Source: Ancylobacter rudongensis (GTDB lineage Bacteria; Pseudomonadota; Alphaproteobacteria; Rhizobiales; Xanthobacteraceae). From it: a DNA stretch of 64,000 nt. The notes beneath the pieces are model-generated. The model worked only from the letters and a program-made list of their open reading frames with translations, did not search any database and was not told the origin of the DNA. Positions 1-64,000 of the stretch are shown in pieces. How positions within the stretch are numbered: position 1 is the stretch's first letter; every line of letters starts with the position of its first letter. Position numbers and translations under genes: made by a program. The stretch covers positions 1 through 64,000 of the forward strand of contig NZ_FMTP01000002.1 of assembly GCF_900100155.1 (NCBI RefSeq), read 5' to 3'.

Positions 1-341
1 GCAGCGGACGTCACCACTTCTTTCCCAGCAGATCCTTCAGCGCGACGTTGTCCAACATGGCGTCGGCGAGCATGCGCTTCAGCTTGGCGTTCTCATCCTC
101 GAGCGCCCGCAGCCGTTTGGCCTCCGACACATCCATCCCGCCGAAACGGGCCTTCCACTTGTAGATGCTGGCGTCACTGACCCCGTGCTTCCGGCACAGG
201 TCCGAGACCGGCACCCCAGCCTCGTGCTCCTTCAGGATGCCGATGATCTGCTCTTCCGTGAAGCGGCTGCGCCTCATGTCCTGGTCCTCTAAATGGGCCA
301 GAACGAACTTCAATCTGGATTAGACAGGAGGGGCAACGTCA
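1..341 (-). mobile_element. IS3-family insertion sequence, right end only
   Basis: The element carries orfA on the minus strand and runs off the left edge of the window, so orfB and the far end are not visible. The inner end is inferred at about 341, where the matB reading frame stops matching its family and a minus-strand end beginning TGACGTTGCC starts; IS3-type ends commonly begin with TG. The matching inverted repeat and any 3-4 bp target duplication would lie outside the window. The element splits matB. Confidence 0.75.
11..277 (-). CDS. IS3-family transposase OrfA
   Basis: This 88-residue protein has a basic helix-turn-helix N-terminus (MRRSRFTEEQIIGILKEHEA) of the transposase IS3/IS911 (HTH_Tnp_1) type. 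A leucine-rich coiled region follows (LRALEDENAKLKRMLAD), which in this family mediates multimerisation. I chose the ATG at 277; the frame is open to 313 but the family starts at MRRSRF. OrfA normally works as an OrfAB fusion made by -1 frameshifting near its 3' end; orfB should lie immediately left of position 1 and cannot be seen. The frame itself is intact. Confidence 0.9.
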   Translation of the reverse strand: MRRSRFTEEQIIGILKEHEAGVPVSDLCRKHGVSDASIYKWKARFGGMDVSEAKRLRALEDENAKLKRMLADAMLDNVALKDLLGKKW

Positions 342-820
342 GCGGCGAGGTCATCCGGCCCGCGCGGCACGTTCTCGAAGCTGGTGCGGCAGGCATCCGC
401 CGCCGCGCGCAGCGTGCCCTGGCCGGCCGCATCGAGCGTGACGATCTGCGCCACGCCCCGGGCGCGGGCGATCGGCGCCAGCGCCGCCTCCGTGGCCGGA
501 TCGCAGACGAAGATCGCCGGTTCGGCGTCACCGAGGAAATAGTCGACCTCGGGCGGGGTGTAGCCGGTGTTGAGCGGCAGGAACACGCCGCCGGCCCGCA
601 CCGTGCCGAGATAGGCGAACACCGCCTCCAGGCTCTTCTCCGCCTGCAGCGCCACCCGGTCGCCGGGCTTCAGCCCCAGCGCCAGCAGCGCGTTGGCATA
701 CTGCGCGGTGCGCCGCTCAAGCGCGGCATAGGTGAGGATCGTGCCGTCCGCCGTCTCGGCGAAAGGGCGGGCGGGGTCGGTGGCGCCGGCCCGCAGCGTG
801 TCGATCAGGTGATTGGGCAT
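342..820 (-). pseudogene. matB: malonyl-CoA synthetase N-terminal fragment, interrupted by IS3 element
   Basis: About 160 residues match the N-terminal part of the ANL superfamily, starting MPNHLIDTLRAG and including GDRVALQAEKS and GGVFLPLNTGYTPPEVDYFL, which are typical of malonyl-CoA synthetase (MatB, malonate + CoA + ATP). The complete enzyme is about 500 residues. Here the frame leaves the family just before the expected P-loop (YTSGTTGRSKG) because the IS begins; translation would run through a few IS codons to a stop at 320. The 3' part may survive beyond the IS outside the window. The fragment cannot adenylate substrate. The family call is good; the exact substrate is inferred. Confidence 0.8.
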
Positions 821-830
821 GGGTTGGCCG

Positions 831-2228
831 TCACGGGCACGAGGTGATCGGCCCGCCCACGCCGGCGCCCGGCGTTGCCGCCGCGAGCGTGGTGGATGGC
901 ACCTGTGCCGCCGCGCCCGTTTCGGCGGAAGCGAGCCGGGGGCAGGTCGCCGTCAGGCCAAGCGAGGCGACATAGGAGGCGCGGATCGTCGTGTTGGCGA
1001 AGCGGGCCTTGGCGATGTAGTCGCGCAAGGTGGCCGCCACCGCTTCGCGCGAGGGCTTTTCCATCCCCTCCCACTGGCTCTTCGGCACGCTGCCGAACAG
1101 GGCGATGGCGTCCCAGCCCTGCGGGCGGGTGATCGAGGAGACGGTGGAGGGCGTGTCGAGGTTCTTGTAGGTCCAGAAGCTCCAGCCGAGGCCGAAGCGC
1201 TCATTGAGCGTGCGGAACTTCTCGTTCCAGTCATCGTTCAGCTCGCCGGTCTCGCCGATGAAGATCGGCACCTGCCAGCGATTGGCGAAGTTGACGTATT
1301 TCTGGATCGAGCTGCGCTGCGGACCGGCCCAGAACATATGGTAGGTGTAGCCGAGATTATCGGCGAAGGGCGGGCCGAACACGTCGAAATTGGTGCTCCA
1401 CTGCGCGCCCGCCAGCATGATCGGGTGGTTGGGATCGACCGCGCGGATCGCCTCCACCAGCTCGCGATAGAACGGCTCCAGCCGCGAATTCAGGAAATCC
1501 GTGTCGTGATAGGGGGTGATCGGCTCGTTGAGCAGATCGTAGCCCAGCACCGCCGTCTCGTCCTTGTAGCGCTCGGCGATGGCGCGCCACATGGTGAGCG
1601 TGCGGCGACGGTATTCCGGGACATAGAAGGTGAGCGGGTAGCCCACCCCGTCATCATGGTTCACGCCGGTCTGCCCGCCGGGGGCGGCGTGGATGTCGAG
1701 GATGAGCTTGATGCCGTGCGCCTTGGCCCAGCCGACCAGCCGGTCGATGCGCGCCCAGCCCTCGCCATCCGGGTCCACCTGGTCGGGGTTGGCCGGATCG
1801 AGGAAGAACTTCCAGTGCAGCGGCACCCGGACCGTGGTGAAGCCGGAGGCGGCGAGGAAGGCGACGTCGTCTTCCTGGATATAGGCCTCGCGGAAATCCT
1901 TCCAGAAGCGCGCCGCCTCTTCCGGCCCGGCGAGATACTCGATCACGTCCTCGATATCCTGCGGCGAGCGCTGGACCGTGAACTTGAACATATAGCCTTC
2001 CGGCAGCAGCCAGTTGCCGAAGCTCATGCCCTTGATGTGAAAGGTCGATCCGTCCGGATTGACGAAGCGCGTGCCCTCCGCCCGGATGAAGCCGGGCGCG
2101 GCCGGCAGGGCCGCGGCACCGGGCGTGACCGAAGGCGCCGCCGGTGCGGCCGGCGGCTCGGTCAGCGCCAGCGCGGGCGCGGCGGCGAGGAGGAGGGCGG
2201 TGGCGAGGGGAAGGGCGCAGCGGATCAT
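831..2228 (-). CDS. secreted glycoside hydrolase family 5 (cellulase-like)
   Basis: The 465-residue protein begins with a signal peptide (MIRCALPLATALLLAAAPAL, cleavage near residue 21) and a short Pro/Ala linker, then a GH5 TIM barrel. The catalytic acid/base is visible in LLNEP (Glu235) and the nucleophile in IFIGETGEL (Glu326). Family members hydrolyse beta-1,4 or beta-1,3 glucans and other beta-glycans; the exact substrate cannot be read from sequence. It is exported to periplasm or medium. It ends 10 bp before the matB start and is divergent from the nitroreductase gene. A GH1 enzyme lies 3 kb away, so the two may act in sequence on beta-glucosides. Confidence 0.88.
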   Translation of the reverse strand: MIRCALPLATALLLAAAPALALTEPPAAPAAPSVTPGAAALPAAPGFIRAEGTRFVNPDGSTFHIKGMSFGNWLLPEGYMFKFTVQRSPQDIEDVIEYLAGPEEAARFWKDFREAYIQEDDVAFLAASGFTTVRVPLHWKFFLDPANPDQVDPDGEGWARIDRLVGWAKAHGIKLILDIHAAPGGQTGVNHDDGVGYPLTFYVPEYRRRTLTMWRAIAERYKDETAVLGYDLLNEPITPYHDTDFLNSRLEPFYRELVEAIRAVDPNHPIMLAGAQWSTNFDVFGPPFADNLGYTYHMFWAGPQRSSIQKYVNFANRWQVPIFIGETGELNDDWNEKFRTLNERFGLGWSFWTYKNLDTPSTVSSITRPQGWDAIALFGSVPKSQWEGMEKPSREAVAATLRDYIAKARFANTTIRASYVASLGLTATCPRLASAETGAAAQVPSTTLAAATPGAGVGGPITSCP

Positions 2229-2374
2229 GGGGGCAACCTAGTAAAGCCCGCGCGCGGCGGCAATCGCTGGAACACGCGCGGCGGGCCACGCCGGCCGATT
2301 TTCGCGCGCCGTTGAGGCCGATCAAGCATGCCCCGCCCGCCTGCGCCTAGGCTGCGGGCCAAGGGAAGATCAGC

Positions 2375-3466
2375 ATGAACAGACGGCACTTGCTCATCGC
2401 CGGGGCCGGCGGCGTGGCGGCGGTCGCCGCCGGCGGCGGACTGGCATGGCGCCATACCGTCGGCAGCACGGGGGCCTATGAGCGCTACAGCGCGGAACTG
2501 CGGGCGCCGCTGCCCAACGACCCGCCGGTTCTCGACCTCGTCCGCACCGCCACCCTCGCCGCCAGCGGCCACAACACCCAGCCCTGGCGATTCCGGCTCA
2601 CGCCGGGCACGATCGAGCTGCTGCCGGATCTCACCCGGGCGACGCCGGTGGTCGATCCCGTCGACCACCATCTGTTCGTCAGTCTGGGCTGCGCCGCCGA
2701 GACGCTGGCCATTGCCGGGGCTGCAACTGGCCGGCCGGGCGAGTTCAGCACCGCGCCGGAGGGCAGCCTGCGCTACAGCTTCGCCCCCGCGCCGCCACGA
2801 CCGGACCCGCTGTTCGCCGCCATCGCCCGGCGCCAGAGCACGCGCACGCTCTATGACGGGCGCCCCGTCCCGAATGAGGCGCTGGCGCGCCTGCAACAGG
2901 CGGGCACGCGGGAGGGCGTGCGCTGCGTGCTGCTGACCGAGCGCCCCCGCCTCGACCAGCTGCGCGACCTGACGCTCGCGGGCAACGAGGCGCAGATGCG
3001 CGACCCCGCTTTTCTGGCTGAGCTGAAGCACTGGTTGCGCTTCAACCCGGCCAGCGCCATGCGCCATGGCGACGGGCTCTATGCGGCCGCAAACGACAGC
3101 CCGCCGCTGCCGGACTGGCTCGGGCCGCGCGCCTTCGACCTGTTCGTCACCCCCGCCGCCGAGAACGAGAAATATGCCCGGCAGATCGATTCTTCGCCCG
3201 GAATCGCGATCTTCTTCGCCGATCAGGCCGACCGCGCCCATTGGATCGAGGTTGGCCGCGCCTGCCAGCGCTTCGCCCTCGCCGCCACCGCGCAGGGGCT
3301 GAAGCTGGCCTGCCTCAACCAGGCGGTGGAAGTGGCGCGGCTGCGGCCGGAACTCGCCGCGCTCGCCGGCGAACCGGGCCTGCGGCCGGACATGGTGATG
3401 CGCTTCGGCTATGGCCCGACCCTGCCCTTCGCGCCCCGCCGCCCGGTGGCTGAGGTGCTGGCGTGA
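2375..3466 (+). CDS. exported Acg-like nitroreductase-family protein
   Basis: The 363-residue protein starts with an RR-containing, Tat-like leader (MNRRHLLIAGAGGVAAVAAG). Its body resembles the Acg branch of flavin nitroreductases: an N-terminal half with SGHNTQPWRF and a second half with ARRQSTRTLYDGRPV, two degenerate nitroreductase folds. Acg proteins bind FMN but many lack turnover and are proposed to sequester flavin. The leader suggests a folded, cofactor-loaded export substrate. It is divergent from the GH5 gene and followed by the GntP permease with a 167-bp gap. The substrate is unknown. Confidence 0.75.
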   Translation: MNRRHLLIAGAGGVAAVAAGGGLAWRHTVGSTGAYERYSAELRAPLPNDPPVLDLVRTATLAASGHNTQPWRFRLTPGTIELLPDLTRATPVVDPVDHHLFVSLGCAAETLAIAGAATGRPGEFSTAPEGSLRYSFAPAPPRPDPLFAAIARRQSTRTLYDGRPVPNEALARLQQAGTREGVRCVLLTERPRLDQLRDLTLAGNEAQMRDPAFLAELKHWLRFNPASAMRHGDGLYAAANDSPPLPDWLGPRAFDLFVTPAAENEKYARQIDSSPGIAIFFADQADRAHWIEVGRACQRFALAATAQGLKLACLNQAVEVARLRPELAALAGEPGLRPDMVMRFGYGPTLPFAPRRPVAEVLA

Positions 3467-3633
3467 GGCGCGCGGGCGGGGGGAGAGCCGCACCCGGGCC
3501 GGGGGTAACGTGGTGAAGCTTCGCCACGTCGGCGCGATCATCCGTCTCGCCACGGTGACAGCGCCCGCCGGGCGGGCTAAGCGTGAGACCCGCCGCCGCT
3601 GCCGCTTCCCTCCGGTCCCGTGTTCCCCGCCCC

Positions 3634-4971
3634 ATGTCCTATCTCATCTACGCCGCCATCCTCGTCGCCGTCGTCGCCTTGTTCGCGCTGATCACGGCGC
3701 GCGGGCGGGTGCATCCGTTCATCGCTCTGGTGCTGGCGGCGTTCGCCTTCAACCAGGGGGTGGGCTGGTCGCTGAGCTTCGTGGTCAAGTCGTTCTCGGT
3801 CGGCTTCGGCCAGACGCTGGCGGCGCTCGGCGTCGTGGTGGTGACGGGGGCGCTGCTGGCGGAGATCGCCGACGGGACAGGTGCCACGGCGCGGCTGCAG
3901 CAGATGGCGCGCGGCTGGCGCACCCGCTCCGGCCCGCTCGCGCTGCTCGGGCTGATCGGCGGCATGGCCTCGACCCCGGCGGCGGCGTTCGCGGTACTGA
4001 ACCCGCTGCGGCGCGGCATTGGCGGCGACAGCCCGCGCTCGGCACTGACGCTGGGCCTCGCGCTCTCGGCCGGGCACGCTCTCCTCATTCCCGCCCCCAC
4101 CGTGCTGGCGAGCCTCACCATATTGCGCGCCGATTGGGGGCTGGCGGTCGCCGTCGGCCTGCCGCTGGCGCTGATCGCCGGCGCCTTCGGTGCGCTGTTC
4201 GCCCGTGGCTGCGCCAGCGGCGCGCCGAACCCGCTCGACACCACGGTCGGAATCGCGGGCGCAACGATGCACGCGCCGCGTCGCGGGGCGCTGGCGCTGC
4301 TCATCGTCAGCCTCGTGCTGGTGGCGATGCTGATCGTGCAGGCGCTGGGCGACATCGCTTCCGAACCCTTCGGCGGCGGCAATGACCGGCATTTCATCCT
4401 GGCGCTGGGCAATCCGGTGCTGCTGCTGGTGGTGGGCGTCGGCCTGCTGCTGCTGCTGAGCTGGAGCTGGGAAAAGGGCGGCCTCTCCGAGGCCGGCTGG
4501 GCCGGGCGGGCGCTGACCAAGGTGGCGCCGCTGCTGCTCATCCTCGGCGCCGCCGGCGGCCTCGCCAAGGTGGCGCAGGATGTCGGCATGGCTGACATGA
4601 CCGCCGAATATCTCATTCCCCTCGCCCCGGCCTCCGGCGCGCTGGTGCTGGTGTTGCCCTTCGCGCTGGCCGCCGTGATCAAGACGCTGCAGGGCTCCTC
4701 TCTGGTCGCCGCCATCACGGCCGCCGGGATGATGATGGAACTGGCCGCCCCACTCGGGCTGGGCGACCCGATGGGGCGCGTTCTGGCCGCACTGGCGGTG
4801 AGCGCCGGTGCCATGACCGTGCCGCAGATCAATGACGGACTGTTCTGGCTGGTGACGCGGGCCGGGCGCTTCACCCCGCCGGCGGCGCTGGCGCGGCTCT
4901 CGGGTGGCGTGCTGCTGCAGAGCGGGGTGATCCTCGCCGGCCTCGTCGCCCTGCGCGCCGCCACCGCCTGA
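3634..4971 (+). CDS. GntP-family permease (gluconate/organic acid:H+ symporter)
   Basis: About 445 residues form 12 or more hydrophobic segments with GntP-family landmarks such as LALLGLIGGMASTPAAAFAVLNPL, SAGHALLIPAPT and the late LPFALAAVIKTLQGSSLVA. GntP transporters import gluconate or related sugar acids and short organic acids with protons across the inner membrane. I chose the ATG at 3634 (MSYLIYAAIL), where the first membrane segment starts; an upstream start at 3583 would add 17 Pro/Ala/Arg-rich residues. The adjacent beta-glucosidase (29 bp downstream) suggests a shared sugar-derived substrate, but this is inference. Confidence 0.85.
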   Translation: MSYLIYAAILVAVVALFALITARGRVHPFIALVLAAFAFNQGVGWSLSFVVKSFSVGFGQTLAALGVVVVTGALLAEIADGTGATARLQQMARGWRTRSGPLALLGLIGGMASTPAAAFAVLNPLRRGIGGDSPRSALTLGLALSAGHALLIPAPTVLASLTILRADWGLAVAVGLPLALIAGAFGALFARGCASGAPNPLDTTVGIAGATMHAPRRGALALLIVSLVLVAMLIVQALGDIASEPFGGGNDRHFILALGNPVLLLVVGVGLLLLLSWSWEKGGLSEAGWAGRALTKVAPLLLILGAAGGLAKVAQDVGMADMTAEYLIPLAPASGALVLVLPFALAAVIKTLQGSSLVAAITAAGMMMELAAPLGLGDPMGRVLAALAVSAGAMTVPQINDGLFWLVTRAGRFTPPAALARLSGGVLLQSGVILAGLVALRAATA

Positions 4972-5000
4972 GGAATTGTCTGCTCGAGGAATCCGCGCCG

Positions 5001-6452
5001 ATGCTGCGCCGCCGTGACCTGCTGCTCTCCGCCCTTGCCGCCGCCAGCCTGCCCGCTTTGCCCCTGCCGACGCGCGCGCAAACCGCCGCCGCCGCGCCGC
5101 TGCTGCCGGCCGGCACGCCGCGCCTGCCGGCGGATTTCGTCTGGGGCGCCTCCACCTCCGCCTATCAGATCGAGGGCGCGGTGACGGAGGGCGGGCGCAA
5201 GCCCTCGATCTGGGACGTGTTCGCCCACACGCCCGGCCGCATCGCCGACGGCACCACGGGCGACGTCGCCTGCGACCACTATCACCGCTACGCCGACGAC
5301 GTGGCGCTGATGGGCGATCTCGGCTTCCAGGCCTACCGCTTCTCGCTCGCCTGGCCGCGGGTGATGCCCGAGGGCACCGGCCCGGTAAACGCGGCCGGGC
5401 TCGATTTCTACGACCGGCTGGTGGATTCGCTGCTGGCGCGCGGCATCCAGCCCATGGCCTGCCTCTACCATTGGGATTTGCCGCAGGCGCTGCAGGAACG
5501 CGGCGGCTGGCGCAATCGCGACATCGCCCATTGGTTCGCCGACTATGCGACCGCCGCCATCGGCCGGCTCGGCGACCGGGTGAAGCCGTGGGCGATGCTG
5601 AACGAGCCCTCGGTGCACGCCATTTTCGGCCATGGCTTCGGCAATCACGCGCCGGGGCTGACCGGCTGGGACAGCTATGTGAAGGCGCAGCACCATCTCA
5701 ACCTGGCGCAGGGCACCGGCATCGCCGCCGCCCGCGCGCTGCGCGCCGACCTGAAGCTCGGCACGGTGCTGTCGCTGCAGCCGATCTTTCCGGCCTCCCA
5801 GGACCCGGCCGACATCGCCGCGGCCGCGCGCTTCGATGCCTGCTGGAACACGATCAACCTCGACCCGCTGTTCCATGGCCGCTACCCCGACCTGTTCGCG
5901 GAGGATTTCGCGCCGCTGGTGAAGCCCGGCGACCTGGAGACGATCCGCGCCCCGATCGACTTCCTCGGGGTGAACTATTATGGCCCGTCCTACATCAAGC
6001 ACGACCCCAACGCCTTTCTCGGCCAAGCGAGCTGGGGCGCGCTGCCGCCCAATACGCCGCAGACGCTGCTGGGCTGGCCGATCAGCGCGCAGGGCATGGT
6101 CGACGTGCTGGCGCGGCTGCGCGACGCCTATGGCAACCCGCCGGTCTTCATCACCGAGAACGGCGCCTGCTATGAGGACCCCGCCCCGGTGGACGGTGTG
6201 GTGCAGGACCCCGCGCGCACCGAGTATATCCGCGCCCATCTGGTGGCGGCGGGCCAGGCGATCGCGCAGGGTTGCGCGCTGAAGGGCTATTATGTCTGGT
6301 CGCTGCTCGATAATTTCGAATGGGCCGAGGGCGAGCGGCGGCGCTTCGGCGTGGTGCGGGTGGATTTCGCCAGCCAGCAGCGCACGCCGAAAGCCTCCGG
6401 CCTGTATCTTTCCCAGCTGATGAAGGCCGCGCGCGCCGGCGCGGCGCCGTGA
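5001..6452 (+). CDS. secreted GH1 beta-glucosidase
   Basis: The 483-residue protein has an N-terminal RRR-containing, possibly Tat leader (MLRRRDLLLSALAAASLPAL, cleavage near ALPTRA-Q), then a complete GH1 barrel starting at PADFVWGASTSAYQIEGA. The acid/base is in LNEPSVHAI (Glu202) and the nucleophile in FITENGAC (Glu386); the aglycone region YVWSLLDNFEWAEG is intact. It should hydrolyse terminal beta-glucosides. Most bacterial GH1 enzymes are cytoplasmic, so a leader is less usual. It lies 29 bp after the GntP permease, and the pair is probably co-transcribed. Confidence 0.9.
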   Translation: MLRRRDLLLSALAAASLPALPLPTRAQTAAAAPLLPAGTPRLPADFVWGASTSAYQIEGAVTEGGRKPSIWDVFAHTPGRIADGTTGDVACDHYHRYADDVALMGDLGFQAYRFSLAWPRVMPEGTGPVNAAGLDFYDRLVDSLLARGIQPMACLYHWDLPQALQERGGWRNRDIAHWFADYATAAIGRLGDRVKPWAMLNEPSVHAIFGHGFGNHAPGLTGWDSYVKAQHHLNLAQGTGIAAARALRADLKLGTVLSLQPIFPASQDPADIAAAARFDACWNTINLDPLFHGRYPDLFAEDFAPLVKPGDLETIRAPIDFLGVNYYGPSYIKHDPNAFLGQASWGALPPNTPQTLLGWPISAQGMVDVLARLRDAYGNPPVFITENGACYEDPAPVDGVVQDPARTEYIRAHLVAAGQAIAQGCALKGYYVWSLLDNFEWAEGERRRFGVVRVDFASQQRTPKASGLYLSQLMKAARAGAAP

Positions 6453-6585
6453 GGTAGCCCTTTAGGGAAGTGACATGCGCCGGACACATATGTCGGTCAT
6501 TTGACGGCGGGTGCCCCAGCGGCCCTTTCTATGTGATACCTAACGCACCGGCCCACGGGCCGAGACACGAGACAGAGCAGCCAGC

Positions 6586-6855
6586 ATGCAGACAGACGAT
6601 CCCGCCGTCGCCGAAATCGTCGACTTCATCTCCGGCGAAGTCGGGGTCGACAAGAGCCTCCTGACCCCGGAGACGCCGGTGGCGGAGCTGGGCATCTCCT
6701 CGCTCGACCTGATCGAGACCATCTTCAAGCTGGAAGGCCGTTTCGGCATCGAGATTCCCAATGACGGCCCGCTCAGCGGCAATGACGTGACGGTGGGCAC
6801 GCTGGTCGACCATGTCGCCGAGCTGCTGGCGGCGCAGAAGGGCAAGACCGCCTGA
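6586..6855 (+). CDS. acyl carrier protein
   Basis: The 89-residue acidic protein has the phosphopantetheine attachment motif in ELGISSLDLIETIFKLE, where the Ser before LDL carries the arm. It fits the ACP/PCP fold across its whole length. The stop overlaps the next gene's ATG (TGATG), so it is translationally coupled to the ketosynthase. This is not the housekeeping acpP context (no fabD/fabG/fabF neighbours). It is a dedicated carrier for a short specialised pathway of unknown product; a nodF-like role is only an analogy. Confidence 0.88.
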   Translation: MQTDDPAVAEIVDFISGEVGVDKSLLTPETPVAELGISSLDLIETIFKLEGRFGIEIPNDGPLSGNDVTVGTLVDHVAELLAAQKGKTA

Positions 6856-8081
6856 TGCCGGATCGCCGCATGAGTTCGCGCGTCGCCGTCACCGGGCTGG
6901 GCTCGCTTTCGGCGCTGGGCAATGACGTCTCCGCCCATCTCGCCGGCCTGCGCGCCGGCACGGTGGGCATTGGCGAGACGCGCGGCGTCGACGTCTCCTC
7001 GATGAAGACCAAGATTTCCGCCGAGGTACGCGGCTTCGTGCCGGAAGAGCATTTCGAGCCGCGCCAACTCGGCCTGCTCGACCGCACCGCGCAATTCGCC
7101 GTCGTCGCCGCCCGTCAGGCGCTGCTTGACGCCAGCCCGGCCTTCGAGGGCGTGGCGCGCCATCGCGTCGGCGCCATCTTCGCCGCCTCGGTCGGCTCGC
7201 ACGCGGTGGATGACAGCTACCGCAAGCTCTATGCCGAGGGCGCGGCGCGCCCGCACCCCTTCACCGTGCCGCGCGCCATGCCGAGCGGGCAGGTGAGCCA
7301 TGTGACGATGGATCTCGGCATTCACGGCCCCGCCTTCGCCATCGCCTCGGCCTGTTCCTCGGCGGCGCATGCCATCGGCACGGCCTTCCACATGGTGCGG
7401 TCCGGCATGCTGGATGTCGCCGTATCAGGCGGGGCGGAATCGCAGCTCACCTATGGCATGCTGAAGAGCTGGGAGGCGCTGCGCGTGCTGTCCCCCGATG
7501 GCTGCCGCCCCTTCTCCAAGGACCGCGCCGGCCTCGTCATCGGCGAGGGCGCAGGCGCCGTGGTGCTGGAGAACATGGACCGCGCGCTTGCCCGCGGCGC
7601 CACCATCCATGCCGAACTGGTCGGCTTCGGCATGAGCGCCGACGGCATGGACATCACCGCCCCCGACATGGCGAGCGCGGCCGCCGCGATGCGCTTCGCG
7701 CTGGAGGATGCCGGGCTGGCGCCGGAACAGATCGACTATGTCAGCGCCCATGGCACCGCCACGGTGCTGAACGACAAGACCGAGGCCGGCGCGCTGCGGC
7801 TGGTGTTCGGCGATCATCTCGCCCGGCTGCCGGTGTCGTCGTCCAAGTCGCAGTACGGCCACACCATGAACGCCTCCGGCGCGCTGGACTTCGTGACCAC
7901 GGTGCTGGCCCTGCGCGAAGGCTTCCTGCCGCCGACCATGGGCTTTCGCGAGGCAGACCCGGACTGCGCCCTCGACTGCGTGCCGAACGCGGCGCGGGAC
8001 GCGTCGATCGAGGCGGCGATTTCCTCATCCTTCGCTTTTGGCGGGCTCAACGCCGTGCTGGCGGTGAAGCGGTTCGGCTGA
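6855..8081 (+). CDS. beta-ketoacyl-ACP synthase II-like enzyme
   Basis: The 408-residue thiolase-fold condensing enzyme has the KAS I/II Cys-His-His triad: Cys167 in IASACSSAAHA, His299 in VSAHGTATVLND and His336 in SQYGHTMNASGALD. It elongates or forms an acyl chain on a carrier protein by decarboxylative Claisen condensation. The ATG at 6855 overlaps the ACP stop; an internal ATG at 6870 is an alternative. A lone ACP+KAS pair recalls nodFE and arylpolyene or other modified fatty acid systems, but no ketoreductase, dehydratase or acyltransferase is nearby, so these partners must come from elsewhere. Confidence 0.88.
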   Translation: MPDRRMSSRVAVTGLGSLSALGNDVSAHLAGLRAGTVGIGETRGVDVSSMKTKISAEVRGFVPEEHFEPRQLGLLDRTAQFAVVAARQALLDASPAFEGVARHRVGAIFAASVGSHAVDDSYRKLYAEGAARPHPFTVPRAMPSGQVSHVTMDLGIHGPAFAIASACSSAAHAIGTAFHMVRSGMLDVAVSGGAESQLTYGMLKSWEALRVLSPDGCRPFSKDRAGLVIGEGAGAVVLENMDRALARGATIHAELVGFGMSADGMDITAPDMASAAAAMRFALEDAGLAPEQIDYVSAHGTATVLNDKTEAGALRLVFGDHLARLPVSSSKSQYGHTMNASGALDFVTTVLALREGFLPPTMGFREADPDCALDCVPNAARDASIEAAISSSFAFGGLNAVLAVKRFG

Positions 8082-8121
8082 GCGGCGCCTTCCGGACCAG
8101 CCGCGCCGCTCTACCACCGTT

Positions 8122-8162
8122 CCCCGGACAAGCCGCGCCTGCGCGGCGCCGATCCGGGGCCC
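8122..8162. repeat. dispersed palindrome, CCGGA-type
   Basis: The arms CCCCGGA and TCCGGGG enclose a GC-rich core with GCGCC/GGCGC. Related copies occur at 10911-11019 and 56878-56922. Confidence 0.65.
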
Positions 8163-8355
8163 AGGGGGGGCGGGTGCGCGCGTCTCCCGGCCCCTTGCAA
8201 TCACATGGCAGGAAGAGTTGTCCGCTGGGTCCCGGCGCGGCGCTCCGGCTGCGCCTGCGCTGGGCCGGGACACGGAACCTCGCCGTCAGCCACGCCGCCC
8301 TCATCCCCGGCGTGACCCGGGGACCCCGCCGTGCCGCTTAGGGCGGTTTAAGTCT

Positions 8356-8384
8356 GGGTGGCCGGGTCAAGCCCGGCCATGAGG
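8356..8384. repeat. dispersed palindrome, GCCGGGTCAAGCCCGGC-type
   Basis: GGCCGGG and CCCGGCC arms flank TCAAG. Similar sequences occur at about 26255-26282 and in 36773-36850, always outside genes. Confidence 0.6.
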
Positions 8385-8406
8385 GAGCAACCAAAGCAGA
8401 TCCGCC

Positions 8407-9378
8407 TCACCCCTCCACGGTGAATTCCCCCGCCAGCCTTTCGCCCACCAGCGCCGCCACCGCGCCGCGCTGCGCGGCCAGCCTCGCCCGGCAGAAGGCG
8501 GCGATCTCGCGTGGCAGGCGCCCCAGTTCCTGCCGGCGGGCGATGAGGGTGAGGTGCCGCGTCAGCCCCGGCCCTGGTAATGCGTGGCAGGCGAGGCCAT
8601 CGAGCGGCAGGCCAGCCTCCAGCAGGCAGAGCGGGGTGGTGACGGCGAAGCCCGCCCCTTCCACCACTGCGGCGGTGACGCCGAAGGGCGTGTCGAATTC
8701 CAGCGGGCGCGGCAGATCGAGCCGCAGCCGGCGCAGATGCCGCTCCACCTCCATGCCGGTCTTGGAACGGGCGGAAAAGCGCACCAGCGGCCGCGCGCGC
8801 GCCAGTTCCTCCAGCGCGGCGGCCGAAGCGGGAGCCTCGCACGCGGCGGGGATCAGCAGCACATAGGGCTCGGTGAGCAGCGGCCAGCGCTCCAGCCCCT
8901 CGATCTCGTCGAGATCGTCGGCGCCGACCAGCAAATCGAGCTGGCGGGTGAGCAGCGCCCCGGCATGCGAGGCGGTGAGGCCGGACAGCAGCGAGACCTG
9001 CTCCGCCTTCTCGCCCAGCGCCCGGGCGAGCGGCGCCATCAATGCCCGCGAGAGCGAATCCACCAGCCCCGCGCGCAGCAGCGGCAGGCGAGCGTGCTCG
9101 GCCTCGCGCAGCAGCGGCGCGATCTGCCGCGCTTCCGAGAGCAGGGCGCTGGCGCGCTGGCGCAGCGCGCCGCCGGCAGCGGTGAGGCCGAGCGGGCGGG
9201 CGCTGCGGTCGAACAGGCCGATGCCGATGCGGCGCTCGAGATCGGCCACCGCCTGCGAGATGGCCGGCTGGGTCAGGCCGAGCCGGCGCGCCGCCTGCGC
9301 CATGGTGCCGGCGTCGCAGACCGCGAGGAAGATTTCCAGCGCCCGGAGGTCGAAGGGCAGCGTGTCGGCGGGGGGCAT
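8407..9378 (-). CDS. LysR-family regulator of the sox/mgd operon
   Basis: The 323-residue protein has an N-terminal winged helix-turn-helix (residues about 10-70, with MAQAARRLGLTQPAISQAVA) and a C-terminal periplasmic-binding-protein-like effector domain. It is transcribed divergently from the sarcosine oxidase/N-methylglutamate dehydrogenase operon. A strong LysR-type palindrome lies between them (9531-9547), so control of that operon and autoregulation are likely. The effector is probably a methylated amine or amino acid, by context only. Confidence 0.88.
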   Translation of the reverse strand: MPPADTLPFDLRALEIFLAVCDAGTMAQAARRLGLTQPAISQAVADLERRIGIGLFDRSARPLGLTAAGGALRQRASALLSEARQIAPLLREAEHARLPLLRAGLVDSLSRALMAPLARALGEKAEQVSLLSGLTASHAGALLTRQLDLLVGADDLDEIEGLERWPLLTEPYVLLIPAACEAPASAAALEELARARPLVRFSARSKTGMEVERHLRRLRLDLPRPLEFDTPFGVTAAVVEGAGFAVTTPLCLLEAGLPLDGLACHALPGPGLTRHLTLIARRQELGRLPREIAAFCRARLAAQRGAVAALVGERLAGEFTVEG

Positions 9379-9407
9379 GGCTCGTGTCTCCTTACATCCC
9401 GCCGGCC

Positions 9408-9510
9408 GTCATCCTGAGGTGCCCGGGCGCCAGCCGGGCGTTGAGGGATGCTCGCGGAGCGTCCGGAACGCTATCCTTCGAGGCTCGTTTTCCTCTCGCC
9501 TCAGGATGAC
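9408..9510. repeat. dispersed inverted repeat, CATCCTGAGGTG/CCTCAGGATGAC type
   Basis: GTCATCCTGAGGT at the left and CCTCAGGATGAC at the right frame about 100 bp just upstream of the LysR start. The same element type occurs at 28272-28312, 30033-30139 and 38604-38706. It resembles the intergenic mosaic elements common in Hyphomicrobiales. Confidence 0.75.
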
Positions 9511-9530
9511 CGCATCCTCCAGGCCCCGCC

Positions 9531-9547
9531 TATAACTAAAACTTATA
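9531..9547. promoter_or_regulatory. LysR-type operator in sox/mgd promoter
   Basis: The sequence TATAACTAAAACTTATA is an inverted repeat (TATAA/TTATA, 7-bp spacer) that contains the T-N11-A core of LysR boxes. It lies in an AT-rich patch of an otherwise GC-rich region, between the divergent regulator and the operon start at 9618. Confidence 0.7.
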
Positions 9548-9617
9548 TTATCACCGGATCGGCGTTGATCTATAGGTTTTCACCGTGTCCGGCAGCGATT
9601 GTCCCCAGCGAGCCCTC

Positions 9618-10868
9618 ATGCGCTATTCCTTCCTCAGCATCCTCGCCAACGGGCTCTCCGGCCAGAAGGGCTGGGCCCCGGCCTGGCGCGACGCGGCGCC
9701 CAAGCCCGCCTATGACGTGATCATCGTCGGCGGCGGCGGGCATGGGCTGGCCACCGCCTATTACCTCGCCAAGGTGCATGGCATCCGCAATGTGGCGGTG
9801 CTGGAAAAGGGCGTGATCGGCTCCGGCAATGCCGGGCGCAACACCACCATCATCCGCTCCAACTACCTGCTGCCGGGCAATGAGCCGTTCTACGAATGGT
9901 CGATGAAGCTCTGGGAAGGGCTGGAGCAGGAGCTGAACTACAACGCGATGGTGAGCCAGCGCGGCATTCTCAACCTGTTCCATTCCGACGCCCAGCGCGA
10001 CGCCTATGCAAGGCGCGGCAACGCGATGCGGCTCGCCGGAGTCGATTCCGAGCTGCTGGACAAGGCCCGGGTCAAGGCGATGTACCCGTTCCTCGATTTC
10101 GACAATGCGCGCTTTCCCATCCAGGGCGGGCTGCTGCAGGCCCGCGCCGGCACCGCCCGCCATGACGCCGTGGTGTGGGGCTATGCCCGCGCCGCCGACC
10201 GGCTCGGCGTCGACATCGTGCAGAATTGCGAGGTGACCGGGTTCATCCGCGAGGGCGACGCCATTGTCGGGGTGGAGACCACGCGCGGGCCGGTGCGGGC
10301 CGGCAAGGTGGCGGTGGCGGTGGCGGGTTCGTCATCGCGCGTCGCCGGCATGGCCGGGCTGCGGCTGCCGATCGAGAGCCATGTGCTGCAGGCCTTCGTC
10401 TCCGAGGGGTTGAAGCCGCTGGTCGACGGCGTCATCACCTTCGGCGCCGGGCATTTCTACATCTCGCAGTCCGACAAGGGCGGGCTCGTCTTTGGCGGCG
10501 ATATTGACGGCTACAATTCCTACGCCCAGCGCGGCAACCTCCCCGTGATCGAGGATGTGTGCGAGGGCGGCATGGCCTTGATGCCGCGCCTCGGCCGGCT
10601 GCGGCTGCTGCGCCACTGGGGCGGTATCATGGACATGTCGATGGACGGCTCGCCGATCATCGACCGCACGCCGGTGCCGGGGCTCTATCTCAATGCCGGC
10701 TGGTGCTATGGCGGCTTCAAGGCGACGCCGGCCTCGGGCTGGTGCTTCGCCCATCTGCTGGCGACGGGCGCGCCGCACGAGACCGCCGGCGCCTTCCGGC
10801 TCGACCGCTTCCGCACCGGCCACCTCATCGACGAAAAGGGAGTCGGCGCCCAGCCGAACCTGCATTGA
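9618..10868 (+). CDS. soxB: sarcosine oxidase beta subunit / N-methylglutamate dehydrogenase subunit A
   Basis: The 416-residue FAD-dependent amine oxidase (DAO fold) has a dinucleotide motif IIVGGGGHGLATAYYL near residues 34-50 and a conserved His182 (GTARHDAVVWGYA) in the region where the family holds covalent FMN. It forms the catalytic subunit of a heterotetramer that oxidises N-methyl amino acids, passing the C1 unit to tetrahydrofolate in the alpha subunit. I chose the ATG at 9618 (MRYSFLSIL, typical of the family) over 9585. Whether the substrate is sarcosine or N-methylglutamate cannot be read directly; the glxBCD/gmaS-like genes nearby favour the latter (then mgdA). Confidence 0.88.
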   Translation: MRYSFLSILANGLSGQKGWAPAWRDAAPKPAYDVIIVGGGGHGLATAYYLAKVHGIRNVAVLEKGVIGSGNAGRNTTIIRSNYLLPGNEPFYEWSMKLWEGLEQELNYNAMVSQRGILNLFHSDAQRDAYARRGNAMRLAGVDSELLDKARVKAMYPFLDFDNARFPIQGGLLQARAGTARHDAVVWGYARAADRLGVDIVQNCEVTGFIREGDAIVGVETTRGPVRAGKVAVAVAGSSSRVAGMAGLRLPIESHVLQAFVSEGLKPLVDGVITFGAGHFYISQSDKGGLVFGGDIDGYNSYAQRGNLPVIEDVCEGGMALMPRLGRLRLLRHWGGIMDMSMDGSPIIDRTPVPGLYLNAGWCYGGFKATPASGWCFAHLLATGAPHETAGAFRLDRFRTGHLIDEKGVGAQPNLH

Positions 10869-10910
10869 GGATGGGGTTTGTTGAAATGAAGCCGCCGGTG
10901 GCGGTGTTTC

Positions 10911-11019
10911 TCCCGGGTCCCGGATCGGCGCTGCGCGTTGCGCAGCTTGTCCGGGAAACAGGAGCTTCGTGTCCCGGACAAGCGCAGGCGCAGCCGGAGC
11001 GCCGATCCGGGACCCAGCG
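10911..11019. repeat. CCGGA-type palindromes between soxB and soxD
   Basis: Two CCGGGTCCCGGATCGGCG...TTGTCCGGG-like palindromes lie in the 205-bp gap between the first and second subunit genes. Such RNA hairpins can stabilise the upstream mRNA or lower downstream expression. Confidence 0.65.
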
Positions 11020-11073
11020 TACAGACCCGCGCAGCGTCCTCATCCCTGTCGCCTCTCCCGAAGGTGCCGCCTG

Positions 11074-11346
11074 ATGCGTATTCCCTGCCCCTATTGCGGC
11101 GAACGCGACGCCCATGAATTCGCCTATCTCGGCGACGCTACCGTGACCCGCCCGGACCCGGCGGCGGCGGACGCCGCACAGGCATTCCACGATTATGTCT
11201 ATCTGCGCGACAACCCGGCCGGGGCGCATCAGGAGTGGTGGTACCACGCCAATGGCTGCCGGCAGTGGCTGCGCGTCGCCCGCGACACCCGCACCCACGC
11301 CATCGCGGCGGCCACGTCCGCCCGCGTTTCCGGAGAGCCGGCATGA
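11074..11346 (+). CDS. soxD: sarcosine oxidase delta subunit
   Basis: The 90-residue protein contains the zinc site of the delta family: Cys5 and Cys8 in CPYCGERD, then His58 and Cys62 in YHANGCRQW. It is a structural subunit of the heterotetrameric oxidase. I chose the ATG at 11074 because the family begins MRIPCPYCG; the upstream open frame is repeat sequence. Its stop overlaps the soxA start (ATGA), which is typical translational coupling. In an N-methylglutamate pathway it would be mgdB. Confidence 0.92.
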   Translation: MRIPCPYCGERDAHEFAYLGDATVTRPDPAAADAAQAFHDYVYLRDNPAGAHQEWWYHANGCRQWLRVARDTRTHAIAAATSARVSGEPA

Positions 11347-14315
11347 GCGCGCCCAACCGCAACCGGCTCACCAGCGGCGGCCTGATCGACCGGGAAAAGC
11401 CGCTCGGCTTCCGCTTCGACGGCACCGCCTATCGCGGCTATGAGGGCGACACGCTCGCCTCGGCGCTGCTGGCCAATGGCGTGCGGCTGGTCGGCCGCTC
11501 GTTCAAATATCACCGCCCGCGCGGCATCGTCGCAGCCGGGGCGGAGGAGCCGAACGCGCTGGTGGAACTGCGCACCGGCGCGCGGCGCGAGCCCAACAGC
11601 CGCGCCACCGTCACCGAGCTGTATGACGGACTGGAGGCGACCAGCCAGAACCGCTGGCCCTCGCTCGCCGTCGACGCGCTCAGCGTCAACCGCTTCCTGT
11701 CACCCTTTCTCGGCGCCGGCTTCTACTACAAGACCTTCATGTGGCCCGCCGCCTTCTGGGAGAAGCTGTACGAGCCGATCATCCGCCGCGCCGCCGGGCT
11801 CGGCCGGGCGGCGGAGGAGGCGGACCCCGACCATTACGAGAAGGCCACCGCCTTCTGCGACCTGCTGGTCATCGGCGCCGGCCCGGCCGGGCTGATGGCG
11901 GCGCTGGCGGCGGCGCGTTCAGGGGCGCGGGTGATCCTCGCCGACGAGGATTTCCTGCCCGGCGGCGGGCTGAATGCCGAGGCCGGCGATATTGGCCGCC
12001 AGCCGGCACCGGCCTTCGCCGCCGCGATCGCCGCGGAACTGATGAACCTGCCCAATGTGCGGGTGATGCGCCGCACCAGCGTGTTCGGCGTCTATGACAG
12101 CGGCACCTATGGGGCGCTGGAGCGGGTGAGCGATCATCTGCCCGTCCCCGCCCCGTTCCAGCCGCGCCAGCGGCTGTGGCGGCTGATCGCCCGGCGCGCC
12201 GTGCTGGCGGCGGGGGCCACCGAGCGGCCGATCGTGTTCGGCGGCAATGACCGACCGGGGGTGATGCTGGCCGGGGCGGTCGGCAGCTATGTGCAGCGCC
12301 ACGCCGCGCTGCCGGGGCAAAAGATCGCGCTGTTCGCCAATAATGACGGCGCCTGGCGGGACATGCTCGCCGCCCACGCCGCCGGGGCGTCGGTGGAGAC
12401 CATCCTCGATGTGCGCGCCGAGGTGGCGCCTGACCTGGTCGCGGCGGCGCGGGCCGAGGGCATTCGCGTGCTCACCGGGGCGCAGGTGATCGCCACACAG
12501 GGCAAGACGCTCACCGGGTTCACCGTCGCCACCGCGTCGGGCACCGAGCGGATCGCCGCCGACACGCTGGCCGTCTCCGGCGGCTGGTCGCCGGCCCTGC
12601 ACCTCACCTGCCACCATGGCGGCAAGCCCAGATGGGACGAGGCGATCGCCGCCTTCGTGCCCGGCACCTGCCCGCCGGGGCTCACCGTGGCCGGTGCGGC
12701 AAAGGGGATTTTCGGCCTCGGCGCCTGCCTGAAGGACGGCGCGGCGATCGGCGCGGAAGCCGCTGGGGCGCTCGGCTTCGCTGTTCCGGCGCTTGATGTG
12801 CCTGAAGTGGCGGACGCCCCCTTCGCCCTCGCGCCGTTCTGGCATGTCGAGGGCTCGAAGGGCGCGGCCTTTGTCGATCTGCAGAACGACGTCACCGCCA
12901 AGGATGTCGGCATTGCCCACAAGGAAGGCTTCCGCTCGGTCGAACTGCTCAAGCGCTATACTACGCTGGGCATGGCGACCGACCAGGGGCGGACTTCCAA
13001 CGTCACCGGCCTCGCCATCATGGCGAGCCTCACCGGCGCCTCGATCCCCGAGACCGGCACCACCATCTTCCGCCCGCCCTACACGCCGGTCTCGCTCGGC
13101 GCGCTGGCCGGGCACCACAGGGGGAAGGATTTCCGCCCCGTCCGCCTCACCCCGACCCATGAATGGGCGCGCGCGCAGGGCGCGGTGTTCATCGAGACCG
13201 GGGCGTGGCTGCGGGCGCAGTATTTCCCCCGCAAGGGCGAGACCGACTGGCTGGAGACCGTCTCGCGCGAGGTGACGGCGGTGCGTTCTTCCGTCGGACT
13301 GATCGACGTCTCGACCTTCGGCAAGATCGACTTGCAGGGGGCGGATGTCGGCGCCTTCCTCGACCGGGTCTACATCAACGGCTTCGCCGCGCTCGCGGTG
13401 GGCAAGGCGCGCTATGGCGTCATGCTGCGCGAGGACGGCATGGTGATGGATGACGGCACCACCGCGCGGCTGGCGCCCGAGCATTACGTGATGACCACCA
13501 CCACCGCCAATGCGGCCAAGGTGTTTCAGCATCTGGAGTTCTGCCTGCAGGTGCTGTGGCCGGAGCTCGACGTGGCGCTGTCTTCCGTCTCCGAGCAATG
13601 GGCGCAGATCGCCATCGCCGGCCCCCGCGCCCGCGACGTCCTGGCCCGGGTGGCCGATGGCGATGTGTCGAACGCCGCGCTGCCCTTCATGGGCGCGATC
13701 GAGGGCACGGTCATGGGCGGGGTGAAGGCGCGGCTGTTCCGCCTCTCCTTCTCCGGCGAGCTCGGCTATGAGATCGCGGTGCCGGCCCGCCAGGGCGCGG
13801 CGCTCGCCAGCGCGCTGATGCAGGCGGGCGAGGAGTTCGGCATCACCCCCTATGGCATCGAGGCGCTGGGGGTGATGCGGATCGAGAAGGGCCATGTCTC
13901 CGGCAACGAATTGTCCGGCCAGACCACCGCCGGCGATCTCGGCTTCGGCCGCATGGCCTCGACCAAGAAGGACTATATCGGCCGCGTGATGGCCGCCCGG
14001 CCGGGGCTGACCGACCCGGAGCGGCCGTGCTTCGTCGGCTTCAAGCCGGTGGACCCCTCGCGCCGGCTGCGGGCGGGCGCGCATTTCCTTAACCTCGGCG
14101 CGACGCCTGATATGGCGAACGACCAGGGCTACATGACCTCGGTCGCCTATTCCCCGCATCTGCGCCACTGGATCGGCCTCGGCCTGATCAAGCGCGGGCC
14201 GGAGCGCCTGGGCGAGCGGGTGCGCGCCTATGACCCGGTGCGCGGCGAGGAAATCGAGGTAGAAATCTGCGCGCCCGGCTTCATCGACCCGGAAGGAGTG
14301 CGCCTTCGTGGCTGA
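11343..14315 (+). CDS. soxA: sarcosine oxidase alpha subunit / N-methylglutamate dehydrogenase large subunit
   Basis: The 990-residue protein has three regions: an N-terminal 2Fe-2S-like fold lacking cysteines (SFKYHRPRGIVAAG), a central NAD(P)-binding oxidoreductase (DLLVIGAGPAGLMAALAA, near residues 175-195), and a C-terminal glycine-cleavage-T-like folate domain from about residue 610 (VGLIDVSTFGKIDLQG). The last domain captures the oxidised methyl group as 5,10-methylene-tetrahydrofolate. I chose the ATG at 11343 (MSAPNRNRLTSGGL), which overlaps the soxD stop. A mgdC role is possible. Confidence 0.92.
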   Translation: MSAPNRNRLTSGGLIDREKPLGFRFDGTAYRGYEGDTLASALLANGVRLVGRSFKYHRPRGIVAAGAEEPNALVELRTGARREPNSRATVTELYDGLEATSQNRWPSLAVDALSVNRFLSPFLGAGFYYKTFMWPAAFWEKLYEPIIRRAAGLGRAAEEADPDHYEKATAFCDLLVIGAGPAGLMAALAAARSGARVILADEDFLPGGGLNAEAGDIGRQPAPAFAAAIAAELMNLPNVRVMRRTSVFGVYDSGTYGALERVSDHLPVPAPFQPRQRLWRLIARRAVLAAGATERPIVFGGNDRPGVMLAGAVGSYVQRHAALPGQKIALFANNDGAWRDMLAAHAAGASVETILDVRAEVAPDLVAAARAEGIRVLTGAQVIATQGKTLTGFTVATASGTERIAADTLAVSGGWSPALHLTCHHGGKPRWDEAIAAFVPGTCPPGLTVAGAAKGIFGLGACLKDGAAIGAEAAGALGFAVPALDVPEVADAPFALAPFWHVEGSKGAAFVDLQNDVTAKDVGIAHKEGFRSVELLKRYTTLGMATDQGRTSNVTGLAIMASLTGASIPETGTTIFRPPYTPVSLGALAGHHRGKDFRPVRLTPTHEWARAQGAVFIETGAWLRAQYFPRKGETDWLETVSREVTAVRSSVGLIDVSTFGKIDLQGADVGAFLDRVYINGFAALAVGKARYGVMLREDGMVMDDGTTARLAPEHYVMTTTTANAAKVFQHLEFCLQVLWPELDVALSSVSEQWAQIAIAGPRARDVLARVADGDVSNAALPFMGAIEGTVMGGVKARLFRLSFSGELGYEIAVPARQGAALASALMQAGEEFGITPYGIEALGVMRIEKGHVSGNELSGQTTAGDLGFGRMASTKKDYIGRVMAARPGLTDPERPCFVGFKPVDPSRRLRAGAHFLNLGATPDMANDQGYMTSVAYSPHLRHWIGLGLIKRGPERLGERVRAYDPVRGEEIEVEICAPGFIDPEGVRLRG

Positions 14316-14931
14316 CCATTCGTCTCACGATCCCCTCGCGGGCATCCCGTTCGACCTTGTGCCCCCGTCCGGTGCCTATGGCGCGGCGGGGGAGGCGAGC
14401 GTCACCGTTTCCACCGTTGAGACGCCGTTCATCGCCCTCGTCGTCGCCCGCAACGGCTTTGCCGCCAGTGTCGCGGGCCGGCTGGGGCGGGCCTTCGGGC
14501 TGGAGATCGCCGACCGGGCCGGCGCGGCGATGGGCGCGGCCTCCACCGTGGTCGGCACCGGGCCGGGACGCTTCCTCGTGCTGTCGAAGACCGAGCCGGA
14601 CCTTGCCGGCACGCTGCGGGCGCTGCTGGGGGCGGAGGCGGCGATCACCGAACAGGACGACGCCTTTGTCACCTTCGATCTCGCCGGCGACAAGGTGCCC
14701 GATCTCCTCGCCAAGGGCGCGCTGATCGACCTCGATCCGCGCGTGTTCCTGCCCGGCCACGCCGCCACCACCGTGATCGCCCATGTCGGCGTGACGCTGT
14801 GGCGGGTGCATGAGAGCGGCTGGCGCCTCTTGGTGGCGCGCAGCTATGAGGCCAGCTTCACGCGATTCCTCGTCGCCAGCGGCGCCGAGTTCGGCCTGCG
14901 TCTGGAGAATGGGACGGCGGGACGAGGTTGA
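14308..14931 (+). CDS. soxG: sarcosine oxidase gamma subunit
   Basis: The 207-residue protein belongs to the SoxG family, structurally related to GcvT but without a cofactor site. It completes the BDAG set. The start is GTG at 14308, supported by GGAAGGAG at 14291-14298, and overlaps the end of soxA by 8 bp. The late motif VGVTLWRVHESGWRLLVARS is characteristic. In an N-methylglutamate pathway it would be mgdD. Confidence 0.88.
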   Translation: MADHSSHDPLAGIPFDLVPPSGAYGAAGEASVTVSTVETPFIALVVARNGFAASVAGRLGRAFGLEIADRAGAAMGAASTVVGTGPGRFLVLSKTEPDLAGTLRALLGAEAAITEQDDAFVTFDLAGDKVPDLLAKGALIDLDPRVFLPGHAATTVIAHVGVTLWRVHESGWRLLVARSYEASFTRFLVASGAEFGLRLENGTAGRG

Positions 14932-15024
14932 CGGCGGCGCGCCGCGCGCTTTCCCCCGTCGCCCATCTCCCCTAGAACGGCCCGGCGCCTTCGCGGCGCA
15001 CCGGCGTTTCGACGAGACAGACCC

Positions 15025-15894
15025 ATGACCGACAGCACCGAACCCTGCATCCTCACCCTTTCCTGCCCGGACCGGCCGGGCATCGTCGCCGCCGTGGCCA
15101 CCTTCCTGTTCGAGCATGGCGGCAACATTCTGGAGGCGCAGCAGTTCGACGCCACCGAGAGCGGGCGCTTCTTCATGCGGGTGATGTTCGACCGCGCCGC
15201 CGGCTCCGGCCCGCTGGAGGCGCTCAAGGCGGATTTCGAGGCGGTCGCGAAAAAGTTTGCTTTCGACTGGCGCCTGCGCCCGCGCAGCCAGAAGCGCCGG
15301 GTGATGCTGCTGGTGTCGAAATTCGACCATTGCCTCGCCGATCTGCTCTATCGCTGGCGCATCGGCGAGATTCCGATGGAGATCGTCGCCATCGCCGCCA
15401 ATTACCCGCGCGAGACCTACGCCCATCTCGACTTCGACGGCCTGCCCTTCCACTACCTGCCGATCACCAAGGCGACCAAGATGGAGCAGGAAGCCCAGCT
15501 GTGGGAGCTGTTCCAGTCCAGCGGTGCCGAAGTGGCGGTGCTGGCGCGCTACATGCAGGTGCTGTCGGACGGGCTGTCGGCCAAGCTCTCGGGCCGCTGC
15601 ATCAACATCCACCATTCCTTCCTGCCCGGCTTCAAGGGCGCCAAGCCCTATCACCAGGCGCATGAGCGCGGGGTGAAGCTGATCGGCGCCACCGCCCATT
15701 ACGTCACCTCCGACCTCGACGAAGGCCCGATCATCGAGCAGGATGTGGAGCGCATCAGCCATCAGGACACCGCCGAGGACCTGGTGCGCAAGGGCCGCGA
15801 CATCGAGCGCCGCGTGCTCGCCCGGGCGCTGGCCTGGCACCTCGACGACCGGGTGCTGTTGAACGGCCATCGCACCGTGGTGTTCCGCGACTGA
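15025..15894 (+). CDS. purU: formyltetrahydrofolate deformylase
   Basis: The 289-residue enzyme hydrolyses 10-formyl-THF to formate and THF. An ACT domain (residues about 8-85, [15 protein letters not shown]) precedes a formyltransferase-type catalytic domain with the Asn-His-Asp set in [20 protein letters not shown] and TSDLDEGPI. It follows soxG by 93 bp and precedes folD by 10 bp. This is the expected route for C1 units released by sox/mgd: methylene-THF to formyl-THF (FolD) to formate (PurU), regenerating THF. Confidence 0.95.
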
Positions 15895-15904
15895 GGAGGC
15901 CATC

Positions 15905-16774
15905 ATGGTCGAGACCCGCCTGATCGACGGCAAGGCGTTTGCCGAGACGATGCGCGCCCGCCTCAAGGACGAGGTGGCGGCCTTTGTCGCCGCGACCGGC
16001 GTGACGCCGGGCCTCGCCGTGGTGCTGGTGGGCGAGGACCCCGCCAGCGCGGTCTATGTCCGCAACAAGGGCAAGCAGACGGCGGAGGCCGGCATGACCT
16101 CGATCGAGCACAAGCTGCCGGCCGACACCGCGCAGGACGACGTGCTGGCGCTGGTGCGGGCGCTGAACGCCGACCCGGCCGTGCATGGCATTCTCGTGCA
16201 GCTTCCCTTGCCCGCCCACATCGACGCGCAGGCGGTGCTCGCCACCATCGACCCGGCCAAGGATGTCGACGGCTTCCATGTGGTGAATGCCGGCCGGCTC
16301 GCCGTGGGGTTGGACGCGCTGGCGCCCTGCACGCCGCTCGGCTGCGTGATGCTGCTCAAGGACACGCTCGGCAGCCTCGCCGGGCTGGAAGCGGTGGTGG
16401 TCGGGCGCTCCAACATCGTCGGCAAGCCGCTCGCCCAGCTGCTGCTGCGCGAGGACTGCACCGTCACCATCGCCCATTCGCGCACCCGCGACCTGCCGGG
16501 CGTGTGCCGACGGGCGGATATTCTGATCGGCGCGGTCGGCCGGCCGGAGATGATCCGCGGCGACTGGATCAAGCCGGGCGCCACGGTGATCGATGTCGGC
16601 ATCAACCGGGTGGCGGGCGCCGATGGCAAGAACCGGCTGGTCGGCGATGTGGCATTCAATGAGGCGCAGGGCATTGCCGGCGCCATCACCCCGGTGCCCG
16701 GCGGCGTCGGCCCGATGACCATCGCCTGCCTGCTCGCCAACACGCTGACGGCGGCACGGCGGCAGGTGGGGTAG
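15905..16774 (+). CDS. folD: bifunctional methylene-THF dehydrogenase/cyclohydrolase
   Basis: The 289-residue protein has the catalytic Tyr/Lys motif [14 protein letters not shown], the signature [12 protein letters not shown], the nucleotide-binding [17 protein letters not shown] and the closing [16 protein letters not shown]. It converts 5,10-methylene-THF to 10-formyl-THF with NADP reduction. It sits directly after purU and is probably a pathway-dedicated paralogue in the methylated-amine operon rather than the only folD of the genome. Confidence 0.96.
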
Positions 16775-16823
16775 AATTCGCCGCAACATTGAAGATGGGC
16801 CCACTCAGGACTACATTGATGTC

Positions 16824-17132
16824 ATGAGCGCGAAGCGGCCGAACATTATGCGCGGAGGCTTCCAAAGCGGGGCAAAATCGCTTTCCGGGTCGACCTTGTC
16901 CCAAGCGGATAAGTCGTTGAAAGACGTTGGCCACACCATGGGCACGACAGCTGCGACTGGCGTGTCCGCAGAGATGACCAATGTCGATGAAACAACGCAA
17001 CGCACGAACGCTGCGTTGCGTGAAGGCGGCATCGACTATCAGGTGCCGGCCGGCGGCGCCTTCGATGCGAAGGTTTTCACCACCGCCGCGCTTAAGCGCT
17101 GGAGGAAGGTTGCTTCTCGGCTTGCCGAATGA
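16824..17132 (+). CDS. putative antitoxin partner of the Fic/Doc protein, unknown family
   Basis: This 102-residue frame is not recognised. The first 60 residues are rich in Ser, Thr, Gly and Ala; the last 40 (ALREGGIDYQVPAGGAFDAK, then LKRWRKVASRLAE) are more ordered and basic at the end. It overlaps the fic start by 4 bp (ATGA), the usual antitoxin-toxin arrangement, but it does not look like Phd. Local base composition is less GC-rich than the flanks, hinting at transfer. The start is uncertain (16824 or 16848; no strong ribosome site). Confidence 0.55.
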   Translation: MSAKRPNIMRGGFQSGAKSLSGSTLSQADKSLKDVGHTMGTTAATGVSAEMTNVDETTQRTNAALREGGIDYQVPAGGAFDAKVFTTAALKRWRKVASRLAE

Positions 17133-17524
17133 CGCTCAACGAGCCTCGCTGGATTACCGTGGCGGAGGCGGAGGATGTTGCGCGCGCCGTCGTTGAGGAA
17201 ACCGGCGAACCCTTCCTCATAAGAGACGGCGGATTGCTTGAATCGGCCGTTATGGCTGCGCGCAACCGTTGGCACTGCGAGGGCGAAGAAGACTTGGCGG
17301 AGCTGGGCCTCGGCACGGCGGTAGCCATTGAGCGCAATCATCCGTTCGAGCAGGGCAATAAGCGGGCGGCGTGGTTCTCAATGTTGGCCTTCTTCGCCTG
17401 CAATGGACTGGCGCTGCACAATGAGGATGACCCATCCCTTGCCGATCTCTTCGTCGAGGTCATCACTGGCGCCAAATCTCCTGAGGATCTGCTTGCCGCG
17501 ATGACCGTCGTCGCTTTGGACTGA
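17129..17524 (+). CDS. Fic/Doc-family toxin
   Basis: The 131-residue protein carries the complete Fic/Doc active site, IERNHPFEQGNKRAAWFSML, fitting HPF(D/E)xGN(G/K)R. The length matches Doc (about 125). Such enzymes AMP-transfer to or phosphorylate cellular targets such as EF-Tu; the GNK form (Lys instead of Gly) is typical of Doc kinases. It is coupled to the upstream unknown gene, so it looks like a type II toxin-antitoxin unit. It ends 8 bp from the convergent transhydrogenase gene and interrupts the methylated-amine block. Confidence 0.85.
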   Translation: MTLNEPRWITVAEAEDVARAVVEETGEPFLIRDGGLLESAVMAARNRWHCEGEEDLAELGLGTAVAIERNHPFEQGNKRAAWFSMLAFFACNGLALHNEDDPSLADLFVEVITGAKSPEDLLAAMTVVALD

Positions 17525-17532
17525 AAGCCCCC

Positions 17533-18927
17533 TCACACCCGCGTCATGCGGTTCCAGGCGTCGAGGCCGGCGATCTTGTAGGCCTCCGCCAGGGTGGGGT
17601 AGTTGAACGTGTTCTCGATGAAATAGTCGATCGTGCCGCGCAGGTTCAGCACCGCCTGGCCGATGTGGATCAGCTCGGTCGCGCCCTCGCCGACGATGTG
17701 GACGCCGAGCAGGCGGCGGGTCTTCACCGAGAAGATCATCTTCATCATCCCGTTGTTCAGCCCCATGATGTGGCCGCGCGAGGTCTCGCGGAAGCGGGCG
17801 ATGCCGCATTCATACGGGATCTCGCGCTTGCGCACCTCTTCCTCGCTCATGCCCACGGTGGACATCTCAGGCACCGAATAGATGCCATAGGGGAAGAATT
17901 CCGGCGGGGGCGGCGGCTCCAGTCCGAAGGCGTGACAGGCGGCGACGCGGCCCTGCTCCATCGAGGTGGAGGCGAGGCTGGGGAAGCCGATGACATCGCC
18001 CGCCGCATAAATGTGCGGCACGGCGGTCTGCAGCGTCTTCGGCTCGACGCCGATGCGGCCGCGATGGTCGACGGCGAGGCCGGCGGCTTCGAGGTTCAGC
18101 CGGTCGGTGGCGCCGACGCGGCCGGCGGCGAACAGCAGCATGTCGGACTGCACGGTGCGCCCATCCGCCAGCTTGCACACCGGCCGCTCGCGCGCGTCCA
18201 GCGTGATCGAGGTGACGGCGGAACCGAAGCGCAGGGCGACGTTGCGGTCACGCAGCTCATGGACGAATTCCTCGATCAGCTCCTTGTCGATGAAATCGAG
18301 AAAGGTCGAGCGCGGCTCGATCAGCGTAACCGACACATCAAGCGCGCTGAAGATCGAGGCATATTCGACGCCGATGACGCCGGCGCCGATGACGGCGAGG
18401 CTGCGCGGCAGGCGGGGAAGGTCGACGATCTCGTCGCTGTCGAACACGCTCATGCCGTTGAACGGCACATAATCGGGCCGGAACGGGCGGGTGCCGACCG
18501 CGATCAGCACATGGGCGCCGGTGACCTTGTCGATCTCGCCCCCCTCGCCGGTGATCTCGATGGTGTGCGGGTCGAGGAAGCGGGCCTCGCCGCGCGCGGT
18601 CTTCACCGCGTTGCGGGCGAACTGGTGTTCCAGAACCTCGACCTCATGGTCGAGCGTCTTGTGCAGCCGCGCCATCAGATCGGCGGCGCCGATATCCTGC
18701 TTCACCCGGTAGGAGCGGCCGTAGAAGCCGCGCTCGCGCCAGCCGGAGAGGTTGAGCACCGTCTCGCGCAGGGTTTTCGACGGGATGGTGCCGGTGTGGA
18801 CCGAGACCCCGCCGACGCGGCGGCCCTTCTCCACCACCAGCACCGACTTGCCGATCTTGGCGGACTGGACGGCGGCGCGGCGACCGGAAGGGCCGCTGCC
18901 GATGACAATCATGTCGAAATCGTACAT
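17533..18927 (-). CDS. sthA: soluble pyridine nucleotide transhydrogenase
   Basis: The 464-residue flavoprotein resembles dihydrolipoamide dehydrogenase (MIVIGSGPSGRRAAVQSAKI at the N-terminus), but the redox CxxxxC is replaced by VHTGTIPSKTL, the mark of SthA/UdhA. It moves hydride between NADPH and NAD. I chose the ATG at 18927 (MYDFDMIVIG); an upstream start at 19083 would add 52 residues overlapping the divergent regulator. Its place between the C1-folate genes and the glutamate-synthase-like genes suggests it balances NADPH from FolD. Confidence 0.9.
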   Translation of the reverse strand: MYDFDMIVIGSGPSGRRAAVQSAKIGKSVLVVEKGRRVGGVSVHTGTIPSKTLRETVLNLSGWRERGFYGRSYRVKQDIGAADLMARLHKTLDHEVEVLEHQFARNAVKTARGEARFLDPHTIEITGEGGEIDKVTGAHVLIAVGTRPFRPDYVPFNGMSVFDSDEIVDLPRLPRSLAVIGAGVIGVEYASIFSALDVSVTLIEPRSTFLDFIDKELIEEFVHELRDRNVALRFGSAVTSITLDARERPVCKLADGRTVQSDMLLFAAGRVGATDRLNLEAAGLAVDHRGRIGVEPKTLQTAVPHIYAAGDVIGFPSLASTSMEQGRVAACHAFGLEPPPPPEFFPYGIYSVPEMSTVGMSEEEVRKREIPYECGIARFRETSRGHIMGLNNGMMKMIFSVKTRRLLGVHIVGEGATELIHIGQAVLNLRGTIDYFIENTFNYPTLAEAYKIAGLDAWNRMTRV

Positions 18928-19109
18928 GGAAGCGCGGGACCATTCTGCGGGCGGCAGGAAATTACCGCTCATCGATGCACGATGAATGCCAAGCCTCCAT
19001 GACAGGGACGCCAGCCGTGCGGAAGGCATCGTGCCGGCGCACGCTGGCTCGGGGCTTGCTTTTGCTGGCGGAACGGGTCCCATCGCCGGGGCGAGCGGAG
19101 GGAACGGAC

Positions 19110-19778
19110 GTGGTGAATGGCGGGCGGCGCAAAGCGGGCGGGACGGTGGAGGAGCCGGCCGAGGACCTGACGACCGGCTCGGGCGCGCCTGTGGTGCGCG
19201 AGCGCACGCTGGAACAGGCGCTGGGCCAGCATGTGCGGGCGATACGGCACGATCTCGACCTGACCGTCTCCGATCTCGCCAGCGCCGCCGGAATCTCGGT
19301 GGGGATGCTGTCGAAGATCGAGAACGGGCTGATCTCGCCCTCGCTCAGCACGCTGCAGGCGATTGCCGGCGTGCTCAACGTGCCGATCTCCACCCTGTTC
19401 ACCACCTTCGAGGAGAAACGCGACTGCTCCTATGTGCCCGCCGGCGGCGGGGTGCGGATCGAGCGGCGCGGCACCAAGGTCGGGCACCTCTATGAGCTGC
19501 TCGGCCATGCGGTGGGCGGCGAGGTGGCGGTCGAGCCCTATCTGATCACGCTCAGCGAGGAAGCGGTGCCCTATACCGGCTTCCGCCATGCCGGGGTGGA
19601 GTTCATCCACATGCTCTCCGGCGAGGTGATCTACCGCCATGGCGAGCGCACCTATCACCTCCGGCCCGGCGATTCCCTGCTGTTCGACAGCGCCGCCACC
19701 CATGGGCCGGAAGAGCTGCTGGTGCGGCCGATGAGCTATCTCTCGATCATCATCTATCCCCGCGAGAGCGAGCGCTGA
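19110..19778 (+). CDS. XRE-family regulator with C-terminal cupin domain
   Basis: The protein of about 222 residues has a helix-turn-helix (LASAAGISVGMLSKIENGLI) followed by a cupin barrel with GVEFIHMLSGEVIYRHGERT and RPGDSLLFDSAATHGPE. This architecture senses small metabolites. I chose the GTG at 19110, which has GGAGGG 7 bp upstream; in-frame ATGs at 18975 and 18999 would add 37-45 residues and run into the sthA promoter. It lies 216 bp upstream of glxB; a perfect palindrome in that gap (19876-19892) is a candidate operator. Confidence 0.85.
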   Translation: MVNGGRRKAGGTVEEPAEDLTTGSGAPVVRERTLEQALGQHVRAIRHDLDLTVSDLASAAGISVGMLSKIENGLISPSLSTLQAIAGVLNVPISTLFTTFEEKRDCSYVPAGGGVRIERRGTKVGHLYELLGHAVGGEVAVEPYLITLSEEAVPYTGFRHAGVEFIHMLSGEVIYRHGERTYHLRPGDSLLFDSAATHGPEELLVRPMSYLSIIIYPRESER

Positions 19779-19803
19779 GCGCAACCTGCGCCGTGTCCGC
19801 CAC

Positions 19804-19841
19804 CGTCATCCCGGACGGCCGCAGGCCGCGCCGGGATGACG
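19804..19841. repeat. dispersed palindrome, GTCATCCCGG/CCGGGATGAC type
   Basis: The arms GTCATCCCGG and CCGGGATGAC enclose GGCCGCAGGCC. This is a short version of the element that forms 39-bp arms at 55142-55236. Confidence 0.7.
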
Positions 19842-19875
19842 ACGTGATGGAGTGAGCCGAGCGAGGGCACGGCGG

Positions 19876-19892
19876 TTTTCTTCTAAAGAAAA
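19876..19892. promoter_or_regulatory. perfect palindrome upstream of glxB
   Basis: TTTTCTTCTAAAGAAAA consists of perfect 7-bp arms around CTA, in an AT-rich patch 103 bp upstream of glxB and 98 bp downstream of the XRE-cupin gene. It is a candidate operator for that regulator. It could also act as a weak bidirectional terminator. Confidence 0.6.
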
Positions 19893-19994
19893 TATTATTC
19901 CTGGATTATTGACGCCCGCGCGGGCGGCTCCTAAAAGACTGGGCAAGGCCTTTGCGCCCTCTGCCCTCTCTTTTGCCTGCAGGAGTATTCCGCC

Positions 19995-20876
19995 ATGTGC
20001 GGCATTGTCGGCCTGTTCCTGAAGCAGCCGAAGCTGGAGCCCGAACTCGGCGCCCTGCTTTCGCAGATGCTCGACATCATGTGCGACCGCGGGCCGGATT
20101 CGGCCGGCTTCGCCGTCTATGGCGCCGGCACCCCCGGCTTCGTGAAGCTCACCCTTCGCGGCCCCGCCGGCACCGATTTCGCCGCGCTGGGCGCGGAGAT
20201 CGGCCACCCGGTGATCGCCCGCGACACCCATGGCGTGCTGAGCGTGCCGGTGGCTGAGGAAGCCACGGTCCGCGCCGCGCTCGCCCGCCTCGCCCCGGCG
20301 GTGAAGGTGGTCGGCGCCGGCGCCCGCATGGAACTCTACAAGGAAGTCGGTCTGCCCGCCGATGTCGCCAAGCGCTTCAAGCTGGAGACGATGAGCGGCA
20401 CCCACGCCATCGGCCACACCCGCATGGCGACCGAGAGCGCCGTGACCACGGACGGCGCCCACCCCTTCTCCACCGGGCCGGACCAGTGCCTGGTGCATAA
20501 TGGCTCGCTCTCCAACCATGCCGGCGTGCGCCGCCTGCTCGCCCGCGAGGGGCTGGAGGTGACGACCGAGAACGACAGCGAGGTGGCCGCCGCCTACCTC
20601 ACCTACCGCATGCGCGGCGGCGACAGCCTGGGCGAGGCGCTGGAGCATTCGCTGGGCGACCTCGACGGCTTCTACACCTTCGTCGTCGGCACAGAGAGTG
20701 GCTTCGGCGTGCTGCGCGACCCGATCGCCTGCAAGCCGGCCGTCATGGCCGAAACCGACGATTACGTCGCCTTCGCCTCCGAATACCGCGCGCTCGCCGG
20801 CCTGCCCGGCATCGAGACCGCGCGGGTGTTCGAGCCGGAGCCGGCAAAGGTCTATTTCTGGGATCGTGCCGCATGA
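19995..20876 (+). CDS. glxB: glutamine amidotransferase subunit, GlxB/MgsA type
   Basis: The 293-residue class II amidotransferase has the Ntn nucleophile Cys2 (MCGIVGLFLK, exposed after Met removal) plus CDRGPDSAGFAVYG and HTRMATESAV. It matches the amidotransferase domain of glutamate synthase made as a separate subunit. In glxBCD it frees ammonia from glutamine; in the methylamine pathway the homologue MgsA works on gamma-glutamylmethylamide within N-methylglutamate synthase. Its stop overlaps glxC (ATGA). Confidence 0.9.
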   Translation: MCGIVGLFLKQPKLEPELGALLSQMLDIMCDRGPDSAGFAVYGAGTPGFVKLTLRGPAGTDFAALGAEIGHPVIARDTHGVLSVPVAEEATVRAALARLAPAVKVVGAGARMELYKEVGLPADVAKRFKLETMSGTHAIGHTRMATESAVTTDGAHPFSTGPDQCLVHNGSLSNHAGVRRLLAREGLEVTTENDSEVAAAYLTYRMRGGDSLGEALEHSLGDLDGFYTFVVGTESGFGVLRDPIACKPAVMAETDDYVAFASEYRALAGLPGIETARVFEPEPAKVYFWDRAA

Positions 20877-21598
20877 ACCTCTCGCTGAAGCCTGCCACCG
20901 CCGAGGGCGAAACCTTCGTCGACCTCGCCACCACCCCCCTGCGCGAGCTGAACGGCGCCCTGCACAAGCTGGCGCCCGACACCAACCAGACGCTGTGGAA
21001 GATCGCCAACCCGGCCGGCCGCCACGCCATCGCCGCCGGGCTGGACGCGCCGATCACCGTCGAGATCGACGGGCCGGTCGGCTATTACTGCGCCGGCATG
21101 AACAAGCAGGCGCGCGTCATCGTGCATGGCAATGCCGGCGTCGGCGTCGGCGAGAACATGATGAGCGGGCTCATTCATGTGAAGGGCGATGCCAGCCAGG
21201 CCGCCGGCGCCACCGCCCATGGCGGGCTGCTGATCATCGACGGCAACGCCTCGGCCCGCTGCGGCATCTCGATGAAGGGCATCGACATCGTGGTGAAGGG
21301 CTCGATCGGCCATATGAGCGCCTTCATGGCGCAGGCCGGCACCCTCACCGTGCTGGGCGATGCCGGCGAGGCGCTGGGCGACAGCCTCTATGAGGCGAAG
21401 CTGTTCGTGCGCGGCTCGGTCGCCAGCCTAGGGGCCGACTGCATCGAGAAGGAGATGCGCGAGGAGCACAAGGCGATGCTCGCCGCCAAGCTGGAAGCGG
21501 CCGGCATCCTCGGCGAGGTCGATATCTCCGAGTTCCGCCGCTACGGCTCAGCCCGCACGCTCTACCATTTCCACGTCGACAACGTGTCGAGCTATTGA
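20873..21598 (+). CDS. glxC: glutamate synthase GXGXG-domain subunit, GlxC/MgsB type
   Basis: The 241-residue protein is the right-handed beta-helix (GXGXG) domain that forms the C-terminus of the glutamate synthase large chain, here free-standing. Repeats such as HGNAGVGVGENMMSGLIHVKG and HGGLLIIDGNASARCGISMK show it. Its role is structural within the synthase complex. It is coupled to glxB by overlap and lies 7 bp before glxD. Confidence 0.9.
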   Translation: MNLSLKPATAEGETFVDLATTPLRELNGALHKLAPDTNQTLWKIANPAGRHAIAAGLDAPITVEIDGPVGYYCAGMNKQARVIVHGNAGVGVGENMMSGLIHVKGDASQAAGATAHGGLLIIDGNASARCGISMKGIDIVVKGSIGHMSAFMAQAGTLTVLGDAGEALGDSLYEAKLFVRGSVASLGADCIEKEMREEHKAMLAAKLEAAGILGEVDISEFRRYGSARTLYHFHVDNVSSY

Positions 21599-21605
21599 GG
21601 GCGCG

Positions 21606-22943
21606 ATGACCGACCACAGCAACACCCCGCGCACGACACCGCGCTCTTCCGCCACCTTCGACGACTACACGCTCTCGGAAATCCGCCGCGCGGCGGCGAC
21701 CGGCATCTATGATATTCGCGGCGGCGGCGCCAAGCGCCGGGTGCCCCACTTCGACGACCTGCTGTTCCTCGGCGCCTCGATGTCGCGCTACCCGCTGGAA
21801 GGCTACCGCGAGAAGTGCTCCACCGAGGTCGTGCTCGGCACCCGCTTCGCCAAGAAGCCGCTCGAGCTGAAGATCCCGATCACCATTGCCGGCATGAGCT
21901 TCGGCTCGCTCTCGGCCAATGCCAAGGAAGCGCTCGGGCGCGGCGCCTCGGCCATGGGCACCTCGACCACCACGGGCGATGGCGGCATGACCAATGAGGA
22001 GCGCGGGCACTCCACCCAGCTCGTCTACCAGTACCTGCCCTCGCGCTACGGCATGAACCCGGACGACCTCAAGCGCGCCGACGCCATCGAGGTGGTGGTC
22101 GGCCAGGGCGCCAAGCCGGGCGGCGGCGGCATGCTGCTCGGCCAGAAGATCACCGAGCGGGTGGCCGGCATGCGCACCCTGCCTGTCGGCATCGACCAGC
22201 GCTCGGCCTGCCGCCACCCGGACTGGACCGGGCCGGACGATCTTGAAATCAAGATCGAGGAACTGCGCGAGATCACCGACTGGGAGAAGCCGATCTATGT
22301 GAAGGTCGGCGCCGCCCGCCCCTATTACGACACGGCGCTGGCGGTGAAGTCCGGCGCCGATGTGGTTGTCGTCGACGGCATGCAGGGCGGCACCGCCGCG
22401 ACGCAGGAAATCTTCATCGAGCATGTCGGCATTCCGACGCTCGCCGCCGTGCGCCAGGCGGTGAAGGCGCTGCAGGACCTCGGCATGCACCGCAAGGTGC
22501 AGCTGATCGTCTCCGGTGGCATCCGCAACGGGGCGGATGTGGCCAAGGCGCTGGCGCTCGGCGCCGATGCGGTGGCGATCGGCACCGCCGCGCTGGTGGC
22601 GCTGGGCGACAACGACCCGCATTACGCCGCCGAATATGAAGCGCTCGGCACCCGTCCCGGCGCCTATGACGACTGGCATGAGGGCCGCGACCCCGCCGGC
22701 ATCACCACCCAGGACCCGGCGCTGATGGCCCGGCTCGACCCGATCGCCGCCGGAAGGCGTCTCGCCAATTACCTCGCCGTGCTGACGCTGGAGTGCCAGA
22801 CCATCGCCCGCGCCTGCGGCAAGAGCCATGTGCACAATCTGGAGCCGGAAGACCTGGTGGCGCTGACCATCGAGGCCGCCGCCATGGCCAATGTGCCGCT
22901 GGCCGGCACCGACTGGATTCCGGGGCGGAACGGCGGATTCTGA
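21606..22943 (+). CDS. glxD: FMN-binding glutamate synthase-like subunit, GlxD/MgsC type
   Basis: The 445-residue protein matches the FMN/synthase domain of glutamate synthase: PITIAGMSFGSLSANAKEAL, GQGAKPGGGGMLLG, VVDGMQGGTAATQEIFIEHVG and LIVSGGIRNGADVAKALALGA. It is the catalytic core. With glxB and glxC it makes either a ferredoxin-like glutamate synthase variant or N-methylglutamate synthase (MgsC). It is followed by a strong hairpin and then the glutamine-synthetase-like gene. Confidence 0.9.
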   Translation: MTDHSNTPRTTPRSSATFDDYTLSEIRRAAATGIYDIRGGGAKRRVPHFDDLLFLGASMSRYPLEGYREKCSTEVVLGTRFAKKPLELKIPITIAGMSFGSLSANAKEALGRGASAMGTSTTTGDGGMTNEERGHSTQLVYQYLPSRYGMNPDDLKRADAIEVVVGQGAKPGGGGMLLGQKITERVAGMRTLPVGIDQRSACRHPDWTGPDDLEIKIEELREITDWEKPIYVKVGAARPYYDTALAVKSGADVVVVDGMQGGTAATQEIFIEHVGIPTLAAVRQAVKALQDLGMHRKVQLIVSGGIRNGADVAKALALGADAVAIGTAALVALGDNDPHYAAEYEALGTRPGAYDDWHEGRDPAGITTQDPALMARLDPIAAGRRLANYLAVLTLECQTIARACGKSHVHNLEPEDLVALTIEAAAMANVPLAGTDWIPGRNGGF

Positions 22944-22950
22944 TCATCAA

Positions 22951-22973
22951 CCCCGCGCCTCGGCGCGGGGTTT
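22951..22973 (+). terminator. hairpin with short T-run between glxD and glnT/gmaS
   Basis: A 9-bp perfect GC stem (CCCCGCGCC/GGCGCGGGG) with a 2-base loop is followed by TTT. It sits 8 bp past the glxD stop and probably terminates or partly attenuates transcription before the next gene. Confidence 0.7.
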
Positions 22974-23033
22974 GCACGTCACGACGACCAACGAGCCCGA
23001 ACGGGCCGGGGAACAGCGAAACCGGATTGCACC

Positions 23034-24338
23034 ATGGCCAATGATCTCGCTCACGCCGCCAAAGAACTCGGCATCAAGTATTTCCTGATCTCCTATGTCG
23101 ACCTGTTCGGTGCGCTGAGGGCCAAGCTGGCCCCGGCCTCCGCCATCTCAGGCATGCAGCGCTCCGGGGCGGGCTTTGCCGGCTTCGCCACCTGGCTCGA
23201 CATGAGCCCGGCCGATGCCGACCTGTTCGCCGTCCCCGACGCCTCCAGCCTGATCCAACTGCCCTGGAAGCCGGACGTCGGCTGGCTCGCTTCCGACCTG
23301 GTGATGAACAACGAGCTGGTGGCGCAGGCGCCGCGCAATGTGCTGAAAGCCACCATGCTGGGCGCCGACAGCCTCGGCTACCAGATGAAGACCGGCGTCG
23401 AGTGCGAGTTCTTCCTCACCAATGCCGACGGCACCAAAATCTCGGATGCCGCCGACAACGCCACCAAGCCCTGCTACGACCAGTCCGCCCTGATGCGCCG
23501 CTACGAGGTGATCAAGGAAATCTGCGACTGCATGCTGACCCTGGGCTGGGGCCCCTACCAGAACGACCATGAGGACGCCAACGGCCAGTTCGAGATGAAC
23601 TGGGACTTCGCCGACGCGCTTGTGACCGCCGACCGGCATGTGTTCTTCAAGTTCATGGCCCGCTCCATCGCCGAGAAGCACGGGCTGCGCGCCACCTTCA
23701 TGCCCAAGCCCTTCATCGACCTCACCGGCTCGGGCTGCCACATGCACACCTCGCTCTGGGGGCCGGACGGCGCCAACCTGTTCGAGGACGAGACGGGCGA
23801 GCTGGGGCTTTCCGCGCTCGGCTACAATTTCATCGGCGGGCTGATCCATTCGGCCGACGCGCTGTGCGCCTTCACCAACCCGACGGTGAATTCCTACAAG
23901 CGCATCAACGCCCCGCGCACCGTCTCCGGCGCCACCTGGGCCCCCAACACAGTGACCTATACCGGCAATAACCGCACCCACATGATCCGCATCCCCGATG
24001 CGGGCCGGCTGGAGCTGCGCCTGCCGGACGGCGCCGCCAACCCCTATCTCGCCCCCGCCGCCATGCTGGCCGCCGGGCTCGACGGCATCCAGAACCAGCG
24101 CGACCCGGGCAAGCGGCTCGACATCAACATGTATACGGACGGCCACAAGGTGAAGGGCGCCAAGAAGCTGCCGCTGAACCTGCTCGATGCCATCCGCGCG
24201 CTGGAGAAGAACACCGTGCTGCGCAGCGCGCTGGGCGCGCCGCTGGTCGAGGGCTACACCAAGCTGAAGCACGAGGAATGGAACGCCTATTCCCGCCACC
24301 TCACCCAGTGGGAGCGCGACAACACGCTGGATATCTGA
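23034..24338 (+). CDS. type III glutamine synthetase-like ligase, probable gamma-glutamylmethylamide synthetase
   Basis: The 434-residue protein belongs to the glutamine synthetase superfamily, in the GlnT/GmaS branch of Hyphomicrobiales and marine methylotrophs. Visible landmarks are the glutamate/metal-site strand VECEFFL, NDHEDANGQFEMNWD, GSGCHMHTSLWG and the RLPDGAANPYL ending. GlnT was named for glutamine synthesis; close relatives (GmaS) join methylamine to glutamate with ATP. With glxBCD upstream and a soxBDAG-like dehydrogenase in the same block, GmaS activity is favoured. I cannot separate the two from sequence by eye, so no symbol is given. Confidence 0.85.
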   Translation: MANDLAHAAKELGIKYFLISYVDLFGALRAKLAPASAISGMQRSGAGFAGFATWLDMSPADADLFAVPDASSLIQLPWKPDVGWLASDLVMNNELVAQAPRNVLKATMLGADSLGYQMKTGVECEFFLTNADGTKISDAADNATKPCYDQSALMRRYEVIKEICDCMLTLGWGPYQNDHEDANGQFEMNWDFADALVTADRHVFFKFMARSIAEKHGLRATFMPKPFIDLTGSGCHMHTSLWGPDGANLFEDETGELGLSALGYNFIGGLIHSADALCAFTNPTVNSYKRINAPRTVSGATWAPNTVTYTGNNRTHMIRIPDAGRLELRLPDGAANPYLAPAAMLAAGLDGIQNQRDPGKRLDINMYTDGHKVKGAKKLPLNLLDAIRALEKNTVLRSALGAPLVEGYTKLKHEEWNAYSRHLTQWERDNTLDI

Positions 24339-24360
24339 GCGGGCGGGCGGGCGGCGCCAA

Positions 24361-24385
24361 AGGCGGGGATGCAGCATTCCCGCCT
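24361..24385 (+). terminator. hairpin after the GlnT/GmaS-like gene
   Basis: AGGCGGGGATGC and GCATTCCCGCCT pair over about 11 bp with one G-T step, 22 bp past the stop codon. No T-run follows, so it may be rho-assisted or an mRNA stabiliser. Confidence 0.55.
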
Positions 24386-24425
24386 GCCGCATGTCGGCTT
24401 GGCCTGCGGCCTGGCCGAAAGAGCG

Positions 24426-24498
24426 CTGTGTTTCGGCTTGATGCGCGTCAAGGTTGATGGACGGCAAATCAAGTTACCTCCAGCGAGGAGGACGCTTG
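24426..24498 (+). promoter_or_regulatory. upstream region of peptide gene 1, shared with copy 2
   Basis: Seventy-three bp before the ATG align with the region 24839-24911 before peptide 2, at the same length and roughly 60% identity by eye (GTTTCGGCTTGA at the left, AAGTTACCTCC in the middle). TTGATG at 24438 lies 61 bp before the ATG; TTGACG lies at 61, 57 and 60 bp before copies 2, 3 and 4. A strong GAGGAGGA ribosome site lies 6-13 bp before the start. Confidence 0.65.
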
Positions 24499-24660
24499 AT
24501 GACCCTTTATTCGAGCCAACACCCTACCCTCGTTCCGGACCGGAACAGGCGCGACGCACCGAAGCCCGCGTGGCGCACACCGGTCTGCCGGCTGGTGCCG
24601 CTGCCGGCGTCGACGCAGTTCGATTTGAGTTCCAACGGCGATAGTATGCTCCAGTCCTGA
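24499..24660 (+). CDS. 53-residue peptide 1 of a four-member family (RiPP precursor-like)
   Basis: Small ORF beginning MTLYSSQHPT. It has a conserved centre KPAWRTPVCRLVPLPAST (residues 22-39) and a variable tail of 14 residues, QFDLSSNGDSMLQS. Three further copies (24912, 25940, 26541) share length, centre and a terminal Ser. A constant segment followed by a variable hydrophilic tail is how RiPP precursors look; W-x-x-P recalls the (Y/W)xxP element that RRE domains bind in lasso-type leaders. No modification enzyme except a sulfotransferase-like gene is nearby. Excellent GAGGAGGA ribosome site. Function unknown. Confidence 0.75.
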   Translation: MTLYSSQHPTLVPDRNRRDAPKPAWRTPVCRLVPLPASTQFDLSSNGDSMLQS

Positions 24661-24838
24661 TTCACGACAGGACGACCCGCGCCGCGCGGCCGGGCCGCTC
24701 CGCGCAAGCGGCGTTTCGCGCGGCCGGTCGCCCCTTCTCCATTTCGCCACCTACCCCGTGGGAGCTCGCCAACAGGCGGGAGATCCCAGCGGCGCGATTC
24801 GCCGGCCTCGGCGGGCGGCGATGGCTGCGCCTCACTCG

Positions 24839-24911
24839 CTGCGTTTCGGCTTGACGCCGCGCCAAGGCAATAGAACACTTACGAAATTACCTCTGACGCG
24901 GACCGAGCTTG
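24839..24911 (+). promoter_or_regulatory. upstream region of peptide gene 2, shared with copy 1
   Basis: The same 73-bp layout as copy 1, with GTTTCGGCTTGACG at the left and AAATTACCTCT in the middle. TTGACG at 24851 is a possible -35; I see no convincing shared -10. The conserved non-coding sequence supports these short frames being real genes. Confidence 0.6.
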
Positions 24912-25073
24912 ATGACTCTTTCTGCGACCCAGCGCCCCGCCATCGTCCGGGCCACGGACACGCGCGACACCAACAAGCCTACATGGCGCACGCCGGTCTG
25001 CCGGCTGGTGCCGCTGCCAGCGTCGACGCGCATTGACGGGAGTATCACCGACGATCTTCTCGAGGTGTCCTGA
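24912..25073 (+). CDS. 53-residue peptide 2 (RiPP precursor-like)
   Basis: It begins MTLSATQRPA, has centre KPTWRTPVCRLVPLPAST (residues 22-39) and tail RIDGSITDDLLEVS. The centre is nearly identical to copy 1 at DNA level, while the first 20 residues and the tail diverge, so the centre is under constraint or was recently duplicated. It lies 125 bp upstream of the sulfotransferase-like gene on the same strand and could share its transcript. The ribosome site is weaker than in copy 1. Function unknown. Confidence 0.72.
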   Translation: MTLSATQRPAIVRATDTRDTNKPTWRTPVCRLVPLPASTRIDGSITDDLLEVS

Positions 25074-25198
25074 TTTCTCGGGCCGATGGCGTGCCGGCGA
25101 AAGACTCGGCCGGTGTCATGATCCTTCCGATTACGCCACCGAGACGGTAGGCTGCGCAATTCGAGCAGCGCTTAAGCGCTGGCGCGGGGAGCCTGCGG

Positions 25199-25813
25199 TT
25201 GAAGCATCACGTCCTCATTACCGGCACGGGCCGCGCCGGCACGTCGTTCCTGGTGCAATTGCTCAGCAATCTCGGCCTTGATACCGGCTACACGCCGGGG
25301 GAATTTCCGCTCGACCCGATCGCCCATGCCGGCCTCGAAGCTGACCCGCGCGACCCCGCCGCGCCCTATATCTGCAAGAACCCGTGGATCTGCGACACGG
25401 TCGAGGAGGTGCTGACCGACAGCTCGCTCCACATCGACCATGTGTTCATCCCGGTGCGGAACATCGAGGCCGCCGCCGCCAGCCGCGTTCATGTGCAGAA
25501 GGCCAATACCGGCAGCGAGGACATGCTCCAGCCCGTCGCCGGCGGGCTGTGGCATGTGGAGAAGGGCGCCGACCAGGCCGCGCTGCTGCGCCGCCAGTTC
25601 ACCCGGCTGGTCGAACAGCTGGTGCGGTTCGACATCGGCATGACCTTCATCTGGTACCCGCGACTGACCGAAGATCCCGATTATCTCCGCGCCAAGCTCG
25701 CCGAGGGGCTGGACATGCCGGACCCGGCGATCTTCCGCGAGGTGTTCGCGCGCACCGTGCGCCCGGAATGGGTGCATCGGTTCGGCGCCGAGGACAGCAC
25801 CGGCGCCCGCTGA
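25199..25813 (+). CDS. sulfotransferase-like P-loop protein
   Basis: The 204-residue protein starts with MKHHVLITGTGRAGTSFLVQ, where GTGRAGTSF fits the 5'-phosphosulfate (PAPS) binding loop of sulfotransferases. PVRNIEAAAASRVH may be the 3'-phosphate region. It is short for the family (usually 250-300 residues). The start is TTG at 25199 with GGGGA 8 bp upstream; no good ATG exists. It lies between peptide genes 2 and 3, so its substrate may be one of these peptides, though they have few Tyr residues (one in copy 1, none in the others). A small-molecule target is equally possible. Confidence 0.7.
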   Translation: MKHHVLITGTGRAGTSFLVQLLSNLGLDTGYTPGEFPLDPIAHAGLEADPRDPAAPYICKNPWICDTVEEVLTDSSLHIDHVFIPVRNIEAAAASRVHVQKANTGSEDMLQPVAGGLWHVEKGADQAALLRRQFTRLVEQLVRFDIGMTFIWYPRLTEDPDYLRAKLAEGLDMPDPAIFREVFARTVRPEWVHRFGAEDSTGAR

Positions 25814-25939
25814 CGGCATGGCGCCGGCGCCGCGTTCACTCCCTGACCGCGATCACCACCACGGCGCGCTACTGGTATCATATTGACGCCGGGTCGCTGC
25901 CGGCAGATAAAATCCGGGTCACATCCACCGGACAGCCCA

Positions 25940-26101
25940 ATGACGACATCTCCGCCATCGCCCGCTACTGCGGGCACCGACCGGAACAGCCGCGACACGA
26001 AAAAACCCGCCTGGCGCATGCCGGTCTGCCGGCCGGTGCCGCTGCCGGCATCGACGCAGGTTTCCGTGGTCGGCAACGATGATTCTATTACGAGTTCCTG
26101 A
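25940..26101 (+). CDS. 53-residue peptide 3 (RiPP precursor-like)
   Basis: It begins MTTSPPSPAT, has centre KPAWRMPVCRPVPLPAST (residues 22-39) and tail QVSVVGNDDSITSS. It shares length, centre, terminal Ser and an upstream TTGACG (25883) with the other copies; here TTGACG is followed after 17 bp by GATAAA, a plausible -10. It lies downstream of the sulfotransferase-like gene. I chose the ATG at 25940 because it gives exactly 53 residues like its paralogues; an upstream TTG at 25883 is unlikely. Confidence 0.7.
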   Translation: MTTSPPSPATAGTDRNSRDTKKPAWRMPVCRPVPLPASTQVSVVGNDDSITSS

Positions 26102-26540
26102 TCGCTCCCGCCGATAGGAGCCAGGCGGAGCTGCGTGCTTCGGGGCCGCTATAGGCGCCACCTCGGCATGACAAGGTTTATTCCATCGCCCGCGACCACC
26201 GTCCTCCCCGGGCGAGGGAAGCGGATCGACGTCTTGCGCCTTCCCGACGTCGTGGAGGGCCGGGCCAGGCCCGGCCATGACGGTGCGCCCGATCCCGCGC
26301 CGAACGCCCTTCACTCCCGCACCGCGAACGGCACCACGTCGCGACGGTCAGGGTCCAGTGCGATCGAGCCGTCGAGCGTGCCGTGATTCAGCCTCCCCCG
26401 CCGGAACGGAGACCGCACAAGAAACCTGAGCAATGCCGATTCGCGGGCCTGCCGATGAAAGGCGATCATCCAAACACCTCTTGACGCGCGCGCCCGAACG
26501 ATGGACGGCTATCCATTATCCCCGGTGTGGAGCGACTTTG
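26102..26540. other. 439-bp stretch between peptide genes 3 and 4
   Basis: No complete gene is seen. It contains a GCCGGGCCAGGCCCGGC palindrome (about 26255-26282), a copy of the pccR 3' end (26311-26358) and the upstream region of peptide gene 4, with TTGACG at 26481 and GATGGACGGC shared with the region before peptide 1. Confidence 0.6.
26311..26370 (-). pseudogene. fragment of pccR 3' end
   Basis: On the minus strand this encodes ALDPDRRDVVPFAVRE followed by a stop, nearly the same as the C-terminus of the intact regulator ending at 26787. At DNA level the first 33 bp (from TCACTCCCGC) are identical in both copies, and about 48 bp are closely similar. It is a decayed partial copy: upstream codons do not continue the regulator. 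The two copies bracket peptide gene 4. Confidence 0.8.
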
Positions 26541-26702
26541 ATGACCCATGTCCTGAAGCCGCATCCCGCCCTCCCGAGCCAGGATACGGGCGGCACGACA
26601 AAGCCCGCGTGGCGCGGGCCGATGATCCGCCCCGTGTCCCTGCCGCTGGCGACACGGGGGGATGCCGGCCCCCTCAGCGACGGCATAACCGTGACGTCCT
26701 GA
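26541..26702 (+). CDS. 53-residue peptide 4, divergent member of the family
   Basis: It begins MTHVLKPHPA, has centre KPAWRGPMIRPVSLPLAT (residues 21-38) and tail RGDAGPLSDGITVTS. It is again 53 residues and ends in Ser, but the Cys of the other copies is Ile and the tail is one residue longer. So Cys is not essential to the family, while K-P-(A/T)-W-R-x-P and the PLP-like stretch are. TGGAG lies about 10 bp before the ATG and TTGACG 60 bp before it. It lies between the two copies of the pccR 3' end. Confidence 0.65.
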   Translation: MTHVLKPHPALPSQDTGGTTKPAWRGPMIRPVSLPLATRGDAGPLSDGITVTS

Positions 26703-26786
26703 AGCCTTTCGCCGGCCGGCCGGAAAGGCCGCCGGCTCTCCCGACACCCTTGGCGGCGACCGCACATGTGCGAGGCGCCTGCCCCC

Positions 26787-28235
26787 TCACTCCCGCACCG
26801 CGAACGGCACCACGTCGCGGCGGTCAGGATCGAGCAGGATTTCGCGGTCGAGCGGGGGGAAGGCGCGTTCCGGGCAGGCGGTGCGCGGGCAGATGCGGCA
26901 GTTGACCCCGAGCGGCGCCACGGCGGCCGCCTTCAGGTCCAGCCCGTCGGCATGGACCAGCTCGCCGGCATAGGAAATCTCGCAGCCAATGCCGAGCGCG
27001 AAGCGGCGCTCGCGCGCGCCGTGGCGCAGCGCCGGCTTTGACGTGCCGCGCGCCAGGCAGAGATAGCGCGCCCCGTCCGGCATCTCGCCGAGTTGCACCA
27101 GCGTGCGGGCCGGCTGCTCGAACGCCTCGTGCACGTTCCACACCGGGCAGGCGCCGCCATAGCGGGCGAACTGGAAGCGGGTGGCGCTGTGGCGCTTGAT
27201 GACGTTGCCGGCGCGGTCGACTTTCAGGAAATAGAACGGCACCCCCTTCTCGCCCGGCCGCTGCAGGGTGGACAGGCGGTGGCAGACCTGTTCCAGGCTC
27301 GCCCCGGTCATGGCGGCCAGCCGGTCGAGATCGTGCCGCGTTTCGCGCGCCAGCCGGGCGAAGCGGCGATAGGGCAGCAGCAGCGCGCCGGCATAATAGT
27401 TCTGCAGCGACAGCCGGCAGACCTCGCGCGCCGTGGTGCTGCGCAGGCCCGCCTCCAGCACATGGTGGTCGATCAGCTCGCTCTGCTCGAAGCGGGCGAG
27501 GAGCGCGGCGAGGCGGAAGGCGCGGCTGGCGGGATCGAGCGTGCGCGCCAGTGTCGCCACCCGGCGGTGGCGGTCATAGGCCAGCAGCGGCGCGTCGAGC
27601 TGGGCGGAAGCCGTCATCTCCACCGCGATGGCGTGGCTCTGGCGCAGATGTTCCACCAGCACCGCCACCGCGTCGTCGCGGCCGAACAGGTCGAGCGCGG
27701 CGTTGCGTTCCTCGCCGGCCCGGTCGAGGCCGTCGACGTAATTGTCGATGTAGTGGAAATGGTCGCGCACCTCCTCATAGGGCGCGAGGTTGCGCGCCTC
27801 GTCGGGCGGCGCGGCGCCGTCCACCTCGCGCGCCACCGACACCACCGCGTCGTCCTGGGCGGCGCGCCGCTCCTCCAGCCGGCGCAGCGCCCCGTGCAGG
27901 CGCAGGAAGGCATGGGCGAAGGCGGGGGCGTGGGTGGTGGCGTTCTTCAAATCCTGCAGGCTGGGCTCGATACCGCGAAACACCGGATCGGCCAGCGCCT
28001 CGCGCAGATCGGCGACGATGCGGTCGAGATCGTCGGCGCCGAAGCGGGTGATGTCGAGATCGAAGACGCGACTGATGGCGAGCAGCACGGCGGCGGTGAC
28101 CGGGCGCTGGTTGCTCTCGATCTGGTTGATGTAGCTCGGGGAGAGCGCCAGCCGCCGGGCGAAATCCATCTGGGTCAGCCCCAGCCGCTCGCGCACATGG
28201 CGCACCGCATGGCCGGCGAAGACTTTCTTGGACAT
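26787..28235 (-). CDS. pccR: short-chain acyl-CoA responsive regulator (PccR/ScfR family)
   Basis: The 482-residue protein has an N-terminal XRE helix-turn-helix (HVRERLGLTQMDFARRLALS, PSYINQIESNQRPV), an IrrE/ImmA-peptidase-like middle region and a C-terminal Cys cluster (GVNCRICPRTACPERAFPP). This is the family of PccR of Rhodobacter and RamB of actinobacteria, which regulate propionyl-CoA or acetate genes. I chose the ATG at 28235 (MSKKVFAGHAVRHVRERL). It is divergent from pccB with an operator-like palindrome between them. The Cys residues may bind metal or a thioester ligand. Confidence 0.88.
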   Translation of the reverse strand: MSKKVFAGHAVRHVRERLGLTQMDFARRLALSPSYINQIESNQRPVTAAVLLAISRVFDLDITRFGADDLDRIVADLREALADPVFRGIEPSLQDLKNATTHAPAFAHAFLRLHGALRRLEERRAAQDDAVVSVAREVDGAAPPDEARNLAPYEEVRDHFHYIDNYVDGLDRAGEERNAALDLFGRDDAVAVLVEHLRQSHAIAVEMTASAQLDAPLLAYDRHRRVATLARTLDPASRAFRLAALLARFEQSELIDHHVLEAGLRSTTAREVCRLSLQNYYAGALLLPYRRFARLARETRHDLDRLAAMTGASLEQVCHRLSTLQRPGEKGVPFYFLKVDRAGNVIKRHSATRFQFARYGGACPVWNVHEAFEQPARTLVQLGEMPDGARYLCLARGTSKPALRHGARERRFALGIGCEISYAGELVHADGLDLKAAAVAPLGVNCRICPRTACPERAFPPLDREILLDPDRRDVVPFAVRE

Positions 28236-28271
28236 GATCGCGTCTTCCTTGCCGCCCGCTTGCGAGAACCA

Positions 28272-28312
28272 CCCTTCGAGGCCCGGCGTGCCGCCAAGCA
28301 CCTCAGGATGAC
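28272..28312. repeat. dispersed repeat, half copy of the CCTCAGGATGAC type
   Basis: CCTTCGAGGCCCGGCG...CACCTCAGGATGAC matches one arm of the elements at 9408 and 30033. It lies just upstream of pccR. Confidence 0.65.
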
Positions 28313-28371
28313 GTTGCGCCTGCGGACCGATTGAGGATGACGGCGGGCGGGTGGAGCGCCCCCCGTCATTT

Positions 28372-28388
28372 TTGTGAAAATTTTACAA
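28372..28388. promoter_or_regulatory. candidate PccR operator upstream of pccB
   Basis: TTGTGAAAATTTTACAA is a near-palindrome in the AT-rich divergent promoter, and a second half TTTTCACA lies at 28403-28410. PccR/ScfR-family regulators bind AT-rich TTTGC-type palindromes, so this is a good candidate; it is 90 bp before pccB. Confidence 0.65.
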
Positions 28389-28477
28389 CTTCACGATCCG
28401 CATTTTCACAGCTTATGTTTTCCGCTGCAAGCGCCTAGAACGGTTGCAACGGTCCGCATAAAGGCTGGGGGAGCGCC

Positions 28478-30013
28478 ATGAAGCCTATTCTCGACGAGCT
28501 CGAACAGCGCCGCGCCGGCGCCCGGCTCGGTGGCGGCGAAAAGCGCATCGCGGCCCAGCATACACGCGGCAAGCTCACCGCGCGCGAGCGGCTGGAGCTT
28601 CTGCTCGACACCGGCTCCTTCGAGGAATTCGACACCTTCGTGCAGCACCGCTGCACCGATTTCGGCATGGACAAGGCCGAGAAGATCCCCGGCGACGGCG
28701 TCGTCACCGGCTGGGGCACGGTGAACGGGCGCAAGGTGTTCGTCTTCGCCAAGGACTTCACCGTGTTCGGCGGCTCGCTCTCGGAAGCGCACGCGGCCAA
28801 GATCACCAAGATCCAGGACATGGCGCTGAAGGTGCGGGCGCCGATCATCGGCCTGTTCGATGCCGGCGGCGCGCGCATCCAGGAAGGCGTGGCGGCGCTG
28901 GGCGGCTATGGCGAGGTGTTCAAGCGCAACGTGCTGGCGTCCGGCGTCATCCCGCAGATTTCCGTCATCATGGGCCCCTGCGCCGGCGGCGATGTCTATT
29001 CCCCCGCCATGACCGACTTCATCTTCATGGTGCGCGACACGAGCTACATGTTCGTCACCGGCCCGGAGGTGGTGAAGACCGTCACCAATGAGAGCGTGAC
29101 GGCGGAGGAACTCGGCGGCGCCAAGGTGCACACGACCAAGTCCTCGGTGGCCGATGGCGCCTTCGAGAACGATGTCGAATGCCTGTTGCAGATGCGCCGG
29201 CTGATCGACTTCCTGCCCGCCTGCAACCAGTCCGGCGTGCCGGCGTGGCCGAGCTTCGACGATGGCGAGCGGCTCGACCCCTCGCTCGACACGCTGGTGC
29301 CGGAACACCCGAACAAGCCCTATGATATGAAGGAGCTGATCGCCAAGGTCGCGGACGAGGGCGATTTCTTCGAGATTCAGGGCGCCTTCGCCCGCAACAT
29401 CCTCACGGGCTTCGGCCGGGTGGAGGGGCGCACGGTCGGCTTCGTCGCCAACCAGCCGATGGTGCTGGCGGGAGTCCTCGATGCAGATGCATCGAGAAAA
29501 GCCGCAAGGTTTGTGCGCTTCTGCGATGCGTTCGAGATCCCGATCGTCACCTTTGTCGACGTGCCCGGATTTTTGCCCGGCACGGCGCAGGAATATGGCG
29601 GGCTGATCAAGCACGGCGCCAAGCTGCTGTTCGCTTATTCGCAGGCGACCGTGCCGCTGGTCACCGTCATCACCCGCAAGGCCTTCGGCGGCGCCTATGA
29701 CGTGATGGCCTCCAAACACATTGGCGGCGACGTGAACTATGCCTGGCCCACCGCGCAGATCGCCGTGATGGGCGCCAAGGGGGCGGTGGAGATCATCTTC
29801 CGCGCCGATATCGACGACCCCGAGAAGATCGCGGCGCGCACGAGCGAATATGAGCAGCGCTTCCTCTCGCCCTTCGTCGCGGCCGAGCGCGGCTATATCG
29901 ACGAGGTGATCACCCCGCGCTCGACGCGAAAGCGCATCGCGCGGGCGCTGGCGATGCTGGCCTCGAAGAAGGTCGAGGCGCCGCTGAAGAAGCACGATAA
30001 TCTGCCGTTGTAG
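28478..30013 (+). CDS. pccB: propionyl-CoA carboxylase beta subunit
   Basis: The 511-residue carboxyltransferase has the paired N- and C-halves of the family, with [39 protein letters not shown] and [20 protein letters not shown]. It transfers CO2 from biotin (on PccA) to propionyl-CoA, giving methylmalonyl-CoA. It opens the pccB-pccA-mutA-mutB run and is divergent from pccR, which probably controls it. Use is expected in propionate metabolism or the ethylmalonyl-CoA route. Confidence 0.95.
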
Positions 30014-30032
30014 GCGCTTCCCGCCGGAGCGC

Positions 30033-30139
30033 CGTCATCCTGAGGTGCGAGCGATGAGCGAGCCTCGAAGGATGCCGAACGGGAGCACGAGACGAACCAT
30101 CCTTCTAGGCCCGGCTGCGCCGGGCACCTCAGGATGACG
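30033..30139. repeat. dispersed inverted repeat between pccB and pccA
   Basis: GTCATCCTGAGGTGCGAGCG and GGGCACCTCAGGATGAC form the ends of a 107-bp element, as at 9408. It fills most of the 157-bp gap between the two genes and may stabilise pccB mRNA. Confidence 0.75.
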
Positions 30140-30170
30140 ACAGCCAAGAAGCGAACGGTCAGGAACGCCC

Positions 30171-32186
<2,016 letters not shown>

Positions 32187-32195
32187 GGAGGGGAC

Positions 32196-34055
32196 ATGGA
32201 CCAGCCGGCGCTCGATCTCGACAGTTTTCCGCCCGCCACGCGCGCGGACTGGCTGGCGCTGGTGGAAGGCGTGCTGAAGGGCGCGCCCTATGACAGGCGC
32301 ATGCTGACGCGCACGCCGGATGGTTTCAGCCTCGACGCCCTGCCCGAGCGGCGGCGCGACGCCGCGCCGATTGCCGGGCGCGCGGCGGGGGCACCGTGGA
32401 AGGTGATCGCCCGCCTCGACCATGACGACCCCGCGCGCGCCAACGCGCAGATGCTGGAAGACCTGAACGGCGGCGCCGAGGGGGTGTCGCTGGTCTTCGC
32501 CTCCTCGCCCTATGCCGGCGGCTTCGGCCTGCCGGCGCGGTTCGAGGAACTGGCGGCAACGCTGGACGGGCTGATGCCCGAGATGGCGACGCTGCGGGTC
32601 GAGGTCGGCGGCTTCCAGGGCCGCGACATCGCCCTTGCGCTGGCCCGGCTGTTCGAAAAGGTGGACCCCGCCGCGCTCGACCTGCGCTTCGGCCTCGATC
32701 CGATCGGCGATTTCGCCGCGCGCGGCGCCGCGCCGATCGACTGGGGCACGCTGTCCGCCCGGCTCGGCCAGACGGTGACGGCGCTACGCGGGCGCGGGCT
32801 CACCGCGCCGATGGTGCGGGCGGACGGGCGGCTGCACCATGGCGCTGGCGCCACCGACGCGCAGGAACTCGCCGCCGTGCTCGCCACCGCGCTGGCGTAT
32901 CTGCGGGCGCTGGAGGCCGCCGGCCTGCCGCTCGATGAGGCGGCGCGCACCATCGAGGTGACGCTGACCGCCGATGTCGACCAGTTCGGCACCCAGGCCA
33001 AGCCGCGCGCCTTCCGGCTGCTCTGGCAGAACGTGCTGGAAGCCTGCGGGCTCGACCCTTCCCCGGTCGCGCTCCACATGGAAACCGCCTGGCGCTCGCT
33101 GACCCGGCACGACGCGCATGTGAACCTGTTGCGCGGCACAATCGCCGCCTTCGCCGCCGGGGTGGGCGGGGCGGACAGCGTGAGCGTGCTGCCGTTCACC
33201 CAGGCACTCGGCCTGCCCGACGCGCAAGCGCGGCGCCTTGCCCGCAACACCCAGCTCATTCTGATGGAGGAATCGAACCTGCACCGCGTCGCCGACCCCG
33301 GCGCCGGGGCCGGCGCCATCGAGGAGCGGACGGAAAAGCTGGCGGCCGCCGCCTGGGAACTGTTCCGCCAGATCGAGCGCGAGGGCGGCATGGTGGAAGC
33401 CCTTGAAGCCGGCAGCTGGCAGGCGCGGCTCGACGCGGCGCGGGCGCTGCGGGCCAAGGACATCGCCACCCGGCGGCTGCCGCTCACCGGCACCTCGGAA
33501 TTTCCGCTTCTCGGCGAGGCCGCGCCCGCTGTTCTGGCCCCCGCCCGCCCCCGCGTGCCCCGGCCCGCTGCCGAGGGCGCGCTGATGTGCGAGCCCCTGC
33601 GCGGCGCCCGCCTCGCCGAACCGTTCGAGCGCCTGCGCGCGGCGGCGGCGTCGACGGCACCGACTGTGTTCCTCGCCGCGCTCGGCACGGCGGCGGATTT
33701 CACCGCCCGCGCCGGCTTCGCCCGCGCCGCCTTCGAGGCCGGTGGGCTGGCCGCTCCGGGCAATGACGGCTTCACCGATACGGCCGCGCTGGTCGAGGCG
33801 TTCCGCGCCTCCGGCGCCCGGCTCGCCTGCCTGTGCTCGTCCGATGCGCTTTATGCCGCCTCCGCCATCGAGGTCGCCACGGCGCTGAAGGCGGCAGGCG
33901 CGTTGAGGGTGTACCTCGCCGGCAAGGCAGGCGAGGATGAGCCGGCCCAGCGCGCTGCCGGCATTGACGCCTATCTCTTCGCCGGCGTGGATCTCGTCGC
34001 CTTCCTCGAGGCGGCGCAGGCGGCGCTCGGCATTGCCCTAAGGGTGGAACCATGA
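32196..34055 (+). CDS. mutA: methylmalonyl-CoA mutase small (beta) subunit
   Basis: The 619-residue protein resembles the mutase barrel (GGFGLPARFEELAATLDGL, RNTQLILMEESNLHRVADPG) but its C-terminal part lacks the DxHxxG cobalamin motif, as in the structural small subunit of heterodimeric mutases. It partners with MutB, encoded further on, to isomerise methylmalonyl-CoA to succinyl-CoA. Many Hyphomicrobiales instead use a single-chain homodimer, so the heterodimeric type is notable. It is 10 bp after pccA. Confidence 0.9.
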   Translation: MDQPALDLDSFPPATRADWLALVEGVLKGAPYDRRMLTRTPDGFSLDALPERRRDAAPIAGRAAGAPWKVIARLDHDDPARANAQMLEDLNGGAEGVSLVFASSPYAGGFGLPARFEELAATLDGLMPEMATLRVEVGGFQGRDIALALARLFEKVDPAALDLRFGLDPIGDFAARGAAPIDWGTLSARLGQTVTALRGRGLTAPMVRADGRLHHGAGATDAQELAAVLATALAYLRALEAAGLPLDEAARTIEVTLTADVDQFGTQAKPRAFRLLWQNVLEACGLDPSPVALHMETAWRSLTRHDAHVNLLRGTIAAFAAGVGGADSVSVLPFTQALGLPDAQARRLARNTQLILMEESNLHRVADPGAGAGAIEERTEKLAAAAWELFRQIEREGGMVEALEAGSWQARLDAARALRAKDIATRRLPLTGTSEFPLLGEAAPAVLAPARPRVPRPAAEGALMCEPLRGARLAEPFERLRAAAASTAPTVFLAALGTAADFTARAGFARAAFEAGGLAAPGNDGFTDTAALVEAFRASGARLACLCSSDALYAASAIEVATALKAAGALRVYLAGKAGEDEPAQRAAGIDAYLFAGVDLVAFLEAAQAALGIALRVEP

Positions 34056-34115
34056 GCCCGGCCATCCGTTGCCCCAGGGGTAGCTCTCAGGCTGCCATCA
34101 ACCTAGGGACAGACC

Positions 34116-34505
34116 ATGAAAACGCTGAATCACGGGTGGAAGACCGCCACCTGCGGCGCGGCGCTTTGGGGGGCGCTGCTGATACCGCCGGCAACGGCGC
34201 AGGAACTGGCCGCACTGAGCCTGCACGACGGCATCTGGGAGGTGTCGACGCAGCCGATCTCCGGGCCCTGCGACAAGCGGCTGGAGTTCAAGCTGGCGGT
34301 CGAGGACGGCCGGATCAGCTATGCCGGCGCCTGGCCGGTGGATGCCAGCGGCTCGGTGAGCCCGCTCGGCGCCATCACCATCCGCGTGGTGCGCGGCAAC
34401 GAGACGCTGTCTGCCAAGGGCGTGGTGCGCGGCGATGTGGCGACCGGCAGATGGGAATCGCCTGTCAAGAACTGCACTGGCTCCTTCGTGGCGCGCCGGG
34501 CGTAA
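34116..34505 (+). CDS. small secreted protein of unknown function inside mutAB
   Basis: The 129-residue protein has a signal peptide ([20 protein letters not shown], cleavage after PPATAQ near residue 29) and a beta-rich body of about 100 residues with two conserved-looking Cys ([10 protein letters not shown] and [12 protein letters not shown]) that could form a disulfide. The phrase DGIWEV near the start and GRWES...CTGSFVARR near the end recall small periplasmic beta-barrel proteins common near Hyphomicrobiales genes. I do not recognise a family. It lies between the two mutase subunit genes on the same strand, which is odd for a secreted protein. Confidence 0.75.
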
Positions 34506-34536
34506 GTCTCGCCCGTCATGTGGGGGAGGCCCGGCG

Positions 34537-36693
34537 ATGACCGCCATTCCTGATTTCGCCGCGCGGGAGTGGCAGACGCCGCGCGCACCGCTGCCGGCCG
34601 CCGGGGCGGAGAGCTGGACCACGCCGGAAGGCATTCTGGTCAAGCCAGCCTTTGGGCCGGAGGATTTGGCCGGGCTTGGCTTTGTCGACAGCTTTCCCGG
34701 CATCGCGCCTTATCTGCGCGGGCCCTACCCCACCATGTACGCCACCCAGCCCTGGACCATCCGGCAATATGCCGGCTTCTCCACGGCCGAGGATTCCAAC
34801 GCCTTCTACCGCCGCAACCTCGCGGCCGGGCAGAAGGGGCTCTCCGTCGCCTTCGATCTCGCCACCCATCGCGGCTATGACAGCGACCATCCGCGCGTCG
34901 CCGGCGATGTCGGCATGGCCGGGGTGGCGATCGACTCGATCTACGACATGCGCACGCTGTTCTCCGGCATTCCGCTGGACCAGATGAGCGTGTCGATGAC
35001 GATGAACGGGGCGGTGCTGCCGATCCTCGCGCTCTATGTGGTGGCGGCGGAAGAACAGGGCGTTGCGCCGGAAAAGCTCTCCGGGACGATCCAGAACGAC
35101 ATCCTCAAGGAGTTCATGGTCCGCAACACCTATATCTACCCGCCGACGCCCTCGATGCGGATCATCTCCGACATCTTCGCCTTCACCTCCGCGCATATGC
35201 CGCGCTTCAACTCGATCTCGATTTCCGGCTACCACATGCAGGAAGCCGGGGCGACGCAGGACCTGGAACTTGCCTATACGCTGGCGGACGGCGTCGACTA
35301 TGTGCGCGCCGGCGCGGCGGCGGGGCTGCCGATCGACACGTTCGCGCCGCGCCTGTCGTTCTTCTGGGCGATCGGCATGAACTTCTTCATGGAGGTGGCC
35401 AAGCTGCGCGCCGCCCGGCTGATCTGGGCCAAGCTGATGAAGGATCTCGGCGCCCGGAACCCGAAGTCGCTGCCGTTGCGCACGCATTCGCAAACCTCCG
35501 GCTGGAGCCTGACGGCGCAGGACCCGTTCAACAATGTGATGCGGACCATGGTGGAGGCGATGGCCGCCACCCAGGGCCACACCCAGTCGCTGCACACCAA
35601 TGCGCTGGACGAGGCGCTGGCGCTGCCCACCGATTTTTCCGCCCGCATCGCCCGCAACACCCAGCTGGTGCTGCAGCAGGAAAGCGGCACCACCCGCGCC
35701 ATCGACCCGTGGGGCGGCTCGTTCTTCGTGGAAAAGCTGACTGCCGACCTCGCCGCCAAGGCGCTCGGCCATATCGCCGAGGTGGAAGCGCTGGGCGGCA
35801 TGGCCAAGGCGATCGAAGCCGGAATCCCCAAGCTCCGCATCGAGGAAGCCGCCGCCACCACCCAGGCGCGGATCGATTCCGGCGCGCAGACCGTGGTGGG
35901 CGTCAACAAGTACCGCCCCGACCGGGAGACGCCGCTCGATGTGCTGCGCGTCGACAACTCGGCGGTGCGCGCCGCCCAGCTCGACAAGCTGGCGCGGCTG
36001 AAGGCCGAGCGCGACCCGCAGGCGGTGGCCGCTGCGCTCGCCGCGCTGGAGGCCGGCGCGCGGGAAAATACCAATCTGCTGGCGCTCGCCATCGATGCGG
36101 CCCGGGCCAAGGCGACGGTGGGCGAGATTTCCGACGCGCTGGAGCGCGTCTTCGGCCGGCACCGGGCGGATATACGCGCGGTCTCGGGTATTTATCGGCG
36201 GGAGGCGGGAGCGATGGCCGACAAGGTGGACCGCGTGCGCGCCCGCGTCGAGGCCTTCGCGCAGGAAGAAGGCCGGCGCCCGCGCCTGCTGGTCGCCAAG
36301 GTGGGACAGGACGGGCATGACCGGGGGCAGAAGGTGATCGCCTCCGCTTTCGCCGATCTCGGCTTCGATGTCGATATCGGCCCGCTCTTCGCCACGCCAG
36401 AGGAGGCCGCCCGGCAGGCGGTGGAGAACGACGTGCACGTCATCGGCATCTCCTCGCTGGCCGCCGGGCACCTCACGCTGGTGCCGCAGGTGAAGGCGGC
36501 GCTGGCGGCGCAGGGGCGGCCGGACATCATGGTGGTGGTGGGCGGCGTGGTGCCACCGCAGGACTATGACGCAGTGCGCGCCGCCGGTGCCGAGGCGATC
36601 TACCCGCCCGGCACGGTGATCGCCGACGCGGCCGAACAACTGGTCGACACCCTCGCCGCCCGGCTGGGCCATGCAAGGGATGCGGCGGAATAG
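34537..36693 (+). CDS. mutB: methylmalonyl-CoA mutase large (alpha) subunit
   Basis: The 718-residue adenosylcobalamin enzyme has the substrate barrel ([40 protein letters not shown]) and a C-terminal B12 domain with the base-off motif [15 protein letters not shown] and [13 protein letters not shown]. It isomerises (R)-methylmalonyl-CoA to succinyl-CoA. I chose the ATG at 34537 ([12 protein letters not shown]), preceded by GGGGGAGG; the longer frame overlaps the secreted-protein gene. Confidence 0.97.
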
Positions 36694-36772
36694 CGGCGCC
36701 CTGCCGCCCATTGCGGCGGCACACTGACTGCGGAAGCGGCAGAACGGGTGGGGAAGGCGTCCAACCTCCGTC

Positions 36773-36850
36773 ATGGCCCGGCCTGACCCGGCCACCCAGC
36801 CCTTGCGGCCGCGCCTCTGGGTCCCCGGGTCAAGCCCGGGGATAAGGGCG
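36773..36850. repeat. dispersed palindromes, CCCGGGTCAAGCCCGGG type
   Basis: Two adjacent palindromes (GGCCCGGCCTGACCCGGCC and CCCCGGGTCAAGCCCGGGG) match the element at 8356. Confidence 0.65.
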
Positions 36851-36962
36851 GTGGGCGGGGGCACCCCTGCCATCCCTCTTTGCACCGCCGCGCCGACCCG
36901 CCCGTACCGCGCCGGGCATGTCTGTCGAGCCGCGCGCCGTTGGCACGCTGATTGCTTACAGG

Positions 36963-36974
36963 CTTGTATACAAG
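36963..36974. promoter_or_regulatory. perfect GntR operator
   Basis: CTTGTATACAAG is a perfect 12-bp palindrome of the TTGTATACAA type used by FCD-class GntR regulators. It lies 30 bp before the gntR start, so it should mediate autoregulation and control of the downstream transporter. Confidence 0.8.
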
Positions 36975-37003
36975 ATTGTCGCCAAGCGTGCGGGCCCAGC
37001 CTG

Positions 37004-37771
37004 ATGAACCCAGCCACCGCCAATATCGAGGAAGCGATCCTTTCCGCCATCCTCGCCGGCCGCATCAACCCGGGCACGCGGCTCGGCGAGCAGAAGCTGG
37101 CCGACCTGTTCGGCGTCTCCCGTACCCGGGTGCGCGAGGCGATGATGCGGCTGGAGACGCGCGGCGTGGTGCAGGTGAGCGCCCGGCGCGGCTGGTATGT
37201 GGTCGAGCCCTCGGCGGAAGAGGCGCGCGAGGCATTCCAGACCCGCCGCATTATCGAAACCGGCCTGCTGCATTCCCTGCGCGAGGTGCCCCCCGACGTG
37301 CTGAAAAGCCTGAAAGAGCACGTCGCCATGGAGCGCGACGCGATCGGCGCCGGCGATGTCCATTCCCGCGCCTGCCTGCTCGGCGATTTCCACATCCATC
37401 TCGCCGACGCGCTCGGCAACCGGATGCTGACCGAGATCATCCGCGACCTCACCGCCCGCACCACGCTGATCTCGATGCTCTATCAGCCGACCGAGAAGGC
37501 CGAAGAATCCAGCCACGACCATGAGGACATCGTCGCCGCCATGGAGGCGGGCGACCTCGCCGGCGCCGCCCGGCTGATGGACGAGCATATCGGCAAGGTC
37601 GAGGCCGGGCTGGACCTGACCGCCAAGCCGGACCCGCTGGCCGGGCTGCGCGCCCTGCTCTCCCCGGCGGCTTTCGCCGGCAACGCCCCTTCCGTCCCGC
37701 ATACCCACGTCCATCCGCAGGACCATTCGCATTCCCATTCCCACGGCCATCCGGCCACCAAGGAGGATTGA
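37004..37771 (+). CDS. GntR (FCD) regulator with His-rich tail
   Basis: The 255-residue protein has an N-terminal winged helix (LGEQKLADLFGVSRTRVREAM) and a C-terminal all-helical FCD ligand domain with metal-binding His positions (DFHIHLADALGN, SHDHEDIVAAM). The last 20 residues are extended by a histidine cluster (HTHVHPQDHSHSHSHGH), unusual for the family and able to bind metal. I chose the ATG at 37004; the upstream frame is repeat DNA. It is 4 bp from the transporter's binding-protein gene, so the cluster is autoregulated through the operator at 36963. Confidence 0.9.
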   Translation: MNPATANIEEAILSAILAGRINPGTRLGEQKLADLFGVSRTRVREAMMRLETRGVVQVSARRGWYVVEPSAEEAREAFQTRRIIETGLLHSLREVPPDVLKSLKEHVAMERDAIGAGDVHSRACLLGDFHIHLADALGNRMLTEIIRDLTARTTLISMLYQPTEKAEESSHDHEDIVAAMEAGDLAGAARLMDEHIGKVEAGLDLTAKPDPLAGLRALLSPAAFAGNAPSVPHTHVHPQDHSHSHSHGHPATKED

Positions 37772-37775
37772 CCGC

Positions 37776-38564
37776 ATGAACCGCCGCCACCTCATCGCCC
37801 TCGCCGCCGGCGCCCTGCTGGCCGCCACCCAGATGCCGCTGCCGGCATCCGCCGATGCGCTCGCCACCATCGAGAAGGACAAGGTGATCCGCATCGCCGT
37901 GCCGCAGGACTTTCCGCCCTTCGGCACGGTCGGCGCCGACATGGAGCCCAAGGGCTATGATGTCGACATGGCCAAGCTGATCGCCGGCAAGCTCGGCGTG
38001 AAGCTGGAGCTGGTGCCCGTCACCAGCGCCAACCGCATCCCCTATCTCCAGACCAACAAGGTCGACCTCGTCATCTCCTCGCTGGGCAAGAATGCCGAGC
38101 GCGAGAAGGTGATCGACTTCACCACCGCCTATGCCCCGTTCTTCAACGGCGTGTTCGGCCCGGCCGATATCGCGGTGACGGACGCGGCCGGCCTCGCCGG
38201 CAAGACGGTGGGCGTCACCCGCGGCGCGGTGGAAGACCTGGAGCTGACCAAGATCGCCCCGGCCGACCTCACCATCAAGCGCTACGAAGACAATAACGGC
38301 ACCATCTCGGCCTTCCTGTCCGGCCAGGTGGAACTGATCGCCACCGGCAATGTGGTGGCCGCCGCCATCCTCGCCCGCAACCCGCCGAAGAAGCCGGAGA
38401 TCAAGTTCCTGATCAAGAACTCGCCCTGCTACATCGGCCTCAACAAGAACGAGCCGGCGCTGCTCGCCAAGGTGAATGAGATCATCGCCGGCGCGAACAA
38501 GGACGGCGCGCTCGACGCCATCTCGCAGAAGTGGCTCGGCGCCGGCCTGCCTAAGGATCTGTGA
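37776..38564 (+). CDS. polar amino acid ABC transporter substrate-binding protein
   Basis: The 262-residue periplasmic protein has a signal peptide (MNRRHLIALAAGALLAATQM, cleavage near ASA-DAL) and a family 3 solute-binding fold (IRIAVPQDFPPFGTVGADM, KGYDVDMAKLIAGKLGVK, DLVISSLGKNAEREKVIDF). The ligand cannot be named; an amino acid or related organic acid is expected. It is the first transporter gene and is separated from the permease by a repeat, as binding proteins often are. Confidence 0.92.
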   Translation: MNRRHLIALAAGALLAATQMPLPASADALATIEKDKVIRIAVPQDFPPFGTVGADMEPKGYDVDMAKLIAGKLGVKLELVPVTSANRIPYLQTNKVDLVISSLGKNAEREKVIDFTTAYAPFFNGVFGPADIAVTDAAGLAGKTVGVTRGAVEDLELTKIAPADLTIKRYEDNNGTISAFLSGQVELIATGNVVAAAILARNPPKKPEIKFLIKNSPCYIGLNKNEPALLAKVNEIIAGANKDGALDAISQKWLGAGLPKDL

Positions 38565-38603
38565 GGGCGAGGCTTGCGGGCGGTGACAGCCACCGCCTGC
38601 GTC

Positions 38604-38706
38604 GGTCGAGGCCCGGCGGTGCCGGGCACCTCAGGATGACGACGGTGTGAGACGCGCTCAACCGCCGTCATGCTGAGGAGCGGGGTTCGCCCCGCGTCGC
38701 GAAGCA
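38604..38706. repeat. dispersed repeats between binding-protein and permease genes
   Basis: CGAGGCCCGGCG...GGGCACCTCAGGATGAC is followed by GTCATGCTGAGGAGCGGGG...CCCCGCGTCGCG. The hairpins probably protect the binding-protein transcript and lower read-through into the permease genes. Confidence 0.7.
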
Positions 38707-38777
38707 CGCAGGCCCCGCACCCCGCCGTGCCTCTGACAGTCTCTTCCCTTCCCCCTCACCAGCGGGAGTTCACGGGC

Positions 38778-39449
38778 ATGAACTACACGTTCGATTATGG
38801 CTGGCTGCTGCAATACTGGCCGGTTCTCGTGAAGGGCATCGGCATCACCGTCGAGCTCACGCTGGTCGGCGGGGTGCTGGGCGTGATGCTGGGCATCGGC
38901 TGCGCCTGGGCGCGGGCGCTGGGGCCGCGCGGGCTGCGGCCCTTCGTGGCCGCCTATGTCGAGTTGATCCGCAACACGCCGTTCCTGATCCAGCTGTTCT
39001 TCATCTTCTTCGGCCTGCCGGCGCTGGGCGTGCGGATGGGCGAATTGGAGGCGGCCAACCTCGCCATGGTGATCAATCTCGGCGCCTATGGCTGCGAGAT
39101 CATCCGCGCCGGCATCCAGGCGACGCCCAGCGGGCAGTTCGAGGCCGGCGCCTCGCTCGGCATGAGCCGGATCCAGACCTTCCGGCATGTGGTGCTGATC
39201 CCGGCGCTGCAGCGCATCTGGCCGGCGCTGTCCTCGCAGATCGTCATCGTCATGCTGGGCTCGGCGGCGGTGTCGCAGATCGCGGCGGAGGATTTGACCT
39301 TCGCGGCCAACTTCATCCAGTCGCGCACCTTCCGCGCCTTCGAGGCCTATTTCGTCGCCACGCTGATCTATCTCGCACTCGCCATCGGGCTGCGCCAGGC
39401 GCTGCGCGGGCTCGGCTGGACCCTGTTTCCCCGACGCAGCGCGCGGTGA
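38778..39449 (+). CDS. amino acid ABC transporter permease 1
   Basis: The 223-residue HisM/GlnP-type inner membrane protein has about five membrane segments and the EAA loop (GQFEAGASLGMSRIQTFRHV) that contacts the ATPase. I chose the ATG at 38778 (MNYTFDYGWLLQYW). It pairs with the next gene to form the channel. Confidence 0.92.
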   Translation: MNYTFDYGWLLQYWPVLVKGIGITVELTLVGGVLGVMLGIGCAWARALGPRGLRPFVAAYVELIRNTPFLIQLFFIFFGLPALGVRMGELEAANLAMVINLGAYGCEIIRAGIQATPSGQFEAGASLGMSRIQTFRHVVLIPALQRIWPALSSQIVIVMLGSAAVSQIAAEDLTFAANFIQSRTFRAFEAYFVATLIYLALAIGLRQALRGLGWTLFPRRSAR

Positions 39450-39459
39450 GGAGGCGATC

Positions 39460-40096
39460 ATGGATGAATTCACCACCTGGGATATCCTGCGCAACCTGCT
39501 GCTGGCGGCGCGCTGGACCGTGCTGCTCTCGCTCGTTTCCTTCATCGGCGGCGGACTGGTCGGCGCCGCCCTGCTGTTCGCCCGCATCGGCAGCGGGCGG
39601 ATCGGCCCCAGCTTCGTCAAGGCCTATGTCGAGCTGTTCCAGGGCACGCCGCTGCTGATGCAGCTGTTCCTCGCCTTTTTCGGCCTCGGCCTGTTCGGCA
39701 TCGACGTGCCAGCCTGGCTGGCGGCGGGGGTGGCGCTGATCCTGTGGTCGGCGGCCTTTCTCACCGAGATCTGGCGCGGCTGCGTCGAATCCATCGCGCG
39801 CGGGCAATGGGAAGCCTCCTCCAGCCTCGGCATGGGCTACCTCCAGCAGATGCGCCACGTCATCCTGCCGCAGGCGCTGCGTATCGCCGTGCCGCCGACG
39901 GTCGGCTTCTCGGTACAGGTGGTGAAGGGCACGGCGCTGACCTCGATCATCGGCTTCGTCGAGCTCTCCAAGGCCGGCACCATCGTCACCAACGCCACCT
40001 TCGAGCCGTTCACCGTCTATGGGCTCGTCGCGCTGATCTATTTCTGCCTGTGCTGGCCGCTGTCCAAGTCTTCCCAGATCCTTGAGAGGAAGCTCA

Positions 40097-40119
<23 letters not shown>
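39460..40119 (+). CDS. amino acid ABC transporter permease 2
   Basis: The 219-residue membrane protein is of the same type, with AYVELFQGTPLLMQLFLAFF and the EAA loop GQWEASSSLGMGYLQQMRHV. It starts 10 bp after permease 1 and its 3' end overlaps the ATPase gene by 23 bp, so the three genes are coupled. Confidence 0.92.
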
Positions 40120-40825
<706 letters not shown>

Positions 40826-40826
40826 A

Positions 40827-41777
40827 TCAGCCGCGCGGGCCGGCGGCCAGCATGAGCGAGGCGGCGGCGTGGCGGTAGGCGCCGCCGGAGCCGAACAGCT
40901 CGGCCACCCAGTCGACAAAGACCCGCAGCCGGCTGCTCAGATGCCGGTTCGGGGCGTAGACGACATGCAGCACGATGGGGCCGGCGTGCCATTCGGGCAG
41001 CACCCGCACCAGCGCGCCCGATTCCAGATAGGGCCCCACCATCGGCTCGATGGTCTGGGTGATGCCGAGCCCCGCGAGACCGGCGGCGAGATAGGCGGTG
41101 GAATCGTTGGTCGCCACCGCATAGGGCAGGTGAAGCTCATAGCTCTCCTCGCCGCGCACCATGTCGAACGCCGCCGGCCGGCCGGTCCGGGCGTTGAAAT
41201 AGCCGATGACGCGGTGGCCCTGGTACAGGTCGCGCGGATGCTCGGGCATGCCGTGGCGCTTGAGATAGGCGGGCGCGGCGTAGTGCATCAGCCGCACCTC
41301 GCCGATGCGGCGGGCGATGAGGGTCGGGTCGGAGAGATCGCCGCCGCGAATGGCGCAGTCGACATTCTCCGCCAGCAGATCGACGGTGCGGTCGGTGACG
41401 CCGAGATCGAGCTGGATATCGGGGTGGCGGGCGAAGAAATCCGGCAGCGCCGGGATGAGGGCATAGAGCGCCAGCGAGGACGGCACATCGACCCGCAGCC
41501 GCCCCGAAGGCGTCGCCTGCGAATGCGCCATCGAGCCGTCCAGTTCGTCGAGATCGGTCAGCAGAGCCACCGCGCGCTCGTAATAGGCGGCGCCGTCCGG
41601 CGTGACCGCCACCCGGCGGGTCGAGCGGTTGAGCAGCTTGGTGCGCAGATGCGCCTCCAATTGCTGGATCAGCTTGGTGACGGTGGGCTTGGGCGTGTCG
41701 AGAAGATCGGCGGCGCGGCTGAAGCTGCCGGCCTCGACCACGCGGGCAAAGGCCCGCATCGCGGCAATCTGGTCCAT
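40827..41777 (-). CDS. LysR-family regulator (AaeR-like subgroup)
   Basis: The 316-residue protein has an N-terminal helix-turn-helix (GSFSRAADLLDTPKPTVTKLIQ) and an effector domain typical of the subgroup with RLRVDVPSSLALYALIPALP. It ends 1 bp from the convergent transporter ATPase gene and is divergent from the hydrolase/RND genes. A palindrome at 41790-41811 overlaps the divergent promoter, so it probably controls the pump. I chose the ATG at 41777. Confidence 0.88.
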   Translation of the reverse strand: MDQIAAMRAFARVVEAGSFSRAADLLDTPKPTVTKLIQQLEAHLRTKLLNRSTRRVAVTPDGAAYYERAVALLTDLDELDGSMAHSQATPSGRLRVDVPSSLALYALIPALPDFFARHPDIQLDLGVTDRTVDLLAENVDCAIRGGDLSDPTLIARRIGEVRLMHYAAPAYLKRHGMPEHPRDLYQGHRVIGYFNARTGRPAAFDMVRGEESYELHLPYAVATNDSTAYLAAGLAGLGITQTIEPMVGPYLESGALVRVLPEWHAGPIVLHVVYAPNRHLSSRLRVFVDWVAELFGSGGAYRHAAASLMLAAGPRG

Positions 41778-41789
41778 CGCTACCGTCCG

Positions 41790-41811
41790 ATTATTTCCAT
41801 ATGTGAATAAT
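41790..41811. promoter_or_regulatory. LysR-type operator in divergent promoter
   Basis: The arms ATTATT and AATAAT flank TCCATATGTG, itself nearly symmetric, and the T-N11-A LysR core is present. It lies 13 bp from the regulator start and 120 bp before the hydrolase gene. Confidence 0.7.
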
Positions 41812-41930
41812 GTTATCCCATATTCCCTGTTTTTTCGAGAGCCGAAGGGGATTAGCTTCCGCCGCACTGCAACACAACACATCGGCGGAATCGGGTGGCG
41901 GGCAGCGCCGGCAACCCGATGGTGGGCGTC

Positions 41931-42755
41931 ATGACAGCATCATGGACCGAGGACCGGCTGGAGATTGAGGGAACCGCGCTGCCGGCGCGGATCTATCGCC
42001 CCGCCATGCCCCTGCGCCCGACCCCGCTGGTGCTGCATCTGCATGGTGGCTGCTTCACCGATGGCGACCTCGATTGCAGCGCCAAGATCTGCCAGATCAT
42101 GGCCGAGGCCGGCGCGGTGGTGGTGTCGATCGACTACCCGCTGGCGCCCGAACATCCCTTTCCGGCGGCGCTGAACGAGTCGTTCAAAGCGCTCGGCCGG
42201 CTTTATGACGAGCGGGCGAAATGGGCCGGGCGCGGTGCGCGGCTGTTCGTGGCCGGCGAGGAAGCCGGCGCCAATCTCGCCACCGCCCTCAGCCTGATGG
42301 CCCGCGACCAGCAGGCGCCGCCGCTTGCCGGGCAGATCCTGCTCTCGCCCATGGTCGATCCCAGCCTGTGCTCGGGCTCCATCCACGCCGCCGCCGCCGG
42401 GGCGGCGGGATGCAAATGGGCCGATGGCTGGCAGCTTTATCTCGGCAGCGCCGACCGGGCCGCCCATCCCTATGCGGCGCCCCTCGGTTCGCGTCGGCTT
42501 GGCGGGGTCGCCCCCGCCCTCATCGTCACTGCCGATGACTGCCCGATCCGCGACGAGAGCTTCGCCTATGGCAAGCGCCTGCGCGAAGGCGGCGTCACCG
42601 TCGAATGCCACCTGCTCGAAGGCACGAACTGCTCGAACCGGAGCATGGACGAAGCCATCGAGGCCGCCCCGCTGTGGGAAGGCGTCCTGCGGGACCTGTT
42701 CAGCACATTCCTGGCGGAAAATTCCGCCGCATCTGTTCGCACCGTTCGGGCCTGA
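41931..42755 (+). CDS. alpha/beta-hydrolase-fold protein lacking the catalytic Ser and His
   Basis: About 274 residues match the hormone-sensitive-lipase branch, with the oxyanion HGG motif (LHLHGGCF) and SIDYPLAPEHPFPAAL. At the nucleophile elbow, where the family has GDSAG, the sequence is GEEAG (residues 109-113, Glu for Ser). The usual late HGF His is also missing (EGTNCSNRSMDE). The acid in DDCPIRDES is kept. It is therefore probably not an esterase; a ligand-binding or regulatory role with the pump downstream is possible. The start at 41931 is preferred over GTG at 41895. Confidence 0.8.
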   Translation: MTASWTEDRLEIEGTALPARIYRPAMPLRPTPLVLHLHGGCFTDGDLDCSAKICQIMAEAGAVVVSIDYPLAPEHPFPAALNESFKALGRLYDERAKWAGRGARLFVAGEEAGANLATALSLMARDQQAPPLAGQILLSPMVDPSLCSGSIHAAAAGAAGCKWADGWQLYLGSADRAAHPYAAPLGSRRLGGVAPALIVTADDCPIRDESFAYGKRLREGGVTVECHLLEGTNCSNRSMDEAIEAAPLWEGVLRDLFSTFLAENSAASVRTVRA

Positions 42756-42772
42756 GGGCCGGGAGATCCGTC

Positions 42773-44098
42773 ATGAGTGACAACCACTTCGGCACTGATG
42801 CCGCCCCGACAAACATCGTGCACGCCGCCGTCGCCCACGATGCAGCGCCCCGCGCGCCCCGCTTGAAGAAGGCGCGTGGCTGGCGCGAGGCCGGGCTTGC
42901 CCTGACGCTTGCCATGCTGGCGACGGCCGGGGCGGTGTTCGTTTCCTGGCCCAGCTCCACGGCGCTCGCCACCGACCCCGCGCCGGCGGAAGCCGCCGCC
43001 CCGCCGGCCATGCCGGTGGAGGTCGCGGTGCTGAAGGTGCGCGACACCATGAAATGGGACGAGTTCTCCGGCCGCCTGCGCGCGGTCGAGGAGGTGGAGG
43101 TCCGCTCGCGCGTGGCCGGCGCGGTTGAAAAGATCCACTTCCGCGAAGGCGCGCTGGTGAAGCAGGGCGACCTGCTCGTCACCATCGATCCCGCCCCGTT
43201 CCAGGCGGCGCTGACCCGTGCGGAATCGCTGAGCGAGGCCGCCGCCGCCCGCGTCGAGCTGACCCGCAGCGAACTGGAGCGCGGCAAGCAGCTGGTCGAC
43301 AACCGCACCGTCTCGGTGCGCGATCTCGACCAGCGCACCAATGCTTTCCGCGAGGCAGAGGCCAATCTGCGGGCGGCGGATGCCGCCGTGCAGACCGCCA
43401 AGCTCGATCTCGGCTACACCGAGGTCCGCGCGCCGGTGGACGGCCGGGTCGGCCGCATCGAGGTGACGGTCGGCAATCTGGTGGCGGCCGGCGCCTCCTC
43501 GCCGGTGCTGACCAGCCTCGTCTCGGTCAACCCGATCTATGTCAGCTTCGACGCCGACGAGAACGCCGTCGCCGAGGCGCTGGCCTCGGTGGGCGAGCAC
43601 GATCTGGCGCTGACCGAGATCGACCAGATCCCGGTCGAGATCACCACCGCCACCACGGCCGGTCGCACGGTGCGCGGCCATCTCCAGCTGGTCGACAACC
43701 AGGTCGACGCCGCCACCGGCACCTTCCGCCTGCGCGCCGTGTTCGACAATGAGGACGGGCGTCTCGTGCCCGGCCAGTTCGCCCGGGTGAAGATGGGCCG
43801 CGCCAAGACCGAGCCGGCGCTGGCGGTGAACGAGCGCGCCATCGGCACCGACCAGGACAAGAAGTTCGTCTTTGTGGTCGGCGACGACAACAAGGCGGTC
43901 TGGCGCAAGGTCACGCTCGGCCCGCCGGCCGACGGGCTGCGCGTCATCACCGACGGGCTGAAGGAAGGCGAGCGCATCGTCGTCAACGGCCTGCAGCGCG
44001 TGCGTCCCGGCGCCGTCGTCGCGCCTGAGGTCGTGCCCATGGAAACCGCATCCGCCGCGTCCGCGACGGACCCGACCACCTCCGTCGCCGCGCGCTGA
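42773..44098 (+). CDS. RND efflux periplasmic adaptor (MFP)
   Basis: The 441-residue protein has an uncleaved or signal-anchor N-terminal segment (WREAGLALTLAMLATAGAVF), a lipoyl/hairpin region (EVRSRVAGAVEKIHFREGAL, long helices near residues 145-205) and beta-barrel and membrane-proximal domains. It bridges the inner-membrane pump to an outer-membrane channel. I chose the ATG at 42773 with GGGAG upstream. It is 17 bp after the hydrolase gene and 38 bp before the pump gene. Confidence 0.92.
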   Translation: MSDNHFGTDAAPTNIVHAAVAHDAAPRAPRLKKARGWREAGLALTLAMLATAGAVFVSWPSSTALATDPAPAEAAAPPAMPVEVAVLKVRDTMKWDEFSGRLRAVEEVEVRSRVAGAVEKIHFREGALVKQGDLLVTIDPAPFQAALTRAESLSEAAAARVELTRSELERGKQLVDNRTVSVRDLDQRTNAFREAEANLRAADAAVQTAKLDLGYTEVRAPVDGRVGRIEVTVGNLVAAGASSPVLTSLVSVNPIYVSFDADENAVAEALASVGEHDLALTEIDQIPVEITTATTAGRTVRGHLQLVDNQVDAATGTFRLRAVFDNEDGRLVPGQFARVKMGRAKTEPALAVNERAIGTDQDKKFVFVVGDDNKAVWRKVTLGPPADGLRVITDGLKEGERIVVNGLQRVRPGAVVAPEVVPMETASAASATDPTTSVAAR

Positions 44099-44136
44099 TC
44101 GCAGCCCGACGCTCTGCCTCCTTGGGGGAGGACGCT

Positions 44137-47100
44137 ATGAATCTGTCCAAATTCTTCATCGACCGGCCGATTTTCGCCGGCGTCCTCTCCGTGCTGATCT
44201 TCCTCGCGGGGCTGCTGGCCCTGCGGGTGATGCCGATTTCGGAATATCCGGAAGTCGTGCCGCCGCAGGTCATCGTCCGCGCCACCTATCCCGGCGCCAG
44301 CCCGAAGGTCATCGCCGCGACGGTTGCCACGCCCATCGAGGAAGCCATCAACGGCGTCGAAGACATGCTCTACATGTCCTCACAGGCGACGACCGACGGC
44401 GTGATGACGCTGACCGTCACCTTCAAGCTCGGCACCGACCCCGACAAGGCGACGCAGCTGGTGCAGAACCGCGTCGGCCAGGCGGAGCCCCGCCTGCCGG
44501 AAGAAGTGCGCGCGCTCGGCATCACCACGGCCAAGAGCTCGCCCACCTTCCTGATGGTCGTGCACCTCATCTCGCCCAATGACCGCTACGACATCACCTA
44601 TCTCCGCAATTACGCGGTGCTGAACGTCAAGGACCGGCTGGCCCGCATCGGCGGCGTCGGCCAGATCGAGATCTTCGGCGGCGGCGACTATTCCATGCGC
44701 GTCTGGCTGGACCCGCAGAAGATCGCCGAGCACGGGCTTTCCGCCGGCGATGTGGTGGCCGAGATCCGGGCGCAGAACGTGCAGGCCGCCGCCGGCATTG
44801 TCGGCGCCTCGCCCTCGCAAGCCGGTGTCGACCTCCAGCTCACCATCAATGCGCGGGGCCGGCTGGAGACCGAGGAGGAATTCGGCGACATCGTCGTGAA
44901 AACAGGCGAGACCGGCCAGATCGTCCGCCTGCGCGACGTCGCCCGGCTCGAACTCGGCGCCGCCGACTACGCGCTGCGCTCGCTGCTCGACAACAAGCAG
45001 GCGGTCGGCCTCGGCGTGTTCCAGGCGCCCGGCTCCAACGCGCTGGAAATCGCCGAGAATGTCCGCGCCACCATGGCCGAAGTGAAGAAGACGATGCCGG
45101 AAGGCGTCGACTTCGACATCGTCTACGACACGACGCGCTTCGTCGACGCCTCGATCGACGCCGTCATTCACACGCTGTTCGAGGCAGTGGCCCTCGTCGT
45201 CATCGTGGTCGTGGTGTTCCTGCAGACCTGGCGGGCCTCGATCATCCCGCTGCTCGCCGTGCCGGTCTCGATCGTCGGCACCTTCGCGGTGATGTACATC
45301 TTCGGCTTCTCGATCAACGCGCTGAGCCTGTTCGGCCTGGTGCTCGCCATCGGCATCGTCGTCGACGACGCCATCGTGGTGGTGGAAAATGTCGAGCGCA
45401 ATATCGAGAACGGGCTGACCCCGCGCGCCGCGGCCTATCAGGCGATGAGCGAGGTGTCCGGCCCGATCATCGCCATCGCCCTGGTGCTGGTGGCGGTGTT
45501 CGTGCCGCTGGCCTTCATCTCCGGCCTGTCGGGCCAGTTCTACCGGCAGTTCGCCCTCACCGTCGCCATCTCCACCGTCATCTCGGCGATCAACTCGCTC
45601 ACGCTGTCGCCGGCGCTGGCGGCGCTGCTGCTGCGTGGCCACGACACGCCGCCGGATGCCCTCCAGCGCGTCATCAACTTCCTGTTCGGCTGGTTCTTCC
45701 GCGGTTTCAACTGGGTGTTCGCGCGCGGCTCGCGCGGCTATGGCAGCGGCGTGCGCGGCACGCTGAAGGTGAAGAGCGTCGTCATGCTGTTCTACGCCGT
45801 GATGCTGGGCGCAACCTGGTGGCTGTTCCAGGCGGTGCCGCCCGGCTTCGTGCCGGCGCAGGACAAGCAGTATCTCGTCGGCTTCGCCCAGTTGCCTGAC
45901 GGCGCCACCCTCGACCGCACGGAAGAGGTGATCCGCCAGATGACCGAGATCACCCTGGCCCAGCCCGGCGTCTCCAGCGCCGTAGCCTTCCCCGGGCTCT
46001 CGATCGCCGGCTTCTCCAACTCGTCCAATGCCGGCATCGTGTTCTCGGTGCTCGACCCGTTCGAGGACCGCCAGAGCCCCGAGCTTTCCGCCGGCGCCAT
46101 CGCCGGGGCGCTGAACCAGAAATACGGGGTGATCAAGGGCGCCTTCATCGCCATGTTCCCGCCGCCGCCGGTGCAGGGCCTCGGCGTGGTCGGCGGCTTC
46201 AAGCTGCAGCTGGAAGACCGTTCGGGACAGGGCTACGAGGCGCTGAACGACGTGACCAACGCCTTCATGGCCAAGGCCATGGCGGCGCCGGAACTCACCG
46301 GCCAGTTCACCACCTACCAGATCAACGTGCCGCAGATCTTCACCGATGTGGACCGCACCAAGGCCCGCCAGCTCGGCGTGCCGATCAACTCGGTGTTCGA
46401 GACGCTGCAGGTCTATCTCGGCTCGCTCTATGTCAACGATTTCAACAAGTTCGGACGTACCTACTCGGTGCGGGCGCAAGCCGATGCGCCGTTCCGCGCC
46501 CGACCGGAAGACATTGGCAAGCTGAAGGTGCGCTCCAATAGCGGCGAGATGATCCCGCTCTCGGCGCTGCTGCGGGTGGAGACCACGGCGGGGCCGGAGC
46601 GCGCCCAGCGCTATAACGGCTTCCTCACCGCCGATTTCAACGCCTCGCCGGCGCCCGGCTATTCCTCGGGCCAGGCGCAGGAAGCGGCGGCGCGCATCGC
46701 CGCCGAGGTGCTGCCGCCGGGCTTCGACTATGAATGGACCGACCTCACCTATCAGGAAATCCTGGCCGGCGATTCCTCGTACCTCGTCTTCCCGCTGGCG
46801 CTGCTGCTCGTCTTCCTGGTGCTGGCCGCCCAGTATGAGAGCCTGACGCTGCCGATCGCGATCATCCTGATCGTGCCGATGGGCCTGGGGGCGGCGCTGT
46901 ATGGCGTCTGGCTGGGCGGGGGTGACAACAACATCTTCACCCAGATCGGCCTCGTCGTCCTGGTCGGCCTGTCGGCGAAGAACGCGATCCTGATCGTGGA
47001 ATTCGCCCGGGAGCTCGAATTCATGGGTCGCAACCCGGTGGAGGCGGCGATCGAGGCCAGCCGCCTGCGCCTGCGGCCGATCCTGATGACGTCCTTCGCC

Positions 47101-47316
47101 TTCATCATGGGCGTGCTGCCGCTGGTGCTCTCCACCGGCGCCGGCGCCGAGATGCGCCATGCGATGGGCATCGCCGTGTTCGCCGGCATGATCGGCGTCA
47201 CCTTCTTCGGGCTGTTCCTCACGCCCGTCTTCTACGTGCTGCTGCGGCGTCTGGCGGGCAACCGCCCGTTGCGGCAGCACGGCGAGGCCCATATCGCGCC
47301 GCTTGCGGCCGAGTGA
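44137..47316 (+). CDS. RND multidrug efflux pump (HAE-1 family)
   Basis: The 1059-residue inner membrane transporter (MNLSKFFIDRPIFAGVLSVL) has the proton-relay Asp pair in GIVVDDAIVVVENVE and the partner Lys in GLSAKNAILIVEFA. The length and porter-domain repeats match MexB/AcrB. It exports drugs, solvents or other amphiphiles by proton exchange. No outer membrane factor follows, so a TolC-like protein must be supplied from elsewhere. I chose the ATG at 44137 after GGGGGAGGA. Confidence 0.95.
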   Translation: MNLSKFFIDRPIFAGVLSVLIFLAGLLALRVMPISEYPEVVPPQVIVRATYPGASPKVIAATVATPIEEAINGVEDMLYMSSQATTDGVMTLTVTFKLGTDPDKATQLVQNRVGQAEPRLPEEVRALGITTAKSSPTFLMVVHLISPNDRYDITYLRNYAVLNVKDRLARIGGVGQIEIFGGGDYSMRVWLDPQKIAEHGLSAGDVVAEIRAQNVQAAAGIVGASPSQAGVDLQLTINARGRLETEEEFGDIVVKTGETGQIVRLRDVARLELGAADYALRSLLDNKQAVGLGVFQAPGSNALEIAENVRATMAEVKKTMPEGVDFDIVYDTTRFVDASIDAVIHTLFEAVALVVIVVVVFLQTWRASIIPLLAVPVSIVGTFAVMYIFGFSINALSLFGLVLAIGIVVDDAIVVVENVERNIENGLTPRAAAYQAMSEVSGPIIAIALVLVAVFVPLAFISGLSGQFYRQFALTVAISTVISAINSLTLSPALAALLLRGHDTPPDALQRVINFLFGWFFRGFNWVFARGSRGYGSGVRGTLKVKSVVMLFYAVMLGATWWLFQAVPPGFVPAQDKQYLVGFAQLPDGATLDRTEEVIRQMTEITLAQPGVSSAVAFPGLSIAGFSNSSNAGIVFSVLDPFEDRQSPELSAGAIAGALNQKYGVIKGAFIAMFPPPPVQGLGVVGGFKLQLEDRSGQGYEALNDVTNAFMAKAMAAPELTGQFTTYQINVPQIFTDVDRTKARQLGVPINSVFETLQVYLGSLYVNDFNKFGRTYSVRAQADAPFRARPEDIGKLKVRSNSGEMIPLSALLRVETTAGPERAQRYNGFLTADFNASPAPGYSSGQAQEAAARIAAEVLPPGFDYEWTDLTYQEILAGDSSYLVFPLALLLVFLVLAAQYESLTLPIAIILIVPMGLGAALYGVWLGGGDNNIFTQIGLVVLVGLSAKNAILIVEFARELEFMGRNPVEAAIEASRLRLRPILMTSFAFIMGVLPLVLSTGAGAEMRHAMGIAVFAGMIGVTFFGLFLTPVFYVLLRRLAGNRPLRQHGEAHIAPLAAE

Positions 47317-47326
47317 GCCCTGCTGC

Positions 47327-47400
47327 CCGGCCGGGAGGCCAATTTCTGGTGCGTTGGTTGCCCCCTCGACGCGCCTGAGCCCAGCCTCCCGGCCGGTTTA
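47327..47400 (+). terminator. inverted repeat after the RND operon
   Basis: The 13-bp perfect arms CCGGCCGGGAGGC and GCCTCCCGGCCGG, with a 44-bp loop, are followed by TTTAATT. A terminator or stabilising structure at the operon end is likely. Confidence 0.65.
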
Positions 47401-47465
47401 ATTCGACAAGGCCGACCCCCGGTGACACATACGGGGGCCGTCATGTCGACAGGAACGCGCAGCGC

Positions 47466-47801
47466 ATGAAGCCGATCAAAGCCGACTGGACCGACGTGGT
47501 GCTGGTCTGCCGCAAATGCGCCGGGAAGCTCGATGGCGGCTTCGGCCCCGAGGCCGATCAGCCACTGCCAAAGGCGCTGCGCGCCGCGATCGCCCGGCGC
47601 GAGGGCGGCAAGCCGATGAAGAAGCCGCGCCGCAAGGGCGCGCGGGTCGCGGTCATCGAGGTGCCCTGCCTCGACATCTGCCCGAAGAACGCCGTCATCG
47701 TCATTCCCGCCGGCGCGCCCGGACGCTGGCTCAGCGTGCCGCGCGGCGCCGATCTCGACGCGCTGCTGGGCGAGATCGCCCCGACACCAGGCGAGGACTG
47801 A
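47466..47801 (+). CDS. (2Fe-2S) ferredoxin-like domain protein
   Basis: The 111-residue protein has four Cys in a thioredoxin-like 2Fe-2S arrangement: VCRKCAGK near residue 15 and VPCLDICPKNAVIVI near residue 75. This pattern matches small (2Fe-2S) ferredoxin-domain proteins common in Alphaproteobacteria; a central basic stretch (KKPRRKGARVAV) separates the pairs. It likely carries one cluster and moves electrons to an unknown partner. It is convergent with the FUSC gene, whose stop is adjacent. Confidence 0.75.
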   Translation: MKPIKADWTDVVLVCRKCAGKLDGGFGPEADQPLPKALRAAIARREGGKPMKKPRRKGARVAVIEVPCLDICPKNAVIVIPAGAPGRWLSVPRGADLDALLGEIAPTPGED

Positions 47802-48827
47802 TCAGGCCGGATTGCCCGCCGCCATGTCCGCCTTGGCGGGCGGGTTCAGCGCCCAGACCAGCGCGGTCATGATGCTCACCCCGATGATGATGCCGACCAG
47901 CCGGTCCAGCGGCGGAAAGAGCGAGGTCGGCGGCCCGGGATCGACCAGCGTGATGATGAAGGCGATCGCCGACTGCGTGCCGATATAGGCATTGGGCGTC
48001 TTCGACAGATGCACCCGCGCGAAGGAGAAGATGCCAACAAACAGCATCGTCGCCCACCAGATCTGATCGGTCGCATCGAGCCCGATAACAAGCAGCCCCG
48101 CCACGCCGCCGACGCCGCAGCCGATGATGCGCTGCCAGCCCTTGTGGCGCGTGGCGTTGGGGTCGGTGTCGACGACGATGAGGCTGGAAATCAGCACCTG
48201 CGGCAGTTGCGGCAGGGTGAACTGCGACCAGACGATCACGATGACGATCGCACCGAAGCCGGCGATCAAGGCCTGGCGCAGGGCATTCTCCGGCGAGACC
48301 TCGACGGTCTGCGCCTTCAGCCGGGCATGGAGCTCGCCGGCATTGGGCCCCAGCGCCCAGCTCGCCAGCATGCCGCAGACCACGCCGATGACGATCTCGT
48401 AGCACCGGTAATGCGCGAAGCTGTAGAGGTCCTGCGGCTGGACCATCGAGAACAGCATCACCAGCATGAAGGTGAGGCCGCCATAGAACCAGGCATAGCT
48501 GTAGGCGCTGCGCTGCTTGCCATAGGTGCCGATCGCCGCCGAAGCACCCACCAGCAGCGCCTGCTGGATCGGCAGCCCCTCCATCCATTGCGCGACGATG
48601 AAGCCGACGCTCACCCCGACCAGGGTGCTGAGGACGCGCAGAATGCCCTTCGTCACCAGCGCGTCGCGGTCGGTATTGGCGATCATCATCACGCTTAGCG
48701 CCGCCCAATAGGGCTGGTCCAGCCCCATGGACAGCGCGATATAGACCGCCGCCAGCACGCCGGTGGCGGTGGCGAAGGCCTGCCGGTCGACATCGCTGAG
48801 GCGTTCGGGACGGGCTTCCTCCGCCAT
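47802..48827 (-). CDS. FUSC-family inner membrane exporter
   Basis: The 341-residue protein has about ten hydrophobic segments in two blocks and the family's early stretch ALSMGLDQPYWAALSVMMIA and late repeat IGTQSAIAFIITLVDPG. FUSC (AaeB-like) proteins export aromatic carboxylic acids or fusaric acid with an HlyD-type adaptor, encoded 2 bp upstream. It is about half the length of AaeB, lacking the soluble middle and C-terminal part. I chose the ATG at 48827. Confidence 0.85.
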   Translation of the reverse strand: MAEEARPERLSDVDRQAFATATGVLAAVYIALSMGLDQPYWAALSVMMIANTDRDALVTKGILRVLSTLVGVSVGFIVAQWMEGLPIQQALLVGASAAIGTYGKQRSAYSYAWFYGGLTFMLVMLFSMVQPQDLYSFAHYRCYEIVIGVVCGMLASWALGPNAGELHARLKAQTVEVSPENALRQALIAGFGAIVIVIVWSQFTLPQLPQVLISSLIVVDTDPNATRHKGWQRIIGCGVGGVAGLLVIGLDATDQIWWATMLFVGIFSFARVHLSKTPNAYIGTQSAIAFIITLVDPGPPTSLFPPLDRLVGIIIGVSIMTALVWALNPPAKADMAAGNPA

Positions 48828-48829
48828 GA

Positions 48830-49885
48830 TCAGAACCAGATCAGGACGCGGGCATCGGCGCCGTTGAACAGGCCGAGGCGCTCGGGCCACGCGTCCAGCG
48901 TCACCTCGACCGGGAAGCGCCGGGGCAGCCGCACCCAGTCCGTGGTCGGCTCGACATAGGGGATGACCTGCGGGTTGTCCGGCGAGCGGGCGACGCCGCC
49001 GGCAATGCCGCTCACCGTTCCCTCATGCAGCACCCAGGGGTCGGAGCCCAGCGTCAGCAGCACGCGCTGGCCGAGCGCGATCCGGGCGAGATGGCGCTCG
49101 CTCACATTCGCCACCACCCGGCGGCGGCGCTCGGTGACGATGGCGAGCACTTCCGAGCCCGGGCGCAGATAATCGCCTACCCGGGTGACGAAGGGCGCCA
49201 CGCGGCCGGCATCGGGCGCCGTCACCACGGTCTTGGAGAGGTCGTACTGCGCCTTCGCCACTGCGGCCTCGGCGGCGGCGATCGCCGCCTGCGCCACCGC
49301 GACCCGGCGCAGCGTCACCTCCAGCTGCGCCTGCGCGGCCATGACATTGGCCCCGGCGGTGGCGACATCGCGGGTGGCGACATCGAGCGTCGCCTCGGGC
49401 GAAAAACCCTCCCCCTCCAGCGTCTTCACACGACCAAGCTGGTCCTGCGCATTGGTCTGCACCGCCTGCGCGGCGGTGACGCTGGCCTTGGCGGCCGTCA
49501 CCTCGTCCTGGGCGAGAGCGAGATCGGCGCGGGCGGTGGCCAATGCCGCCTGCGTTTCCTGGAGCTTTAGCGCGTAAGGCGTGCGCTCGATCTCGAACAG
49601 CAGCTGGTTTTCCGCCACCCTCTGGTTGTTCTGCACCGCCAGCCTCGCGACGGGCCCCTCGATCTGCGCCGACAGGACGACGATGTCGCTCATCACATAG
49701 GCGTCGCCCGTATAGGCGAAGAACCGAACGCTGGTCTCGTAAAGGGCGAAAAGCCCGACGACCACGCCGAGGATCAACGATACCGGATGGCGGATAAGAC
49801 GGCTGAGCATGAAAGGCGCGGCTCCATGAGACCCGGCTGGAGCCGGCACGCGGACCATCATCGCGGCTTTGTCGCGCGTGCTCAA
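48830..49885 (-). CDS. HlyD-family adaptor (EmrA/AaeA-like)
   Basis: The protein of up to 351 residues has one membrane anchor (HPVSLILGVVVGLFALYETS), a biotinyl-lipoyl start (VMSDIVVLSAQIEGPVARLA), a long Ala/Gln-rich coiled-coil hairpin (about residues 110-230) and a beta-barrel end. It bridges the FUSC pump to the outer envelope. A start at 49810 (MLSRLIRHPVSL) would give 326 residues and looks more natural for the anchor. Confidence 0.85.
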   Translation of the reverse strand: MSTRDKAAMMVRVPAPAGSHGAAPFMLSRLIRHPVSLILGVVVGLFALYETSVRFFAYTGDAYVMSDIVVLSAQIEGPVARLAVQNNQRVAENQLLFEIERTPYALKLQETQAALATARADLALAQDEVTAAKASVTAAQAVQTNAQDQLGRVKTLEGEGFSPEATLDVATRDVATAGANVMAAQAQLEVTLRRVAVAQAAIAAAEAAVAKAQYDLSKTVVTAPDAGRVAPFVTRVGDYLRPGSEVLAIVTERRRRVVANVSERHLARIALGQRVLLTLGSDPWVLHEGTVSGIAGGVARSPDNPQVIPYVEPTTDWVRLPRRFPVEVTLDAWPERLGLFNGADARVLIWF

Positions 49886-49958
49886 TCCTCCCAGGATACC
49901 CGCAGCGGGTGACGGGGCGGGGTCGCGCCAACATGGTTAGCGGCGCTCTCTCCAGCCC

Positions 49959-50052
49959 GGTCATCCCGGAAGGACCGCAGGTCCTCTACGGGATCGCGAC
50001 GAGGTGCCGCAGACGCCCCTGGCTCTCCGCCTTCGGCTGCGGCCCGGATGAC
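49959..50052. repeat. dispersed inverted repeat, GTCATCCCGG/CCCGGATGAC type
   Basis: GGTCATCCCGGAAGGACCGC at the left and CTGCGGCCCGGATGACG at the right frame a degenerate copy upstream of the adaptor and close to the end of the mscS gene. Confidence 0.65.
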
Positions 50053-50070
50053 GAACGCCAGAGACCTCGC

Positions 50071-52443
50071 TCAGTGCCGCTGCTCCTCGATGGCGGGAAG
50101 CATCGGCTCCTCGTCGTCCTCGCTGCGCTCGCGCGCGCCGGGATGCTCCTCGATCATCGGGCCCGGCGTGCTGGCGGCGGCGCGGGCGGCCGCGGTGCGG
50201 CGGGCGCGGGCGGGCGCGGCAAGCTCCTCCGCGCTCTGGTTCACCACCCGCAACGGCGGGGCCATGCCCTTCTTGTCGCTGCCAAGATAGACCGTCTGGT
50301 GCGGATAGGGCATCTCGATGCCGCGCGCATCGAAGGCCGCCTTGATGCGTCGATAGAATTCGCGCCGCACGTTCCACTGACCGAGCGGCCGGGTCTTGAA
50401 GCGCCCGCGCAGCTGGATGTGCGAGGGGTCCAGCGCCTCGACGCCCACCACCTCGAACGGTTCGGTGATGGTCTCCGCCAGCGGCCCTTTCGCCACCATG
50501 TCGGCCGCGACTTCCGCCATCAGCGCCAGCGCCTCGTCGATGCTCTCTCGATAGGCGATGCGGACATCGACCACGGCATAGGCGAAGTCCTTCGACATGT
50601 TCTTCACCGTCTGCACCTCGCCGAACGGGATGGAATGCACATTGCCGTCGAAATCGCGCATGTGGACGGTGCGGATGGTGATCTTTTCCACCAGCCCGGC
50701 ATGGGCGCCGACCTCCACCACATCGCCCACCGAGATCGTGTCCTCCATCAGGATGAACACGCCGGTGATCACATCCTTCACCAGCGTCTGGGCGCCGAAG
50801 CCGATGGCAAGGCCGAGCACGCCGGCACCGGCCAGCAGCGGGGCGATGTTGATCCCGATCTCCGAGAGCAGGATCAGCCCGCCAAGGGTAAGCAGCACCA
50901 CGCGGAAGGCGTTCTGCAGGAAGGGCAGCAGCGTCTTCAGCCGGGTGGAATTGGGATTGCCCGCCCGCAGGCGATCGGCGAAGGCGGTGGAGATTTCCCA
51001 GGCGACGAGGCCGATAAACACCACCACGCCGATGGAAATGAGCCGCCCGACCGCCAGCCGCCCGGCCTCGGAGGCCAGCCGCTCGAAGGGCTGGGCGCCC
51101 CAGATCTCCAGCAGCACCAGCGCCGTGACCAACACCACCAGCCCCTGCATGGCGCTGCGCAGCGCCGGCAGATAGCGGTTGGCGCGCGCCTCCAGCAGCG
51201 GATAGCGGGTGCTCATCTCGCCATTGAGCCGGAATACCCGCTCGAAGGCGCGATGCATCAGCGCCGTCACCAGCGTGGCCAGCCCCAGCGCCAGTATGGA
51301 CAACAGCGTCGCCCGGGCGAGGAAGGCGAAGCCGCCATCGACGTCGAGGGTCCAGACCAGCAGGCCGGCGATCACATAGGCGATGGCGAGGACGTGCCAG
51401 AAATCGGCCACCGCGTCGCGCAGCCGCGCCACCCTTCCCTCGCGGGCGCCGAGGCGCCGCAGCCGCCCCGCCACCGCGCCGCGCACCTGCAGGATGAACA
51501 CGATGCACATGCCGGCGACGAACAAGGCGAGCACATTGCCCAGGAATCGGTAGGTCGGCAGGGCCAGCCCGAGCACCCAGGCGGCGCGCAGCAGGAAATG
51601 ACCGTAGACAAGGGTGTAGGTGAAGCGGCGGACCCAGAGATAGCCATAGGCCGCGCCCTCATGGTCGAGCGGGAACAGGCGCATCTGCGGCGCGTCGGGC
51701 GTCAGCACCGCGCGGGCGCCGGCGAGGATGAGCCGCGCCAGCACATTGGCATTGATGACGGTGACGACGGCCAGCCGCACGATGAAGTTCAGCTCCACCA
51801 GCGCCAGCACGCCGAAGGCGGCGGCCGCGAAGGCGGCGATCGGCACGATGTCGATCAGCGTGCGCAGGGCCAGAAGCAGCGCGCGCATGAAGAAGCCGCG
51901 CCCCGGCCGCGCCTCGATCGCCCGCCGCAGCCGCGCCAGCACCGCCTTGGCGATGTATTCGGCCAGCATAGCGGCGGCGAGCACGGCGATGACCATCGTC
52001 ACCGCCCAGCCGACGCGCTCCAGCACCAGCGGATCGGAGAGGTCATCGAGCAATTGCCCGGCCTGGGCCGGCAATTGCTCGATCTCGCCGACCAGCGACA
52101 GCACCGAGCCGGAAAAGGCGCCGAGCGACTGGGTGGCGCCGGACAGCCAGTCCTCCCGGCCTTGCGCCGGGCTCTCCGCCGCCGGCTGTGCGGCCGTGCT
52201 CGCCTCGCTGTCGACGAGCGCCCGCAGCTGCGCGAGGAAACGGGCCCGCGCCGCCTCGTCGCTCAGCGTGTCGAGCAGGGCGCGCAGGTCGCTGGCGGAA
52301 GCGCCCGGAGGGGCCTCGGCCGGAGATGGCGCGGCCGCTGCGGCGGGCGGAGGTGTGAGCTGTGCGGCAGCGGGGCCCGCTAAAAGCGGCGCGGCGAGGA
52401 GGGAAAGGGCGAGAAGGAGGCGGCTGAGGGCACGCAGCGGCAT
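50071..52443 (-). CDS. large mechanosensitive channel, MscS family
   Basis: The 790-residue protein has a signal peptide (MPLRALSRLLLALSLLAAPL), a periplasmic N-terminal region of about 110 residues, around ten membrane segments and the conserved MscS core (LLAGAGVLGLAIGFGAQTLV, then GVFILMEDTISVGDVVEVG, HSIPFGEVQTVKNMSKDFAY). It resembles the YbiO/YnaI large paralogues and relieves turgor on osmotic downshock. The C-terminal tail is charged and disordered-looking. I chose the ATG at 52443. Confidence 0.9.
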   Translation of the reverse strand: MPLRALSRLLLALSLLAAPLLAGPAAAQLTPPPAAAAAPSPAEAPPGASASDLRALLDTLSDEAARARFLAQLRALVDSEASTAAQPAAESPAQGREDWLSGATQSLGAFSGSVLSLVGEIEQLPAQAGQLLDDLSDPLVLERVGWAVTMVIAVLAAAMLAEYIAKAVLARLRRAIEARPGRGFFMRALLLALRTLIDIVPIAAFAAAAFGVLALVELNFIVRLAVVTVINANVLARLILAGARAVLTPDAPQMRLFPLDHEGAAYGYLWVRRFTYTLVYGHFLLRAAWVLGLALPTYRFLGNVLALFVAGMCIVFILQVRGAVAGRLRRLGAREGRVARLRDAVADFWHVLAIAYVIAGLLVWTLDVDGGFAFLARATLLSILALGLATLVTALMHRAFERVFRLNGEMSTRYPLLEARANRYLPALRSAMQGLVVLVTALVLLEIWGAQPFERLASEAGRLAVGRLISIGVVVFIGLVAWEISTAFADRLRAGNPNSTRLKTLLPFLQNAFRVVLLTLGGLILLSEIGINIAPLLAGAGVLGLAIGFGAQTLVKDVITGVFILMEDTISVGDVVEVGAHAGLVEKITIRTVHMRDFDGNVHSIPFGEVQTVKNMSKDFAYAVVDVRIAYRESIDEALALMAEVAADMVAKGPLAETITEPFEVVGVEALDPSHIQLRGRFKTRPLGQWNVRREFYRRIKAAFDARGIEMPYPHQTVYLGSDKKGMAPPLRVVNQSAEELAAPARARRTAAARAAASTPGPMIEEHPGARERSEDDEEPMLPAIEEQRH

Positions 52444-52666
52444 GAGGCCTTCCGTCGTTCGCGGCCCTTTCGGCGGTGAAGCCACGAGGACGCTGAGGTG
52501 AGGGAGCCGGAATGGCGGGTGCGGCTTTTGCAACGCAGGACGTGGCGATTGGTTCCCTCGCAGATGAGCAAATCGCTCGGGGTGCAGCGTCGCGATGTCG
52601 CTACGGCCTTGCTCCCGTCACCTTCATCGACACATTGGGGCGATCAAGTTCCGGCAGTGTGAGGAC

Positions 52667-53335
52667 ATGGAAGCTTTATCCGCCGAAGTGGTCGCGTTCC
52701 TGAGCGGCCACGACTATCTGATTCCGCTCGTCATCGGCCTGATCGCGTTTGGCGAATCGCTTGTCATCGTCGGCCTGCTCATTCCGGCAACCGCGCTGAT
52801 GCTCGCCATTGGCGGGCTGGTGGGCACGGGCATCGTCTCGCCGGTGCCGGTCATTGCCAGCGCCGTTGTCGGTGCCATCCTCGGCGATATCGTCTCCTAC
52901 TGGCTGGGGCGCTGGCTCGGGCCGCGCGTGGTGCACCGCCCGCCGCTGCTGCGCTACCGCGAGCAGGTGGCGCAGGCGCGGCTGTTCTTCCGCCGCTTCG
53001 GCTTCGCCTCGGTGTTCGTTGGCCGCTTCTTTGGCCCGGTGCGCGCCACCATGCCGCTGGTCGCCGGCATGATGCGGATGGACCAGCGCCGTTTCCAATT
53101 CGCCAATGTTTCCTCGGCCGTCGTCTGGGCCCCTGTCATGCTCGCTCCCGGCTGGCTGGCCGGCAAGAGCGCCAGCGAAATGGGCGCCCACAGCCAGGGC
53201 GAATGGCTGGTGCTGATGGTGGGCATCACCCTCGTGATGCTGATCGCGACCTTTGTCGTGCTGCGGGTGATCAAGGGCCGCATTTCCAAGCGGCCGCGTG
53301 GCCGCCGCCGGCCGGCCGGGGCGCCGATCGCCTGA
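52667..53335 (+). CDS. DedA-family membrane protein
   Basis: The 222-residue protein has four to five membrane segments and the DedA signature FFRRFGFASVFVGRFFGPVRATMPLVAGMM split by conserved Arg residues. DedA proteins act in membrane lipid (undecaprenyl phosphate or phospholipid) transport and proton-motive-force homeostasis. The C-terminus ends in a basic tail (KGRISKRPRGRRRPAG). I chose the ATG at 52667 (MEALSAEVVAFLSGH). Confidence 0.88.
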   Translation: MEALSAEVVAFLSGHDYLIPLVIGLIAFGESLVIVGLLIPATALMLAIGGLVGTGIVSPVPVIASAVVGAILGDIVSYWLGRWLGPRVVHRPPLLRYREQVAQARLFFRRFGFASVFVGRFFGPVRATMPLVAGMMRMDQRRFQFANVSSAVVWAPVMLAPGWLAGKSASEMGAHSQGEWLVLMVGITLVMLIATFVVLRVIKGRISKRPRGRRRPAGAPIA

Positions 53336-53477
53336 TCCGCGCCGCCCTTCTGCGCCGGTCTTAACCATTTCGTAAGGAATCACCCGCCTGCCCGGCGGCT
53401 TGCGATATTATGGCGCCGAGTAGGCCCATTGACGGCCACGCCCCTGGCGCGGCCATCGGTGAGCGACAGGCCTGGCC

Positions 53478-54422
53478 ATGGGCGGACGGGAACGCGCGAT
53501 GATCAACAAGCTTGAGCCCTCCATCGACCCCCTGCGTGCGCGTGCCGGCGAGGAAAACGGCGGCGCTCCGCGCGTCCCGGCGACACCCTCCCCGGGCGCC
53601 GCGCCCTCCGCCGCCGCCCGCGCCAAGGGGCCGCCGCAGGACCCGGTGGCGTTCCAGCGCTGGCTCGGCATCGAGCAGCTCAAGGTGCAGATGCGCCGGC
53701 TGGAGCTGGAGAACAAGCGGGCCGAGGCGCCCGCATCCCGCGCCGTCCACCCCGCCCTGCCGGTGCTGTATGGCCTGGTGCTGGTGATCCTGGTGGCGCT
53801 GGTCGCCTTCCTCGCCGCCCAGGTACTGAGCCTGCGGGAGGATGTCGCCGCGCTGCGCAGCGCCCAGAGCTCACTGGAAGAGCGCCTGCAGTCGCTGGAA
53901 ACGCCGCCCCCCGCACCGCAGGCGGCGGCCCCGGAAGCCGCTGCGCCGGCAGCGACCGCGATGGCGCCCACGGATGCAGGTCCCGCCGATCCCGCTCCCG
54001 CCCCGCCCGCGCCGGCGCTCTCCGGCCCCTCCCCGGCGGATGCGCTGGTGCCGCTCGCTGGCACCACGCCAATGCCGGCGCCCGCCGAGACGGCTCCCGC
54101 CGCCCCGGCCCTGCCGGGCGCGGGCTATACGGTTCGCATCTTCGCGCCGATCAACACCGTGGCCAAGGCACGGGTCGACGCCTTCACCGCACCGCTGAAG
54201 GCGGCCGGCTTCGATGTCGTGGTCTCCGATACCGGGGTGGTGCAGACGACCAGCAACACGCTGTCCTTCCATGCCGGGAGCGCCGACATGGCCAATGAGG
54301 TCGCGGAGATCATCCAGAAACGGCGGCCGGCGCTCGGGGTCGAGCTGCGGGCCTCGCCCTCCATTCCCGAGAGCGCCCGGCAGGTGCTGATCCTCAACCT
54401 GACAGAAGACGCCTTCAGCTGA
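53478..54422 (+). CDS. single-pass membrane protein with SPOR-like C-terminus
   Basis: The 314-residue protein has a cytoplasmic N-terminus (about 90 residues, with helical QLKVQMRRLELENKRAEA), one membrane segment (VLYGLVLVILVALVAFLAAQ, near residues 97-116), a short coiled coil, an Ala/Pro-rich linker of about 80 residues, and a C-terminal domain of about 95 residues (YTVRIFAPINTVAKARVDAF...). The last part looks SPOR-like or LytR_C-like, suggesting envelope function, but I cannot assign it firmly. A start at 53499 is also possible. Unknown function. Confidence 0.7.
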   Translation: MGGRERAMINKLEPSIDPLRARAGEENGGAPRVPATPSPGAAPSAAARAKGPPQDPVAFQRWLGIEQLKVQMRRLELENKRAEAPASRAVHPALPVLYGLVLVILVALVAFLAAQVLSLREDVAALRSAQSSLEERLQSLETPPPAPQAAAPEAAAPAATAMAPTDAGPADPAPAPPAPALSGPSPADALVPLAGTTPMPAPAETAPAAPALPGAGYTVRIFAPINTVAKARVDAFTAPLKAAGFDVVVSDTGVVQTTSNTLSFHAGSADMANEVAEIIQKRRPALGVELRASPSIPESARQVLILNLTEDAFS

Positions 54423-54449
54423 GGCTTTCCGAGCTGAGGCGCGCCAGCC

Positions 54450-55130
54450 TCAGGCGGCGGCGCGTCCGCGCCTTGCGGTGCGGCCGGCCTCGCGGATAGC
54501 GGCGATGTTGGCGCCATAGGCGTCCCTGCCGCCCTTGAATACGGCCGAGCCGGCGACCAGCACATTGGCCCCGGCGGCAGCGCAGAGCGAAGCGGTCTCG
54601 GGCGTTACCCCGCCATCGACCTCCAGATGGATCGGCCGCTCGCCGATCATCGCCCGCAGGCGATAGATCTTCGGCAGCACGTCGGCGATGAAGGCCTGAC
54701 CACCAAAGCCGGGATTGACCGTCATCGGCAGGATCAGGTCCACCTTATCAAGCACATAGGCCAGCGCGCTCTCATGCGTCGCCGGGTTCAGCGCCACGCC
54801 GGCCTTCTTGCCGAAGGAGCGGATGAGCTGCAGGCAGCGGTCGAGATGGTGCGTCGCCTCGGCTTGCACGGTGATGATGTCGGCCCCGGCCTTGGCGAAG
54901 GCCTCGATGAAGGGCTCCACCGGCTCGATCATCAGATGCACGTCGAAGACCTTGTCGGTGTGCGGGCGCATGGCCTTGATGACATCCGGCCCGAAGGTGA
55001 TGTTGGGCACGAAATGCCCGTCCATCACGTCGAGATGAATCCAGTCGGCGCCGGCGGCCGCGACATCGCGCACCTCCTCGCCGAAGCGCGAGAAGTCGGA
55101 GGCGAGCATGGAGGGGGCGATGAGAACCAT
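54450..55130 (-). CDS. cbbE: ribulose-phosphate 3-epimerase
   Basis: The 226-residue TIM barrel has [17 protein letters not shown], the metal-binding [26 protein letters not shown] and [13 protein letters not shown] motifs. It interconverts ribulose 5-phosphate and xylulose 5-phosphate. It is the last gene of the cbb run and is separated from cbbX by a 39-bp inverted repeat. I chose the ATG at 55130 ([11 protein letters not shown]). It may be the sole genomic rpe as well as cbbE. Confidence 0.95.
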
Positions 55131-55141
55131 ATCTATGTCTC

Positions 55142-55236
55142 CCGTCATCCCGGCCGAAGCGCAGCGTAGAGCCGGGATCGTCATGAAGTGTGGGGTGCGA
55201 TCCCGGCTCTACGCTGCGCTTCGGCCGGGATGACGG
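55142..55236. repeat. perfect 39-bp inverted repeat between cbbX and cbbE
   Basis: The arms at 55142-55180 and 55198-55236 (starting CCGTCATCCCGGCCGAAGCG) are fully complementary, with a 17-bp loop. It is the best-conserved copy of a dispersed element (others at 19804, 49959, 56203). The right arm abuts the cbbX stop, so on the minus strand the transcript folds right after cbbX. Confidence 0.85.
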
Positions 55237-56181
55237 TCACTTGAGCGGCGGGTAGCTGTCGATGCCGCCGGAGAAGACACGGCTGGCAAGGATGTCCTCG
55301 GCGGTGATCGTCACCAGATCGTCCGCCGTCACCGGCCGGTCGGAATTGAACAGTCGGTTGGCCTGGCGCAGCCGGGCGCGGTCGAGCGCGTTGCGGATCG
55401 AGCGGCCATTGGCAAAATGCGGCTGCAGCATGCGCAGGTCGATATAGCGGCGGAACGCTTCTTCCGCCTCACGGCTCATGCGGTAGTTCATCGTGTCGAG
55501 GATGCGCGCGCCGATGGCGTCGAGCTCGCCGGCGGAATAGTCGGGGAAGTCGACATGATGGGCGACGCGCGAGCGAAAGCCCGGATTGGCGGTGAAGAAG
55601 CGCTCCATGCGGTCGGCATAGCCGGCGAGGATGACGACGAGATCGTCGCGCTGGTTTTCCATCACCTGCAGCAGGATCTCGATCGCCTCCTGGCCGTAGT
55701 CGCGTTCATTCTCGGGGCGATAGAGGTAATAGGCCTCGTCGATGAACAGCACGCCGCCCATCGCCTTCTTGAGGATTTCCTTCGTCTTCGGCGCGGTGTG
55801 GCCGATATACTGGCCCACCAGATCGTCGCGCGTCACAGTGACGAGGTGGCCCTTGCGGACATAGCCGAGCTTCTTCAGAATCTCCGCCATCCGCAGCGCC
55901 ACCGTCGTCTTGCCGGTGCCGGGATTGCCGGTGAAGCTCATATGCAGGGTCGGACTGGTCGCCTCCAGGCCGAAGCGGCGGCGGGCGGTGTCAACCAGCA
56001 GCAGCGCGCCGATCTCGCGCAGGCGGCGCTTCACCGGCACCAGCCCCACAAGCTCGCGGTCGAGCTGGTCGAACACCTCGGCCAGCCCGCTGGCCGCAAA
56101 CTCGGCGCGGAGGTCGATGGAATGGGGCACCGTCGGCGTGGCCTCGGTGGCGAGAACGGGGTCGTCGATCACGGCGTCCAT
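55237..56181 (-). CDS. cbbX: RuBisCO activase CbbX (AAA+)
   Basis: The 314-residue ATPase has Walker [12 protein letters not shown], Walker [13 protein letters not shown] and arginine/sensor motifs ([18 protein letters not shown]). CbbX remodels inhibited red-type RuBisCO, pulling on the large-subunit C-terminus with ATP, and is activated by ribulose bisphosphate. The match to form IC RuBisCO next door is exact in context. I chose the ATG at 56181 (MDAVIDDP), with GGAGG upstream; 56193 is an alternative. Confidence 0.95.
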
Positions 56182-56202
56182 GGAGGCCTCCATTGGAGTT
56201 TT

Positions 56203-56310
56203 CGTCATCCCGGCAGCGGCGCAGCCGCTCTCCAAGATCGGGCGCAGGAAGCGCGGCAGGACGCTTGATCGCGATCCCGGTTCTGCGTGTCGCTTCGGCC
56301 GGTATGACGG
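56203..56310. repeat. degenerate GTCATCCCGG inverted repeat upstream of cbbX
   Basis: CGTCATCCCGGCAGCGGCGC and GCTTCGGCCGGTATGACGG are the outer ends of a diverged copy of the element at 55142. Confidence 0.65.
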
Positions 56311-56326
56311 CCTGAGGCAGAGAAAG

Positions 56327-56371
56327 AAAAAAGGGGACCGATGCCGGGCGCGGCATTCCGACATCGGTCCC
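56327..56371 (-). terminator. intrinsic terminator-like hairpin between cbbS and cbbX
   Basis: On the minus strand GGGACCGATG (56371-56362) pairs with CATCGGTCCC (56343-56334), with extra inner pairing, and is followed by TTTTTT (56332-56327). It lies about 70 bp past the cbbS stop. It should end much of the cbbLS transcript and so keep cbbX and cbbE expression below that of RuBisCO. Confidence 0.8.
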
Positions 56372-56437
56372 TCGCGGCCGGGGAGGAAACCGGACGACCG
56401 CGGTTCTCCGTCGGGGGAGTAGTGGGAGACCGACGGA

Positions 56438-56857
56438 TCAGTAGCGCGCGCCCTCGGGGCGGTTGGCCGCATAGGCGCGCGTCGTGTAGCGGATCGAGCG
56501 GCCGTCAATCTCCTGACGTTCCAGCACGAAGCCGGGTTCGTCAGCGGGACGGTCGGTGAGGAAGGAGAGGCGCAGCGATTCCCAGGTATGGGTGGCGTCG
56601 AAGGCGCTGACGCGGATGTAGTGCCGGCCCTTATAGGCCTTGCGGCACTCGTTCAGCTCGAACATCACGCCGGCGGCGTCCGGCACGTCGAACATCGGAT
56701 GGCCCCACAGCTCCCAATAGGTGTTGCGCGGGTGGGGGTCGTCGGTGAACTCGATGTTCACCGCCCAGCCCTTGTCGATGCAGTACTGGACCTGCTTGGC
56801 GATCTGCTCGTCCGTCAGGTCCGGCAGGAAGGAGAAGGCTCCCTGGGTCAGGCGCAT
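56438..56857 (-). CDS. cbbS: RuBisCO small subunit, form IC
   Basis: The 139-residue protein ([33 protein letters not shown]) has the red-type small subunit layout with a C-terminal extension (from about residue 100) that forms the beta-hairpin barrel in form IC/ID. It assembles as L8S8 with CbbL. I chose the ATG at 56857; 185 bp containing a dispersed palindrome separate it from cbbL. Confidence 0.96.
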
Positions 56858-56877
56858 GGTGGTGTCCTCGTTTGCAT

Positions 56878-56922
56878 GCCCCGGACAAGCGGCGCGCGGC
56901 GCCGTGCCGATCCGGGGCCCAG
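56878..56922. repeat. CCGGA-type dispersed palindrome between cbbL and cbbS
   Basis: CCCCGGACAAGCGGCG and CGATCCGGGGCCC enclose a GC-rich core, the same family as at 8122 and 10911. It lies inside the RuBisCO gene pair, which is unusual because cbbL and cbbS are normally tightly spaced. Confidence 0.7.
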
Positions 56923-57042
56923 GAGAAAATTCGCGAAGCGTCAAAGGCTTTCAGCCGGAAGCGGTGGTGCCTTCGGCAGGTTCTGGCGCGGGGTCCCGGA
57001 TCGCCTTCCGCTCGCGCTTCAGGCGTCCGGGACACGGCCTCG

Positions 57043-58602
<1,560 letters not shown>

Positions 58603-59688
58603 TTACTCCGCCGCTGCCCGGGCGCCGCCGATCACCGGATCGAGGCTGCCGGAGGCGTAGCGCTTGGCCATGGCGGCCAGCGGCAGGACCTTGATCTGCG
58701 CGGCGTGGCCGGCCGTGCCGAACTGTTCGAAGCGCTCGCGGCAGAGGTCGCGCATCGCGTCCATGGCGGGTTTCAGGAATTTGCGCGGGTCGAATTCGGA
58801 CAGGTTGCCCTGCCCCACCTTGCGGAACTGCGCGGTCATGGCGAGGCGGCAATCGGTGTCGATATTGACCTTGCGCACCCCGTGCCGGATGCCGCGCACG
58901 ATCTCCTCCACCGGCACGCCCCAGGTCTGCGGCATCTGCCCGCCCGAGGCGTTGAACAGATCCTGCAGCGCCTGCGGCACCGAGGAGGAGCCGTGCATCA
59001 CCAGATGCACGTTGGGCAGCCGGCGGTGGATCTCCTCGATGATGTTCATGGCGAGGATGTCGCCATCCGGCTGGCGCGAGAACTTGTAGGCGCCGTGCGA
59101 CGTGCCCATGGCGATGGCGAGCGCGTCGACCTTGGTACGGGCGACGAAGTCCACCGCCTGGTCGGGGTCGGTCAGCAGCTGGTCGTGGCTGAGCTGCCCT
59201 TCGGCGCCATGGCCGTCTTCCTGCTCGCCGGCCCCGCTTTCCAGCGAGCCGAGCACGCCCAGCTCGCCTTCCACCGAAGCGCCAACCCAGTGGGCGGCAT
59301 CGACCACGCGGCGGGTGATGGCGACGTTGTAGTCGTAATCCGCCGGGGTCTTGGCGTCCTCCCTCAGCGAGCCATCCATCATGACGGAGGTGAAGCCGTG
59401 CTGGATGGCGGAGAGGCAGGTGGCTTCGTTGTTGCCGTGGTCCTGGTGCATGCAGATCGGGATCGCCGGATACATCTCGGTCAGCGCGTCGATCATGCGC
59501 GAGAGCATGATGTCGCCGGCATAGGAGCGGGCGCCGCGGCTGGCCTGCATGATCACAGGCGCGTCGACGGCCTGCGCCGCCTCCATGATCGCGATGCCCT
59601 GCTCCATATTGTTGATGTTGAAGGCCGGCACGCCGTAATTGTGCTCGGCGGCGTGGTCGAGAAGCTGTCGAAGGGTGATGCGGGCCAT
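58603..59688 (-). CDS. cbbA: class II fructose-bisphosphate aldolase
   Basis: The 361-residue zinc enzyme has [16 protein letters not shown] (Zn His and catalytic Asp), [17 protein letters not shown] and MHGSSSVPQ. It joins glyceraldehyde 3-phosphate and dihydroxyacetone phosphate to FBP, and erythrose 4-phosphate to sedoheptulose bisphosphate, in the Calvin cycle. It starts 16 bp after cbbT. Confidence 0.96.
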
Positions 59689-59704
59689 TGGCTCTTCCTC
59701 TGGC

Positions 59705-61726
59705 TCAGGCGCAGGTCAGGAGGTCGCAGGTCGCGTCGACCACTGCCTCCGGGGTGATGTTGAAGTGGCGGTAGAGCTCGCCCGCCGGGCCGGAGGCGCC
59801 GAAGCCCTCCATGCCGACAAAGCGTCCGCGCTCGCCGATCCAGCGGTCCCAGCCAAGCCGGGCGGCGGCCTCGATGGCGACGCGCGGGGCGGTGCCGAGC
59901 ACGGCGCGGCGGTACTCATGGCTCTGGCGCTCGAAAAGCTCCCAGCACGGCATGGAGACGACGGCGGCATCGACACCGCGCTCGGCCAGCAGATCCGCCC
60001 CCTTGAAGGCGATCTCAACTTCCGAGCCGGTGGCGAGCAGCGTCACGTCGCGCCGGCGCTTGGGCTTGCGAGCGACATAGGCGCCGTAGCCGGTGAGGTT
60101 CTCCTCACTGTGCTCGGTGCGGAAGGTCGGCAGGTTCTGCCGCGAAAGCGCCAGCACCGAGGGCGTGCCCTCCGCATGCAAAGCGAGCTGCCAGGCTTCC
60201 AGCGTCTCCACCGCGTCGGCCGGGCGGAACACATAGAGGTTCGGCGTCGCCCGCAGCATGGCGAGATGTTCGACCGGCTGATGCGTCGGCCCATCCTCTC
60301 CGAGGCCGATGGAATCGTGCGTCAGCACATAGACGACGCGCTGGCCCATCAGCGCCGAGAGCCGCATGCCGCCTCGGGCATAGTCCGAGAACACCATGAA
60401 GGTGCCGCCATAGGGGATCGAGCCGCGATGCAGCGCGAGGCCGTTCATGACAGCCGCCATGGCGTGCTCGCGGATGCCGTAATGGATGTAGCGGCCGGCA
60501 TAATTGCCCGGCGTGACCGACTCCATGCCCTTGGTGAGGGTGAGGTTGGAATGGGTGAGGTCCGCCGAGCCGCCCACCGTGAGGTCGGTCGCCCGGTTGA
60601 TGACGCCGAGCGCCATTTCCGAGGCCTTGCGGGTCGCCACCTTCGGCGCGGTCAGCGACAGCTCGCGCTTGTAGGCGGTGAGCTTCTCGTCGAAGTCGGC
60701 CGGAAGGTCGCCCTCCATCGCCGCTTCGAAATCGGCGCGGCGGCCGGAGGCGGAAAGCCGCTTCTCCCAGGCGTCGCGGGCCTTGGCGCCGGCCTCGGCG
60801 ATATCCGCCCAGGCCGTCCGCACGCTGTCCGGCACCTCGAAGGGCGGATGGTTCCAGCCGAGCGCCGCCCGCGCGCCTTCGATCTCGGTGGCGCCGAGCG
60901 GGGCGCCGTGCACGGCTTCCGTGCCGGCCTTGGTCGGGGCGCCGTAGCCGATGGTGGTGCGGCAGGCGATCAGCACCGGCTTGTCGCTGCTGCGCGCCTC
61001 ACTGAGCGCGTCGATCAGAGCGTGATGGGCGTGGCCGTCGACCCGCATCACCTTCCAGCCCGAGGCGGCGAAGCGGGCGAGCTGGTCGGTGGAGGTGGAG
61101 AGCGAGGTCTTGCCGTCGATGGAGATGCCGTTGTCGTCCCACAGCACGATCAGCTTGGCGAGCTTGAGGTGCCCGGCGAGATCGATCGCCTCGTGGCTGA
61201 TGCCCTCCATCAGGCAGCCATCGCCGGCGATGACATAGGTGTGGTGGTCGACCAGCTCGTCGCCGAAGCGGGCGTTCAGCATCCGCTCGGCCAGCGCCAG
61301 GCCGACCGCCGTGGTCAACCCCTGCCCCAGCGGGCCGGTAGTGGTTTCGACGCCGAGCGTGTGGCCGTGCTCGGGATGGCCGGCGGTGATGGCGCCGAGC
61401 TGGCGGAAGTTCCTGAGCTGGTCGGTGCCCATGTCGGCATAGCCGAGCAGATGGTTGATGGCATAGAGCAGCATCGAGCCGTGGCCGGCGGAGAGAATGA
61501 AGCGGTCGCGGTCCGGCCAGTCGGGGCGGCGCGGGTCGATCTTCATGAAGCGCGAGAACAGGGCAGTGGCGACATCGGCCATGCCCATCGGCATGCCGGG
61601 ATGGCCTGACTTGGCCTGTTCCACCGCGTCCATCGCCAGCGCCCGCAGGGCGTTCGCCATGTCGTCATGAGGGATGTCGGCAGGGTCCCGGTGGGGACGC
61701 AGCGCCGCAGAGTGGCTGGTCAACAT
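59705..61726 (-). CDS. cbbT: transketolase
   Basis: The 673-residue enzyme has the thiamine diphosphate motif [31 protein letters not shown] at the front and [19 protein letters not shown] in the pyrimidine domain. It transfers two-carbon units to regenerate ribulose bisphosphate. I chose the ATG at 61726 ([15 protein letters not shown]); the longer frame runs into cbbP. It is 14 bp after cbbP. Confidence 0.96.
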
Positions 61727-61740
61727 GCTGTCCTCCCGTT

Positions 61741-62616
61741 TCACGCGGCGCGCCGCTTCTTCTCGACGAGGTTGAGGATCATCGGCGTCAGGATGAGCTG
61801 CATCGCGATGTCGAGCTTGCCGCCGGGGATCACGATGGAATTGGCGCGGCTCATCCAGGAGCCCTGGATCATCGAGAGCAGGTAGGGGAAATCGATGCCG
61901 CGCGGGCTCTTGAACCGGATGACGACGATCGATTCGTCCGCCGTGGGGATCCACCGGGCGATGAACGGGTTCGAGGTGTCCACCGTCGGCACGCGCTGGA
62001 AGTTGATGTCGGTGTGGGTGAACTGCGGGCAGATGTAGTTCACGTAGTCCGGCATGCGGCGCAGGATGGTGTCGGTCACCGCCTCGGTCGAATAGCCGCG
62101 ATGGGAACGGTCGCGGTGGATCTTCTGGATCCATTCGAGGTTAATGACCGGCACCACGCCGATCTTGAGGTCGGCATAGCGGGCGACGTCGATATTGCCG
62201 CTCGCCACCGCCCCGTGCAGTCCTTCGTAGAACAGCAGGTCGGTCGGGGTCGGGATCGGCTCCCAAGGCGTGAAGGTGCCGGGCGCGCCGCCATATTCGG
62301 CCGCTTCCTTGTCGTCATGGACATAGTGGCGGTACTTGCCGGTGCCGGTCTGCGAATAGGAGCGGAACGTCTCCTCCAGCTCCTCGAACAGGTTCGAATC
62401 CGGCCCGAAGTGGCTGTAGTGATGGTTGCCGCGCGAGGCTTCCTCCGACATGACGCGCTTCATCTCGGCGCGGTCATAGCGGTGATAGGCGTCGCCCTCG
62501 ATATAGGCGGCGAGCACGTCCTCGCGGCGGAAGATCTGCTCGAAGATGCGCCGCACAGAGGTGGTGCCAGCGCCGGACGAGCCGGTGACGGAGATGATGG
62601 GATGATGGATCGACAT
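61741..62616 (-). CDS. cbbP: phosphoribulokinase
   Basis: The 291-residue proteobacterial-type kinase has the P-loop [16 protein letters not shown] and [16 protein letters not shown]. It phosphorylates ribulose 5-phosphate to make the RuBisCO substrate. I chose the ATG at 62616 ([12 protein letters not shown]); 13 bp separate it from cbbF. Confidence 0.97.
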
Positions 62617-62629
62617 GGGTCCTCTTCCC

Positions 62630-63655
62630 TCAGGCGCGCAGCAGGCCGCGGCGGCCGAACAGGGGCGAGCGCTCCGGCATGGCGGCGGCGTCGCAGTGGT
62701 AGCGGGCAATGCGTTCGACCTCGGCGCGCGAGCCGAACACCAGCGGCACGCGCTGGTGCAGGCTCAACGGAACCAGATCGAGGATCGGCAGGCGTCCGTC
62801 GGTGGCGCCGCCCTGCGCCTGTTCCATCAGGAAGGCGACGGGGTTGGCCTCGTAGACCAGCCGCAGGCGGCCCTGGCCGTAGCCGCGGCGGGCGTCGCCG
62901 GGATAGAGATAGACCCCGCCGCGCACCAGGATGCGGAACACATCCGCCACCATGGACGCGACCCAGCGGGTGTTGAAATCCTTGCCCCTCGGCCCGTCGG
63001 CCCCGGCCAGGCAATCCTCGACATAGCAGCGGATCGCCACGTCCCAATGGCGCAGATTGGAAGCGTTGATGGCGTATTCGGCCGTTTCCGGCAGCACCAG
63101 CGCCCGCTCCTCGGCGAGCAGGAAGGCACCGCTGGCACGGTCGAGAATGAAAATCTGCGTGCCGATGCCCACCGTCAGCACCAGCGCGGTCTGCGGGCCG
63201 TAGAGCAGGAAGCCGGCGGCGAGCTGCGCCCGTCCCGGCTGCAGCAGCGAATCGGCGCCGACATAGGGCAGGATCGAGAAGATCGTCCCGACCGTGGCGT
63301 TGCTGTCGATATTGGACGAGCCGTCCAGCGGATCGACCGCCACCGCCAGCGTGCCGGCGGCGTCCAGCAGCACCGCCTCATCGGCTTCCTCGGAGCCGAA
63401 AAGGGCGACCGGCGCGCCCGCCAGCGCGTCGCGGACCAGATCGTCGGCGATCAGGTCGAGTTCCTTCTGGCTATCACCATCGGCGTGATAGCCGCGCACG
63501 GTGGCGAGCGGGCCGGCCAGCGGGCCGGCGGCAAGGAGCTCGGCGATCTTCATGCCGGCGCCGGCCAGAGCGAGCACGGCGTCGGCGACGTCGCGACGCA
63601 GGGCGTCGGCCTGTGACCACCCCTCAAGGTGGTCCTGCAATGTCGGGCGTGTCAT
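62630..63655 (-). CDS. cbbF: class I fructose-1,6-bisphosphatase
   Basis: The 341-residue phosphatase has the metal/phosphate motif AVDPLDGSSNID and GSEEADEAVLLD. It removes phosphate from FBP and sedoheptulose bisphosphate in the cycle. It is the first gene of the operon, 181 bp from the divergent cbbR, so its upstream region holds the operon promoter. Confidence 0.96.
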   Translation of the reverse strand: MTRPTLQDHLEGWSQADALRRDVADAVLALAGAGMKIAELLAAGPLAGPLATVRGYHADGDSQKELDLIADDLVRDALAGAPVALFGSEEADEAVLLDAAGTLAVAVDPLDGSSNIDSNATVGTIFSILPYVGADSLLQPGRAQLAAGFLLYGPQTALVLTVGIGTQIFILDRASGAFLLAEERALVLPETAEYAINASNLRHWDVAIRCYVEDCLAGADGPRGKDFNTRWVASMVADVFRILVRGGVYLYPGDARRGYGQGRLRLVYEANPVAFLMEQAQGGATDGRLPILDLVPLSLHQRVPLVFGSRAEVERIARYHCDAAAMPERSPLFGRRGLLRA

Positions 63656-63810
63656 GGCGTTCCCCAGTTATGTTCTTGTGGGCTTGAGCCCTTTGGCGTG
63701 TCGTTTCCGTGTGCCTTCGAGCGGGGACCCGAAGCGGCGGACGCCTTTTGTTGATCGCAGACTGCCTGAATTGCCGGCGTAAGGAAATTCGAATAATCTA
63801 ACCTATCGCT

Positions 63811-63823
63811 TCAATTTAGCTGA
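63811..63823. promoter_or_regulatory. candidate CbbR binding site
   Basis: TCAATTTAGCTGA fits TNA-N7-TNA (and T-N11-A), the pattern reported for CbbR in Xanthobacter. The flanking bases extend it to an inverted repeat TTCA-N7-TGAA. It lies 13 bp before cbbR in the AT-rich cbbR-cbbF gap, placed for autoregulation; further weaker half-sites may exist upstream. Confidence 0.7.
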
Positions 63824-63836
63824 AATGTAATGTTCC

Positions 63837-64000
63837 ATGCGTAATGCCACGCTCAAGCAGCTGCGGGCCGTCGCCGCCATCGTCGAGACGGGCAGCGTCA
63901 CCGGCGCCGCCAAGAAGCTGAACGTCACCCCGCCGGCGGTGACGATGCAGGTGCAATTGCTCGAACAGCATCTGGGGCTGCCGCTGCTCGACCGCGCCGG
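63837..64000 (+). CDS. cbbR: LysR-family cbb operon regulator CbbR, N-terminus only
   Basis: The first 54 residues are visible before the window ends: MRNATLKQLRAVAAIVETGS, then VTGAAKKLNVTPPAVTMQVQ, a typical LysR helix-turn-helix. Its place divergent from cbbFPTALSXE identifies it as CbbR, the activator that senses NADPH or sugar phosphates. The ATG at 63837 is the only good start; the effector domain lies outside the window. Confidence 0.9.
   Translation, partial: MRNATLKQLRAVAAIVETGSVTGAAKKLNVTPPAVTMQVQLLEQHLGLPLLDRA

Follow-up and report, generated by a model that had tools for sequence, protein, structure and literature searches.

A four-gene array of probable lasso-type precursor peptides detached from maturation enzymes in Ancylobacter rudongensis

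Organization of the locus

The stretch of Ancylobacter rudongensis DNA analyzed here, hereafter the window, comprises 64 kb and contains an array of four short genes, W1 to W4, bordered by a glutamine synthetase gene that we take from its sequence to be glnT and by a gene presumably encoding an XRE/peptidase M78-type regulator, likewise named from its sequence (Table 1). The four 53-residue open reading frames, each with an MT start and a final Ser, were confirmed where a preliminary description of this DNA had placed them, and their products align without gaps apart from one residue in W4. W1 to W3 match KP(A/T)WR(T/M)PVCR(L/P)VPLPAST, and W4 is more diverged in this shared segment (KPAWRGPMIRPVSLPLAT). 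The upstream element TTGA(C/T)G, also proposed in that description, was found 57–61 bp before the ATG of every copy in the window and in the congener G029 (TTGACG in six of seven, TTGATG in W1), and was absent at that spacing upstream of the 12 more distant precursors checked, including those of contig C2 and a relative from another genus, G124. Scanning the peptides against Pfam and NCBIfam returned nothing usable, with the match of W3 to DUF5539 (E 0.054) falling under the cut-off. The 3′ end of the neighboring M78 gene was found to be repeated at 25835, 26310, and 26786.

Table 1. Features of the array, with positions numbered from the first nucleotide of the window
Feature	Position	Strand	Remarks
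glnT-type glutamine synthetase gene	23034..24338	+	context; left border of array
TTGATG, putative -35-like element	24438..24443	+	upstream of W1
Precursor gene W1	24499..24660	+	53 aa; leader 1-40; predicted core FDLSSNGDSMLQS, codons 24619-24657
TTGACG, putative -35-like element	24851..24856	+	upstream of W2
Precursor gene W2	24912..25073	+	53 aa; predicted core IDGSITDDLLEVS, 25032-25070
Sulfotransferase-like gene P0005	25199..25813	+	judged outside peptide system
TTGACG, putative -35-like element	25883..25888	+	upstream of W3
Precursor gene W3	25940..26101	+	53 aa; predicted core VSVVGNDDSITSS, 26060-26098
TTGACG, putative -35-like element	26481..26486	+	upstream of W4
Precursor gene W4	26541..26702	+	53 aa; predicted core GDAGPLSDGITVTS, 14 aa, 26658-26699
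XRE/peptidase M78-type regulator gene	26787..28301	-	context; right border of array

Relatives in other genomes

The homologous short reading frames for which a search of related genomes had been suggested were found to comprise three further 53-residue MT...Ser frames in G029, located at the syntenic site between the same flanking genes and including a W1 counterpart with 89% identity, and one relative in G124, retrieved by a profile of the seven copies (E 8.2e-9) and lying immediately 3′ of glnT. Because of these three syntenic frames and the G124 copy after glnT, the peptides are regarded as a family beyond chance. The A. rudongensis genome itself contains no further close copy but does contain a more distant relative, and a pattern scan of about 1.5 kb of flank did not find the peptides 3′ of glnT in 28 of 30 genomes of the genus. 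At E ≤ 0.05, the profile scan listed 91 of 391 genomes, mostly at chance level; 17 or 19 candidates per genome were scored in such scans, so that a missing entry is weak evidence of absence. Ten sequence stretches around chosen profile or similarity matches were inspected, and two of them (L058 and L059) turned out not to represent precursors.

Features shared with lasso precursors

The predicted leader of the window peptides follows the pattern W(-16)xxP(-13)...T(-2) and precedes a core of 13–14 residues. W25xxP28 (W24xxP27 in W4) is present in all four window copies, and its reading as a putative RRE-binding motif, already raised in the preliminary description, gains support because it stands in the same register as in precursors adjoining PqqD/RRE and lasso-type cyclase genes. 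Thr39 (Thr38 in W4), the penultimate leader residue, occurs in all seven copies, as do Asp48 (residue 47 in W4) at core position 8, a putative ring acceptor, and Ser53 at the C-terminus, as in HPrK-phosphorylated lasso peptides. Thus, of the constant segment and variable tail described earlier, the shared segment stands and corresponds to the end of the leader, whereas the tail is not freely variable, given its invariant Asp and Ser. Core residue 1 in lasso peptides is usually Gly, and also Ala, Ser, or Cys, with exceptions; here it is Phe, Ile, and Val in W1 to W3 and Gly in W4 alone.

Profile comparison supports the lasso reading. The seven window-type peptides (A3) were aligned with 11 precursors adjoining lasso-type cyclases (A6), a set having no member in common with A3 (hhalign, 95.9%, E 5.3e-9); the alignment spans 38 columns and brings the W, P, T, D, and S of the two profiles into the same register; the best of 200 column-shuffled A6 controls reached 11.9%, and reversed A6 reached 0.2%. 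Among 30 tabulated W(-16)-type precursors, a collection subject to selection biases, Thr(-2) was present in 29, Asp or Glu at core position 8 in 29, and the final Ser in all 30. Comparison of the copies by dN/dS, as had been proposed, showed a constrained leader end and a faster core: the core value exceeded that of residues 22–40 in all eight pairs with both values defined, narrowly in one (0.59 vs 0.58) and clearly in W1/W2 (1.49 vs 0.21).

These features agree with published descriptions of Thr(-2) and a YxxP motif in lasso leaders (PMC10368454), of phosphorylation of a C-terminal Ser by lasso kinases, the proteobacterial SyanK among them (PMC9266682), and of leaders of 20–40 and cores of 13–33 residues (PMC13352647). 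The window cores, mostly of 13 residues, lie at the lower bound of that quoted range and leave a short tail.

Candidate maturation enzymes

A tblastn search of the window with 10 query proteins (E 1e-4) detected no lasso enzyme, its sole match being the sulfotransferase-like gene itself. Elsewhere in the genome, three RRE/kinase/cyclase sets (on contigs C2 and C7 and at C8:453k) and one lone B2 peptidase (on C9; NF033537, 5.2e-26, over the cut-off) were found, none adjoining the window array. The C2 set contains a PqqD protein, an HprK-like kinase, four precursors, and a cyclase, with the kinase and cyclase frames full-length, and the C8:453k set carries its own precursor. The best NCBIfam match of the C2 cyclase is the lasso cyclase NF033535 (3.1e-93), the cut-off of which is missed by both the C2 and C7 cyclases (313 and 233 of 525 bits). 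The PqqD proteins of C2 (NF033536, 1.3e-19, 70 of 80 bits) and C7 similarly fall under the NF033536 cut-off, yet exceed that of Pfam PqqD. In the HPrK-like kinase P0015, encoded away from the window array, PLHAS...GHSGAGKS...TDD corresponds to the H...GxxGxGKS...DD motif given for HPrK-like lasso kinases in PMC10368454. Assignment of the C2 kinase and PqqD to the HPr-rel-A system (TIGR04352/TIGR04353) was not supported, with both under the NCBIfam cut-offs (50.4 of 200 and 18.8 of 35 bits, respectively). A sulfotransferase different from P0005 (PF00685) was noted in the C7 and C8 sets.

Among the 30 genomes of the genus, the same nine hold strong B2 matches (E<1e-18) and cyclase matches at E<1e-100, a co-occurrence that has a Fisher probability of 7e-8 if kinship is ignored and is reduced on the glnT tree to two independent pairs (sign test, p 0.5); four more contain weaker B2 matches alone, without such a cyclase. 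The kinase adjoining the C2-type cyclase of G029 is a remnant, and in G014 the kinase is a remnant and the cyclase is split into two pieces. A pattern search found no precursor adjoining the cyclases of G029:C17, G124:C150, G124:C122, and G027:3.75M; a frame adjacent to the cyclase of G027 (L083 9112-9348) contains W..P and T, lacks Asp8 and the final Ser, and was excluded from the table of 30.

Proposed maturation in trans

W1 to W4 very probably encode lasso-type RiPP precursors (A peptides) that have become detached from their enzymes. The suggestion of a possible new RiPP locus thus holds for the precursor family and not for the class, which is not new, since the peptides fit lasso precursors; what is novel within the known lasso class is the orphan arrays with very short cores. 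Because tblastn found no lasso enzyme in the window and the genome contains three RRE/kinase/cyclase sets and a lone B2, maturation would occur in trans, and the precursor genes appear to have dispersed from the machinery that would complete their products.

According to this model, the genes would be expressed, the 53-mer translated, and its C-terminal Ser phosphorylated by an HPrK-like kinase. Within the 40-residue leader, the W(-16)xxP(-13) portion would be recognized by a PqqD-type RRE (B1), and cleavage by the B2 peptidase would fall after residue 40, one residue past Thr39. The asparagine-synthetase-like cyclase (C) would then close a ring between the N-terminus exposed at residue 41 and the Asp48 side chain. 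The predicted product is an 8-residue macrolactam with a 5–6 residue tail ending in (phospho)Ser, which may be threaded and may serve a biological role. The best candidates for action in trans are the C2 set, which comprises B1, kinase, and C and carries four precursors of its own, or the set at C8:453k, plus the lone C9 B2. The C7-type machinery is judged less likely to be cognate because its precursors, when parsed to give cores of 13 residues, carry W at -15, lack Thr(-2), and match the profile more weakly (73.9% vs 95.9%).

On a wider and more tentative view, to which we give somewhat less than an even chance, the genome harbors a dispersed lasso system in which three B1/kinase/cyclase sets and a single stand-alone B2, common to all, serve at least 11 precursors distributed over five loci, and produces minimal phosphorylated macrolactams with diversifying cores and fixed leaders. 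Of the precursors counted in this genome, four lie in the window and four on C2; another follows rpsD on C7, and the C7 and C8 sets contribute one each.

Alternative explanations

The preliminary description had named the sulfotransferase-like protein as the possible modifying enzyme, which would then mature a new RiPP or peptide signal. Its gene does sit between W2 and W3, and the other sulfotransferase, PF00685, occurs in lasso-type sets. However, G007, G011, and G020 carry the sulfotransferase-like gene in the interval from glnT to the XRE/M78 gene and have no peptides there, while G029 has the peptides and no match to the gene; because of this double dissociation, it is not considered the partner. 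Furthermore, its relatives in G016, G023, and G026 (42–44%) lie away from glnT, its best Pfam match (Sulfotransfer_3, E 0.13) is under the cut-off, a PDB search with its family gave no relative at E 0.1, and a scan of genome contigs with the protein gave none either. This role is therefore held to be highly improbable. Equally little credit is given to the peptides being unmodified small proteins or regulators, outside the RiPPs, with a chance likeness to lasso leaders: the lack of local enzymes would fit, but the profile similarity to enzyme-linked precursors, far above the level of the shuffled controls, and the five key positions in the same register argue against it.

That the genes are relicts, genuine lasso-type precursors left after local cluster loss or duplication and now neither expressed nor matured, is improbable to a lesser degree. 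The missing enzymes nearby, the failure of the 1.5-kb flank scan to find peptides in 28 of the 30 genus genomes, the duplication suggested by the M78 3′-end repeats, and the kinase remnants and split cyclase in G029 and G014 are consistent with decay; nevertheless, all seven copies keep the 53-codon frame, TTGA(C/T)G, the core Asp8, and the final Ser despite core divergence, and the C2 set retains full-length kinase and cyclase frames. The enzymes might instead yield an unthreaded branched-cyclic macrolactam, or just a cleaved or phosphorylated linear peptide. This outcome, which we think unlikely but worth serious weight, overlaps with maturation in trans, a reading that does not depend on threading. 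The post-ring tail of just 5–6 residues, which in several copies shows no clear bulky plug, speaks for it, but cores of 13 residues are inside the lasso range given in PMC13352647.

Relation to known systems

The closest known systems are the phosphorylated lasso peptides of the paeninodin/SyanA type (A, B1, B2, C, and an HPrK-like kinase). The window precursors share with them [Y/W]xxP, Thr(-2), an acidic core residue 8, and a C-terminal Ser, and the genome shares PqqD-type B1, B2, cyclase, and HPrK-like kinase genes. Unlike in those systems, the window precursors lie away from the enzymes, the cores have 13–14 residues with a first residue that is often not Gly, W occupies -16 rather than Y at -17, and a lone B2 accompanies three B1/C sets. 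Prochlorosin-type RiPP systems combine many dispersed precursors with one enzyme and lanthipeptide chemistry. They resemble the present case in their conserved leader, diversified cores, and precursors scattered over the genome, and differ in that chemistry; a single enzyme for all copies would be conjectural here. If correct, the dispersed system would be the lasso counterpart of the prochlorosin-style arrangement, with C-terminally phosphorylated cores mostly of 13 residues.

Genome mining for lasso peptides commonly starts from the enzymes and then seeks an adjoining precursor. Orphan precursors would escape such mining, and therefore the number of lasso peptides in Alphaproteobacteria may be underestimated. 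Literature searches, conducted mostly outside subscription papers, covered lasso precursors of the phosphorylated, orphan, dispersed, split, and tail-collar-linked kinds as well as lasso peptides in this bacterial family, and none of the papers listed describes an arrangement like the present one. Judging by the title under which PMC13352647 cites them, cebulassopins come from split operons, with lasso genes not confined to a single operon; in the present genome, the precursor arrays, the B2 gene, and the B1/kinase/C sets occupy separate loci. Since the window cores combine the smallest size given for lasso peptides with an invariant Ser of the kind phosphorylated by HPrK-like lasso kinases, a single small set of genes would suffice for a direct test of minimal lasso size and maturation in trans.

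Array of Window-Type Peptide Genes

The four open reading frames (W1–W4) lying between glnT (23034..24338) and an XRE/M78 gene (26787..28301) were confirmed to be paralogous as first proposed, each encoding 53 residues that start with MT, end with Ser, and share a central segment. The hexamer TTGA(C/T)G, noted in the preliminary description, is indeed located 57–61 bp upstream of the ATG in all four copies—TTGACG, with TTGATG in W1—as well as in three copies from a congener, G029. At this spacing it was found upstream of none of 12 more distant precursors, and from its sequence it is compatible with a putative −35 element. Sequence similar to the 3′ end of the adjoining XRE/M78 gene recurs in fragments between the peptide genes, at 25835, 26310, and 26786 (spacings of 475 and 476), suggesting that part of the array expanded via local duplication, of which these fragments are a likely footprint.

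Related short frames, kept intact, were also found in relatives. A single-sequence search with W1 (30 genomes of the genus, E ≤ 0.01) gave matches in three: the A. rudongensis genome itself, G029, and G014, whose weak row (E 0.0019) was left uncounted because it sits inside a 405-residue frame. The three G029 ORFs are all exactly 53 residues long (MT...S) and have the same flanking genes as the window array. A search of 391 family genomes with A3, a profile of these seven window-type peptides, in which 17 candidates per genome were scored, yielded one further strong match (G124:C143, E 8.2e-9), in a different genus and directly downstream of glnT, as in the window. Matches up to E 0.05 were present in 91 of the 391 genomes, those beyond the strong match being mostly at chance level.

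Relationship to Cyclase-Linked Precursors

Several weak A3 matches end in the same pattern and adjoin asparagine-synthetase-like cyclases (G104:C1, G027:C1, and contig C2 of the A. rudongensis genome), and one row of another single-sequence search falls in the C7 set of that genome. The cyclase-linked loci encode PqqD-type proteins, HPrK-like kinases, and cyclases, with the B2 leader peptidase also inside the cluster in G104, G035, and G008. Aligned by hhalign with A6, a profile of 11 enzyme-linked precursors sharing no sequence with A3, the window-type profile scored 95.9% (E 5.3e-9, 38 columns), compared with at most 11.9% for 200 column-shuffled versions of A6 and 0.2% for reversed A6. Alignment with A7, comprising seven C7-type precursors, was weaker (73.9%; 200 shuffles, at most 3.7%).

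Thr at leader position −2 is described as a feature of lasso precursors (PMC10368454). With Thr39 set as this residue, the core begins at residue 41, and Asp48 is core position 8. Among 30 tabulated precursors of the W(−16) type, which have Trp at leader −16, Thr(−2) is present in 29 (in G124:C96 only with W placed at −15), Asp or Glu at core 8 in 29, and a final Ser in all 30, some rows having been found by patterns requiring final S, T, or A; no other position of core 1–13 is acidic in more than 8. Seventeen rows belonged to profile A4, which itself retrieved other rows. The core is 13 residues long in 19 of the 30; in the ranges quoted in PMC13352647, 13-residue cores and 40-residue leaders sit at the ends. 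A cyclase match adjoins 13 of the precursors, 12 of them carrying that label and the thirteenth, G079:C1:57289, lying at a distance of ~0.4 kb, and not the other 17. Outside the table are the C7-class precursors, which are of the W(−15) type, and an ORF next to the G027 cyclase (L083 9112–9348) without Asp8 and final Ser.

The leader end is under tighter constraint than the core. In the comparison of copies suggested earlier, covering nine pairs among W1–W3 and the three G029 copies (W4 was omitted because of an alignment gap), dN/dS was higher in residues 41–53 than in residues 22–40 in all eight pairs with both values defined, the core values being rough at 13 codons. The values ranged from 0.59 vs 0.58 for W1/first G029 copy to 1.49 vs 0.21 for W1/W2 and 7.1 vs 0.68 for W3/third G029 copy. 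Taken over the whole gene, dN/dS between W1 and the G029 copy nearest to it was 0.55.

Candidate Enzymes and Proposed Maturation

The sulfotransferase-like gene had been put forward as the only possible modifying enzyme in the window, and tblastn with ten query proteins (E 1e-4) detected no lasso enzymes there, matching only this gene. Its proposed role is not supported: G007, G011, and G020 carry it between glnT and the XRE/M78 gene, an interval in which no peptide ORFs were found, and G029, with three peptides, has no match to it at E 0.001. The protein matches Sulfotransfer_3 at E 0.13. The gene is probably best seen, from this distribution, as an independent occupant of the glnT–M78 interval. 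Candidate enzymes, which would act in trans, are encoded elsewhere in the genome.

Candidate enzyme sets and associated features
Feature	Location	Content
C2 set	contig C2	PqqD (NF033536, 1.3e-19), HPrK-like kinase, four precursors, cyclase
C7 set	contig C7	PqqD, kinase, sulfotransferase, cyclase, precursor, three tail-collar proteins
C8 set	contig C8, ~453–457 kb, same contig as window	PqqD, kinase, sulfotransferase, more distant cyclase, W(−16) precursor
Fourth PqqD	contig C15	
B2 peptidase, the one found	C9:83718-84050 (L078 7662-8162)	NF033537, 5.2e-26, above cut-off
Orphan precursor, ~41 residues	G000:C7:522436-522540 (L054); G029:C15 (L055); G124:C233 (L053)	
Six further W(−16) precursors	G104:C55 (L195); G029:C10 (L196); G079:C1 and C3 (L198, L201, L199); G124:C96 (L194)	
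Tail-collar relatives	L077, L127, L129, L130-L136, L088, L052, L197, L200	

Judged by leader register, C2 or C8 is a likelier partner set than C7. The best match of the C2 cyclase is NF033535 (3.1e-93), at 313 bits vs a cut-off of 525. No B1 (PqqD-type) or cyclase gene was found in the 16 kb surrounding the B2 gene. The 9 of 30 genus genomes with B2 matches at E<1e-18 are also those with cyclase matches at E<1e-100 (query P0006), a coincidence that is suggestive only because just two independent changes are seen on the glnT tree; B2 matches above the family cut-off occur in 13, four of which have weaker ones only and no such cyclase. At E<1e-12, C2-type cyclases and W(−16) precursors are matched together in 4 of the 30, in part trivially, since some precursors adjoin the cyclase. 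Of the five genomes in the G124 genus, four have a cyclase match, and the same four have precursor matches; the fifth is only 72% complete.

In the proposed maturation, an HPrK-like kinase would, by analogy, place phosphate on the C-terminal Ser, B1 would engage W25xxP28, B2 would cleave after residue 40, and the cyclase would join residue 41 to Asp48. Precedents for the phosphorylation are paeninodin-type peptides and SyanK (PMC9266682).

Lasso peptides, split B1/B2 proteins, and HPrK-type kinases are already known. A 2026 paper, going by its title, reportedly concerns lasso peptides from a split operon. The A. rudongensis genome contains at least 11 precursors over five loci, with one B2 found; in the open-licence papers searched, no description was found of such a genome or of lasso-type precursors arrayed with no enzyme genes close by.

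Further Precursors and Neighboring Genes

The core of the ~41-residue orphan precursor, (Q/A)FNGG(A/E)GD..TGS, is kept across two genera, whereas the window cores diversify. In G000:C7, in the A. rudongensis genome, and in G029:C15, this precursor follows the gene for ribosomal protein S4 (rpsD). Five of the six further W(−16) precursors lack an adjoining cyclase match, and several have longer cores (14–17 residues). C2-type sets in G029:C2 (L126) and G014 (L128) both contain a kinase remnant, and the G014 cyclase matches in two pieces, apparent signs of decay in these sequences. Relatives of a phage tail-collar-domain protein (P0013, PF07484), mostly in runs of three, are found with lasso-type cyclases in 14 of the 21 cyclase loci compared.
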